This document shows positions 1-64,000 of a DNA stretch of 64,000 nucleotides, in pieces; within the stretch, counting starts at the first letter, position 1, and every line of letters begins with the position of its first letter. Location: assembly GCF_937616625.2 (NCBI RefSeq), contig NC_065576.1:14448501-14512500 (forward strand), in the 5' to 3' direction. The DNA comes from Mercurialis annua (Eukaryota; Streptophyta; Magnoliopsida; Malpighiales; Euphorbiaceae). The notes under the pieces were generated by a model. The model searched no databases. It was not told the DNA's origin and was given only the letters and a program-made list of their open reading frames with translations. The position numbers and the translations under genes were made by a program.

Positions 1-210
1 GATCGTTTTTCTGTTGGTTTGATTGTTGAAGAATGTAAGAATTTTTTTAAGGACTACGTGAATAGTTCGTTGTGTTTTTTCAGAAAATCAGTGAATATGG
101 TAGCCCATACTCTTGCTTGGTCGTCCACTTCTATGTTAGATATTTCGATTTGGGAGTCAGATGGTTTAGACTTTTTATCTTTGCCTTTATATTCAGATAT
201 TTCTGACTGA
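1..210 (+). pseudogene. LINE RNase H-like C-terminal fragment
   Basis: The frame is open from base 1 to a stop at 208-210, and the window edge cuts its 5' side. The product has the ending typical of the RNase H-like (RVT_3) domain found at the C-terminus of plant LINE polyproteins: a segment like EECKNFF, then a basic stretch FRKSVNMVAHTLAWSS, which matches the family pattern of an Arg-rich strand followed by N.VAH.LA. The rest of the element lies outside the window. It could instead be a stand-alone RVT_3 gene fragment. The family call is based on motif recognition, not a search. Confidence 0.6.
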
Positions 211-559
211 TGTAGTTCATATTTTCTAAAAAAAATATATGGTTGATTAGATTTGAGGCATGAACAAACACAATTCTGTTTATAGTTAATTATTTTTAGT
301 TAATGAATACAAGTTGTAAAAAAAATTGAAGTCTAAATCTTGTAATTGTAATCTTTCATTTATGAAACTTTTTATAGCATGTCAAATAAAAACTTCACCA
401 GAAACACATGTTAGTTGAAATATAAATAATAGTTTCAAAAGAGTGTTGTTCGCTCATACTGTAGATATTCACCCTTGATGGAATCTTCAAGAAAAAATAA
501 ATTATGATTAGATATACAAATTTTCAATAATAGCAAAATTAATTGAAGGATTTTTTTTT
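211..559. other. AT-rich spacer, no gene seen
   Basis: This holds the presumed 3' flank of the preceding RNase H fragment and the region before the next LINE. No open frame, inverted repeat or RNA signal was recognised. Confidence 0.5.
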
Positions 560-592
560 ATAATTGTTATTTAATTTTCGAACGAATGCGCG

Positions 593-994
593 ATGAAATT
601 TCTCCCTAGACCTCCTTTAAATCCTAGTCCTGATTCTCAAGGAAATGTTGCTCTGGCCAACAGTGCAGTCAGGCAATCGGCCAAATCCGACGTGGGAAAC
701 AACATAATTGATGTGGTGGAGAAATCTAACAGCCCAGTTGTGATTTATTTTGAGAACTTCCCTAAGAATTTGAGATAGTATGATCTAAAGAAAGTTTTTT
801 CTCGGTATGGTGTGATTGGTAGGGTTTCATTGGCAACAAAACTCACAAAATGTAACGTCAGTTTTGGTTTCTTTTGTGCGGATTTGAATAAGGCTACGAC
901 TTGGATCATTAATAGATTGAATATGGTTTCAATTGGTAAATTCAGACTTCAAGCTTTTATATCCCGTAAAAAGAAGCAATGTCGTTACAGCTAA
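593..994 (+). pseudogene. LINE ORF1-like region with RRM domain (broken)
   Basis: Two open stretches (593-778 and 812-994) lie in different frames and together read as one RNA-recognition motif. The first ends with VVIYFENFPKNLR, an RNP2-like strand, then a TAG stop. The second carries KKVFSRYGVIGRVSLATK followed by an RNP1-like strand with Phe-Gly-Phe-Phe and the closing RRM strands. RRM-bearing ORF1 proteins are known in one group of plant LINEs and bind the element RNA. The in-frame stop and frame change mean no RRM protein is made. Confidence 0.65.
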
Positions 995-2379
995 ATATTC
1001 TCCCAGTTTCGTAACCTTTGTGTGTAGTGAGCTCTCCTTCGTTTCAGAGATACGAGATCTTCCAAGGAGGTTATGTCAAAGAGTACGGCTGATGTGATAG
1101 CTCTTTGGCTAGGGCAAAACTGATCTTGAATGTTATTTATCTATCCATTCCCAATGATCTAGTCTCATCAGATAATGAATGAATGCATCGATCCATTTGT
1201 GGCTAGAGTTTCTGATATTGCCATGATTTTAAAGCTGAAGAGTTTCATGGCTTATCGAAAATATTGCACTAGAGAAGATAGTCATCCTAGGAGGACACAC
1301 AGTTCTTCTTAGCTTTCAAACGATGAAATTAGCTGAGAACTTTCTAGTTAATATTAGACTAAATATGATGGATTTTTTCCAATCATTCTCATTGGTTGAG
1401 GATTTTCCGCAAGATTTTACTCGATTAGTTTAGGTTATGATATCAGGTTGGCCTATTTCACTATGGTTTGAATGAGTCTTTATGGAAATTGGGAATGCTA
1501 TTGGTGAAGCCATTGTCGTTCGCCCCTCTCTTCTTGAGAGAAACCGTATGGATTCCGGCCATATCCTTATTTCAAGTACATGTTGATCTATCAATTACTT
1601 GGTTGAGGTGAATGTTGGAGATAAAGTTGTCTCAATTTATGCTGTAGAATCAGCCATTTAAATTGATTTTGATGATGGTATATGGGACGATAAGTATGGT
1701 GGCATTTTAGCTGCTCATAAGTCTTCATTCTTGGGGGATTCCAAGTCTCCTTCGGTCATGAACATGGGGATTTTACAAACAAACATTAGTACATGACGTG
1801 ATACGGAAGGGCTCGTCCATTCTTCTGCGTTATGAATTGATATTGTAGGTCTAAACTCGGTTGATGCTAATGCCGAAAACTCATGGAACATATACAATCA
1901 ACTTCATCAATCATTGAACTCTTAACTCAGCTTTTTGTTGCTTCATGCGACAAGAATTAGCAGTCTTCCGGTCAATTGTGGGAATGAACTAACAGTGGTT
2001 TTTTTTGAAAGAAAATAAGTTTTTAAGCAGGATCAATCTACTGAGGAAGGAAAATTCCCTGGCCAAGAAATTAAATCCAGTAGACCGGTGAAGAAAATGG
2101 ATGCTTTGGGTCTCATACATTCTTTTCTGACAAGATGTGAAGACGACTCTTTCGAATGGTAACATTGCCAGCATGAACAGATTATTTGAGACTTCGAATA
2201 CAGAGTCTATTACTTCAGATTACGATGATGAAATTTACAATACTTGGAGGATTGGATATGATTTGGGGTTATTTAAAGTGGAGGACAAAACAACGATTTT
2301 GGTCGTTCTATCTAAGAGGATGCACAAAGAACATCAGTGAGTCGAGGCTTCACTGTCACGGGGTTTTTAATTTTTAATG
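995..2379 (+). pseudogene. LINE linker between RRM and endonuclease (decayed)
   Basis: Short open frames (for example 2137-2340) lie between the RRM and endonuclease domains. In intact relatives this is low-conservation linker. I recognise no domain here, and the many stops in all frames agree with decay. Confidence 0.4.
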
Positions 2380-3190
2380 TCTTTGCCCTTACTATTGTCT
2401 CATGGAATTTTAGAGGTTGTTTGTTGAATAGCAGGAAAAATAAATTTATTCATAATTTGGTCACTACTCTTAGTTTATCTTTTATTAGATTAGTTGAATC
2501 TAAAAAGAAAATATTGATGATTTTCTAATTAGAAATTTATGGAATAATTTGGATTATGGGTTTGATTGGGTCCCATCTATTGGTCGGTCGGGCGGTTTGG
2601 ATCTTATTTGGAATTCAGTTTTGTTGAAAAATGTGAATATTTCTAAAGGTGAGAGATGGATTTCTGTGGATTTTTTTTATCACAATGTTTGTTGTCGACA
2701 CATTCTTATTTATGCTAGCAATATGGTGTCCGAGAGATATTGTTATGGCACGAGCTAAGTAGTTTACTGGGTTTCATGGTAACAATTTTTATCGGTGGTG
2801 ATTTTAATAAAAATATGGCTCAGGAAGAAAGACTAAATGGGGTCGGCTTCACGGCTTTCGTATTAGCTCTTTGTGATTTTGTAAACAACTCTGAATTGTT
2901 AGATTTACCGCTCCATGAAAGACTTTTCACCTGACAAAATTCTACCTCCAAATCCCGTATTAACAAATATTTGATTTCGGCTGCAGGTTCAACTTGGCCA
3001 GACATGTTTTTATCCGCGTTGCATGGTTGTCAGTCTGATCATGTACCTATTTCATTTTTATATGCAAATGTATTGATTTGGATCCTCAACCTGTTCCATT
3101 TGGTTAATTCTTGGTGGGATCATGACGGGTTTGGTAATTTTATTGTTGAAAGTTGGAGTTCAGTCTGTTTTAGCAATCCTCATCTCATTT
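2380..3190 (+). pseudogene. LINE apurinic-type endonuclease domain (broken)
   Basis: Translated pieces follow the exonuclease-endonuclease-phosphatase order of plant LINEs: TIVSWNFRGCL at the start (family W-N-x-R-G), a region like FDWVPSIGRSGGLDLIWNS, GGDFNKNMAQEER (family GDFN..l...ER), then LLDLPLHERLFT, and finally CQSDHVPISF, the conserved Ser-Asp-His near the end of the domain. The pieces are spread over several frames with intervening stops (for example after 2528, 2758 and 2934). Its role in an intact element is to nick target DNA. Confidence 0.8.
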
Positions 3191-3649
3191 AGAGATTAAA
3201 AGATTTTCATCAAAAAATAAAGGCATGAAATTTGGAGGTTTTTGGAGATTAGAACAGGAAAATTCAAGAGCTCCCCGAGAAAATCCTATCTACAGATTTA
3301 GCTGCTTACCGGGTGTCATGTTAGTAGAGGAGTTGGTTGAATATGCTAGTTTGAAAGCAGAGTTATAGAGAAGACAAAAATCTGTGAAGTCTCTTTAGGT
3401 ATTGAAATCTAGGCTAAAGTGGAATGTAGAGGATGATAGAAATACAAAGTGTTTCCACAATATTGCTTCCTCTCATTACATGAATAATCATATTTCATCA
3501 ATTCTTGTGGATGGGACTGTTGTTTTAAAGCCGAAGAACATCAGATTTCATATTAGATATTTCTATAATTCTCTTTTTTGCCGTGATGTTGGGGTTTGGT
3601 TTAATAGTAATGGTCTTTTCTTTGATCAAATTACAGTTTCGTAGAGCGA

Positions 3650-4850
3650 GTCCTTAATCAAGCCTTTTGGGGAGTCTGAGATCATCAACACTCTCTCCTC
3701 GTGTGATATTAAGAGAGCTTGACTAGTGATGAAGGATGTTATTGTTAATTGTTTTGGGATGTTTCAAAGTTTTTGTACTTTGCCAAAAGGTATTAATTCG
3801 TCTTTTATTGTTTTGGTTCCGAGGGAGGCGAATTCTTCGAATATCAAGGAGTATCGTCATATTAGTTTGATTAATGGCTATAAGATGCTATCTAAAGCTC
3901 ATAGGATGAGATTAGTGCCTATTTTATTAAACGTTATTTCATATTGTTAACACGCGTTCTTGAAGGGTAGAGGCATACTCGAATGTTCAATGATATCAAA
4001 CGAGCTTATTCATATTGGCACTAGGGAAAAGATAATAAAGCTTGATCTTCATAAATGGATTGAATGGATGTCTTGGTAGAATATTGATTAGGAGTATCTA
4101 TTCTTGGTTATGAGCTGTATGGATTTTCCAAAGAAATGGATTGAATGGATGTCTTGTTTTTTATCCTCGGCTACCACGGTTGTGCTTGTCAATGGTAGTC
4201 CGATAGATCCAATCGGTTTACACAGAGATGTTCGTCAGGGAGACCCGATCTCACCTTATTAGTTTGTTATTGAGGTGGAAGTTTTGAAGCGTATTCTTGA
4301 CAAATCAGGAGAGATGGGTTTTGCTAGAGGTTTATTCTTTTTAGCTGAGCATGAGCCAATTTCGTTGTCACAATTTATGGATGATACGATATTGTATTTC
4401 CCCTATAATATCAAGCAACTTAGAAATCTTACTCTTATTCTTTTCTCTTTTGAGTTAATCTCGGGTTTGACTATTAAATTTCATAAAAGCTTTATTATAT
4501 GAACTAATGTTTGTGAGACCGATTTGTTGTTGGCGGCGCAAGTAGTTGGGTGTAAGGCTGAGTCTTTCCCTATTGAATATCTGGGTCTCCCGTCATCCAA
4601 CATGAAGATCTCTACGGGTTCTTGGAATTTTGTTGTTGAACGTTTCAAATCTTGCCTAGGTTCTCTACTGTCACCTGCTTGAAAGTTAGTTCTCATCAAA
4701 CCAGTCATGTTCGGTATACTAGTTTATTATATGTCCCTGTTTAATATGTCTTGCGTAGTGCAAAATCAGCTGGAGTCGTATATGTTAAGATTTCAATGGA
4801 AAGGCGATCTGAATTCTGGTGTGCTAATCAAGGTCTTATGGAAGGTTATC
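3650..4850 (+). pseudogene. LINE reverse transcriptase domain (broken)
   Basis: The 3726-3950 frame contains LPKGINSSFIVLVPRE and YRHISLINGYKMLSKAHRMRL, which match the RT fingers pattern (LPKG.N.t.I.LIPK ... YRPISL.N...K..sK). The 4275-4502 frame contains SLSQFMDDTILYF, the catalytic F-x-DD block with Met in place of the usual Ala, followed by SGLTIKFHKS (family SGL.iN..KS). Downstream, 4503-4850 reads like the thumb region (IEYLGLP). Stops and frame changes make it inactive. Confidence 0.85.
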
Positions 4851-5099
4851 TGTTAAGATTCTAATAATGGTGGTTTAGGTATTTCAAATTTCTATTATAA
4901 AAAGCAAAGCCTTTTATTTAAATGGATTTGAAAATTGAGGATGAACAATGGTGATTCAACTTAGTTCAAAATTATTTCTAATTGCTCTTTAATTGTAAGT
5001 TTTTTTTTTGTATGGCAACATGAAGAAATTATCTTTTATTTGGAGAGGCAATTGAAAATAATGTTGTAACGATATTGAGAGTTGGTGTGTTTTCATCAA

Positions 5100-6190
5100 T
5101 AATTTGATATATAATATGGGTGAGGGGGAGGCTATTTCCTTTTGGAATGACAATTGGATCAAAAATGGTACGGATACATTACGCTTTCCTCGGCTTTATA
5201 ATCTTTCAAAATAAAAAAGAGCCACTATTAAGGATCTTTGGTGTGGTAGTTGGCGTTGGAGACGTCGTTTAAGGGGAAATGAACTTCTTGAACTTGATGA
5301 CTTGAATTCTATTTTTAGTGCTCTCGGTTTTAATTTAGATCGTAAGGATGAAGTCTTGTGGAAACCAACATCGGGTATATTTATTGCCGCTACTTTTTGC
5401 AAAATCCATGTGAATGTTGGTGGTAATATTGGTGGTCAACCTCTTGTAAGCCGAGCTGTTCAAAGAGAGAGTTCAGCTACTGGTAGGCCTATTAATGCTG
5501 CAACAAGTCGTAATCAGATGGCCACCTTTGTACATGTAGCTCCGGTAGTCTTGTTGACATAATTGGGTGCAGGTCCAGCGGTTGTTTTGGTGATAGAATC
5601 GAGTCCAGTTCCGACGATTGAAAGGTTAGAATTAAGTGCAAGTCCGGCTGATTTGAATGTAGGTCTAGTGGCTTCTTTGACTATTTTGGGAGTAAGTCCG
5701 GTTTTGTAGTAGGGTGATGAAGATACGATGGTTGTTCAAGTTACTTGTCTACCTTTCAAGAAAGTCTTGAATTCTTTAGCGCCACCTCAAGTTAAGTTTT
5801 TTATTTGACTCACATCGGAAAATAGAGTTAATATTTTTTTTGGGTATTCGCTCTATTATCTCTTGGGATAATTTATTTGGTTCTCTGTGTGGTGTGGTGG
5901 AAACACATGAACATATTTTTCTTCATTGAAGTTATGTTAGAATTATTTGGTGTGATATTCTCTAGAAGTATGAAGTGGTTTGGATTTTTTCTTGTTCGTT
6001 TTTTGGATTTTACGATTCAGTGGCATGATATTATTCTGAAAGGACCCTATTGAAAATTATAACAGGTTCTTTGGATGATTGTGATTTGAGAAATTTTGAT
6101 AATGGTGAAGTTTTTGAGACCAAAGCTTTAGTTAAAGATGCTGTGATTTTAAACTACTTCTTTAAGGTAGTTTGGTTATAAGAAGTGTGA
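5100..6190 (+). pseudogene. LINE zf-RVT and RNase H-like region, with odd low-complexity insert
   Basis: 5302-5400 reads KDEVLWKPTSGIF, the start of the zf-RVT domain. Its expected continuation (SLAPPQVKFFI, then GVVETHEHIF) appears only after about 5760. Between them, 5400-5730 encodes a low-complexity Val/Ser/Ala/Pro-rich stretch with recurring gtccrgtggt-like DNA, not normally present there. Traces up to about 6190 resemble the RNase H-like tail. Many stops are present. The function in intact elements is RNA or nucleic-acid binding at the C-terminus. Confidence 0.6.
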
Positions 6191-6369
6191 TAGTTTTTTT
6201 TATTTAGGATTGGATTTCTTTACGAATCGTCATTGCATTTGATTTTTCTTTACTATAAGTCGTAGTCTAGTCTGACACATAGTATGTGTCAGTTTTTGTG
6301 CGAAAACTTATAACTTTGATTTTTGCCACTTCTTTTGACTTCTAATATACAAATTATTCATAAAAAATA

Positions 6370-6818
6370 GGGTAATGGGCTGAAAAACTATCGACATTTA
6401 ATTTGTTTTTCAATAGCACCCTGATCTTGTAAAATGGTCAGTTTTATCCTATTTCGTATTTTTTGACTTTCAATACCACCATCCATAAATTGAAACAATT
6501 AGATGATTTTATTACTATAGGGATGAAAATATTCAAAGCAACTAAATTTTAGGGTCATATCATACTTCTTTCTACTTGGCCAAAATAAACAAGTCCTTTA
6601 ACTTAAAAAAAATCAAATAAGTCCTAAATAAAATAGTTTAATTTAATGATTTTGGGTGCTAGAAGCAAAAAATAGAAAATAGAGTAAAATTAATCGTTTT
6701 ACAAGGTCAGAGTGCCAGTAAAAATTAAAAATACAAATTAGGGTAAAATTAAATATTTTAAAAGGTCAGGGTGCTATTAAAAAAAAATAAAGACCGTTAG
6801 TTTTTCAGCCTATTAATC
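6370..6818. mobile_element. Foldback MITE, Mutator-like, perfect 9 bp TSD
   Basis: The ends are inverted repeats: the left end gggtaatgggctgaaaaact pairs with the complement of the right end near 6799-6818, and similarity continues inward through the 'caccctgacc' type block on both sides. The 9 bases before it (6361-6369, taaaaaata) are repeated exactly after it (6819-6827). A 9 bp duplication is characteristic of Mutator-like elements. It has no coding capacity, so it is non-autonomous. Confidence 0.8.
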
Positions 6819-6978
6819 TAAAAAATATATAAATAATAGTTTCATTATTTCTCATTCCTACAAAGTATATTATTCTCATAAAAAAAAGATTAACATATCC
6901 ATGGCACATAATTGTAAATTATTAATTTAACTATTTGTTAAGTATTAATTTATTTAATATCTTACAATTTAAATTAAA

Positions 6979-8173
6979 GGGTTAATCCTATTAAAATAGC
7001 AAACGTTTGTAGATTTTGTCAGTTATACCCAAACCTTTTAAAATTATTTGAATTAGTTAATTTTAGCATATTTTGTACCTTTTATAGCCATTTTTTTTAA
7101 TCGAACTAGATTTTTTGCCAACTTGGCATCTACATCATGACCAAATCAGCAAATGGCTGATGTGGCAACACCCACTCATTCTCTCAAACCCATAATGACC
7201 AAATCAAACTTAAACCAAATTTTTCTAATCAAACCACATGTCAAAAAAAGTCAAAATCAAATCCAATCTTTAAATAAATTAATATATATTATAAAAAAAT
7301 TAAAAAAATAATTAACTAGTTAAATAAATTAAGTAAAACTCAATTTTAATAGATTTATTTTTAGAATAAAAAATTATTCTAACATGTTAATCATGCCGTA
7401 ACCGATCACCGGCCTCCGTTGTTCTCCCCCACTCCGGTCAATCTGCCACTAGAAAATCCATCTTCTCTGTCAATGGAGAAGTAAGATCTGTCTTCTCCAT
7501 TAATGGAGAAGACACATCTGAGCATGTCTTCTCCATTAATGGAGAGGACCAAGCTTGTCTTCTCTAAGAATGGAGAGGACATCAGGCCTTCTCCATTCAT
7601 GAAGAAGACATTCTCAGATTTGTCTTTTCTATTAATGGAGAAGAAAGATATGAGGTCTTCTCTTTTGGTGGAGAAGACAAGTATTTCGACGACCGGCCGG
7701 CTAGAGTCGGGGTGGACGACGGTAGTCGGCGACGGCATGACTAAATTTTTAGGATTTTATAATAAATATAAAGTTTCGAGATAATTATTGTTTAAATAAT
7801 TTTTAATTTATTTATTAAAACTGAATTTTAATTTAATTTATTTAATTATTTTAAATTAAATGAATTTATATTAATTTAATTTAAATATTGGGTTTGAATT
7901 TGAGTTTTTTGTCGTTTGGTTTGGTTAGAAATTTTTTGTTTCAGTGTGGTTTGGTCATCATGAGTTTGATTGAATGAGTGGACGTTGCTACATCAACAAT
8001 TTGCTGATTTGGCAGTGATGTGGATGTCAAGTTGGCAAAAATCTAGTTCGATCCAAAAAAATCGCTATAAAAAGTACCGAATATGCTAAAATTGGCTAAT
8101 TCTGACGAATTTAAAAGGTTTGACTATAACTAACAAAACCCGTTAACATTTGGTACTTTAATTGGATTAATCC
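6979..8173. mobile_element. Long-TIR foldback transposon, 1.2 kb
   Basis: About 190 bp at each end are inverted repeats: gggttaatcctattaaaat at the left matches the complement of the right end at 8173, and matching continues through the 'cttggcatctacatca' block (7122-7138) against 'gatgtggatgtcaag' (8017-8031). The middle has a palindromic minisatellite. No target duplication was found at these borders, so the borders may be eroded. Its resemblance to the neighbouring 9-bp-TSD elements suggests a Mutator-like non-autonomous element. Confidence 0.75.
7440..7690. repeat. Palindromic minisatellite (about 6 units)
   Basis: The motif cttctccattaatggagaag, a perfect palindrome, recurs with variation every 35-45 bp. 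Because each unit is its own reverse complement, both strands give open frames of similar composition. These frames are a by-product of the repeat, not evidence of a gene. Confidence 0.8.
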
Positions 8174-9491
8174 TTTTTTAATTATGTTTTTTCTATTTAC
8201 TATATAAAATAAATAAGTTGTAAAATTATATTATTTGAATCAACCAATTCTTCAAACATAACCTTCAATCTAAGCTAGATATTAAAAAAAATCAAAGAGT
8301 AAGTCATAATTTCATATGTGAATCAGACAAATATTCTCACCCTAGTTCAGAAAATATAATAAAAACTCACTAAACATATTTTTAAAAATAAGGCTATTGA
8401 CAATTGGAGCCATCTAGCCAGTTCAGATTTTTGAGATAACTGAAACCAGATACATTATTGTGGATTGAATCATGAGTTGTTCACTGTATTTTAGTTCCAT
8501 AAAATGAAAAATTGTTAATAGAATCCGAGGCTTTGGTTTAGCCGTTATCAGGCTATACGATAAGGCAAATTTTTGGCAGGTGGGGAAGTGCCAAAACAAG
8601 AGTCACGGACGATAAATTGCAATGAAACCCTAATTCCAATGATTTCTGTAATGTCTTGTATTCATATTGTGATGTTACTATAAAATTACTCAGACACTTG
8701 TACAATTTGCACATTATCTCATCCACCCAATTATTGAAATCTTGCTGCCCTTTCTAGAACCGAATCTTGGTGAACAAAATTACTCTCATTTTTAATTGAG
8801 CTCAATTATTTAAATTGTTAGGTATGAATGTTTTAGTTTTTGTGGATGTAGAGAGATGTTAGTATTATTAGTGTGAGAGTATGAGCCCTTTAGTCTAGAA
8901 GTTAGGTGATGGATGAAAGAATAGCTACCTCTATCTATAACTATACTATAAATATAAAGGGGACATGCAAAATTACGATGATAAATTTCATTAAGGGTAT
9001 AAATGATATTAAAAAATACAGTTAGTAAAAGTTGGAATTAAATAAGATAATATAATTGAGGTTAAACGTAAATGAATTACTACAGTATATGTGTTCGAAT
9101 AAATAGTACATGCTACAAATTAACAAAAGCAAGATTAGAACAAATTACTAAATTGTAGATGGATGTTGTGGGTCAATGGAAATTAATGTAAATTATTTTC
9201 AGCTGAAAGGGAACTAATGCAAATTAAAATATTAACTATTTATTTATAACACAATTTTAACCTTTGAACCATACACTAAATACATTACGATTTGGTTAGG
9301 ACGTCTGTTTTTTTCGTAGAATAGAAATTAATTGAAAGTATAAGAGTTTAACTTAGATGTAACAATTAAAGATTAGCTACAACTATACTAGCAGTAGCCA
9401 TATTAAATAGTTATAAGAAGGTAGGTTTCTTATTATTTAGTGTATATATTGATCACAAATATTTTTGCTAGAGCCAGAAGATTTTTATTTG
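8174..9491. other. AT-rich stretch, no gene; Helitron-like 5' motif near 8934
   Basis: No coding feature was recognised. At 8934-8960 the sequence tctataactatactataaa followed by 'tataaagggg' resembles the 5' terminus of plant Helitrons (compare the minus-strand end at 30279). No matching 3' end was found nearby, so this is only a possible site. Confidence 0.3.
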
Positions 9492-9876
9492 GTTTGAGAA
9501 AAAGTATTTTTATTTATGAACGGTTCAGCTAAGGTAAGATTGATTAAATACGTATCTGTGGATAATTTATGGTGAGAAATTTTTTTACTATGTTAATTGA
9601 TATAGTAGTCACTAAAAATTTAAATTTTCTTCTCGGTCATAATTCTTTTCCTTTTAATCTTTTGTTTCTCTATTTTCTTTTCAGATATTAGCATCTTTAA
9701 ATTGGAATTTGTTTGAGAAAAAGTATTGTTATATATGAACGGTCCAGCTAAAGTAAGATTGATTAAATACGTGTCTATGGAAAATTTGTGGTGAGAAAAT
9801 AATTTCATTATGTTGATTGATAGTAGGCACTAAAAATTTAAATTTTCTTTTTCGGTCATAATGATTTTCTTTTTGA

Positions 9877-10140
9877 TATTCCCTCCGTCCCGTTTAAGAA
9901 GTCTCATATTCTATTTTGGGATGTCCCATTTAAAAAATCCCATTACTATTTTTAAAATATTTTTCCATTAAATACCCCATTTTACCCTTATTTTAGTTAT
10001 CTTAAAAGAGTTTTATGGAAAATTCCACTATCATTAATAGGGGCAAAACATGAAAAAACATGAAAAGACAAGAATAATTAATGTTTTCTTAATCTGTGTG
10101 TAAAGTCAAATGTGACTTCTAAAGTGGGACGGAGGGAGTA
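9877..10140. mobile_element. Stowaway-type MITE (264 bp with TA TSD)
   Basis: It begins ta-ttccctccgtccc and ends gggacggagggag-ta, the hallmark termini of plant Stowaway (Tc1/mariner) MITEs, with a TA duplication at each side (9877-9878, 10139-10140). The empty site can be read from the first copy of the tandem duplication. No ORF; mobilised only in trans by a mariner-like transposase. Confidence 0.85.
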
Positions 10141-10161
10141 TTTATTTCTCTATTTTCTTTT

Positions 10162-10510
10162 GGCCAAATATCGTATAACGGCCAAATCTTTCACAAAAGT
10201 TTTACAAAAGTCATGACCTTTCAATTTTGTCGATTTTGGCCAAAAACTGATTATTTGGTTTCACAAAAGTCCTGACATTTCAATTTTGCCGATTTTGGCC
10301 AAAAATGTGTTATTTGGTTTCACAAAAGTCCTGACCTTTTCAATATATGTGCATGCCACGTAGGCGCCACATAGGTAAATTGAAATTAAATTGAGAGTTG
10401 GCCACAATTAAAACCAAATAATCTGTTTTTGATCAAAATTGACAAAATTAAAAAGTCAGGACTTTTGTGAAACTTTTATGAAAGGTTTGACCTTTTTACG
10501 ACATTTAGTG
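10162..10510. mobile_element. Foldback MITE in second duplication copy
   Basis: The left ~75 bp (ggccaaatatcgtataacgg...) match the complement of the right end (cactaaatgtcgtaaaaagg...), with shared blocks such as caaaagtcctgac and ttttggccaaaa. It sits 21 bp after the Stowaway element. Flanking 9-mers 10153-10161 (ttttctttt) and 10511-10519 (nine T) match 8/9, which fits a 9 bp duplication, but both are low complexity. The uninterrupted sister copy (about 9660-9690) shows the pre-insertion sequence. Confidence 0.7.
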
Positions 10511-10546
10511 TTTTTTTTTAGGTATTAGCATCTTTAAGTTGGTAAG

Positions 10547-11113
10547 TTTTTAGTTATTATCTGCTCATATTTATAACTTAGTAATTACAGTTGATCAATT
10601 TTGTACTGAATTAAGATACAAATTTAATCTTTGTATTTTAAACTTTTGATTTGATTTATTAGGTAAATTTTCGAGATATGTTAGCCAGAGATATTCCATG
10701 AATTTAAGTTGTTCACCATTTTTTTAAAAAAAGTATAATATTATTCTTGTAATTCAATTTTGATAAAAAATAAATTTAGGTATAAGTATAATTCAAAATT
10801 TAATAAAATAATATAAATTAAAACTATGCTACGTGGAAAGAAACATTTTTAAGTAAAACAATACAATAATAATCTCCACTGATAATAATTACAATACAAG
10901 TTAAATAAAAACTGTAAAATATAATAGCAAATAAGGAGCCATTAACAACAAAAGAATTTCTCAAAAAAAAACAACAACAAAAGAACCGAATTTCTTTCAA
11001 TAGTAATATTATAGGATAACTAGCATATTCAAAAGTAAAAAAACAATTGTCCTTCCCATATCAAACTCAAAAGAGTTTACACCTCCAAAAAGAATTAATT
11101 ATAATTGAAATAA
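10547..11113. other. AT-rich spacer, nothing recognised
   Basis: No open frame of note, no inverted or tandem repeat recognised; simple A/T-rich sequence. Confidence 0.5.
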
Positions 11114-11422
11114 AAGTTAATATCATAAAAATTTACTAACTTTACATGTTTTCTCATTTTAATTACGTAGTTTAAATTTTCTCATTTTCATGCACGAATT
11201 ACCATTTTTTCTCAAATTCATGCACGGTACTGAGATGTCACGCCTCCATTGGTGTAATTTACTGAGGTGGAGGTCATTTAACACCAATGAATGAGTGCCA
11301 CCTCAGCACCGTGCATGAATTTGAGAAAAAGTGATAGTTCGTGCATGAAAATGAGAAAATTTAAACTGCGTGATTAAAATGAAAGAACATGTAAAGTTCG
11401 TGATGTTTTTTGACATAAGCCC
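11114..11422. mobile_element. Foldback MITE (309 bp), Mutator-like
   Basis: Inverted repeats of ~130 bp: 'aactttacatgtt' and 'tcattttcatgcacgaa' on the left face 'aacatgtaaagtt' and 'ttcgtgcatgaaaatga' on the right. Flanking 9-mers ttgaaataa (11105-11113) and ttaaaataa (11423-11431) match at 8 of 9. It is similar in layout and end sequence to the elements at 20489-20805 and 41055-41374. Confidence 0.75.
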
Positions 11423-12246
11423 TTAAAATAAATAGTTAAAAAAACTAACAAATCTAACATGTTAAATCTGCCACAGTTTTAATAGGGTAATCTATACAAA
11501 TCCTCTAAAAAGAGGTTTTGTTTATGTTAGTGACCCACGAAATAAGTTTGAGCAAAAATCTCTTATAAAAATTCAAAACTTTACTTTTATACCTCAATAC
11601 CCTAGAAAAACTAATTTATAATTGAATAAGACAATTGTGCCCTTATCTAATAAAAGCGTATGGAATTATCTTCTCTACCTCATCATCATAAACGTGACCA
11701 TCACCGCCGGCGAGATGAAATCCAAAGTGAAGAGTGCCACTAGTGTTAGAGATTTATCAAGATGAGGAGGCAGCGGCGATGAATTTGAGAGCATCGAATC
11801 TAGCTAGCAGATCGTTTTAATTAAGAGCAATTGTTTTGGGTTTGTTGAAGGATTGAAAATGGTCAGATTTTTAGCGGTGGTCGGGTTACGGTGGTCGAAC
11901 CGGCGTCGTGGTGGTCTCCAACCGCGGGTAACAGATGAAAAGAATCTGGCGATGTAATTCATCATGACGACAGTTTTCAGATGCCGAGGATCAATGCTCG
12001 GACTAAGAAAGGAGATTGAATCGATCTGATTTCTTACAAAAATGGCAGCAATTTATTCTTTACATTATCAATAAATAAGATGCTTTTCAATTAGTCTTTG
12101 TTTTGGTTTAGAAATTAATTTGATGTTTTTGGAAAAAATTATTTGAAGTAATAATTATGTTCAATATTAAATCTGAAGAAATTTAAATTGAAGTAGCAAT
12201 TATGTCATGTTCGAATCTGGAGAAAATGGAATATAATCAATTGTTG

Positions 12247-12609
12247 CATAATGATTTGGTCTACATATGTTTCAGTTCATCGTTTATATCTAGCAGACGA
12301 ACAACATTCATTTTCTCTACTACTTTTTTGTTTAGCATGAATTTTGAGTTAAAATACACGCTCAAATTTTGCGAACTGCTCATGTCCTCTTCTAGTCTTT
12401 GCATATCCAATTCAACCTCATCAACCTTCTTTAGCCACACTTGCATTTTATAGTTTATGTTTTCCCCTCTTTGTTGAGCTTATACTTCACAACTTGTTGC
12501 ACTTGGATAATATGCAGTGACTTGATCCTTGACGCAACCTGTTTTCAAGGGTACATTTTGCAATTTCAACCACAGGAGTGATCAAGATAGAAAAATCGAC
12601 GTTTTCCAT
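12247..12609 (-). pseudogene. Captured fragment of a CC-type NLR gene (5' end)
   Basis: Read on the minus strand from the ATG at 12609, the frame gives MENVDFSILITPVVEIAKC, like the start of plant CC-NB-ARC-LRR proteins (family pattern F....PIvEiakcl). After stops and a frame change it resumes near 12446 with VWLKKVDEVELDMQRLEEDM and later LNKKVVEKMNVV, which match the conserved coiled-coil block (W...v..ie.dv..leed ... Y.L.kkv.kk...v). The fragment stops before any NB-ARC P-loop. In-frame stops make it non-functional. It lies inside a Mutator-like element, which suggests capture. Recognition is by motif memory only. Confidence 0.55.
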
Positions 12610-12929
12610 GGAGTAGATGGAGTTTCATGAAACCATAAGAATTCAGCCATAAGAGTTCATTTGAAGACATTTACAAACATAGAGAAGAAGGTCATATATA
12701 TGTTAATGACTTGGAATCATTAACCATCAACACATAATTTGTAAAAAAATTTATCTTTGGAGATAGTGGGAGACATTGTGATTCTTAAATGTTTAAAATA
12801 TTATAGTTATAAAAAGAAGAGAATCATGTCTGCTTAACAAACTACATGTCATAACAAGTGCAGCATATGTCATGTTTATGAACACAACGTGAAGACATGA
12901 AAGATTATGTGTAAAAAAAAATTAGTATG

Positions 12930-13930
12930 TGATACTATTTCAGATTCACATAAGGTTGCTTTTCAGTTTTATAGATTGTCAATTACATTTCACTTAAAAA
13001 AATATTCAAATCTTATAATAGACTATATCTCAAAATGCTCTCTGTATAAAATGTCAAATAAAATTGTAGAGAGCATCAAGACAAATTCTATTAAAAATTA
13101 AATTAAGTTAGTTCAGTTGATATAGTTCACATCAGGTTGATTTTCGGTTTTATAGACTGTCAAATATTTTTCACTTAAAAAAATATTCAATTTGTTACTA
13201 CACTAAATTTCAAAATTCTCTCTATATAAAATGTCATTTAAGATTGCTAAGAGCAGTAAAACAAATTTTATTAAAAAATTGAATTAAGGTAGTTCAGTTG
13301 ATATGTGTTCACATCAGGTTGATTTTTGGTTTTATAGACTGCAAATATACACTTAAAAAAAATATTCAATTTGTATATTACACTAAATCTCAAAATTCTC
13401 TCTATAAAAATGTATTTAAGATTGTAAAGAGCAGTAAGAAAAATTTTATTAAAAATTGAATTAAAGAAGTTCAGTTGATATAAGTTCACATTCGGGTCAC
13501 ATTAGGTTGATTTTCAGTTTTATAGTCTATCAAGTACATTCATTTAAAAGAGATATTCAATTTGTGTATATAAAATGTCATCTAAATTGTAAAGAGCAGT
13601 AAGATAAATTTGATTAAAAATTTAATTAAAGTAGTTAAGTTGATATAGGTTCACATCAGGTTCATATCAGGATGATTTTCGGTTTTATAGTCTGTCAAAT
13701 ACATTTCATTTAAAAAGAGATATTCAGTTAGTATATTATATACTAAATCTCAAAATTCTCTCTATATAAAATGTCATTTAAAATTGTAAAGAATAACAAG
13801 ACAAATTTGATTTTGAATTAAAATAATTCAGTTGATATAGGTCCGCACCAGATTGATTTTCAATTTTATAAGTTATCATATACATTTCAATTAAAAGAGT
13901 TATTCAATTTTATAATAAAAAATAAAGGAG
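12930..13930. repeat. Tandem array of ~180 bp monomers (6 copies)
   Basis: The anchor ggttgattttcggttttatag (variants) recurs at about 12954, 13135, 13317, 13504, 13670 and 13851, spacings 181, 182, 187, 166 and 181. Each unit also holds 'cacttaaaaaaatattcaa', 'tctcaaaattctctctatataaaatgtca' type blocks and 'gagcagtaagacaaat'. Copies are well diverged. Some open frames arise from the array but differ between units. Confidence 0.85.
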
Positions 13931-15033
13931 CTGTAAAGGTCAGATGGAATAAAAGTTAAAAAATAAAATTAAAAACCATCAAATTCATAAAACCATACAA
14001 AAAGAATATCATAACAAAAAATAATTATGCTAAAAAGCATACATGTATCTAACAGGAAGATGAAATCAGCTGACAAAAATGTAGAAAGTGTACAATTTCA
14101 TAACCCAAAAAAGCACAAAACTAAAACATTGATCAAAGAAATAAAACCCACTTACCAAAATATTATTAAAATTCAAGTTAAGTTTAATTAAGCTTATAAA
14201 GGTTACAACTTCTCTTATTCAAGAATCGATAGAAATCACAATAATAAATATAATCTTTTCTTCATATTGTCAGCAATCAAACACAAGCATACATGAAATT
14301 GTAAACATTTTGGGACAGACCTTGAGAAAGAAGAGTTGTTATTACAATTAGACAAAATACCACCTTCTACAAAAAGACATTTTCTAATTAAAAAAAAAAA
14401 GATGATCTTTCTCCTCTACTAATTATGTTTTTTGTTACTACCTATGTGTGTATTGCTTTTGTTTTATATCTGGGTTTTTTCTTACACCCAGCGTCTCCAG
14501 CCATGGCTGCGATTTGATTGATTCAAAATATCCAATAACAACAACATCAAATACGCGACACATTATCATCATTCAATTTTCAGTTTGTCGAAACCAAACT
14601 TTATCAAATTTCAACCACTTCTCTCCAATCTCCTCCAAAATTTGCTTATCTAATCTCTAGATCCTCCGACTGCCGGAGATCCGACCAATGGAAAAAAGTG
14701 CAAAAGCACATATGGAGAAGAAACTCAATAAGCGAGGGGGTGAGCAGCATCAGTGATCGATCGGTCGACTACAATAATAGAAAACAGCGAGGGAGGAAGT
14801 AGCACTGGAGATGGATCTCAGTTGACAGCAATAGTAGAAAACAATGATTGAGGTAGCAGTTGTGGGTGTTAGAGAAGAAAAGGGAGGGTAAAATAGAACT
14901 AAAATTAAAATGAGGTATAGGTAGAAACTGATTTTAAAAAAAAAAGGAGATCTTCGCATTGAATTATTTTCTAAGTCACTAATATAAACTTTTCAATTTT
15001 TAGGTTATATGGTGTAATTTTCTCGTTTTAATA

Positions 15034-15575
15034 TGTTGCAAGTTGTGGGTCTCTCTATTGGTCATCTGATAGTAATTTTTTTTAACAAAGATAGATTATA
15101 TTAAGATAAAATTGAAGTACATCATAGAAAATTAAATGTCAAAAAATCAAGAACAACAAATTAAAACTAACATTCGATCTACGAAAAAATGAAACATAAA
15201 ATATAAAGATTACAGGAGGAAACTTTGAAAGCGCAAAACAAACCGAGAAGATCTTGTGCACCATTTACACCTGTAGAGAAATACATAGTTTGTTTCATTT
15301 CAAAATATACTTCAATCGAACTCTAAAACAGCTTGAATCTTCAAGAAATTTGAAATTAAAGCTCGAACAATCACTAAAAAATCTTGAATAATTAAAGGAT
15401 CTATATAAACAAACACAAATTTCATAAGAACATACTAAAATACACATAGATTTTCAAAAGAAATGTATTTTATTTGAAAAAAAACTCATAAAATATTGAC
15501 AGATCAATGAAAAAACTATGATTTTTGGTCTAAACCGAAAATCACAGTTTTTTCACCGAAGAGGAGAGATTATTA
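15034..15575. other. No gene recognised
   Basis: AT-rich sequence between two transposons. No convincing ORF or repeat seen. Confidence 0.4.
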
Positions 15576-15774
15576 GGTAAACTCAGTCTACCACGTCATT
15601 CGTGGACAAGTCTATCATATTATGACACGTAATTAAAATGGTAACACTATTGTAATTTTGTTTATTATTTTTTTACACTTTTAAATAGTAATATTACGAT
15701 AGTGGCACTATTTTAATGACGTGTTATAATGTGATAGGTTTAGTCCACGGATGACGTGGTGAACTGAGTCTACC
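15576..15774. mobile_element. Small TIR element (~199 bp)
   Basis: The left arm ggtaaactcagtctaccacg, continuing to 'tatgacacgt', matches the complement of the right arm ending 'gaactgagtctacc' over about 60 bp. No clear target duplication was seen, so its superfamily is open. The transcript would fold into a long hairpin. Confidence 0.6.
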
Positions 15775-16116
15775 AAAAAATTTATCAACCGAAGAAAATG
15801 AAAGAATTGATGAAAGTTCCAGAGAGAGTTGGAGATTTTTTAGAGGGAATAAGGAAAGGCACTGCAGCTAATAGTAACTTTATATAACTAATTTAATAAG
15901 AAAAGAACCAATGCAATTTTAAACTTAATTACAAAATAAGTATTCTAATTGTTATTAACTTATGTAGTGCCATTTTTTTAAACCTATTGATAATTATTTA
16001 CAAAAAAAAACCTATTGAATAATTATAAAATAAATAATTTGAATTAAAGCCAAAAAAAATTTACATCTATTAATATAGATTAATAATTATGTATAATAAT
16101 TTAAGTAATAATTAAA

Positions 16117-17062
16117 GGGTTAATTATTATTGCCCCCATAAACTTTGTTCCGAAATACTATTTCCCCTTCGGAGAAAAAACCCCGACTATTTCTATCTGA
16201 ATTTTATGTTTCAGCTAACTAAAACTCCTTATAAAGGGGTATTCGTTAGGGATTACTATACTTTTGGTGTTTCAACTTTTTACAAAATGACGATATGGTC
16301 TTTGAACTTTATTTTGTATCAAACTGGTATTACAACTTGTTGAATAATTACAAAGAAGTATATTTGTCAGTTTCTGACTTTAACCAGTTTTCAAACTTTT
16401 TAGTTATTTCAGTTTTAGTCATTCATCTTTAAAAACGTTCAAATAAATCTTAAATAAAAAATTAATTAATTATTTTTTAAATTTTTTATTCTTTTTTAAA
16501 AAATTAATTTTAAATTTTTTATTATAAATTAAAAAATTAATTTTTTATTTATTTTTCGCGGTGTATCTGTAAATCGGATAATGGTGGATCCGTGAAACAG
16601 TAGACGATGTTGGGTCGTATTGAATATTTTTAATTTTTAGTAATTAATATAAATTAAATTTAAAAAATATTTAATCGTTTAATTTTGTGATGATTTTGGT
16701 TTTTTATGTACAATTAATAACATAAATATCTAATTTGTATCTAGGATAAAAATAAAGAATTATTTTGAACTTTTTTCCAAATGAAAAAATATCAATTCAA
16801 TACATTAGAGTAACCTGTAACTTGTTGGTGACCTGCTAAAAAAACACCAATTTGTAATTTTCTAACAAGTTCACACGCTGATTCGTGATAAATTTTAGTT
16901 CAAAAACTAACTTGTTATTTTTTAAAAAGTTCACACACCAAAAGTATGGTAATCCCTATTCGTTAAGAAAACACAAATGTCAAGGGATAAACAATTGACT
17001 TTTTAAAACTCATGCAGCAAGTAATATTTCGGACCAAACCTATGGGGTAATAGTATTAACCC
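16117..17062. mobile_element. Outer Mutator-like foldback element, perfect 9 bp TSD
   Basis: Left end gggttaattattattgcccc and the complement of the right end (gggttaatactattacccca) are inverted repeats, continuing through 'ccgaaata'. The 9-mer ataattaaa precedes (16108-16116) and follows (17063-17071) exactly. A second element (16249-16956) is inserted inside; without it the outer element is only ~230 bp. Confidence 0.85.
16249..16956. mobile_element. Inner Mutator-like element nested in 16117-17062
   Basis: Ends are inverted repeats (gggattactatacttttggtg against caccaaaagtatggtaatccc) and it is bordered by the exact 9-mer tattcgtta at 16240-16248 and 16957-16965. Those 9-mers lie within the outer element, proving insertion order: outer first, inner later. 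No transposase frame is present. Confidence 0.9.
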
Positions 17063-17071
17063 ATAATTAAA

Positions 17072-18069
17072 ATAGTTAAACTTATATAAAGAATCATGTA
17101 AATATTACTCACTTGCCATAGTTTTTAATAATTGAAAATTGCAAATTGAAAATTGAAAATTGAGAATTGAAAATTGCTCACGTGTATAACATGTGGTGAA
17201 AAACTACAATACTAGCTTTTAATAATTGAAAATTGTACAAAATTAAATACAAAACTAATTCTAATAAAATTTAAATAACTAAAAAATTAATACAAACTTA
17301 ATTCTAATAACAATTAAGAAGTTATTTACAAGTTTAATTAATTAAAGAGTTTTACTTCCATTAGAGTGTAATTTTAATATGAGTCGATTTTTATAAAATT
17401 GTAGTTCAAGTAATCTTGCTTTATTACTTATTAAATTAGCATAGAGCAATAAATCGAAAATTGAATTCGTTTATGTATAGCTACGTAGAGCTAAGGGCTG
17501 GGTTCACATCTATGATTTCATGCATTTTCAAGTGGATCCTTACAATTTATAAGCTATCCTAAATTTTCTCTAAATTTTAACTATGACTTCACCAAATTAA
17601 TTACTATATGTATGTTCGACAAATTAACTACTATGCAGTAAGAAAGAGAATAAACTACAAATATGTATGGATTCGTATGCATTTTCAGTAATTAGTTTAT
17701 GTTACGGATCATACAAATAACACTCAAGTACTATAATTTTATTTAAATAAAAAATTTCAATAATTAATAAAACTAAAATATTTTATTTAATTATTGAAAT
17801 AATATATAATGCATACAATGGGTCATGTAAATATCATAATATAAATTAATTATGAATTAAAAAATAGCCATATTACTAATTTAAATAATTAGTTAAAACT
17901 ATTAATTAAGGTATGCTACTTTTAATGAACATTAAATTTATTAATTTTTAGTATTTAAAATATATACTCCCAAATAAAAAGATAATATTTTATTTAATAT
18001 TTTAATTATTATTAAATACAGCGGGTCATTAAGTATCGCTCACGTGCGTAGCACGTGGCGAAAAACTAA
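17072..18069 (+). mobile_element. Helitron 3'-terminus-like fragments
   Basis: Two plus-strand stretches resemble Helitron 3' ends: 17178-17209 (cacgtgtataacatgtgg, a small hairpin, then 'tgaaaaacta') and 18041-18069 (cacgtgcgtagcacgtgg hairpin, then gcgaaaaactaa). Plant Helitrons end in a short hairpin followed by CTRR. The second one ends CTAA followed by T. No 5' end is established; sequence between them is very AT-rich and without ORFs. Confidence 0.45.
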
Positions 18070-18329
18070 TAGGGTAGAATTACATCAAAATCTAATTCTT
18101 TTATTTATAAATTATCTAATATTGGCTATTTAGAAAAAGTCTATTTTTTGATAAAAGTAATAATTTAAGCACAACTTTTTCAACTTGAAAAATAATGAAT
18201 TTTTTTAAAAGTTCCGAAATTTTGGCCCCGAAATTATTCTCCACCATTTGAATGCATATGCGGCGATTAAAGCACAGTTTATTTACCGCGTACTCGACAT
18301 TGTGGCACTAACTCAAACACTATTCTCAG

Positions 18330-18445
18330 TCTGAAACTTATATTTTATAAGCGTTTTGACAACTTCACCCTCTTTTCTTCTTATAAATTATTGTATACGC
18401 ATGAAACTTATATTTTATAAGCGTTTTGACAGCTTCACCCTCATA
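18330..18445. repeat. Direct repeat of ~43 bp
   Basis: The block gaaacttatattttataagc followed by 'gttttgacarcttcaccctc' occurs at about 18332-18373 and again at 18402-18443, separated by ~28 bp. No function is evident. Confidence 0.8.
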
Positions 18446-19614
18446 AACGACTTGTATTCTCTTTTTGGTAGGCTATGTCTTGCAGGTTAACTATAGCTAA
18501 TAAGGTTTTTAGTTTTTGTGATTCTTACACGAGGATTGTTTGGTTTTCCATGCAGCAATATAAATGAAATTTTGCAGTCTTTTAAATGGATACATGGGTA
18601 AGAAATATATGAATATAAATGTGTGGTATGCGAGATTTTCCTAACTATAGAAGGATATCGTTCTTCTTGGAAATCCATAGGGTGTTGTGTTCAAGAGGTG
18701 TATTGGCTAGGCATCGTCGCCAATTATGTTTACCGATTGCTATCCCCTGCCTGTCACAGTTGATGTCCATGTCACGGTGATGGCCTGAGCCATGGGAGCG
18801 AACTCCTCAAGTGATGAAAACGAGACGTCTCCTTGATTATGGGTCAATTCCTTAGTGTTTTTCCTTGAGTTGCTAGTGCCTTCCATTTGGTTGTATACAT
18901 TTTATAGTGACGCACTAGTTTAACCAATTCATGGAGTTTTTCCTTGGGGGTAACCCTATTGTCTTTATGCATGACATGCACTTCTATTTCTTTTGTCCAA
19001 ACATCCCTTTTTTAAATTTTCAACATAAAGAGGCTTTTCTTTTTCTTTTTTCTTGAATTTTTTTTTTGGATTTTGAGCTAAGCGTATCGCCATGTATTTA
19101 TTCTAATCGCCTCATTAGGAGTTCTCAATTTGAGGAGCGTTACATCTCTATGTTCTCTTCTTCTTTTAGTTACATACTTTTTTAGAGAATTGGGTCGACT
19201 AATACGTCTTAAAGGCGTTGCTAAGTGTCGAATACTATGATTTAGGGCTTTCAAGTGATTGAGTCTTTAGGAGCAAGCTCGGAAGGGAGAAAGCTCATAG
19301 TACACGTCTTGTACACAAGGGAGGTTCCCTAAGCGGGGTATTCTTTAGCGTAGTGTCTTGTGTTGTTCCCTATTTGAGTTTAAATGATATGTTGGGTTTC
19401 ATGGCATGCAAGTATACGTTTATTCTAGCGGTCTTACTCATGAAATTAATTCTATGGATACTCCTAGGTTGGAAGCACTGACGTTAAGCGTATCGATCAA
19501 GAGAATCAACTTCTTATTTTGGTTGTTGCTATTTTTTTGTCTACTATTTCCACTAAATATTTTTTTTAGACATCTCAATATTTTCAACAATACTAGTGAG
19601 CAAAGGCGGGTTTA
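18446..19614 (-). pseudogene. Possible gag-like retroelement remnant (weak)
   Basis: On the minus strand about 18830-19005 reads as one open piece with KRDVWTKEIEVHVMHKDNRV and KEKLHELVKLVRHYK, a charged helix-like stretch that could be retroelement gag. It lies on the internal side of a minus-strand LTR fragment (19615-20480), which suits a gag position. I cannot name a domain. Other parts of this stretch show nothing definable. Confidence 0.25.
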
Positions 19615-20480
19615 AGGGCCCAGCGCGGGAGCCCTGCTCACTCAAACTTATGGCAATCTTAATGGTTTTAACTTGAAAATGGAGTCGCCAACTAGCTAAG
19701 TTAGGAAATACCTAATCTACTGATTAGACGTCTCACTCGCTTATGGATACATAAGAGGTCGTGTATCAAACTGAATGATCCGGGATCGCCATCACAATTA
19801 AATCTTGTACTTGGTTTATTAATTTTATCGATTTATCAGGCATATCCCAAGTAATATAATTTATGTTATACAAGCCATAATAGTCTTATGAAATAGAACG
19901 TCTAGAAATAAATGCTAGAAAGTAAATGATTGGAAATAAATGATGAAATAGATGTAAACATACATTACATTAATGACTGGCATATGACTCAATTTGGACT
20001 GGCATGGTGAGCAAGAAACGAATACTCCTAAACAAGCATATAACCTTTGAGGTTTCTAACATGTAACAAAAAAAAAATGGATTTTATTCCAACTACTGCA
20101 TAAGGCTATAGCGGGTGTAAAAGTGTGATTGATTTTATTATTTACCGTCTTGGATACATAAACAACCACTATTATAGTTTACATGGAAATCCTAGGGTTT
20201 CTATGTGATTTGATTATTTTAGATTAAGTTAACTTGATTATCTGATTAATACTGTTAATATTAGATCTAGACATACTTTTAAAGCAATAACATTTTTAGC
20301 ATAGACAAAATAGTAGTTGATATACATACAAGGTTTAAGTAGCAAACTAAAGATTCGGCTATGAAAAAAGGCAACAATTCTAGAGAATAAAATATAAAAA
20401 GGATTCATATATAATTACAAATCCATTTAAGTAAACTTCCTACTACAAAATTAAAATACAAATGCCATTGAAAAGTAGTT
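19615..20480 (-). mobile_element. LTR fragment of a Ty3/gypsy (Tat/Ogre-like) element, minus strand
   Basis: The reverse complement matches the 3' part of the LTR found at 24862-26551: 'ggcgactccatttt', 'ccataagtttgagtgagc' near 19630-19690, and 'aatcaaatcacatagaaaccctagg' type sequence near 20190-20210 (compare 26398-26424). Borders are approximate. Probably a relative rather than a recent copy. Confidence 0.5.
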
Positions 20481-20488
20481 AAAAATAG

Positions 20489-20805
20489 GAGGTTAATATT
20501 ATAAAAATTCATAAACTATACCTTTTTTTTCAATTTTATCAAAAACTTTAAAACGTCTCAATTGTATGCATGAAGTTTCATTTTTTTTCCTCAATTTGAT
20601 ACACGGTGTCATAATATGATAACGTGCAGGACTGCCAAAAATAATGTCCACCTCATAAAACTCACACTAATAAATGAGCGTCACGTCAGCATATGCATCT
20701 AATTGAGAAAACAATGAAACTTCCTGCATACAATTGAGACGTTTTAAAATTCATGATTAAATTGACAAAACAAGTATAGTTTACAAATTTACTTAACATT
20801 ACTCC
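20489..20805. mobile_element. Foldback MITE (317 bp), Mutator-like
   Basis: Inverted repeats: 'ataaactata', 'aaaacgtctcaattgtatgc' and 'atgaagtttcatt' on the left face 'atagtttaca', 'gcatacaattgagacgtttt' and 'aatgaaacttc' on the right. Flanking 9-mers taaaaatag (20480-20488) and taaaaataa (20806-20814) match 8 of 9. Same family style as 11114-11422. Confidence 0.75.
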
Positions 20806-21017
20806 TAAAAATAACCACAGTCTTGTTTTGTGCATTACTGTGAAAGACTCTGTTGTTTCTACACTCTCAAATTTCCTACACCACAAGAAACCATAAAATA
20901 TGTCATAATTGCTAGTAAGGTCCTCTAGGAATAATATTTTGTCATTGAATCATAAAATCCACATGAAGAACTAAAAAAGATCCAAATGATGTCTAACTTC
21001 TGAAGAATGTTACACCA

Positions 21018-22159
21018 ATTTTTTTTTGTGGAGAAAAACCAAAAAAGAGGTCTATTACTGATTGCAACAGAGAATACAACAAAGCATAAAAAACTCCAAA
21101 AAAACCAGCAGACTGACAGAACCACTGCAACTAAGCACAAGGGAACAGGCTCCCTAAAAGAAACAAAGCAATAAGGAGGCTAGATTATAAGCCATGAATA
21201 TTCAAAACATCAAAATAAATAGGAGAGGTGGACTTAGTGTAGATGAACTTCCCCAGGATAGTCAACTTGATACCATTGATGATAGCCTTAGTAGAGATAC
21301 TCTCATTCTTGAAAATCTTGTGATTTCTGGCCCTCCAAAGATGATAAACTGTAGAAGCAAATAGGTTCCTTCTGAAAGCAGCTTTAATATTATCGCCAGC
21401 AGCGTTTTTACAGAATGAGCTGACCAGTCTTCTCCAATTTCTGATGTTGGAAGGACAATTACAGATAGGGAGAATTTTGCTCTAAATAAACCTGGCTATA
21501 GAGCAACTGAAAAACAAATGGTCAATTGTTTCAGTCTCAGAGTTGCAAAGACCACATATATCATCAGAAGTCACACCCCATTTCATGAGCCTGTTTTTGG
21601 TTCTAATTCTCCTCTTCATAATTAGCCAAAGGATGAAACTGTATCTGGGAATGTTATTCTTACCCCAAACCAGATTGTGCCAGGAAACATCCCCATAATG
21701 AGTTCTATAAATGTTCCAGGTTTGAGCAATAGAGAAGTTGTTGCCTTTAACCACCTTCCATTCAATTTTGTCAGGGAAGTTCTGTTGAGGATGAAAGTTG
21801 CTTCTTATATAATTCCAAGTATCTTCTGTAGCTGAATCCATAGGGTCAGAGAGAACCCAGTTGTTCCGTCTGAAAAGATCAGCAACTTTTGTAGACTTTG
21901 CTATATCAGCCTCTCTCATTTTGACTCGAGGAAATTTCTCAGTCATTGAACATCCATGTAACCAAGGATCATTCCAGAAATTGATTTTGCTGCAATCACC
22001 AACTCTATAAGAAAGAACACTTTTAATATAGTCCTTGATAATGACAAGGCCCCTCCAAATCCAGCTTGAATTGTTGTTGTTTTTAATTCCCCAATAGCTA
22101 CCATTCTTGATCTTGTTGTGATTGATCCATTGGACCCAAAAAGACTTGGAATTGCTAAG
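21018..22159 (-). mobile_element. 5'-truncated LINE, C-terminal part, minus strand
   Basis: The minus frame 21946-21482 gives a good zf-RVT domain: KIEWKVVKGNNFSIAQTWNI, then NNIPRYSFILWLIMKRRIRTKNRL and the Cys/His block DDICGLCNSETETIDHLFF. A TAG replaces the expected Trp at the end of this frame (ARFI*SK), and the reading resumes to a tail with YHLWRARNHKIFKN. Upstream pieces (about 22140-21950, two frames) read FWVQWINHNKIK and NFWNDPWLHG, typical of the region before zf-RVT. A T-run at 21017-21026 could be the poly(A) of the minus-strand element. Confidence 0.8.
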
Positions 22160-23261
22160 TGTTGGCTAAAGGCCTTTATCCATAATCCTTTGTTTTGATG
22201 ATAACCAAAGGCCACTAATTTTGTTTACCCAAGTGTTACAAAGCCCATATCCTAGAAGCATCTTGAATGGTTTCTTATTACTCAAGAAAAATGAATGGAG
22301 GGCATTTCGGTCATCAAGCTAAAAGAGCCAGGTCAGCTTCTGCACAAAGGTTGGATCCGTACTTCTGTCAGGCTGAGCTACTTACAAACAAAAGCAGCAG
22401 TTTACTACTATCTCACAAGCCAACGAAATATTCAAGCTGATTGGACCAGCTCAGCTCAAGGAGGCTCCTCCATTTGTCATCTTATACACCTTGCAATTTG
22501 GATAAGGATGACTCAGCCTTTCTCTAGAAGATTTTTGAAGACTATATAAAGGGCTCCTTCTTCATTTTCAATAGTGTGGAATCTCAGAAAGAAATCATCA
22601 ACCACCATCCTTGTGTGCTTAATACTTTGGTCATTCCTCTTAAAAGAACTAGGGCTAGTTTTGAGTGAGAGTTTTCATACCACAAATCTGTGATCACTTG
22701 TGAGGATTAGACTAGCTTCTGGGTAGAACTGGGTCTTCATTCTCAAAGGGAAATAGTTTGCTGAAGCTAAAGAAATCAGCTTGTAATTTACATACTAGCT
22801 TCTAGGTAGAACTAGGGTTGTAATCTTAAGGCTTTGTCTCTAGCCCGTAATAGAGACTAAAGAGTGGAAATCTAAGGATGGGTATCCTTAAGGAGTGGAT
22901 GTAGGCAGGGTTGCCGAACCACTATAAAAATATGGCCTCATCTTTTATGCTTTTCACTTTAGCTCTTTACTCTCCTTAGTTTACTGATTGATTAGTTTTA
23001 AAAAGAGTTTTCCAAACTAAACCTAATTTCAAATCTCTGTGTTTTAACTCTTGCCAAATCTAGTTTATCTTCTGATCTTGTTTTAAAGCTACCAAGTTCT
23101 TCAATACTTGTCTAGCTCAAACAAGAAGCTATTCCGATTAGCTTGAGCTAACTTCATAGCTTATCACATTTAAAGGAAAAGTTTTTAACTCCCATTTAAA
23201 CCCCCCCCCCCCCCCCCCCCCACACACACAACCCCCCTTGAGCTATTGCTGGACCCAATAC
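22160..23261 (+). mobile_element. Copia-type LTR (probable solo LTR)
   Basis: It begins TGTTGGCTAAAGGCC and a few bases on has 'gttttgatgataaccaaagg', as in SIRE-type Copia LTRs. A TATA box lies at 22543-22550. The LTR has the typical downstream segment 'aaggagtggatgtaggcagg gttgccgaaccac' (22890-22923) and a C-rich tract (23201-23237). The 5-mers ctaag before and ctaaa after match 4 of 5, so the right border at 23261 is tentative. No internal Copia domains follow. Confidence 0.65.
23201..23237. repeat. Poly(C) run of 21 followed by (CA)n
   Basis: 21 consecutive C (23201-23221), then acacacacaa and another C6 run. It lies in the C-rich tract usual near this part of Copia LTRs but is unusually long. 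Confidence 0.95.
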
Positions 23262-23530
23262 TAAAAATGTGCTAAACATGCTTAGATATGGGCGCTATGT
23301 TCCACTCCATAATACCCTTAATACTTAAGCCTCCTTCACGCTTAGTTTTAGTAATGCTACACCAAATTCCTTTAACAAAATCACAGTAAATAAAAATATG
23401 ATATGGCGTTTTCACCACACCATAAAACATGCACAAAGAGTCCTCAACACAAATAATTGGATGTCTTACCAAAAAATCTAAAGACGGAACTCTATTATAT
23501 AATGCTAGTCAAATAAAAAAATTAACTCGA
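23262..23530 (-). pseudogene. LINE zf-RVT fragment, minus strand
   Basis: The minus frame 23472-23272 reads MVRHPIICVEDSLCMFYGVV followed by TPYHIFIYCDFVKGIWCSI, which follows the zf-RVT pattern (C..C......H.f..C.f....W). It is a fragment; nothing of RT is nearby on this strand. It differs from the LINE at 21018-22159, so it is a separate insertion remnant. Confidence 0.65.
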
Positions 23531-23749
23531 AAAAGTGTTTTTGATTTCTAGAAATGCGAAAATGGAGTTAAGGCAGCTGCTATGACCACCATATCCACTG
23601 CAACCTACTCGATGGAAGTAAACTAAAGAAATAAAATGTGTGGGTTTGTTTTGCTCAACATATGTAAATTAGAGCTTTTTGATACTTAGTGACAAGTAGA
23701 AGGGTTGAAAATAATCTTTATTAATTTCCGGACGACAAATTGCACTGCC
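23531..23749. other. No gene recognised
   Basis: Short AT-rich spacer before the next MITE. Confidence 0.4.
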
Positions 23750-23759
23750 CTTTTATAAA

Positions 23760-24071
23760 GACTTAAGTGGCAATATATCCCGTCAACTTGTATGCAATGG
23801 GCAATTAACACATAAATTAACTTTGTGGGCAAATCAGTACATGAACTTGTTCATTATGGGCAATTTGCCTCATTTTGGCAATTTGCCCCTTCAATTTGTA
23901 AGTTAATTGTATCTTAAATTGAAAATTTACCCTCTTAATTTATAAATTAATTTGCCAAAACGGGCTAATTGCCATTATCACCAAGTTCGTATATTGCTTT
24001 GCCAACAAAGTTAATTTATGTGTTAATTGCCCATTACTTACAAGTTGAAGGGGCAAATTACTACTTAAGTC
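23760..24071. mobile_element. Foldback MITE with perfect 10 bp TSD
   Basis: Ends gacttaagtggcaa and ttactacttaagtc are inverted; matching continues through 'cccgtcaacttgta' against 'tacaagttgaaggg' and 'aattaacacataaattaa' against its complement. The 10-mer cttttataaa lies exactly on both sides (23750-23759, 24072-24081), within the Mutator-like range. Confidence 0.85.
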
Positions 24072-24081
24072 CTTTTATAAA

Positions 24082-24861
24082 TTGCATTTACATAAGGATT
24101 GAAAAGTTTCAAATTAAATTTGATTATGGCTGCTAATTCCATTCAGAAATACTATGTCTATAACATAAAAACCAGTAATTAAACTAAGTTTTAATTAAAT
24201 TAAGTTTAATTATGGCTGCTAATTCCAATTAGAGATACTAAGACATAAAAACAAGTAATTAAACTAAGTTTGACTATGCATGGCTGCTAATTCCTGGTAG
24301 TGTCTTTAATCTATCAGCTATATACCGCTAATCTTTCCAAACCACGCCAAAACTAACGTCAAACATTTACTTTAGGATAATTTTATTTTTTTACTAATAA
24401 AATATTAATATGTACGTAATTTGTCGTCTATATTTTATAAGATAGTCTTTATCATTTTAGTCAGAATTCATGAAAACCGTGTTGAATAATTTCAAGTATC
24501 AGTTGAAATAGATTTCGCTGACAGTACAAATTAGTTCTTTAGTGAATTTTTTAATTAATTATAAATTAAAAAAGAACAATTTTTTGAGAAAAGTGTTCAT
24601 AATATTTCTGAAATATTTCTGTTAACCAATTTAAATTTATTATCAGTGACTACTATTATTTTTATAACTCATTAAGTTTATTAAATATTTTATGAAAATA
24701 AAAACATAAGCAAAACAAATACCAATATTTCAACTTTATAGCGATTTAATCTAATTATTCAAGACGTTACAAAATAAATTCTAACTTTTTCATTTTTTGC
24801 ATTTATAGCACAAACTGTTTTTCAACAATTTTGTATATACGTAGGAGTCATATTAGATACA
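24082..24861. repeat. AT-rich spacer with a three-copy short repeat at 24110-24300
   Basis: The phrase 'atggctgctaattcc' recurs at about 24127, 24213 and 24281 with 'agtaattaaactaagttt' between. The rest, to the start of the large LTR element, shows nothing I can name. Confidence 0.5.
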
Positions 24862-26551
24862 TGTGTAGACACTCTTTTTCGGACAGGTAGAAAAATGGTA
24901 AAGGACTCATGCCTCCGATGATAATTTGCAGAGACGCTCGTTCGGGTGACGAGCTTAGAATTCAAGTGGACTAGATTGACACGCAGCAGCAAACTTAAAG
25001 GACTAAAGCGTAATTATCACAAATAACCCATAAAAATCTAAAAAAATTGTGATAGAAATCTAAGAAATTGGACTAATTGCAGTGCCTTAAAAGTTTATAG
25101 CTAATTTGTAGGATTGATAGACGAAATTGCCGAAAACATAATCTTAGTGGTCCTGGAAGCCCTTTTTAACACTTTTAAGGACCCAAAATGACTTTTTGCC
25201 ATCCTTTTCATAACAAACTCGGAAATTACTATTTGATTAACCAAAAATTAGACTATTAATTCAAACTAAATACTAAGTAGGCTTAACCCTAACACCTATA
25301 TACACAAACTTAACTCTAATTAGGAGAGGGGGCACATTAGTTAATAGAAAAACCCTAATTTACACACACACAAAAACACGAAATTTTAGCCACTACAAGA
25401 GAAATTCCCAAACACCATACACTGATCAAACCAAGCTATTATGCTTTAATTTTTCAAGAACCAACAGCTGCACAACGATCTATACTAGATTATGCATACA
25501 GATCACTAGAAAACATCCCCATGACTCGAAACGGTATTTCTGAGAATCTTAATCAGCCCCTATTTCCATTGTTATTGTCATTTATGCATCTATATCTAAT
25601 TTTGATTTATTAAATTTTCTTGTTTAGAGTTCTTAGTGTTCTTGAGTAAAAAATTACCTTAATTTGCCATGATGGCCATTAATTTAGGGCATTTTTAATC
25701 TTTTTACATGTTAATTTGATTAAATATCGATTCTAGAAACCTAATCACGTTTATTTTTATCGTTTTTGCACATTTTTCAAATGAAATCCAAAACCCGGTT
25801 AAGTCCCACGACAATTGCGTCACCGCCAATCTATCTAGCGGCACCGCCGGTCCATTTGATGGCACATCCAATTCTTCTGGCACTGTGTTCTTTGTCTGCC
25901 AGCTTTCCCAGATCTTTAATCCTGCTCCCAAATCTTCTAGTCACGTTTCCGGGATAGGAATGGATCCCTGATTGAACCGCTAGCAATGTAATTACTGGTA
26001 GGATTATTTTCTGTAATTTTTCAGACCTTTTCTAGTCAATGTGTCTCTGCCACGTCAGCAATGGCTCCATGTGCTATGTCATCAATGGTTTTATGGGCCA
26101 TGATCTGGCCAAGAAACTTGTATCGGTGTTTCCCGCTTCATTCAGACTTGGAATTGACCTCGGTTCAAATCAGCATACTCGTATTGACCAGAGGAACAAC
26201 TTCCATGTTTTAACCAGATCCTGAATCTGACTATACAGACAGACAACTGACGAACACTGGATAATGAGGTTTAAATGTATCCTTAACCTTGTATGTATAT
26301 TAACTACTGTTTTGGGTATGTAAACAATGTTTATTACTTTGAATATATGTCTAGTTCCATTATTAAATGGCTTAATTATGCTAATTTAGTTCCAAACTAA
26401 TCAAATCACATTGAAATCCTAGGGTTGCCATGAAAATTGTAATTAGTGGTTGTATAGGCATTTAATACCTAGTTAGGTGGCGACTCTATTTTTCTCAAAA
26501 CTACAAAGGTTGCCACAAGACTGAGCGAGCCCGCCCCTCTCTCCGTTTATA
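24862..26551 (+). repeat. 5' LTR of the Tat/Ogre-like element
   Basis: Starts TGTGTAGAC and ends ctctccgtttata. Shared landmarks with the 3' LTR include 'aattcaagtggactaga', 'aaataacccataaaaatc', 'gatcaaaccaagctatta', 'tttatgcatctatatctaa', 'cctagggttgccatgaaaat' and the terminal 'gagcgagcccg'. It carries short non-conserved ORFs only. Confidence 0.75.
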
Positions 26552-28260
26552 ATGGCGATTGCATTGGGGATTTTTCAAAACTGTTTGTAAACAAACAGAA
26601 CAAAAAAAATTAATTTGTTTTCTCTGGACATGATTACAAACTTGTGATTCATTAATAATATTAATTTACTACATATATCCAACACTTATTGCATTATATT
26701 AGAAACTTATTTTCTTATCTTACTCGCTAGGAGTTCCTACTATCAGTCTCAATGCTTAAAGTTGTTCTCACGTCCTGGCATTGAACTCCTAAGAACCATG
26801 GCGTCTTATGCGGAGTAGCATCACTCATAGCCTCGTATCTCGGTTGCTTGTACTCGTCATTGAGAAGACCCATCAAATGTATATTTGTTGTGTGGACTTA
26901 AGCCGGTTACTACCATACCCTTGACTCATCCCACATGCATTTTAACCTAATTATTTCCCTATAAGGAAATACCCAACATAATATTCATGTTTGAGGAATA
27001 TCAATATAAGGGCCCCAATCCCATTTTCAAAATTCAGTGTGCAAATATTTTCAAAATCATCTTTTCCAAAACAAATCAGATTTCCAAATTCTTCAATTTT
27101 ATCGAGTTTACGATCCAGATTTCCAAAATCTTCACTTTTATCCAGCTGTCGATCCAGATTTTCAAAATCTTTACTTTTATCAAATTTTCAATCAAGATTT
27201 CCAAAAATCTTATTTTTTTAAGCCGGACCTAGAAATTTTTATCCAATTTTCAAACTTGATTTCCCAAATCTTCCTTTTTAGGCCGGACCTAACAACCTTT
27301 TTGGAAATGCCTTTTTAAAACACCAAGTTTTCTAAAAGACAGTCTAGTTTTAATTAGGTAAAGTCTATTTACCTGATCAACCAATAAGGCTCAATTATTT
27401 TGACCTCTAAAGTCACCCTTCTTTGTGATTTTAGGTTACTCTTATCTCAGTCCTAAGCTTTGACCCCTAAGGTCCCGTTATTCTAGATTTCTAACTTTGA
27501 CCTCCATAGTCAATCTTTTTCTGGATTTCAAACTGTGGCCTCCATGGTCCACCTTTATTTCTATAGACCTTTAATTAATGGTCAACATCTTTTACACTGA
27601 CAATGCTGCTTGTCTGTTATGGAACTATTAGAAGATATAGTTTGCATGTACACGTCGACAATAACATTTTAGATGCAAAGGTCTAGACCAAACGTTCTTG
27701 GAATCATGCCTCGCAGGAGGCATGTGTGGGAGTAAAAAGGTTAGAAGGAATAATGTGTCTCTGTAGTATAAATTGTTCTTTGTGCTATGTGTTAACTAAG
27801 GATGCATATCATGGATCTATATATTAACCCTTTGTGGATGCAACCACTTCACGCATCATCTGTAACCAGAGGTCTTGTGGCCATCTGATCATCTGCTCTA
27901 TTGATTAACCAACCCGGCATCCAAAGTGTTATGAATCTATCAATGGTTACTTAGAGCCAAGACATGGAAGCAACCAAAAACTAAGAACATTAATCAGATG
28001 AGGCTAGAGATGAGAGATCAACTCTCCATTCTGGAATAACCCGATAAAAGAGCTAAAAGACAAACGTGTGAAGAAGGATTCTCATATTCGGTTAGAAGGG
28101 AGAATGATGAAGATCTAGCATTCCCAAAGACCAAAGAGACATATTCAGAAGAGGAAGAATACATACCTTTTTCCAAATTGAGAAACTCGACCACCCAAGT
28201 TATTAGAAGGATAATGGAAGAGGGTCATATATAGAACCACTGGCATCAGAAGTAATTTGT
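26552..28260 (+). other. Retroelement leader: PBS and 39 bp minisatellite, no gene
   Basis: After the PBS-like sequence at 26553-26571 there is untranslated-looking DNA. At 27077, 27116, 27155 and 27193 the motif cagatttccaaaatctt (variants) repeats with a ~39 bp period, which produces overlapping short ORFs in all three frames. 'gccggacctag' occurs at 27222 and again at 27283. No domain is recognised. Confidence 0.5.
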
Positions 28261-28600
28261 GAGTAACATAAGGAGAGTGGGCACTCCACATAGCAATGTA
28301 GAAGATTAAAGCATGCTATTCAGGATTTGATAGAAAAAAAAAAATGAAGTCCTTGCAGAGACCGCTGGAGGAGTTAAAGGAGTATCGTTACCCGGGATGA
28401 GTTAAAAATCGTTAAAGGTGACATAATGATTGAATTTAAGTTCAAGATGGAAACCTTCAAATGTAAGGTGCATAAGTAATCATGGTTATGTCTGAAACTA
28501 TATACAAGATAGCCTTGAATGTGCCGATGACTTCTGGCAGAAAATTCTCTAAGTTCAAAGAACCCTTATATGTCATATTTGAAGAATTAAAGAATTAAAG
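27960..28600 (+). pseudogene. Decayed gag (zinc-knuckle-like remnant)
   Basis: Around 28279-28341 one frame reads GHST*QCRRLKHAIQDLIEKK, which fits the gag region of Tat-type elements with a short His/Cys motif followed by L+..iQdLId (an in-frame TAG marks decay). Upstream, 28000-28230 has charged stretches such as EEEEYIPFSKLRNSTTQVI. Gag would coat the element RNA. No complete frame survives. Confidence 0.45.
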
Positions 28601-29719
28601 AATTTAGGCCTAATGGAGCCAATAGTGGTAAAAAAAAGGTACATGATCCAAATAAACCGAATTATATCGCCAACACATACTGCAAGTTACACCAAATTGA
28701 AACGAATCATACATATAAGTTTATCGCTCTCTCATAAAAAAAAAGACTGTGAAAGGAAGAGCTATAATTTCACAAGGGATGTGTTAGTTTTTGTTTTTTA
28801 CAAAGACATATACATTCCGACACATCTTTCAAAATTTTAGTATAATTATTGCTCTCTAAAGCTGATGACGATAATTGGTCTAACCAATTTCCATTTATTT
28901 TTTAAAAAATAACCATGCTTGAAATGAATTTTTTAAAAATTGGTTTATTCAATGTAGGTATGGAAGAGGAATATACAAATTGCATTCAATTTTAGCCCTG
29001 AGGTGAGAAAGAAGTGAGAAAACTCTTATCTACATGACTAGTAAAATTACTTCCTATAAGTAACTCATTTCTTTTAAATATACTCAAAATCTGAACCCGA
29101 CCACTTTTATGACCAGTAACCAAGATTACCCCAAGTCTAATCATCGAAATCCTATTCAATTCTAATAACCTAGTGAACTAGGTTGCAAAGCCTAAAGCCA
29201 CGCCTAAAAAATGAAATACCAAATAGTTTTCCTCGTGAAAACCGAGAAACTATCCCCGTGAAATCTCAATGACCTTCCCCAAAGCCTAAAAGAATCACCT
29301 GAAAAGCCAATGAAATTCTAGGAATAAAATCGAGATTGTAACCTCATAAAAGATGAGTAAAAAGTGGGAATAAAAGAAAAGGCGTAAAATAACCAAAACG
29401 CCTCTAGTTTACAAAAATAGAATCCTTGGAACTAAAAGACAAGAGATTACTCTAATGAGGTCATGCGAGAAAAAAAAAGAGTTGAAAATTGACCGATTGA
29501 TAACATGGGTACGATTACATGCAGTTGCTCATGATCCCTCTATTCTTTTATTGAATAAATAAATTCTTTTACCAGAATAAGCATCAAGCATATCGGGGCC
29601 ATGTGGCACCCTTTCGAAAATCAAAAACAGACATGTGAGGCAAATTAGGAAGTAAAATTTATTTCTTTCCTGATCATCCATGTTAATATATGGTCCCCTG
29701 CTCACATATTTTTGTAGAA
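28601..29719 (+). other. Interior of the LTR element, unrecognisable
   Basis: Lies where pol would be expected, but I find no aspartic protease, RT, RNase H or integrase motif. The short plus-strand ORF at 28613-28840 has no recognisable similarity. Pol is probably deleted or decayed beyond recognition. Confidence 0.4.
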
Positions 29720-30279
29720 CTAGTTTCGCATTACGTGCTATGCACGTGGCTCATAACGTAACTCGTCAATAAACATATTAGTAAATTTATTATAATTATA
29801 TCAATTTTTTATTTATATTTAATATTAATTAGTTAAGAATTTTTATAAAAGTAAATATAATATAATCGGTTATTAAATATTTTTTTCATACTGAATTTAT
29901 TCTTCTTTTGGTTTTATAATAACCATAATTAAATAATTAACTTAATTTTATTAATAATATCTTTAAAAATAATAAGATAGAAATTTAAATAATAATATAT
30001 TGACAAAATATAGTATTTTAATTTTGTAATTCAATCAAACTAAAAGATAGATATTCCTACTAATTTGGAGACAATTTAGTTATTTTTTACATACTAAAAC
30101 TAAATTTGAGATAATTTAGCTACATATTCTAATTAGGACTTTATTTATAATAGTGATTAATTTAATAACTAATTAGTTAATGACTATAAAACCTTTATTT
30201 AGTAGTTTACTGAAAAGGATTATTCAGTAAATTTCCCTGTCCCCCCCTCCCTCATCCGTACTTTTATATATAGTATAGA
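29720..30279 (-). mobile_element. Short non-autonomous Helitron, minus strand (560 bp)
   Basis: Read on the minus strand it starts TCTATACTATATATAAAAG (30279 downward) and ends with a hairpin (acgtgcatagcacgt), then aatgcgaaactag at 29720. The 5' TC, the 3' hairpin 10-12 nt before a terminal CTAG, and insertion between A and T all fit plant Helitrons. No Rep/helicase frame is present. It sits inside the large LTR element. Confidence 0.8.
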
Positions 30280-30480
30280 TAAGTCCATTGTGATCTTCAT
30301 AAGTAAAAGCTCAAACTAATGCAATATCCAGCTCAAAATATAGAATCTGGAATACGGCACACGACATACGGAATAATGTAGAAGTCCACTCAATAGAATA
30401 AGAAAGGCGTACAACAGAGTTTCAATGCAAATACGATGAAAATCAAAGCGGGTAAAGTATCTCTTGTTACTATTGTAACC

Positions 30481-30830
30481 AGAAAGAAAGAAAGCCTGAT
30501 AAGTCTAAAATTCGCAAAGGAAGACTTATGCAAAATATAAGAAAGGCCTACTAAGTTGGACCCACATGGTCGACTCAGGAAAAAATATAAAGTCAAAAAT
30601 AAGGAAAAGAAATCCTGAATGTCTAAAATCCGCAAAAAAAGACTTATGCAAAAATTAGGAAAGACCTGCTAAGTGGGACCCATATGGGCGACTTAACCAA
30701 AAATATAAGGCAAAAAATAAGGAAAAGAAATTCCGATAAGTTAAAAACCCAAGGCGGGAACTTATGCAAAAGTTATAGATAGCCTGGTAAGTTGGATCTG
30801 AACGAGCAACCAAGGAAACAGGTAAGGCAT
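30481..30830. repeat. Three tandem copies of a ~120 bp repeat
   Basis: The anchor 'acttatgcaaaa' recurs at about 30522, 30643 and 30760, with 'ctaagttggacccayatggkcgact' and 'aaaaataaggaaaagaaat' in each copy. It lies just downstream (minus sense) of the PMD gene remnant. Confidence 0.75.
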
Positions 30831-31329
30831 GAAAAGACAAACAAAAAAAAAACAAATAGTTGCAATAGTAACATTGTCTCAGACGTGCAAATAGTAGTCC
30901 AAAAGATCTCTCAATTTTCTTCATATTGCCTTCCAAGCAAGTCTTAAAACCAGTCTTCACACAAGCCTTTAGCTCAATGCCGACACCAGAATCCAAAACA
31001 GCCAAGCAGGATACGACCAATCTTTTTATCGAACCATCCAGTTTACCAACCATAATACTTAATGCTTCAATGAGGGGACAAACTAACCTATAACAAAGGC
31101 ATCAGGCCACTTCATACTATAATCCAGGGGCATAAGGTCTTCATAGTCTAGAATCAGACACAGCAAGGCCAATTTTATGAGAAAGCTAAAAATTGGGGCA
31201 ATTTTTGCAGATTCAAAAACAAAAATTGTGCATCCAGAATACAGAATAACTATAGAGTTCAGTAAGCAGCACATCCAAAATACAACATATGAAACATATA
31301 GATACAAAGGGTCCTAATTAAGGTCAGAA

Positions 31330-33790
31330 TCTCAATCACGGACCAACAACTCTGTGTCGCCACCTTTGCTCCCTGAGAGCATATCCTCATCAAAACTGAG
31401 ATCGTCCGTGTCATCTCCCTCAAGACGTACACCACTAGATGTAGACCTGATGTCTCTACGACCAGCTCGGGTACCATACCCTTGTTTTCCCGTCGAAAAG
31501 TTGCCAGCCCTAACTCCGCCACTAGCTAGCACAACACCGGTCTACCGCGGGTAGCTCCCCAGATCATCTATATGACGCTACAAAAGTCCAAAGAGCAGTC
31601 AAAATTATAGTTGCATACATGCATACATGTTAGAATAGAGCATAAACATGTTGCATATTTACCTTCATCTATGTAGATACATCGCACAACTGATCCCTCC
31701 AGAAATAGGCCATCTCAGCCAACCGGATAGCCTCAGACCTCGGCACCTACAAATCAAAAATAAGTAATCAAACAAGGGGAAAACAGTTTCTAAAAAAATA
31801 AAAGTGCAAACATAATATAAAATAAGAAAAAAATAGACTCACATGAGTATAATCCGGAAGACAGTAGGGACCTCGACGTATCAAATAGGGATTGAGCTTT
31901 GTGCACACCCATACGCGATCCAGTTACGAGCATGATTTTCTGGCATCCAACGTGCTAAACCTCTTCCAGGAGATCTAAAAATTTCCATCCGCACATGGTC
32001 AGCATGGGACCCAGACTTAAGTAGTACTTGCGCAGGCACTAAGAAAAAAAATCGGAAGGCAATGAGGCATTCTACAAAGACAAAGGACCAATAAAGTAGT
32101 TCATACCTGAGGCCCAGTAGCAGTTCGCTCAACCGGAGCAACCGAAACAATCGACATTAGATTTGTCGCACCGTCTACTAAAGGTAATCTCCTTAGAATC
32201 ATAGAGTTCACCAAGTCATCTGTATAAATCCCTTAAGGCACACAAAAAATATCAGTAGCGGCATAGCCCCGCTGATGACGATGAACACTCGGCAGCTGAA
32301 TCCCGACCATGAAGCATGGAAAAGGCGGCGCCTAGGAATCTGACGCTCACGAGGCCGGACCCACCAGTGGAGCACTCGCTCACCCAGGAACCAAGCTCGA
32401 CAATTAGGACTATGCATGAAATAGCACAGACCAAACCTATCATGAGCTCCCCGGAGCCAACCAGGCCAATGCACCTCTTGTGGGGTATTCCATGATGACC
32501 GTACCTGAAAAATTTGTCCAAGTAAGTACAAATTTCAAATATAATTTATGAAATGACATGATTTTCTCGTTAGTTGTTTACATTAATTCAGGATACCTCG
32601 TTCAACTGATCTTTCCTAGCAAACCCCTCATTTCTTGGATGAGTACGGGAATAGTCCCAACACCTCAACAAAGGAAGGGCAGACAGAAGAACAAGGGCAA
32701 ACCAGGATAAGATGACAGTCTGAATGGCCTAAATCGAAAAAGGTTAACACAAAACTGAATCAAAAAACCAGTGTAGCAGAAAACATGAAAGGGCTGGAAG
32801 GAAACTCACATGCACAATATGCCATATCCCATTAAACGGGACTCTTCTCGAACAACTCGATCCATATGGCATACAGATATGTAAGGGATGTAGACCTCTA
32901 ATCATACATCAGGAGCTCATCCAAGTCCTCCAACATCGAAAGAACAATAAGGGAAGAGTGGCCCCCGAATTAAAGAATAGAGTGGTCCCCAACAAGTACA
33001 TCAGAATGATCGGGCTATCTAATCGATAGCATTGCCATCCCTCAAAATGCAACCTTAATAATTGTTATACAAGTAAACATACCGTAGAGTACCACCCTTG
33101 GCCTCAGGCACAAACCCTAACATCTCAAATGTACCAGTTCCTCCACCTATCCATCAAAGCATGCAACGAGATCATGTCGCACTTCCTCGTCGTGGTGAAC
33201 AAAGCACAGACGAAATGGCTGAAGCTAGTACTATCAATCCGCTCACGAATTAGAATAGGTAAAGACTTAAACCACTGCCGAGGCTTGTAGAAATTTCCAA
33301 ACATACACAATGTGTCCCTATCCTGAGATTGTAAGAAAGCCAAGTTAGTTAAAACCTACAAAAGAATAGCCCAAAACTAGGCCCGAAGAGTTTTTTCAAA
33401 ATAAAAGAAAATCACTTTTCCGTAGGACCGGCGCCATGACCACGGCCAATCCGATTGGCGGCAGCCCCAATTTCATGTCCCCTCTAGACAGTTGTTTTCT
33501 CAATCATAAGCCTATTTTTGTAGAATTTCGAGCGGAATTTCGAACGTTCAAGCAATTAAAGTATTTATCCAAGAAACAAATTCAGGTAAAAACTCACCTC
33601 GGATCAAAATACAGTGAAAATATGTCGCTCCAATTGAATTAGAAGCGGGACCTCCTCGCTCATATCAAGAGACACCTTTGCATGGCATCCTTTTGAGATC
33701 CAAATAGGCCTCTCTAAAGGTCCATCGTTGCGGCATGGTGCAAAATCAGCAAAAAATAAAGGATGCTTCTTAAGTTTAAAGGAAAGCAAA
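31330..33790 (-). pseudogene. Antisense plant-mobile-domain (PMD, MAIL1-like) gene remnant
   Basis: Minus-strand pieces follow the order of a PMD protein. 33343-33125 gives FVCALFTTTRKCDMISLHALMDRWRN (family: H.LMeRW). About 33055-32920 gives LHFEGWQCYRLDSP followed by IILMYLLGTTLFFNSGATL, the best match to the conserved PMD core (f.LyLlG..lf.d.sg..v). 32531-32210 gives WYLGERV-like and RERQIP blocks, and 32150-31881 more C-terminal parts. 31532-31332 is a Ser/Gly/Asp-rich tail with DDTDDLSFDED. Stops, frame changes and possible small introns interrupt it. Antisense PMD reading frames are known from some plant Ty3/gypsy elements, which fits its position and strand. Not functional as read. Confidence 0.6.
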
Positions 33791-33974
33791 TAAGAAAGAG
33801 AAAGTGGAAGTGGGAAGTGAATAAGGAACTTAAATTTCCACTGTATTTATGACTTTAAGCATTAAATAGAGAAAATCATCCAAACTCATGATTTTGCGGC
33901 CGAAAGAGGACATAACGCCTGATTTTTGCAAGATAATTACCCTTTTGGATTGACATCTCAGACCCCAAACCAGA

Positions 33975-35372
33975 GATTAGATTTTTGCCTCCTTACTCCA
34001 GATCAAATTTTACCCAAACAAAGGATCAATTCACCCTCTCAACTTGGCACGAAATATCAGATAATTCATTTTCGAAGAAATTGGATCAAACTAACCCGCA
34101 ATTATGCACTTTGGATCAAAAAGGCTCCTCCCTACTCTCACCTCCTCGAGTGAGATACACTCTCCACTTTAAAATATAAAAAAAGTTCAAAATAATCCCT
34201 AATTTTTATTTCATTCCTTATATTGGTATATAATAATTTTAAATTTCAATTATAATTCGTATGTTTAAAGCATCATAAATCAAATTTACTTTTACATAAA
34301 AATTAAAGGATCTTTCTAGACTTTTTCATTATTTAATTCAAACCTAATTCATATTAAAAAAAAAAACTTAACCTAGCCTAATTTTATGAACAAAGGCTAA
34401 AACTTAATCCACCGCCGTCGTCCTCTTCAAAAAATCTCAAATACAAAACTAAAAGAATTCTTTTTGTTTAGATCCATCGTCTTCTTTACTAGCAGTGTCT
34501 TTCATCTGAGCAGAAACCAGTTGTCGTCTTTCATCTTCTTCTTTATCCTTTATCTTCTTCTTTAAGTTGTAGTTTCTGCAATTCATTAAACTGCCGCATT
34601 GCATCATCATCATCGTTCGTTTTGTCGTGCGTCTATGCGACAGACGAAGGTGATGGAAGACGGCGACGATGGCTGAATGACAAGCATAACCAGATGGGAC
34701 CGATGCCGAGGATGAAGAAGAAGATGAAGGATAAAGAAGAAGATGATATAACAAAGGGAGTCAACGGTGATTGATATTTTAGTTTTGTATTTGAAATTTT
34801 TTGTTTCAATTGATTTAGAGTCTGTTGATTTCAATTGATGGGTGACGAGTTTCAATTGATTTCGTTAGTTTCAATTGATTGCTTGTTTTTGTTGATGAGC
34901 AGTGGCATGCAGGTTGAGAAGCAGGGTCGGCGGAAGCTTCAAAGAAATGACGGCAACGGTTTGAGGAGCAAGGCCGACATTTTTATTGTTGTAGATTAAG
35001 TTTAATTAAATTTGTTAGATTAGTTTTTAATTAGGTTTTAGTGATATTTTAATTAGGTTTAATTAAGTAATTTATATTTAATTAAAAAATTAATTTATTA
35101 GGGATAATTATGGTAAATTAGGATTAGTTAAGATTAAATCAGAATTAATTATTATTAATTATACATAATTAGAAATTCAACTTTCTTTTTTATGTGATTT
35201 TATATCAGAGGGGTCTTTTTGATGCTAAAGTGCTAAGTTGCAGGTATGTTTAATCCAAAAGCTTCGAAAATTTCTTTTTTGATATTTCGTGCCAAGTTGA
35301 GAAGGTGAATTGATCCTTTATTAAATTTTTCCCAGAGGACCATGTTTAATCCCAGTGGATCAAAATTTTATC
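33975..35372. mobile_element. Foldback element (~1.4 kb) inside the LTR element
   Basis: The left arm (about 33975-34140) and right arm (about 35215-35372) are inverted copies: 'aaggatcaattcaccctctc' and 'aacttggcacgaaatatca' on the left match the complement of the right arm. No target duplication was identified, so borders are approximate. The middle includes 34797-34880, where 'tttcaattgatt' recurs five times, and a CT-rich/GA-rich stretch (34480-34745) giving spurious ORFs. Confidence 0.65.
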
Positions 35373-35629
35373 TTCAAAACTCTAGAATAAATTTTTATCC
35401 CTAGAGGAGAGAACCGACTTCAAGCATCCAACTGAAGCGAAACACCGAGGGGTATCCATAATTTTCATAATGCAAAACAGAAAGTAGCACCATAACAACG
35501 ATCTAACCCTACATGCGAGACTCCAAACAGACGAGAAATTTTATTGTCAAGAAGATATCACAAATTGTGTCTCTAATAGTTCAAATAAACTTCAGAAAAT
35601 TTTGATAATTGTGGAATAATTACAAAACC

Positions 35630-35920
35630 CAGACCTCCATTCAATATGATGGCCCTTAGGACAGCCGAGGGGATGTTGTCACCTTTACAAACCTAGGAAG
35701 CACATGATATGATAATTACCAGGCATCCACTCAATAGGATGGCCCTTGCAACAGCCGAGGGTATGTTGTCCTTTCTAAAAACCTAAGACGCACCGGGCAC
35801 GATAATTACCAGAGGTTAAAGCCATTTGACCCTCAAGACGGCTGGGGGATATAGCTCCATTCAATGGAGAATGTTTTGGGTAGTTCAGATCCAGCAAATG
35901 ACCTTTAGGACGGTTGAAAA
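35630..35920. repeat. Tandem repeats (~85-90 bp) upstream of the PPT
   Basis: Units start near 'ggatggcccttrggacagccgagg' (about 35648, 35740), with a more diverged third copy near 35830-35850 and a trace near 35900. Tandem repeats in the 3' untranslated region just before the PPT are a known habit of Tat/Ogre elements, which supports the element's assignment. Confidence 0.65.
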
Positions 35921-36143
35921 GTAATACTCATGGGCGTGACACACACATACTAGACTAGAACAGGGGGCATAGGATCAACACTGTGCATCTTAACTGGTAA
36001 CACTCAAGCTAGGGTGTTACAAAAACCACCAGTGAGATATTACCTCTAATGGTGGACAATATTTTTATTGCTTGTCGAACGACGAGTCTCGTTCTTTGAC
36101 GGAAATTGACTTATTTTGTCAATTCCTATCAAAGAGGGGGAAA

Positions 36144-38302
36144 ACTATAGACAACTCATTTCTGACAAGTATAAAAGGTTTAAGGGAATGAAACGTCTGA
36201 TGATGATTTTCAGATACACTCATCCGAGTCACGAGCTAGCGATCCTCTTGTTAAAATTCAAGTGGACTAGATCAATGTGTAGCTACAAACGTGAAGGGCT
36301 GGAGTGTAATTCCCGCAAATAACCCATAAAAATCCAAAGTGATTGTGGTAAAAGTTAAAAAATTTGACTAATTATAGTGCTTTAGAAGTTTATGGGCCAA
36401 TTTGTAAGTTTGACAAACGAAATTTCCCAAACAACCTCCGTGGTCTTGGAAGCCTTTTTCACACTTTCAGAGATCAAAATTATCTTTTTCCACCTTTTTC
36501 GTGGCATACTTTGATAATTCCAAAATTAATATTTGACTAACCAAAAATTAGAGTCTTAACCTAATCAAAATAATAACTAGGCCTACCTATATAAATAACC
36601 TTAACTCTAATTAGGAAAGTGGGCGCATTAATTAATTAGAAAAACCTTAGTTTACAAACACACAAAGAAAAAATTCCATCCACCACAACAGCAATTTTAA
36701 GCCACCATACGTCGATCAAACCAAGCTATTACGTTTTAATTCTTCAAGAACCAATTGTTTCACAGCGGCCTACACCGATTATGCATTTGTATCATTAGAA
36801 AACAATCCAGGACTAATAATGGTAATTTTTAGGACCCTAATCAGTCCCTATTTACATTTTTATTGTAAATTTATGCATCTATATCTAATTTTGATTCATT
36901 AACTATGCATGTTAAGAATTTTTAGTATTCTGGAGTAAATTGCCATGATTTACCATGATTGCTATTAATTTTACTTATAGACACATGTTTATATTGTTTA
37001 ATTGTTTTTACATATTATTTTGATTAATTAATGATTCCATAAACATAATCATTTTTTTATCGGTCATGAGTCATCAGTCCTTCCAGCCTCGTGTTCTTCG
37101 TCTTCAAGTTTTTCCAAATCCTTGATCTTCATCCTGAATCATCTTTTTTCTTTTCCAAGCTCGGAATCGGTCACCGATTGAACTATTGGCAATGTAATTA
37201 GTTGTAGGATTATTTTCTATGATTTTATGGGCTAGTTGCAGACAACATGTCTCTACCATGTCAGCAATGGCGCCATGTGGCATAATGTCATCAATGGCTC
37301 CATGGGTCATGATCCAGCCCATCAACTCGTATTAATATTTTCCGCTTTGTTCGGACTCGGAATCGTCCCCGGTTTGAACAAGGGTACTTCTATTTGGAAT
37401 CATACTATTCTGACAGAAAAATTACAGAAAACCGACAAACACTTTAGGATGAACGTTAAAAGTATCCTTAATTTGTATGTATATTATTTGTTTTTATGGA
37501 AATGTAAACAACATTTATTGCTTTTGAATATAGAATGTGAGCCGCTTCCTCCTTAAGTTTTGCTAAAGCAACTACATACCTCTGTTTGGAGTATCCTACT
37601 CAAATTTCATCCTAATTATCTTATTGTTGAATCAGTTGTATCAATGGAAAGAAAAATTCTAGTCGAGCCAGCATGTGCTTATACTATAGTATAGAAAATC
37701 TGTCCAGGTTAATTAGATAACCACATTAATCTAGTTTCAAAATAATCAAATCACATAAAAATTTTAGGGCTGCCATGAAAATTGTAAGTTGTGCTTGTAT
37801 AGGCATTCAAGACAGTAAAAGTAAAATCAATCTCACTTTTACATCCAGTTTAGACTTTATTCATATAATTGGAATAAAATCCACTTTTATATGTTATATG
37901 TTAGAAACCCCATATTTAGATGATTGTTTACGAATACTTGCTCTTTGTTCATCATATCGGTCCATATTGAGTCATGTGTTGGTCTTAAATGTAATGCATG
38001 TTTACATTTTCTGCACCTATTTTCCAGTATTTTATTTCCAGACATCGTGTTTTGATAAGATGATTTATTCTATCTGGGATATATACCTGATAAATTGATG
38101 AAGATTAATAAACCAAGTACACGAGTTAATTGTGTCCACGAACCCGAATCTTCCGGCCCGATACACGATCTTTTGTCCATAAGCGTGTGAGACGTCCAAT
38201 CGGTAGAAAAAAGTATTTTCTAGTCTAACAAGGTAGCCACTCCATTTTTTAAACCACAGAGTCTGCCATAAGTCTGAGTGAGCCCGCGTCTCTCCGCTCA
38301 CA
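36144..38302 (+). repeat. 3' LTR of the Tat/Ogre-like element
   Basis: Aligns with 24862-26551 from 'tatagacaactc' to the end 'gtctctccgctcaca'. It is about 470 bp longer, mostly because of extra sequence at roughly 37535-37700 and 37810-38190. The preceding purine tract marks the plus-strand primer site. Confidence 0.75.
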
Positions 38303-39060
38303 ACACGTATTGCATATTAAATTCCAACGTTTTAAAAATATTCCAAATAAAATTATAATCTTTCGTTTTTGGCACTAAGTAGCCTAAAAAGAGGACAAAA
38401 TTGTTGGAATACAAAATGAAAAAACGGAAAATTATTTGTTTTGCGACGTTTTGAACAATGTGATTAAATCGATGTAAAATTAAAACGTTATAATTTATTT
38501 TGTCAATACCCTTCAAAATAAAGATTAGCCATAAAAAAAGTTCATATTTATACTGTTGCAGCCAATTCTCATCAAAAGCTTTTAAAAATCATTGTTGTTA
38601 ACGTATTTTCGCTAAATACATTTTAGTTTTTGCTAACTATTTAATTTGAAGGTCTATTCATCTAAAAGACCAATTGTTTTTTTTTTCGATTTTAATCAAA
38701 AAATTAATTTCATCAATTGTTTTAATTTTGATAAATAATTTTCATCTGTAAAAAAATTAGGATTAGTTAAAAAGTCATTATTTTCATTATATGATGTCTT
38801 ATTTGGAAAGCTATATTTTTATTTTTTGATTAATTATAAAAACAAATATTATGAAAAAAAACTCTACACTTATATACTAATAAATACTTTTTATAATCTT
38901 TATATAAAATAAAGTTGACTTTTTAAAATAGGATATAAGAAATAGTATTAAACAAATTTTATAGTAGGTATTCAAATTGCCGCCTTTTTTTAACCAACCC
39001 ACATGAAATTGCAAGTTTCGTTTTCTTTAATATATAGCTACATGGTTGAATCGTAAAAAT
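38303..39060. other. Intergenic, upstream of the PLP gene
   Basis: AT-rich sequence with no recognised ORF or repeat, likely including the distal promoter of the gene that follows. Confidence 0.5.
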
Positions 39061-39178
39061 TTGACTGCTATAAATATACCCTTATCAACACTTGGAAAAA
39101 AAATTAATTATCCACCATCATCTTCATCTATAAATATTTTGCATTGTTTACTTCGATCTTTGTATTCTTTGTGGAAAA
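39061..39178 (+). promoter_or_regulatory. Core promoter / 5' UTR of the PLP gene
   Basis: Two TATA-like boxes, TATAAATA at 39069-39076 and 39129-39136, lie 110 and 50 bases before the ATG. The upstream one leaves room for a start site and a short 5' UTR, so it is the more likely TATA. The start site itself cannot be placed from sequence. Confidence 0.45.
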
Positions 39179-42100
39179 ATGGAGCTAGAACAACCCATCT
39201 CAAGAGACACCTCAGCTCTCCAAACCTATTCTTCAAGACTGAGTAACTCAACAACAACGACAAGAAGAGGTTCTAGAGCAGCCGTTGATCTTTGCTACGG
39301 ATCGGAATCGTTCGGGACGCTAGAGATAGGCGTGCCGAAGAGCATTTCGTCGGAGAAACGACTGGCTTGGCTACGGTCTCAGATCATTGGTGATGATATA
39401 GAGTTTGATTCTCCCTTTGGTAAACGAAGACTTACGTATGCTGATCATACTGCCTCTGGTCGTTCTCTTCATTACATAGAGAATTTTATCATCAATAATG
39501 TTCTTCCCTTTTATGGTAATTCTTCTTCTTTTTATCATTTTCTTTAATTTATTGTTCAATGAATGGCTATTTTCTTTCATTTTCACTTCTGGGGATTGTA
39601 TAGATAGCTTAAAAATACTTATTTCATATCTAGGAATAATAACCAAAAGTATTTCATTGTTGATTCTTTTATTTTATATTCTAAACTTTTGAAAACATTA
39701 ATTTTATCTTATTTTTTAGTTTCAGTTTTAATTATATCTATTTTTCAAATTGACATTTTTTCACGCTAAAATCTTTTATATTTGACATATAGTCTAGATA
39801 AATTCTTAATGTTAAAAAGTGCTAAAAATTGAACTTATGTGTCAAATATGAAAGATATTTGAACTTATGTGAAAAAAATTCAATTTAAAAGGAGTGGATA
39901 CAATTGAGATTGCAAATTAAAAAATTAAATAAAATTGACGGTTTAGAAAATTTGTGATATAAATAAAACAAATCAGAAAGATATAAGTAATTTTGAATTT
40001 AACTTTTATTTTTATGCTACTTTTTCAACCTCATTCTTTTTCGTCTAATAAAACAAAATTGAATTTGATACTCTCATATTTAAAAATATGTAACATCTTG
40101 TCAATAAAATTAGGGTTAATTTTATAAAAAACAAATTACGATTTTTACATCTAATTTCATGTTGAACATGATTTTAAAAAGTTGATATATAAATTTATGA
40201 CCTTTTATTTATTTTCAAATCTATCAACAAAATAAAATTCGGTATATTTTTTTTTGAAAAAAAAATAAAGAATTGTTTTAAAAATCGTATTTAAAATGAA
40301 ATTAGATATAAAAATCATGATTTTTTTATAAAATTAACCAAAAAAATTCGTGATAAATAGAAAATTTACTTCCAATCTATGTTATAGCAATGGATTTAGA
40401 CTTTAATGACAATTTAGGACCGACATAAACTTAAAAAAGTCTCAATAAACTCCCATACACATAAACAACTCATTTATAAATTAAAACATATTTACAATGT
40501 TGTGCAGGAAACAGTCACACAAGTGACAGTTACGTGGGGCATAGAACAACAAAAATGTTAGGTGAAGCAACCCAATACATAAAACGAACCCTAGGTGGCA
40601 CCGGAGAAGATGACGCAATCATGTTCTGCGGCTCAGGCTCAACCGCCGCTATCAAACGATTACAAGAGGTGATGGGCATAGCCGTGCCCTCAATTCTGAG
40701 AGAAAGGTTCGTTAAATGCCTGAGCGATGAGGAGAGGTGGCTGGTTTTTATTGGTCCACATGAGCATCATTCAAATATTTTGTCGTGGCGGCAGAGCTTG
40801 GCCGAGGTGATAGAGATTGGATTAGATGAGAATGGGTTGGTGGACATGGAAGGTCTGGAAAAGTTGCTGTGTTCTTATGGAAGTGGTAACCGCCCCATTT
40901 TGGGATCGTTTTCAGCTTGTAGTAATGTGACTGGAATTGAGAGTGATACTCGAGCGATTGCTCGGCTGCTTCATCGATATGGAGGATTTGTTTGTTTTGA
41001 TTTCGCCGCTAGGTAAATCCATTATTTTCTCTGCTATCTTTTCCTTTTTAAGTAGGGTTAATATCATAAAACAACTTTGCAAGGTTTTGCATTTTAATCA
41101 CGCCGTTTAAAAATCGTTATTTTCATACACTAACAAACAATTTTTTCCAAATTCATACACTGTTTAAAATTCCGGTATAAATTGCTGAGTTGACAATCGA
41201 ATAGCGACATGCCATAACGAATCAAATAATGACAAGTCAATAATTTTTACCGAATTTTTGAACGGTGATAGATTCGGAAAAAATTGATAGTTACTGTATG
41301 AAAATGACGATTTTTAAATGGCGTGATTAAAATGAGAAAATGAGTGAAGTTGGTGAACTTTTATTACATTGCCCATTTTAAATCAAAGTGTCTAATTTTA
41401 AATTCATTCCCTAAATTAAAACTATATGTTAATTGACTAAATCAAAGTGGCTAATTTTAAAAATACAGTAGTATCACTTTTGTCGTACCATGACTGATTT
41501 TATATGCTTCCTACCAACTTAATTAATATATCACTTTCCTAAGATATTGTAACTTCATTTATTATTAATTGAGAGTTTTTTGGTCATAATTGGTGTTATT
41601 ATCATAAAAACAGCGGACCTTACGTGGAGATAGACATGAGATCTGGCGAAATAGACGGCTATGATGCAATATTTTTAAGTCCACATAAGTTTCTTGGTGG
41701 ACCCGGATCCCCTGGAATTCTTCTAATGAGTAAAACTCTCTATCGCCTCAAGTCTTCTCCGCCGTCAACTTGTGGAGGTGGAACTGTTCATTATGTCAAC
41801 GGCTTTAATGAGAAGGTAAGACATTTAAGGGCTAAATTGTATATAATTAAAGTTTAAGGATATAAATATAATTGACTAAAGTTTGAAAATGTATCAGTCA
41901 ATACAGCAACAAATTCAAAAATAAGACATAAAACATATTTCAACATCTAATGTTAAAAATTAATTTTATTTATAAATATTGTTCGTTCATATATATATTT
42001 TGTTATTACAAATATACAGTATAATTAATTGTTACACAATATGTTAAAATGAAAATATTATAGTTTTGATGGAAGGAAAATAACAAGTTCATGAAAAGTT

Positions 42101-43452
42101 AATTATATTCATATTATAATATAAAATAAATAATTATATTTATATTTTTGCAGGATACGCTATATACTGATGACATAGAAGAGAGAGAAAATGGCGGAAC
42201 GCCTCAAATAATTCAAACAATCAGAGCATCACTAGCATTTTGGGTTAAAGAATACATCAGCTACAAGACTATTGAAGAAGAAGAAACTAATTACATATCC
42301 ATAGCATTACGAAGATTAAAGTCCAATAAAAACATTTGTATTCTAGGAAACACAAGTGCCAAACGACAAGCGATTTTGTCGTTTCTCGTATATTCGACTA
42401 CCAATGATGTTTCATCTTCTTCATCTTCTACGAAGGATGATCTTTACATGTGGGCAGAGAGCGGGAAGAATAGAGATAAGCCTCTGCATGGGGCGTTTGT
42501 TGCAGCATTGCTTAATGACTTGTTTGGTATTCAGTCCAGAGGTGGATGCGCTTGTGCTGGTCCTTATGGTCATGCTTTGCTTAACATCACTGAGCCTCAG
42601 TCCCTTGCTATACGATCTGCCATACACCAGGTTCATTTAATGCTTCTTTCCAAATTCCTTTTTTTTTTTCTTAACTAACTAATTTTTGAGTTGATAGACT
42701 ATATATTTAAGAGAAAAAGGTCAACCCGGCCTTCAATTTTGTATCTCGGGATCAAATAATATTTTTAATTTTTTAGTCAATTATGTTCAAAAAATTGTAT
42801 CTTGGGGTCAAATAAAATCACTTTAATTTATTAGATTCCAATTTTTTTGTTTCAGAATCAAATAAGTTATGCATTTGAGGTATATAAATTAGAGTTACTT
42901 GATCCCAAGACACAAGTTTAGAGATCTAACTGAATCAAAAAAATTATAAGTGACTTATTTGATCCCGAAACATAAGTTTGGGAGTCTAATTGATTAAAAC
43001 AGTTAAAAAATGACTTATTTAACTCCGAGATATAAATCTGAGTTTATACATATTAACTTATCGGGAATAATTGGTTGCAGGGATATTCAGGAATAAAGCC
43101 AGGATGGACAAGAATAAGCTTTCCATACTACATGTCAAGTGAAGAATTTGAGTTCATTCTCGCAGCAGTCGAATTCATAGCCATTTACGGCCAACGTTTT
43201 CTACCACTTTATCGTTTCAACTTCAATAATGGCAGCTGGACTTTGAAGAAGAAGGCGTTCAAGGACTTAGCACAGCACAAACACAACGGATTCAATGCAA
43301 TCGCTGCTAAAGATGGTGGACATATCATTATGAATAAGTTTGCATCATATCTCCGTACCGCCAAACACATTGCCAATTTGCTTCCTAAATTCCCCTCTAT
43401 GCGTACGCTTCCTCAAGATTTAGATCATAATCTTTTGTATTTTCGAGTTTAA
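39179..43452 (+). CDS. PLP-dependent class-V aminotransferase / cysteine-desulfurase-like protein, 5 exons
   Basis: Exons 39179-39515, 40508-41012, 41614-41815, 42154-42630 and 43081-43452 join in phase (all GT-AG) into 630 codons plus stop, with no internal stop. The start is the first ATG after the TATA boxes. Landmarks of the fold-type I class-V family: YADHTASG near the N-terminus, FYGNSHTSDSYVGHRTTKM at 111-129, GPHEHHSN at 195-202 (ring-stacking His), an Asp (277) in FDFAAS that would hold the PLP pyridine nitrogen, and SPHKFLGG with Lys306 as the probable Schiff-base lysine. A GGTP block is at 362-365, and RGGCACAGPYGH at 477-488 carries two Cys where cysteine desulfurases place the catalytic Cys. 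Likely a soluble enzyme acting on cysteine or a related amino acid; the actual substrate cannot be told. It resembles molybdenum-cofactor-sulfurase-like proteins but lacks a MOSC domain. Confidence 0.85.
41055..41374. mobile_element. Foldback MITE in intron 2 of the PLP gene
   Basis: Starts gggttaatatcataaaacaa and ends with the inverted counterpart 'cttttattacattgccc'. Inner matches include 'cattttaatcacgccgttta' against 'taaatggcgtgattaaaatg'. Same style as 11114-11422 and 20489-20805. No clear target duplication (ttttaagta versus attttaaat only partly alike). It adds ~320 bp to the intron without touching the splice sites. Confidence 0.7.
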
Positions 43453-43612
43453 TCTACTCCGACCGTTATGTAGTTCATGAGTTTACGATATGTTCTTTCT
43501 TTCTTTTTTATCATTTTTGTTGAGAGACCACTAGTTCAGGTTGATTTTGTGTTATTAGTGTAAAATATTTGTGTTTTGTTGTGTAGAAATAAAAATGTTT
43601 ATAGTTATTTAT
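43453..43612 (+). other. 3' UTR of the PLP gene
   Basis: Sequence from the stop to the transposon edge. An AATAAA-type signal (aaataaaaatg, about 43588) lies 25 bp before the Mutator-like element, so polyadenylation could occur before or within the insertion. Confidence 0.4.
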
Positions 43613-44181
43613 GGCTGATGGTTTGAAAAAACCTCCACCTTTTATTCCCTTTTTCATTTCATTCTGACGTTGTAAAATCGGCGATTATACTCAAATTCAT
43701 ACCTTTCGTTTTCAATTCCACCCTGACCTAAATTTTTTGACACCATAGCAGCCACGTCAGCCAATTTTGTTTACTCATAGGCTATTGTGTCATTTAAAAA
43801 ATTAAAAAAAATAATTATATTTTTATTTTTATTTAAAAGTGTAGAGATCTTTTTTGCCCTTTTTACATTTTGTTATCTCTTAATTATTGATTAATCCTAA
43901 TTAATCATAATTAACTATAACTAAAACCTAATTAAATTCTAATTTAAAATCCGAATTAAACCTAATCAATTAACCTAATAAAACCTAATTAACTCTAATT
44001 TAACCCTAATTATTCCTAACTAACCTAATTAACCTAATAAAATCAGCTAATTCATCTAGTATCATTTTCACTAGCTACTGCCGCAGTGAAGTTATCCTGC
44101 AATGATAGTCATTAATTAAGCTTGTAGATTTGGGAAGGTGGAGAATGGTTGAAATTAAGCTTCGATACAACCATCTGTAAC

Positions 44182-45360
44182 CTAAGTTGCACGGAAACGG
44201 AAACTGAAACGGAAACGGAAACGGCGAAACGGATTTTTCCAAAATATAGAAATCGGAAACGTGGGGGAAACATGTAAATAGTAAAAAATATAGGATATAT
44301 TTATAAATATTAAAAGTTATAAAATTATTAGAATATACTAGGGGTGGGCAAAAAAACTGGTCAAACCGATTAACCGAACCGAAACCGTAAAACCGAACCG
44401 GAAAATATGGTTAACCGGTCCAAGAGTTTAGGTTTAGATTTTGATTTTAAATTTTTACGGTTAATGGTTTAGGTTTAGGTTTTGCAGTTTTAAAAACCGC
44501 GGTTAACCGGTTAACCGATTTATAAATAATACTATATATTTTTATAAATTATATATATACATACATATGTTTTTAATTATTCAAATAAAAAAAAATTATA
44601 ATCTACACACATAAAAATTCTAAACACAAAAATATATTTAAAAATATTTTGTTTATCAATATATTTTTATTTTAGGAGTATATATATAAAATTTTATTTT
44701 TTTTAATAAAATATTTACCTAATTGAAATAGAAATATATAAAATTTATATTTATAATTAAATAGAATGGAAATTAAAGTTTAATTATTAGATTATATTTA
44801 AAATTTTATCTATAAATTGTATCTTTTTTATATCTAATTTTTTTAATGATTACATGGTTAAAAACCGCAAAACCAAAAAACCGAACCATTTTAAATGGTT
44901 AACCGATTTAATGGTTAACCGTTTAATATTTTAGGTTTAGGTTTTTAATTTTAAAAACCGAACTACTATGGACCGGTTTACATATGACCCTCGTGGACCG
45001 GTTAACCGGTCCATGCCCACCCCTAGAATATACAACAAATATAACATATCATTAAATTCCATAATAAAAAAGTCTATGATTTGAACATATAACAAATATT
45101 CCTATAACATATCAATATTCCATAATTATAAAGTCTATGGATGATTGATTAGATACTTAACGTTTTTTTAGGGTTTCCTTTAACTATTTAAGCTTTTTTT
45201 ATATATCGGAAACATGTTTCTTTTTAGGAAACGAGTTTCCAACTTTTAGTATTTACAGAAACGAGCCCGAAACGTTTCCGAAGAGTTTCTGAGAGTTTCG
45301 GAAACGGAAACGTTTCAGAAACGGGGAAACTCACCCTGCATAAAGTTTCCGTGCATCTAG
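44182..45360. mobile_element. hAT-like element (outer), with 8 bp TSD
   Basis: Ends ctaagttgcacggaaac and gtttccgtgcatctag are inverted repeats. The 8-mers tctgtaac (44174-44181) and actgtaac (45361-45368) match 7 of 8, as expected for hAT insertion. Subterminal sequence is rich in cggaaacg motifs. Another hAT-like element splits it; without it, it is ~490 bp and non-coding. Confidence 0.75.
44339..45025. mobile_element. hAT-like element (inner), perfect 8 bp TSD
   Basis: Begins TAGGGGTGGGCA and ends TGCCCACCCCTA (12 bp perfect inverted repeats, as in many plant hAT MITEs), with the 8-mer gaatatac exactly on both sides (44331-44338, 45026-45033). Subterminal 'gttaaccggt' and 'aaccgaaccg' motifs recur on both arms. 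Non-coding. Confidence 0.9.
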
Positions 45361-45511
45361 ACTGTAACTTAAAGAATGTTGTATAATTACTTTTATCACA
45401 TATATATGTAACTTAAAGCAGAGGATGATTGCTGCTACAAAATGAAATGAGGTAAAAGGAAAAGAATGTGGGTTTGTGGCTGTTGGGAGAAGGGAGAAGA
45501 GTGCATGTTTG

Positions 45512-45729
45512 CCCGCACGGGTTTGCTCAAGTGGTCTAACTCTCAGCCATCTGGTCGCGGGTTCGAACCCGGGCTATGCCTTTTTAATATGGAGTGGTTG
45601 AGATTGGATTGCTGGCCATTATAGCCCGGAATTACCAGGTATGTGGGCTTGCGGGCGGTCCACATCCCGCGGTTTGACAATGATATTGAGTTTTGGCTCA
45701 GTAGAGTGTGTCCTCATTAACAAAAAAAA
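45512..45729 (+). mobile_element. tRNA-derived SINE with 15 bp target duplication
   Basis: The 5' part has RNA polymerase III promoter boxes: an A-box-like ggtttgctcaagtgg (45520-45534) and a B box ggttcgaaccc (45560-45570), as in a tRNA with a variable arm. A non-tRNA body and a short A tract (about 45721-45730) follow. The 15-mer aagagtgcatgtttg flanks it exactly (45497-45511, 45730-45744). The tail cannot complete a tRNA acceptor stem, so it is a SINE, not a tRNA gene. Moved in trans by LINE machinery. Confidence 0.85.
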
Positions 45730-46265
45730 AAGAGTGCATGTTTGATGGTGTGGTGTTGTGGGCTGTGATTATTTTGATGGATTGATGGAGCTTCCATTGA
45801 TGGGTCATATTTTCTCATTCTTCTTCCGCTAGAGAGAGGACAGAGAACGGAGGAGATGAAAACGGAAAAGAGGACGCAACTGGAGTGGAAGTAGCGGTGG
45901 CAGTGGATATGGATTGGAGGCGGCGGCTACCTGCAGAGGTGGAATGAACCAATGGAGAAGAAGAAGAGAAATAGAGGTTGAAGATAACTGTAAAATGAGC
46001 TAAAAAGTCCCTAAATATTTAGGATTTTATGTTTTAGTATATGAATTTAAAATATGAAGATTTAAGGGTTTTTTGATATTGTGGTAGCATGTCAGCCGAT
46101 AAGGGAATTGGCTGACATGGCTATCATAGTGTCAAAAAATTTAAGTCAGGGTGTAATTGAAAACGAAAAGTGTGTATTTTGTATAACCTGCGATTTTACA
46201 ACGTCAGGGTGCAAACGGAAAGGGCTAAAAGGTGGAGGTTTTTCAGACCATTGGCCGTTATTTAT

Positions 46266-46671
46266 TCATTTAAATTAATTTTAAAATTAAAATATAAATA
46301 TATAGTATTTTTTTGGATAATTGCATAAATTGAGTGTAAATGCAATAAAAGCCAAACTACAGAAATTTGGATTAAGTCCAAACACAACTAAAAGAAGTCT
46401 AAAGCAAATCGACCAAAAATCAATTACAAAACATGAAGCAAACTCTGCACCAGCCTCCGACATCAAGCTGATGTGAAACTGGTGCACTGAACCGTAAGGT
46501 GAAGCTGATGTAAGCGTGCTTTCAGAAGTTATCTCTATTTTTAGAAGTCTTTGGGATCCTTTGGCGTGCAATCTTTCTAATTAATTTCTATTTAAGTACT
46601 GGTAGAGTCACCATAATTTTGAAAAAAATCTCTCTAGATTGGCTATCACTCAAAAAAAGCCTAATCATTAA
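46266..46671. other. No gene recognised
   Basis: Spacer between two transposons; the 94-residue minus-strand open frame here shows no family resemblance. Confidence 0.4.
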
Positions 46672-47579
46672 TGATGGAATAATATAAAATTTCACATGAT
46701 GGAATGAGACAAAACCTCACATGGACACTTTATACCAAAATCCCACATTGCTATTTTATAAAGAAGCTTACTCAACAAGTCTCTATATAAAGGCAAGCCA
46801 GCCCATTACTATAGCAAGTTAAGCTTTATTATCTTTTTAGTATAGTACTTTCCTATATTTTATGGAGATCAACACTGACGTAAGTTTCGGAGTGGATTTC
46901 GGACCAAAGGTCCAAAATCCTATTTGACCTTGTTTGTCTTATAGGACACTACTCGGAATTCACCTAAGTATAAAGTTTGTCACGAAGCGACCCGGAAGAC
47001 AAGACGATCTTGGACCAGATTCATCATTTGGCGCCGTCTGTGGGAACGACCAACTTTCCTATAAATAAATTCTTGATGTTCGGATTCGTTTAGAGATCTA
47101 CATCTTTCGGAAGTCTTCAACAAGCGGCAAGAGGTTTGTAGGTTTATTAGAGTACTTCCTTAAGTAAATCAGCCTATAGTAGCATAATGTAGGAGATACG
47201 CCCAACACATTAGATAATTAAATTAGGAAGTCTTTGCTAGCATATATATCCATGTATATTTTAAATGCTAGATTCTGGTATAGATGTATAAATATCATTT
47301 CATGTGAGACTAAAGATACATCCATATTGTAAAATGTTATTCACTTACGTTTTTACATCCAGTGATGGAATATCTTGTATGGATATACATACGCTCGATA
47401 AGCAAAACATAAATGCCCTGTACAATATGTATGGTATTCTCTTATTGGAATAAATGTTAGAGATGGACATCTTGAGCACCCCAAAATTATAATTCATGTT
47501 ATATTATGAGTTGTTTTTCACTTGATCTACTATAAAGCACAGGTCGACCAATCAGTTATTAAACCAAATTCAAGATAAT

Positions 47580-47735
47580 ATCAGCTACAAATGGGTAACG
47601 TCCCGCATACAAGAGACATTCAATGGAGAAAAAACAATTCTACAAACGGGCAACGTCCCGTATACAAGCGACATTCGACGATGAAATAGAAAAATTCTAC
47701 ACACGAGCAATGTCCCGTAATTTATTGAGAAACAT
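47580..47735. repeat. Three ~65 bp direct repeats in the LTR element interior
   Basis: 'gggcaacgtcccgyatacaag' occurs near 47589 and 47646, with a degraded third copy (gagcaatgtcccgta) near 47706. Confidence 0.8.
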
Positions 47736-47899
47736 TTCTCAAAGGTAGAAACTCCTCACTCAAGATTTGAGAACACACCTACAAAAGATCTGACACAAGA
47801 AATATTGTATGAAGACCGGATCTCTCAAATGATGAGATATCCTAACATAAAAAGAAATATAATGAGAAAGATTGGATCTTCGAAATAACAAGAGAGCCA

Positions 47900-49345
47900 G
47901 ACATACAAGATTATATTACATGTGAAGTGGAAGATCCGTTTCTCCACCATAATGAGAGATCCAGACATTTAAAGAATAACAATGAAGAAGTTGAAGACCG
48001 TATATCCACAAGGATGAGAGATCCAGACGTACAAAACCAATAATGAAGAAGTTGAAGACCAAACCTCCCAAGTAATGAGAGATTATGACATATGAAGTGG
48101 AAGACCCGTATCTCCACAAGGATGAGAGATACGGGCATACAAGAACAAAAATGAAGAAGTTGAAGGACGAACCTCTCAAATAATGAGAGATTCGGACATG
48201 TGAAGTGGAAGACCCGTATCTCCACGAGGATGAGAGATCCGGACATACAAGAATAACAATGAAGAAGTTAAAGATCGAACCTCCGATATAAAGAGAGATT
48301 TGGGCACATAAGAAGTTGAAGAATGTATCTCTTAGATAATGAGAGACCGGGCATAGAAGAAGATTATAGGTCGTTGAAGACTAAACCTCCGAAGTTCAGA
48401 CACATAAGAAGTTGAAGACCGAATCTCCGAAGTAATGAGAGATACAGACACAAATAAAATCGAAGATCGTATCTCCAAGACAACGAGAGATCCGAACATA
48501 TAAGAAGATTATATGTCATCGAAGACTGAACCTCCAAAGTAATGAAAGATTCTGACACATAAGAAGTTGAAGACCGTATAAAATATCCAGGCATAGAAGA
48601 AGATTATACGTTGTTGAAGACTGAACCTCCAAAGTGAAAAAAGATTCAGACACATATAAAATTGAAGATCATATCTCCAAGATGATGAGAAATCTGGTAA
48701 GTACAAGATAATATTATATAAGGAAGTTAAAGACCGTATCTCCAAGATAACGAGGAGATCCGGAAGTGCAAGTAAAACATTATATGAACAAATTGAAGAT
48801 CGTATCTCTAAGATAAGGAGAAATCCATAAGTACAGGATAATATTATATAAAGAAGTTAAAGACCGCATCTCCAAGATAACGAGGAGATCCGGAAGTGTA
48901 AGTAATACATTATATGAACAAATTGAAGATTGTATCTCATAGATACGGAGAAATCTGGAAGTACAAGATAATATTATATAAAGAAGTTCAAGACCGTATC
49001 TCCAAGGTATTGAGAGGTCCGGAAATACAGGTAAAATATTACATGAAGAAGATGAAGACTATATTTTCACAATCATAAGAGATTTACAAGTACAGGTAAA
49101 TGCTATTTGAAGTTAGACCGTATCTCTAAATGAGATCCGTTCATTTTAGAAAAATAAAAAGAGGTGAAGACCAAACCTCTAGAATAAAGAGAGATTCGAG
49201 TATATACAAAGTTGAAGACCGTATCTTTAAAGTAATAGGAGATCCACATACGAGAGAATTATAAAGCAGTGAAAGGACGTATTTCCAAAATTATGAGAGA
49301 TCTGGATATACAAGAAAATTATAAAAATTGAAGACTAAATTTCCG
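47900..49345. repeat. Decayed minisatellite filling the LTR element interior
   Basis: About two dozen diverged units of roughly 55-65 bp share 'gaagttgaagaccgtatctc', then 'caagataatgagagatccgg' and 'acatacaagaa'. Units near 48700-49030 form longer pairs (~125 bp period: gaagttaaagaccg units at about 48724, 48854 and 48980). Open frames on the minus strand arise from this repeat. Confidence 0.85.
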
Positions 49346-49994
49346 AGATGAATAAATTTGGAACATGTACGTATCATGAATCAAACCAAACATAAATATT
49401 TGCATGATACGATATTGCGGGGGAGATTAATGATGGAATAAAAAAAATATCACATGAAGGAATAAGACAAAACCTCACATGGCCACTTTATAACAAAATC
49501 CCACATTGCTAGTTTATAAAAAAGCTCACTCAACAAGTCTCTATATAAAGGCAATCCAACTCATTACTGTAGCAAGTTAAGCTTTATTACATCTTTAATA
49601 TAGTACTTTCCTATATTATATGGAGATCGATACTGACTTAAGCTTCGGACTGGATTTCGGACCAAGGGTATGAAATCCTATCTGACCTTGTTTGTCTTGT
49701 AGGACACTGCTCAGAATTCACCTAAGTATAAAGTTTGTCACAAAACGACCCGGAAGACAAGACGATCTTGGACTGGATCCATCAATTAACAGTATTTCTA
49801 AGGCAAAAAAAATTGTGTTGATGGTTGAAATGAAAATGGACAAGGGTTCGGCCATGAAGTCAAGATGATGAAGTATGATTCAATTGATAAAAATGAGCTT
49901 TGTTTATGAGTTGTTACGGCTAAACTCCAGTAATTTTGATTGATAAATGTTGGATGGAAACTAGATGATAGGTTCGGCAAAAACAAAGAATTAA

Positions 49995-51808
49995 TGCCTA
50001 AGTGATTTTGATAATATCTAAGGTATGGATTGTACGTGTTAGTAATTGAATATCATGGCTGAATGGTGTGGGTATAGAAGTGTGATCTCGATGGGTTTTG
50101 AACCCAACGCGTAATGAGTTATGATTCAAATGTATACACGCTAGTTTGACGATTTTACGACAAATCGTTAAACGATTCTAAGTAAGGTATAAGCCATTTT
50201 AAAAGATGATTTGGAGATGTGGAATAAGTAACATGAATAAGAATAAATTGATATAGTATAATAGATTATTTGATACAGAAATGAAATAACGATCGAAATT
50301 GAATACGAGATCGATAGTGCGTCGAAACAAAATGCGATTAAAAGTCAATAGAAAATAATATTGAGTTAAAGTGATAAACCGCGATTGAGATAAGTCGACC
50401 TAAGTTTATAACTTACATATTATTATATCGGGTAAACGTTTATGAATTAAACGTATTTGATTGTATTTTGTGACAAACGTATCAACAAGTTTCAGGATTG
50501 ATGGCATCGACTTAGTGGGGTTCGGCCGACGTAAAATTCGTGAAAATGGGATAGCAAGTAGTGAGTATAGTTTACTTATTTGTATTATCATATTAAAAGT
50601 TATTTGAAATATTAAATGAATAATATTTAAATGCATCGCATAAATATTGTATTTGATTGAATTGTATTGGATAAAATTTATTGAATTAGATTGATTGAAT
50701 TATATTGTATTGGATTGATTTTATGGAATTGTTTGTATTGGATTGGATTGAATTATATTTGAATTGGATTGTATTGTTTTGCTATTTGACCATCGTTTGC
50801 AAAACGTGAATTTGATATACGATCTGTATTATGTATGTGATCACAGAATCTAGTCGGTCTAGACGATAGAAATATATCGAAATAGACTAACATACATTGC
50901 GATAGACACAAGGTTGAACTTGGTAGAATTATCACGGGACCTGTGTCTAGGGAGCTGAACTCGGTGGAACTATCCCGGGACTCACCTTGAATCGAATGGA
51001 TTTGAGTGAGACACGAGTTCAACTCAGTGGAACTATCCCTGGACTGTATGACTTGGTATAGGTTAAACTCAGTCTAACTATCCCGGGACCTTACCAAAAA
51101 GGACACGAGAAAGCATTACTCTCGCTAAGTCTAGGAAAATGCCTAGGTTAAGAATTGTCCAGGATTAAGATTAAGATCGGATCAAATTGTTTGCCTAAGC
51201 GAATTGATTGAAATCGAGGTGATTGTATACGTGTAAAATGTTTTAAAACGCTATGCTTATTTTGATAATATGTTAAGTAACATATATCTAACTCAGCTTA
51301 TAGCTGACCCCGTTAATTTAAATGTTTTTCAGGTGCCTAGACTGAGGACTTCGATAGAAGTCCGTCTTTTGACCGGAAGTCACATTTTGCTTGTACAGTC
51401 CGACTTCTGTAGTTGTTGTAGTAGCATATGTGAGACCAGTGTCGTAGCCTAGTACGGTAACATGTTTTCATTAGTTTATAGTTGTTGTCATATTGTATAT
51501 GTTGTTTGGCTACGCTTATTGTATTTTGTCCATGGAGGTAGATTCCCGTGAAGTCACCTTGACACTAGTACCATGTGTTGGGCTAGTATGTACAGAGTAC
51601 GGAAATGTTAAGCGCGAAGAAAGTTGTATGTTTTGCTAGTGTATATAATGTGTATTTGTTTAAATGTTTCTGTTTATAAGGTTAATATATGATTATTAAT
51701 TGATTAAATTGCGAAAAAAATTATTGATTTTCAAGCTTACTACGGATTTCGAAACTATCATTTTCATTCTCTAGCGCCGGTCTCGAGTCAATACTTTGGG
51801 TCGTGACA
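49995..51808 (+). mobile_element. Probable solo LTR of a Ty3/gypsy chromovirus (Tekay/Del-like)
   Basis: The 3' end '...tcaatactttgggtcgtgaca' is typical of Tekay-type LTRs, and the body carries the 'ggtggaactatcccgggac' repeats seen in such LTRs. The 5-mer attaa lies just before the putative TG start (49990-49994) and overlaps the 3' end (51808-51812). No PBS, PPT or coding interior is adjacent, so a solo LTR is the simplest reading. The 5' border is tentative. Confidence 0.5.
50905..51095. repeat. Four-fold repeat of a ~50 bp motif inside the LTR
   Basis: 'gaactcggtggaactatccc' followed by gggac (variants) occurs four times between about 50913 and 51088, with different spacer lengths. Confidence 0.8.
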
Positions 51809-53535
51809 TTAATACCTTGATTAATCAAGTATTAGGAGAAAAATTACAATTAGAATCAAAAAACGGATTATTCCGTGTGAGAAACCCTAGCTTTGTCGTT
51901 TTTCAGAGCTAAGCATCTCTATTTTTTGTTTCAAAATGAAGAATTTTGTATTTGAATATATATATATATTTAGTACTAGCTCAATCATGCACTTTAATCA
52001 AATTCTTAATTTGTCGTCTGTAACTCAAACGAAAAAGACCTCCAAATAACGTGAAACTTTACCAAAAAACTAATTAAATATAAAACGAATAAAAATGTAA
52101 TTTGTATTTGCATCAGACTTATATTTTATATTTAATAAATTATTTAAGATTTATTAGGTCTATAGTAACCTTACTTTATAAAATTTCTATATCCAAATAT
52201 TATCAAATTTTAACAATAACCTTCATTAATTATACTGCGAATATTGAAATCGAAAATATTCGCTCGATACTTATAAATTATTCTATTCATAATTTATATG
52301 TTGTTCTTAGCCCCGATAATTATATAAATATTCAAATTTAAATTTTTAAAATTTAAATTTGACATCCTATAGTCACAATATATTTTTAGGGACATTTATA
52401 AACTAAATTTACTTTTAAATTTAATTTACGTACTCCCGTCTAATAAAATATTAACCACGCGGCATTATTTAATCATTTAAAATTACGGGATGTTACAAAT
52501 TTACTAATATATGTACTCCCGTCTAAGTTAATTAAATAATGCCGCGTTACAAAGATACTACATGCATGTTTTTTAACAGAATATAAAAAATAATTGTAAA
52601 AGTACAAATTTTCAAAAAAATTATAAGAATACAACTTTTTTTTATACACATATAATCTGTAAAATATCTATATAATCCGTATATAATACAAATTATATAC
52701 ATCTTTTTTAAAAGAAAATTCAGATCTATCAGATTTGAAAATTCAATCTGTATATTACTTGTATATAATCCGTATATAATACGAAATATATACGATTTTT
52801 TTAAAATCAGATCTAAAAATAAAAATTATTGATCTGAAAAGCGAAGGAAATGAGGATGAAGACGAACTGAAAATTCAAATCACGAATCATATACAATAAA
52901 TCATATCTATTCATACAACAAGAATAAAATTCTAGATCAAAACATACAAATCCTAGATCTAAACATACAAATATGATTTCATAAAGTTTGAAATCTGATT
53001 TTATAAAATAAATACGAACGGCGGCGTGAGGAGTGCAGAGGAACAACGACGAGATCGTGAGGGAGGGCACGGCGGCGGCGGCGAGCGAAGCAGCGGGGGC
53101 GGGGGCGAGCGGAGCAGCGGGGGCGGCGTAGAGAGGGTGCAGCGGCGAGTGGAGAAGAAGAAAAGTAGATTGTGGTGGTGATTTTATAAGATGAAGATTG
53201 ATGTTTGTGGTGATGGATGTTAATGGAGGAAGAGAGAAAATAAAATTAGGGTTTGAGTAGAGAAGATGAAAAAAAAGGAAGAATTAATATTTTTGTTAAT
53301 AAAAAAGATAAGGTGGTATATTTGAAAATATGAAAAACACTCTTGTAAAGAGAAAGTATAAGATAGCATGTTTATAAATATTTTAACTTATTATGTTATA
53401 GAGTGTAAATATTTCAAAAAAATTAACCTCTAAACTTTTTAGTTTTTAAAAAAAAAGTTCATAAAATTATTAATTAAACTTTAAAATAGTTTATAATTAT
53501 TACATCAAAAGCTAATATTTCAGGTCAGATCAATT
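51809..53535. other. No gene; small inverted repeat and a GC-rich block
   Basis: At 52468-52548 'cgcggcattatttaa' and 'ttaaataatgccgcg' form an inverted repeat, and 'gtactcccgtctaa' is directly repeated beside it (52430, 52515). 53020-53165 is a G-rich block with 'gcgagcgragcagcgggggc' twice, in otherwise very AT-rich DNA. Short ORFs here show no family resemblance. Confidence 0.5.
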
Positions 53536-53539
53536 TTGT

Positions 53540-53870
53540 AGTATCATGATTGATTATATCTACTTCCTACCGACTTAATATGACTTTCCTAAGACATTCA
53601 GCAGCATGAATCTATGTTTTTAACGCCTAATTGACAGTTGAAATTCTTGGTCATAATCGGTGTTCTTTGCCGCTTACTATCTTAAAAACTGCGGATCTTT
53701 AGTGGTGATAGACATGAGAGTTGTTCTTAATTATGTCAATGGCTTTATTGTCAAGGTCAGACATTCATTCAATATTTTATGACTAAGTAAACACGTTATG
53801 GTACATATCAGCACTTATCATCCATCTGACCTGAAAACTTACAACAAATTCAATGCAAAAGATGGTGGGA
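53540..53870 (+). pseudogene. Decayed partial copy of the PLP gene (intron 2 end, exon 3, part of exon 5)
   Basis: 53540-53765 aligns with 41470-41830 of the PLP gene: the same intron tail ('cttcctaccgacttaat', 'tttcctaagacatt', 'ttggtcataatcggtgtt'), then exon 3 ('gtgatagacatgag'). The exon 3 part around the PLP lysine is deleted: it jumps from 'gacatgag' to 'aattatgtcaatggcttta'. The splice acceptor ag is changed to tg and a TAG is present. 53851-53870 matches exon 5 ('ttcaatgcaaaagatggtgg'). Exon 4 is missing. The remainder of exon 5 lies beyond the transposon at 62422. Confidence 0.75.
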
Positions 53871-54096
53871 AAGTCTAAGGTCCAGCGCTGGATCGGTCCA
53901 GCGCAAGACGACAAAACGAATAAGATAACAATTTTATCTCTTGATAACTGTGCTGGTAGGTTGTTACCGGGCCCACATTATAAAAAAAACACACCAACTT
54001 CAGGAGAAATAACCAAGTGCGTGTTGCATATACAATGCGTGTATTACACATGATACTGCACTATGATTTCTCAGAGGGCCCACGCAGAAAAAATGG

Positions 54097-54444
54097 AAAT
54101 TCACCGACTCGCTCTCAACAAACTAAGAATGTGCTGAATTTAAACGAATGATGCCTATTTACCAGATCATAATAGATATTTAGTAGATAAAAATATACCT
54201 TCATGTTAGAAAAAATAGATGAAGCTTTCCTGGGTGCTTCGTGTTTAAAGTAGTTCTAAAATCTTATTTAAAATTCACCTACTCGCTCTCAACAAACTAA
54301 GAATGTGCTGAATTTAAACGAATGATGCCTATTTACCAGATTATAATAGATATTTAGTAGATAAAAATATACCTTCATGTTAGAAAAAATAGATGAAGCT
54401 TTCCTGGGTGCTTCGTGTTTAAAGTAGTTCTAAAATCTTATTTT
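54097..54444. repeat. Tandem duplication, 174 bp x 2
   Basis: Two adjacent, nearly identical copies (54097-54270 and 54271-54444) start at 'aaattcacc' and end at 'tctaaaatcttattt'. They lie in the left, non-satellite part of the large transposon. Confidence 0.9.
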
Positions 54445-54615
54445 TAATATTACGATTTAGGTAATTAATTCTTAATGTGTTCGTATATGGGTCGGGTTTC
54501 TCATGGTGAATTGTAAATATTTTCCATGGAGATTAGCATCTAAAACAGAATGAGTTATGACTGGATAGGCTTGGTTGTATTTGGCAATGGGTATATGTAT
54601 GCATTTTTTGACTTG

Positions 54616-57600
54616 CATTACGACGGCCCTCACGAAAGCTGAAGGACGTCCAGAGACGTTCGGATCGGACTCCGGAATACAAATCCACGTAAAAGCGACG
54701 TACATATAGACCGGTGAAAAGTAAAAATAAACAAGCATCTATTTTACCAACTCCGAAGATAAATAATCATGAAGCTATTAACCCAAAGTTCTACAACAGT
54801 TTATTTGCTCAAAACCATAGTCTTTTTTTTTTATCGAACTCCCAAAGGATGTGTGCCTGTACTTTATTTTTTATCGAACTCTCTAAAAAATAAGAAAAGC
54901 AGATCTATGCGGATACAGGCACCATTACGTTTTTTATCCGGGCGATAGCCGCCGGGATATGCCTCTTGATAGTAAACTTGATTCTCGTAAATCCACGAAT
55001 CGAAGTAAAATAATATAGCAATCTGTGGAATTAGCCGGAAAAAAATAGATCATTATGAATTCTCTTTAAAAGCGACGTATATTAGAACAGAAAAGTAAAA
55101 TAATCAAACATGTATTGTACTTACTCCGAAAATAAATTATTATAAACCCCATATCCATGTCTTTTACTATAAGTCCATCCACTTGGCACCTCAACAGTAA
55201 AACGTGAACAGGGATTCCTCAATCGGACAGACCAGGTGTGCCTGTACTGATCTTTTAATCACTCATCCAAAAAAAATAAGAAAAGCGGATATATACGGAT
55301 ACAGGCACCAGTACGTATTTTATCCGGCTGATATCCTCCAAGATATGGTGTAGATTTCACCGTGGCTCTGCACACGCAGGTGCTTCATTTCGCCCTTTTA
55401 GAAGACGAATCTGGGCACAAAAGCTGCAGGACAGTCAGGGACGTCCGGATGAGTCTAATCGGAATTCGGAAAAAAAATAGATCCTCGTAAAAGCGACGTA
55501 CAAGATATATATCGGTGAAAAGTAAAATAATCATACATGTATTTTACGAACTCCGAAGATAAATAATCACGAACCGTTTCCGTTGCCAAACTAGGCACCC
55601 CGTCGATAGAAAAGGTAAACATGGATTGCCCCAATCGGACGCTCTGCACGCCACGTTTGCTGTACTTTTTTTTATCGAATTCTCTAAAAAATAAGAAAAG
55701 CGGATATATACGGATACAGGCACCATTACGTTTTTTATCCGGGCGATAGCCGCCGGGATATGATGTAGATTTCACCGTGGCTCTGCACACGCAGGGGCTT
55801 CAAGGGAGGTTTCGCCCTTTTTAGAAGACGAATCTGGGTGGGCTGTCCCCCACGAAAGCTGAAGGACGTCCAGAGACGTTCGGATCGGACTCCGGAATAC
55901 AAATCCACGTAAATGCGACGTACATATAGACCGGTGAAAAGTAAAAATAAACAAGCATCTATTTTACCAACTCCAAAGATAAATAATCATGAAGCTATTA
56001 ACCCAAAGTTCTACAACAGTTTATTGGCTCAAAACCATAGTCTGTTTTTTTTTTATCGAACTCCCAAAGGATGTGTGCATGTACTTTATTTTTTATCGAA
56101 CTCTCTAAAAAATAAGAAAAGCGGATATATACGGATACATGCACCATTACGTTTTTTATCCGGGCGATAGCCGCCGGGATATGGTGTAGATTTCACCGTG
56201 GCTCTACACACGCAGGGGCTTCAAGGGAGGTTTCCCCTTTTTAGAAGACAAATCCGGGTGGGCTGTCCCCACGAAAGCTGAAGGACGTCTAGAGAGACGG
56301 CCAGCTTTCCTATCTCTTTTATGCCTCTTGATAGTAAACTTGATTCTCGTAAATCCACGAATCGAAGTAAAATAATATAGCAATCTGTGGAATTAGCCGC
56401 AAAAAAATAGATCATTATGAATTCTCTTTAAAAGCGACGTATATTAGAACGGAAAAGTAAAATAATCAAACATGTATTGTACTTACTCCGAAAATAAATT
56501 ATTATAAACCCCATATCCATGTCTTTTACTATAAGTCCATCCACTTGGCACCTCAACCGTAAAACGTGAACAGGGATTCCTCAATCGGACGGACCAGGTG
56601 TGCCTGTACTGATCTTTTAATCACTCATCCAAAAAAATAAGAAAAGCGGATATATACGGATACAGGCACCAGTACGTATTTTATCCGGCTGATATCCTCC
56701 AAGATATGGTGTAGATTTCACCGTGGCTCTGCACACGCATGTGCTTCATTTCGCCCTTTTAGAAGACGAATCAGGGCACAAAAGCTGCAGGACGGTCAGG
56801 GACGTCCGGATGAGTCTAATCGGAATTCGGAAAAAAAAATAGATCCTCGTAAAAGCGACGTACAAGATATATACCGGTGAAAAGTAAAATAATCATACAT
56901 GTATTTTACGAACTCCGAAGATAAATAATCACGAACCGTTTCCGTTGCCAAACTAGGCACCCCGTCGATAGAAAAGGTAAACATGGATTGCCCCAATCGG
57001 ACGCTCTGCACGCCACGTTTGCTGTACTTTTTTTTTATCGAATTCTCTAAAAAATAAGAAAAGTGGATATATACAGATACAGGCACCATTACGTTTTTTA
57101 TCCGGGCGATAGCCGCCGGGATATGGTGTAGATTTCACCGTGGCTCTGCACACGCAGGGGCTTCAAGGGAGGTTTCGCCCTTTTTAGAAGACGAATCCGG
57201 GTGGGCTGTCCCCCACGAAAGCTGAAGGACGTCCAGAGACGTTCGGATCGGACTCCGGAATAAAAATCCACGTAAAAGCGACGTACATATAGACCGGTGA
57301 AAAGTAAAAATAAACAAGCATCTATTTTACCAACTCCGAAGATAAATAATCATGAAGCTATTAACCCAAAGTTCTACAAAAGTTTATTTGCTCAAAACCA
57401 TAGTCTGTTTTTTTTTATCGAACTCCCAAAGGATGTGTGCATGTAACTTTTTTTTTTATCGAATTCTCTAAAAAATAAGAAAAGCGGATATATACGGATA
57501 CAGGAACCATTACGTTTTTTATCCGGGCGATAGCCGCCGGGATATGGTGTAGATTTCACCGTGGCTCTGCACACGCAGGGGCTTCAAGGGAGGTTTCGCC

Positions 57601-60600
57601 CTTTTTAGAAGACGAATCCGGGTGGGCTGTCCCCCATGAAAGCTGAAGGACGTCCAGAGACGTTCGGATCGGACTCCGGAATACAAATCCACGTAAAAGC
57701 GACGTACATATAGACCGGTGAAAAGTAAAACTAAACAAGCATCTATTTTACCAACTCCGAAGATAAATAATCATGAAGCTATTAACCCAAAGTTCTACAA
57801 AAGTTTATTTGCTCAAAACCATAGTCTGTTTTTTTTTATCGAACTCCCAAAGGATGTGTGCATGTAACTTTTTTTTTATCGAATTCTCTAAAAAATAAGA
57901 AAAGCGGATATATACGGATACAGGCACCATTACGTTTTTTATCCGGGCAATAGCCGCCGGGATATGGTGTAGATTTCACCGTGGCTCTGCACACGCAGGG
58001 GCTTCAAGGGAGGTTTCGCCCTTTTTAGAAGACGAATCCGGGTGGGCTGTCCCCCACGAAAGCTGAAGGACGTCCAGAGACGTTCGGATCGGACTCCGGA
58101 ATACAAATCCACGTAAAAGCGACGTACATATAGACCGGTGAAAAGTAAAACTAAACAAGCATCTATTTTACCAACTCCGAAGATAAATAATCATGAAGCT
58201 ATTAACCCAAAGTTCTACAACAGTTTATTTGCTCAAAACCATAGTCTGTTTTTTTTTTATCGAACTCCCAAAGGATGTGTGCATGTAACTTTTTTTTTAT
58301 CGAATTCTCTAAAAAATAAGAAAAGCGGATATATACGAATACAGGCACCATTACGTTTTTTATCCGGGCGATAGCCGCCGGGATATGGTGTAGATTTCAC
58401 CGTGGCTCTGCACACGCAGGGGCTTCAAGGGAGATTTTGCCCTTTTTAGAAGACGAATCCGGGTGGGCTGTCCCCCACGAAAGCTGAAGGACGTCCAGAG
58501 ACGTTCGGATCAGACTCCGGAATAAAAATCTACGTAAAAGCGACGTACATATAGACCGGTGAAAAGTAAAAATAAACAAGCATCTATTTTACCAACTCCG
58601 AAGATAAATAATCATGAAGCTATTAACCCAAAGTTCTACAATAGTTTATTTGCTCAAAACCATAGTCTGTTTTTTTTATCGAACTCCCAAAGGATGTGTG
58701 CCTGTACTTTATTTTTTATTGAACTCTCTAAAAAATAAGAAAAGCGGATCTATACGGATACAGGCACCATTACGTTTTTTATCTGGGCGATAGCCGCCGG
58801 GATATGACTCTTGATAGTAAACTTGATTCTCGTAAATTCACGAATCGAAGTAAAATAATATAGCAATCTGTGGAATTAGCCGGAAAAAAATAGATCATTA
58901 TGAATTCTCTTTAAAAGCGACGTATATTAGAACGGTAAAGTAAAATAATCAAACATGTATTGTACTTACTCCGAAAAAAAATTATTATAAACCCCATAGC
59001 CATGTCTTTTACTATAAGTCCATCCACTTAGCACCTCAACCGTAAAACGTGAACAGGGATTCCTCAATCGGACGGACCAGGTGTGCCTGTACTGATCTTT
59101 TAATCACTCATTCAAAAAAATAAGAAAAGCGGATATATAAGGATACAGGCACCAGTACGTATTTCATCCGGCTGATATCCTCCAAGATATGGTGAAGATT
59201 TCACCGTGGCTCTGCACACGCAGGTGCTTCATTTCGCCCTTTTAGAAGACGAATCTGGGCACAAAAGCTGCAGGACGGTCAGGGACGTCCGGATGAGTCT
59301 AATCGGAATTCGGAAAAAAAATAGATCCTCGTAAAAGCGACGTACAAGATATATACCGGTGAAAAGTAAAATATCATACATGTATTTTACGAACTCCGAA
59401 GATAAGTAATCATGAACCGTTTTCGTTGCCAAACTAGGCACCCCGTCGATAGAAAAGGTAAACATGGATTGCCCCAATCGGACGCTCTGCACGCCACGTT
59501 TGCTGTACTTTTTTTTTATCGAATTCTCTAAAAAATAAAAAAAGCGGATATATACGGATACAGACACCATTACGTTTTTTATCCGGGCGATAGCCGACGG
59601 GATATGGTGTAGATTTCACCGTGGCTCTGCACACGCAGAGGCTTCAAGGGAGGTTTCGCCCTTTTTAGAAGACGAATCCGGGTGGGCTGTCCCCCACGAA
59701 AGCTGAAGGACGTCCAGAGACGTTCGGATCGGACTCCGGAATACAAATCCACGTAAAAGCGACGTACATATAGACTGGTGAAAAGTAAAAATAAACAAGC
59801 ATCTATTTTACCAACTCCGAAGATAAATAATCATGAAGCTATTAACCCAAAGTTCTACAACAGTTTATTTGCTCAAAACCATAGTCTGTTTTTTTTTTAT
59901 CGAACTCCCAAAGGATGTGTGCATGTAACTTTTTTTTTTATCGAATTCTCTAAAATATAAAAAAAGCGGATATATACGGATACATGCACCATTACGTTTT
60001 TTATCCGGGCGATAGCCGCCGGGATATGGTGTAGATTTCACCGTGGCTCTGCACACGCAGTGGCTTCAAGGGAGGTTTCGCCCTTTTTAGAAGAAGAATC
60101 CGGGTGGGCTGTCCCCCACGAAAGCTGAAGGACGTCCAGAGACGTTCAGATCGGACTCCGGAATACAAATCCATGTAAAAGCGACGTACATATAGACCGG
60201 TGAAAAGTAAAAATAAACAAGCATCTATTTTACCAACTCCGAAGATAAATAATCATGAAGCTATTAACCCAAAGTTCTACAACATTTTATTTGCTCAAAA
60301 CCATAGTCTGTTTTTTTTTATCGAACTCCCAAAGGATGTGTGCATGTAACTTTTTTTTTATTGAATTCTCTAAAAAATAAGAAAAGCGGATATATACGGA
60401 TACAGGCACCATTACATTTTTTATCCGGGCGATAGCCGCCGGGATATGGTGTAGATTTCACCGCGGCTCTGCACACGCAGGGGCTTCAAGGGAGGTTTCG
60501 CCCTTTTTAGAAGACGAATTCGGGTGGGCTGTCCCCCACGAAAGCTGAAGGACGTCCAGAGACGTTCGGATCGGACTCCGGAATACAAATCCACGTAAAA

Positions 60601-61376
60601 GCGACGTACATATAGACCGGTGAAAAGTAAAAATAAACAAGCATCTATTTTACCAACTCCGAAGATAAATAATCATGAAGCTATTAACCCAAAGTTCTAC
60701 AACAGTTTATTTGCTCAAAACCATAGTCTGTTTTTTTTTATCGAACTCCCAAACGATGTGTGCCTGTGCTTTATTTTTTATCGAACTCTCTAAAAAATAA
60801 GAAAAGCGGATCTATACGGATACAGGCACCATTATGTTTTTTATCCGGGCGATAGCCGCCGGGATATGGTGTAGATTTCACCGTTGCTCTGCACACGCAG
60901 GGGCTTCAAGGGAGGTTTCGCCCGTTTTAGAAGTCGAATCTGGGTGGGCTGTCCCCACGAAAGCTGAAGGACGTCCAGAGAGACGGCCAGCTTTCCTATC
61001 TCTTTTATGCCTCTTGATAGTAAACTTGATTCTCGTAAATCCACGAATCGAAGTAAAATAATATAGCAATCTGTGGAATTAGCCGGAAAAAAATAGATCA
61101 TTATGAATTCTATTTAAAAGCGACGTATATTAGAACCTAAAAGTAAAATAATCAAACATGTATCATTATGAATTCGCCCTTTTTAGAAGATGAATCCGGG
61201 TGGGCTGTCCCCCACGAAAGCTGAAGGACGTCCAGAGACGTTCGGATCGGACTCCGGAATACAAATCCACGTAAATGCGACGTACATATAGACCGGTGAA
61301 AAGTAAAAATAAACAAGCATCTATTTTACCAACTCGGAAGATAAATAATCATGAAGCTATTAACCCAAAGTGGAGT
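54616..61376. repeat. Higher-order tandem array of A, B and C monomers
   Basis: Three related monomer types share 'aaaagcgacgta', 'gaaaagtaaaa', 'aactccgaagataaataat' and 'aagcggatatatacggatac'. Type A (420 bp) is anchored by 'cggatcggactccgg' at 54661, 55881, 57244, 57664, 58084, 58505, 59724, 60147, 60567 and 61243. Consecutive A units are 420-423 bp apart. Where B and C intervene the gap is 1220 (54661-55881), 1363 (55881-57244) and 1219 (58505-59724). The order is ABC ABC AAAA BC AAA, then a truncated B and A. Units are highly alike, suggesting recent unequal exchange or amplification. Confidence 0.9.
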
Positions 61377-61715
61377 CATATCTCCAGGAAGTTCTGATCA
61401 TATAGGAAGAGAGCCGGCCAGCTTTCCTATTTCTTTTATGTCTCTTGATAGTAAAATATTATAGCAAGCTGTGGAACTACCCGGAAAAAAATAGATCATT
61501 TTGAATTCTCTTTAAAAGTGACGTGTGTTTGAACGGAAAAGTAAAATAATTATAAATAGTTATAAACCGTTTCCGTTGCCAGAAAGTCCATGTCTTTTAC
61601 TTTAACTTCGTCCACTAGGCACCTCAGCCGTAAAAAAAGGTAATATGCGCGAAGAGATCCGGCCATCTTTCTTATTTCTTTTGTGTCTCCGGATAGTAAA
61701 CTTGATTAATTAACT
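61377..61715. repeat. Diverged B-type monomer pieces at the array edge
   Basis: 'ggccagctttcctatttctt' followed by 'ttatgtctcttgatagtaaa' (61414-61458) and again a weaker copy at 61651-61700 match the start of type B units at 56286 and 60984, but with more differences. Higher divergence at the edge of an otherwise uniform array is expected if exchange homogenises the centre. Confidence 0.65.
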
Positions 61716-62100
61716 AGTCCATAGAGTCGAATTCAGCATATCTGCCTCGTATCTATAGCTATCTTGTTGTGTTATAGGCATAACTCTAATTTCCAATCTC
61801 CAATTGAACCGATTCAAACGTCCCTTGAAACTTTACTCGAAGACCTATAGCTTTATAATGATGAGAAATTAAACGTTTCTAGTGAATGCGTGATTGCATG
61901 GTGACTCTTCACTAAAAGACGTATTTTGTAAAGAAAACTCTTAACCAGTTGGATTCAAACTCTATAAATAGGGGGTTATCTATGTTTCTTTTGTCTACTT
62001 GTTCCCATTAGATGAATTTGTTTTAATTTAAATGTACGTCGTTTTTATTAATTTTTATATGAACTATTTCATCTGAATTGTTCAACCCTCGTATCTATGC
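61716..62100 (+). promoter_or_regulatory. Unique segment with TATA box in the large transposon
   Basis: A non-repetitive stretch with a canonical plant TATA (tctataaataggg, 61961-61973). No long frame follows it. It may be the element's own promoter or a captured one; evidence is limited to the motif. Confidence 0.3.
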
Positions 62101-62285
62101 TTATCTATTATATATCTTTGGGGAGTGTATCCACTCTCTCTATAGATGAGAGTGGTTTTGAAAAAAATTACATGTAAGAAATATTTTTTTAAAATAATAC
62201 TGTTTAACGAGATATATTGTTTAACTCGTGGAAAGTGTATCCACCATCGAAATGATGAGAGTGGGTTTGAAATATGCCATAATGT
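62100..62285. repeat. Diverged direct repeat (~120 bp apart)
   Basis: 'gtgtatccactctctctata' with 'gatgagagtggttttgaaa' (62126-62164) and 'gtgtatccaccatcgaaatg' with 'atgagagtgggtttgaaat' (62236-62274) form a degraded duplication near the right end of the transposon. Confidence 0.65.
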
Positions 62286-62421
62286 CACATGTACCTATTT
62301 ATAATTATTGTTTGCTTTAACCGGTTATACAAGTAGCTAATTGTTTTTGTCTTATTCGACCGCCAAAATACTTGGCTCTCCTTGCGCTGGACCGGTCCAG
62401 CGCTGGACTGAAGTCCGACCC

Positions 62422-62475
62422 AAAGATGGTGGACGCATAATAATGAATAAGTTTGCATCATATCTCCTGATGGAT
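62422..62475 (+). pseudogene. Continuation of the PLP gene copy (exon 5 part)
   Basis: 'aaagatggtggacgcataat' then 'aatgaataagtttgcatcatatctcc' corresponds to exon 5 of the intact gene (43309-43358) with a few changes. Similarity ends at about 62468. It joins directly to 53870 once the transposon and one target copy are removed. Confidence 0.75.
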
Positions 62476-62630
62476 CCGGAGATGGAGGCTCTGATGTGGA
62501 TTCAGATCCGTCGGCAGTTGGTAAGGAACGGATGTGCGGATCTACGTAGACAAAAAATAAAGATGAGTATGAAATTAATTTAGAATACACTCCGATACTT
62601 AAGTTAAGTTAGTAAAGGATAAAAAAATAA

Positions 62631-62946
62631 GGGTTAATTACATATAAAATCATAAACTTTGCGCCAAGTTTCAAAAATAACATAACCTTTGAAACGTGTC
62701 AATTATAGACACCACCTTTCATTTTTTTCAAAAATAACATGGGCGATTTTTAGTGGCATTTTTGCTGACGTGGTATGACACGTGGCAGACCCATCGGGTG
62801 TCCAAGTCAGCAAAATTTCACCAAAAAATGTGCCCATGATGAAATTGAAAAAAAATGAAAGGTGGTGTCTATAATTGACACATTTTAAAGGTAATGTTAT
62901 TTTTGAAACTTAGTGCAAAAGTCATGATTTTATATGTAATTAGCCC
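62631..62946. mobile_element. Foldback MITE (316 bp), Mutator-like
   Basis: Starts gggttaattacatataaaat and ends with its complement (attttatatgtaattagccc). Arms pair through 'gtgtcaattatagacaccac' against 'gtggtgtctataattgacac'. Flanking 9-mers aaaaaataa (62622-62630) and aaaagataa (62947-62955) match 8 of 9. Confidence 0.8.
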
Positions 62947-63189
62947 AAAAGATAACTATAAGTAACAAAATAAAGATATAAATATAACCTTTTAATAGTG
63001 ATATTGTTACCTTTTCACAGAGAGTTGAGTTGGACTCTTACATTCTGAGATTTGTAGAAAATATACCATCATCTCCAAATCGACAAACACATTGTTTGCT
63101 TCCTAAATTCGCTTATCTTAACACAATTAACTAAATTAATTAGTTAAATAGACCAAATTTGGTCTGATTTTTAGTTTGAGATTTAATTT

Positions 63190-63278
63190 TATATATAAAT
63201 AAAAGAAATTGATTCATTTATCTCTCCTATTCTCTCTCGGCGCACGATAGTGTTCCCTCGCTAATCTACGCCGTTTCC
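63190..63278 (+). promoter_or_regulatory. Possible LINE 5' UTR with TATA-like run
   Basis: 'tatatataaataaaag' (63190-63205) is followed by a CT-rich leader ('ttatctctcctattctctct') ending at the ATG at 63279. LINE promoters are internal and variable, so this is only suggestive. Confidence 0.3.
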
Positions 63279-64000
63279 ATGGCGAAGAAACAGGGGAAGA
63301 AAATCAACTCGCAACAGGCAAAAGTTAACAAGGAAGTGAATGATAGTGATGGAATTGCAGATCTAGTTGTTCAAACACCCAAGGAAGCAGAAACCCTAGA
63401 AGTTTCAGAAGTGGATCCAGTATCCATTACTGTGAATACTGACTGAGATTGATGAAGGAAGTGATAAGGTTGAAGTTACAGGTCTTGAAACGACTAAAAC
63501 TGAGAAGAAATGGGTCGGTCTGCTGAAGTCTAATAGGCAGAATGATGCTGGGAATGCTTTGAAGTATATTCCGCCGGCTGTTAGCAACGGAATTCGAATA
63601 GCTAGGGTTAAGGAGGAGGATATGGTGGAGGAAATGGAGAGATGGAGCTATGCTATTATTAGCTGCGTTTATGGCCTCACTCCAAGATTTTTTAAGCTCC
63701 AAAACTTCATTAAGAATCGTTGGGAAATAATAGGGATGACTCAGTTTCACCAAATCAAGCCAAACTTGTTTGCTTCCATTTTTGAATCAGAGGAAGGAAA
63801 AGTCAAAGCTATGACGGATGGTCCCATTACTTTCGATAAACATCCTCTTCTGCTACAGGAGTGGAAGAGAAATATGTCTTTTGACATTGAAGATGTAGCT
63901 ACTGTTCAATTTTGGGTTAAATTCCCTCTTCTTCCTTGGGAATACTGGAATCCGGAATCACTCAGTTCCATAGCCAGCACCCTGGATAAACCGTTATTCG
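63279..64000 (+). pseudogene. LINE ORF1 with DUF4283 domain, frameshifted, cut by window end
   Basis: The ATG at 63279 opens a basic N-terminus (MAKKQGKKINSQQ) that meets a TGA at about 63443. One frame over, reading continues from about 63445 to the window end without a stop: EIDEGSDKVEVTG, then KKWVGLLKSNRQNDAGNALK and the DUF4283 pattern (WSYAIISCVYGLTPRFFKLQ, then FASIFESEEGKVKAM, DGPITFDKHPLLLQEWKRNM, FWVKFPLLPWEYWNPESLSS). DUF4283 proteins are the nucleic-acid-binding ORF1 of many plant LINEs. A single-base change near 63440 breaks the frame. A CCHC knuckle and ORF2 would be beyond base 64000. Confidence 0.8.

Follow-up and report, generated by a model that had tools for sequence, protein, structure and literature searches.

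In a family of cut-and-paste transposons in the genome of Mercurialis annua, much of the element consists of a satellite-like tandem array, which has probably been moved with it to many chromosomal sites and then grows or shrinks there. The copy described here lies in the window, a stretch of 64,000 nucleotides, at 53867-62421 (8,555 bp). The family is probably (about 0.74) a non-autonomous, foldback-like family of the Mutator type whose left arm became the satellite array.

Structure of the insertion in the window

The preliminary description saw a single transposon insertion at this place, and the inverted ends, a target duplication and a tandem array are indeed all present. The edges differ from those first given. 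The 11-mer AAAGATGGTGG, which had been taken as an 11-bp target duplication, occupies 53858-53868 and 62422-62432, so the left edge of 53871 was two bases off. Since GGG opens the other copies, apart from L021, L022 and L024 with the similar GGA or GAA, the duplication is the 9 bp AAAGATGGT (53858-53866 and 62422-62430, no strand assigned) followed on the left by a chance match of GG, and the element starts at 53867. The left terminal 13 bp (GGGAAAGTCTAAG, 53867-53879, + strand) are not an inverted match of the right end except for GGG. The right terminal 13 bp (62409-62421, - strand, TGAAGTCCGACCC in + strand letters) have CCC at the end. An inverted repeat of 28 bp, identical at 27 of 28 positions, begins 13 bp inward of each end. 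Its left arm (GTCCAGCGCTGGATCGGTCCAGCGCAAG, 53880-53907, + strand) can itself form a hairpin (z -4.6); the value for the right arm (62381-62408, - strand) is z -3.3. No longer inverted arms were found in the window copy beyond these 28 bp, and a search of the window against Rfam gave zero matches.

The unit-like fraction of the window copy is 0.80, in agreement with the first estimate of about 80% tandem repeat; Tandem Repeats Finder alone covers 50%. On the left side a 174-bp segment is tandemly duplicated (54097-54443, + strand), as it also is in L009 and L011, and is single in L010, L012, L013 and L014. The tandem array (54627-61371, + strand) has units of about 420 bp in a higher-order pattern of three unit types, with the block 1-2-3 present three times together with runs of type 3. 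Degenerate units form its right edge (61372-61760, + strand), and beyond them lies the right subterminal region (61769-62093, - strand).

The sequence interrupted by the insertion is a remnant copy of a PLP-dependent aminotransferase gene (class V, PF00266) that is present intact near 39-43.5 kb. The remnant exon on the right flank (62422-62467, + strand) is 91% alike to the intact copy at 43309-43354. Against this gene the right flank alone scores 76 and both flanks joined score 93; however, 2 of 300 random window stretches substituted for the left flank score equally well. The left side of the match is thus weaker than first claimed. Farther left, 53529-53719 is 69% alike to 41473-41641.

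Copies in the genome and changes within the array

The genome (451 Mb) contains 22 matches to the left end and 35 to the right end, the window included in both and three of the latter falling at one end. The core end pattern, allowing up to two mismatches, has 56 matches at 47 distinct spots, compared with 0 for the reversed-pattern control; these searches used subfamily-1 queries and undercount the ends of subfamily 2. The two subfamilies have their ends in common, and their arrays are homologous but diverged. The two-ended set consists of the window copy and 13 of 20 fetched loci; the other seven lacked a complete right end within the sequence read. Flanking repeats of 9 bp were observed in 13 of these 14 copies (11 exact, two with one mismatch, none in L024), whereas 0 of 182 mispaired flanks reached one mismatch over 9 bp. 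Absence of a second copy with these ends would have refuted the preliminary description, but many copies exist. The two-ended copies range in length from 1,930 to 9,360 bp and in unit-like fraction from 0.11 to 0.84. L020 contains little array (0.11), and none was reported for L015 by Tandem Repeats Finder.

Subfamily-1 insertions that still have their 9-bp duplications contain about three to eighteen units, and their counts of full-length units differ despite a mostly common junction phase. Of the 8 subfamily-1 loci read, 6 have the left junction at unit position 186 or 187; in L012, L014 and the window copy the right junction is at position 348. Arrays are also locally homogenised. In the unit tree, where 1 of 42 branches is well supported, units from one element tend to group together (10 label changes compared with 25.0 in shuffles). 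The units of L011 form one clade, with a divergence of 1.0% within the element and 2.9-4.1% to other elements. The mostly common phase, the varying unit number and one far more homogeneous array together indicate that the arrays change in place.

At C52:20.371-20.550 Mb, a left and a right family end lie 179 kb apart with the same 9-bp flank, ATAAAAAAT, which is AT-rich and thus less telling. The most homogeneous units adjoin the left end, and scattered units occur between the ends in this region, which was read in parts. It is conceivable, though doubtful, that the array itself is selected: an amplified subterminal unit that binds transposase would make a better substrate, and in low-recombination chromatin such a copy could grow into a large satellite region. 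If so, the C52 region would be a case of such growth.

The preliminary description also suggested that the element seeds free satellites, which the unit loci do not show. Among the 40 of 127 candidates scored, full-length copies of the 421-bp unit A at 94% identity or more were listed for six loci only, and all six bear one or more family ends. The subfamily-2 unit occurs at no fewer than 36 dispersed loci; among those listed, 23 have a recognised end within 10 kb and 13 do not. One left-end match (C2:40248726) is absent from the end list used for these counts and for the MULE distances below, and lies near no counted place. No long free array was seen among the unit loci listed; escape of the array into a free satellite would be possible at the 13 loci without a recognised end.

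Origin of the array and superfamily of the element

The arrays of the two subfamilies are homologous and co-oriented; 0 of 300 shuffles reach their match, and the reverse control is at chance. BLAST, shuffles and a profile all find the right subterminal region to be an inverted, collinear homologue of the subfamily-2 array unit, with 0 of 300 shuffles reaching its match. The profile finds an inverted diverged unit on the reverse strand in 5 of the 5 subfamily-1 copies tested and has no match on the 53.8 kb of window background. Support for the inversion of the right arm comes from the subfamily-2 unit; unit A of the window copy matches its own right subterminal region weakly, and 6 of 300 shuffles reach that match. 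Among six control stretches, one (window 46000) beat its 50 shuffles, at a far lower score (35 compared with 57). Modular inverted arms with tandem repeats are a foldback-type trait; the inverted unit in all five copies speaks for it, but the match between the window copy's own array and its own right arm is weak. Because the right arm contains an inverted unit like that of subfamily 2, the array looks like the element's native foldback-like arm rather than the cargo first proposed.

The alternative, in which the transposon captured a pre-existing satellite and now disperses it, has a precedent in what a review (PMC12628747) proposes for Xenopus miDNA4. An array that is the bulk of many copies would fit such a capture, as would the finding that, apart from the 28-bp repeat, the array of the window copy has no inverted match to the ends, and the 13 of 36 listed subfamily-2 unit loci without a recognised end within 10 kb. 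However, arrays that are homologous and co-oriented in both subfamilies would make any capture older than the subfamily split. The inverted unit in the right subterminal region also argues against capture, and among the matches listed full-length unit A at 94% or more is found only at loci with family ends. Capture is therefore an improbable origin.

Under the foldback-like reading, the element has a GC-rich, hairpin-forming short inverted repeat near each end and subterminal units inside: a head-to-tail series at the left, and at the right a single diverged unit in inverted orientation. It is the left-hand series that would have expanded into the multi-kilobase satellite-like array. A transposase, probably of the MULE type and acting in trans, would recognise the ends and move end, array and end as one piece, and movement would have continued after the array formed. 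Between moves the array would lengthen, shorten and homogenise, with unequal exchange or post-excision gap repair as the likeliest mechanisms.

Assignment to the Mutator superfamily is suggested by the target duplications. Mutator elements (MULEs) make duplications of 8-11 bp, hAT elements make 8 bp and Helitrons make none; the 9 bp in 13 of 14 copies bears out the Mutator-like length noted initially and does not fit the other two. Long terminal inverted repeats are lacking, the 28-bp repeat beginning 13 bp inside; in contrast to classical Mu ends, the terminal 13 bp do not form an inverted pair. Since MULEs without long terminal repeats exist, the 28-bp repeat does not exclude this superfamily.

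No ORF longer than 148 aa is present in the 14 two-ended copies, consistent with the first impression that the window copy has no visible transposase, and no family was assigned to the two window ORFs scanned. Two longer copies were rejected as autonomous members: the 12.3-kb copy at C52:48.63 Mb (L049, 6 kb read) and the 19.2-kb copy (L010/L031, L010 read) both contain gypsy-type retrotransposon sequence. The autonomous relative with a MURA-type transposase and the same ends, which the preliminary description proposed to look for, was not found in genome searches; the end pairs C1:15241752/15272379 (30.6 kb) and C52:23314414/23320922 (6.5 kb) lie outside the sequence read. For the 150 MULE domains listed, out of 1157 candidates, a family end is within 20 kb of one (0.8 expected) and within 100 kb of seven (4.0 expected), which is no clear enrichment.

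One candidate partner is a FAR1-type MULE beside diverged units at C52:20.45 Mb, of which the array element would be a deletion derivative. Its transposase has four close copies (84-100%, next best 37%, with 108 of 502 candidates scored), all in neighbourhoods with diverged units. Unit sequence lies close by, 5' of the gene, in two of the four: it is 1.05 kb from the gene in L050, and at C52:23.867 Mb a gap of 65 bp separates it from the transposase block. However, the order of a transposase block (L050:1-2997) followed by a unit block (L050:3016-4150) is seen in L050 only, the units at C52:23.867 Mb are oriented the opposite way with respect to the gene, and the nearest listed units of the two C55 copies are about 7.8 and 12.8 kb off. 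The unit block is also found without transposase at several places, and no family end (GGTCCAGCGCTGG) flanks any of the four copies in searches with subfamily-1 queries. By tblastn, the L050 transposase matches neither the window nor any of the other loci compared. This partnership is therefore unlikely.

A reading of the insertion not as a transposon but as an old satellite or a segmental duplication, flanked by repeats through chance, would fit the dispersed clusters of scrambled units, but is very hard to reconcile with 9-bp duplications in 13 of 14 copies (0 of 182 mispaired), an interrupted exon remnant and an end pattern at 47 distinct spots (0 for the reversed control).

Related elements and significance

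The closest precedent is Tetris of Drosophila virilis. As portrayed in the available text of PMC4079207, Tetris is a non-autonomous foldback transposon with duplications of 8-10 bp and tandem repeats of about 220 bp within its inverted arms; the unit number differs among copies, and longer satellite-like arrays of the unit exist. Both families share a non-autonomous nature, duplications of about this length and tandem repeats of variable number. The Tetris repeats lie inside long inverted arms, whereas the obvious inverted repeat in Mercurialis is 28 bp, with one arm hugely amplified and the other a diverged unit. By description rather than by sequence, the Mercurialis family further differs in its plant host, its two subfamilies, its arrays of up to 18 units and in having no free satellite shown.

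Other elements have some of these features, according to the accessible portions of their sources. Tm1, a Mutator/Foldback family of root-knot nematodes (PMC3169594), makes duplications of 9 bp and has variable tandem repeats in its arms and, outside the inverted repeat, short terminal motifs that are asymmetric, but its repeats are 13-15 bp and some known members encode a transposase. FARE1 of Arabidopsis and MuTAnT of Medicago (PMC4486113; FARE also in PMC3169594) are likewise plant MULEs with foldback arms, but these arms are long and palindromic and no multi-kilobase satellite array is described in those portions. MITEs and Helitrons/Helentrons with internal satellites, among them miDNA4, Xstir and Helentrons (PMC12628747), have a central tandem array of variable length within the transposon, but belong to other superfamilies, and for miDNA4 a captured origin of the array is proposed. 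A literature search of titles and abstract openings, with few subscription journals covered, returned no plant MULE with a satellite array and nothing on satellites of Mercurialis annua transposons.

How satellites arrive at new chromosomal sites is an open question, and answers are mostly inferred from old remains. The family shows one route of satellite spread, for which comparable cases are already known in animals. Intermediate stages are present side by side: in subfamily 1, insertions of one transposon hold from about three to eighteen units and still have their 9-bp duplications. At such known sites, and among individuals of a single species, the growth of an array after insertion could be measured.

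Element ends and insertion sites

The transposon at window 53867-62421 (hereafter the window copy) most probably, at roughly three chances in four, belongs to a foldback-like family of non-autonomous, Mutator-type elements, in which the satellite array arose from the family's own subterminal unit. The genome examined has 451 Mb in 55 contigs (C numbers), and the window corresponds to C54:14448501-14512500. The left edge of the element lies between GGGAAAGTCTAAG and GTCCAGCGCTGGATCGGTCCAGCGC, and the right edge between GCGCTGGACCGGTCCAGCGCTGGAC and TGAAGTCCGACCC. An inverted repeat of 28 bp (27/28 identical) is located 13 bp inward from each end, and both ends form a hairpin fold (z of -4.6 and -3.3). 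In single copies at two other loci of the family (L numbers), L012:5990-6082 and L014:179-232, both in oriented coordinates, the GC-rich end motif is itself extended in tandem (period 16 bp); therefore, repeat number varies at the very ends too.

The preliminary description gave a target duplication of 11 bp. This length is apparent in the window, but the starts of the left-end matches and the flanks of the family reduce it to 9 bp. Setting aside the query itself, the match starts at GGG in three of the four best left-end hits (L002, L003 and L005) and one base earlier in the remaining one (L004). Both ends were within the stretch in 14 of the 21 loci examined (the window copy and 20 fetched), the others being L009, L010, L011, L023, L025, L026 and L028. 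The flanking 9-bp repeats of these 14 copies are exact in 11, have one mismatch in two (L012 and L017) and are absent in one (L024). None of 182 mispaired controls, in which a left flank was compared with the right flank of another copy, matched at one mismatch or fewer.

Matching flanks (TAGAGTAAA) also occur at C4:14124825 and C4:14144000, which are 19.2 kb apart with gypsy-type sequence between them. Left and right family ends at C52:20370942 and C52:20549946 (L011 with L030) are 179 kb apart and share the 9-bp flank ATAAAAAAT, with MULE genes and scattered units between them. This pair may represent a single insertion that other elements filled later, or the shared flank may be coincidental. 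At C1:15241752-15272379, two minus-strand family ends spaced 30.6 kb apart mark a candidate member with extra content.

An aminotransferase exon that is intact elsewhere in the window continues in the right flank of the element. Against this gene the right flank alone scores 76, and both flanks joined with one duplication score 93, a value reached by 2 of 300 random window stretches put in the left-flank position. The left flank has a 9-base gap plus further differences relative to the gene. The interrupted host sequence is a remnant copy of the aminotransferase gene, with modest support on the left side. After translation and joining, the best match of the gene itself is a Mercurialis annua protein (1266 bits), followed by Ricinus communis (950 bits).

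The window has other repeats. A 316-bp stretch at 62631-62946, 200 bp right of the element, starts with GGGTTAATTACATATAAAATCAT and is an inverted repeat of itself (80%); it resembles a small foldback element, possibly with an imperfect 9-bp duplication. Several adjoining tandem arrays with periods of 55, 61, 65, 95, 108 and 130 at 47585-49059 do not match the element at E 1e-3. A third array, at 12945-13726, has three copies of a unit of ~180 bp and a 165-bp continuation.

Structure and origin of the arrays

Unit-like sequence makes up 80% of the window copy, or 50% by Tandem Repeats Finder alone. The array contains 14 closed units of three types, arranged as 1-2-3-1-2-3-3-3-3-1-2-3-3-3; similarity is 96-99% for units of one type and 75-88% for units of different types. 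Over the 14 complete copies the unit-like fraction ranges from 0.11 (L020) to 0.84 (L014, 18.4 units). The left array junction is at unit position 186-187 in the window copy, L009, L010, L011, L012 and L014; L013 and L015 have a different left junction and more diverged units. The right junction, 348, is common to the window copy, L012, L014 and matches at C4:14.142 and C52:20.549 Mb.

Two subfamilies are distinguished by their units. Loci L009-L015 have the 421-bp unit (unit A, subfamily 1) or diverged forms of it. Loci L016-L028 share the left end of the window copy over 69-117 bp and, in the 10 of 13 with a match, the right end over 47-108 bp; the nine complete copies among them contain part or all of a ~950-bp unit with internal 189-bp repeats (subfamily 2). 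Aligned in the same orientation, the two units prove homologous (score 48, 0/300 shuffles), with the reverse strand at chance.

In the window copy, the right subterminal region matches the subfamily-2 unit in inverted, collinear blocks (0/300 shuffles), the forward strand being at chance. With unit A of the window itself the signal there is weak, equalled by 6/300 shuffles, and one of six control stretches rose above its own shuffles, less strongly. A profile built from 12 subfamily-2 units was searched in the right arms of five subfamily-1 copies, and all five contain three reverse-strand blocks, with best E-values per copy of 2.9e-10 to 7.2e-8. Two blocks are identical in position across the five (profile about 594-665 and 750-806), and the third coincides with one or another of the related 189-bp repeats (8-95 in three copies, 198-260 in L012 and 387-464 in L015). 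The profile had no match in 53.8 kb of window background. We read this inverted homology as the trace of an old foldback layout, with amplification of the left arm and decay of the right one.

On the unit tree, units group by element with 10 changes against a shuffled mean of 25.0 (0/200 shuffles as low), with 1 of 42 branches well supported; only the L011 units form a single supported clade. Mean unit divergence is 0.010 within L011, 0.024-0.032 within other elements and 0.029-0.041 between elements. Taken together with the junctions, these data suggest that the arrays evolve in place after insertion, to a degree differing by element.

Genomic distribution and the search for a transposase

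All genome-search counts are lower bounds. The core end pattern has at least 56 matches at 47 distinct spots, and the reversed pattern has none. Full-length unit A at 94% or more occurs at no fewer than six loci, each of those listed having at least one family end. More diverged unit sequence is present in L013 and L015. It also forms clusters on C52 (20.37-20.55 and 23.69-23.75 Mb) and C55 (25.10-25.46 Mb), and occurs at C2:17.09 Mb, at C52:54.35 Mb and at further places in the range C52:23.59-23.87 Mb. For the subfamily-2 unit, 36 loci or more were found; among those listed, 23 have a recognised end no more than 10 kb away and 13 have none, although the queries behind the end lists were of subfamily 1 and some absent ends may be missed ones.

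The 14 complete copies have no ORF longer than 148 aa, and a domain scan of two window ORFs found no domain. At least 150 MULE domains were listed from 1157 candidates; of those listed, one is within 20 kb of a family end (0.8 expected) and seven are within 100 kb (4.0 expected). Locus L050, near C52:20.45 Mb, encodes a FAR1-type MULE transposase with a broken frame (L050:924-2404, PF03101 and PF10551), and diverged units are 1.05 kb from it. It is unlikely that this MULE is the autonomous partner of the array family. Four close copies of the transposase were found among 108 scored of 502 candidates; all four have neighbourhoods with diverged units, which in two are close on the 5' side of the gene. 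However, at C52:23.867 Mb the unit sequence, which lies 65 bp from the transposase block on the side corresponding to that in L050, has the opposite orientation, and the nearest units of the two C55 copies, among the matches listed, are ~7.8 and 12.8 kb away.

Judged by organisation, Tetris of Drosophila (PMC4079207) works like the present family and Tm1 of nematodes (PMC3169594) resembles it. Within the literature searched, the new features are the plant setting, an array of this scale and one-sidedness, and copies that form a series of array sizes.
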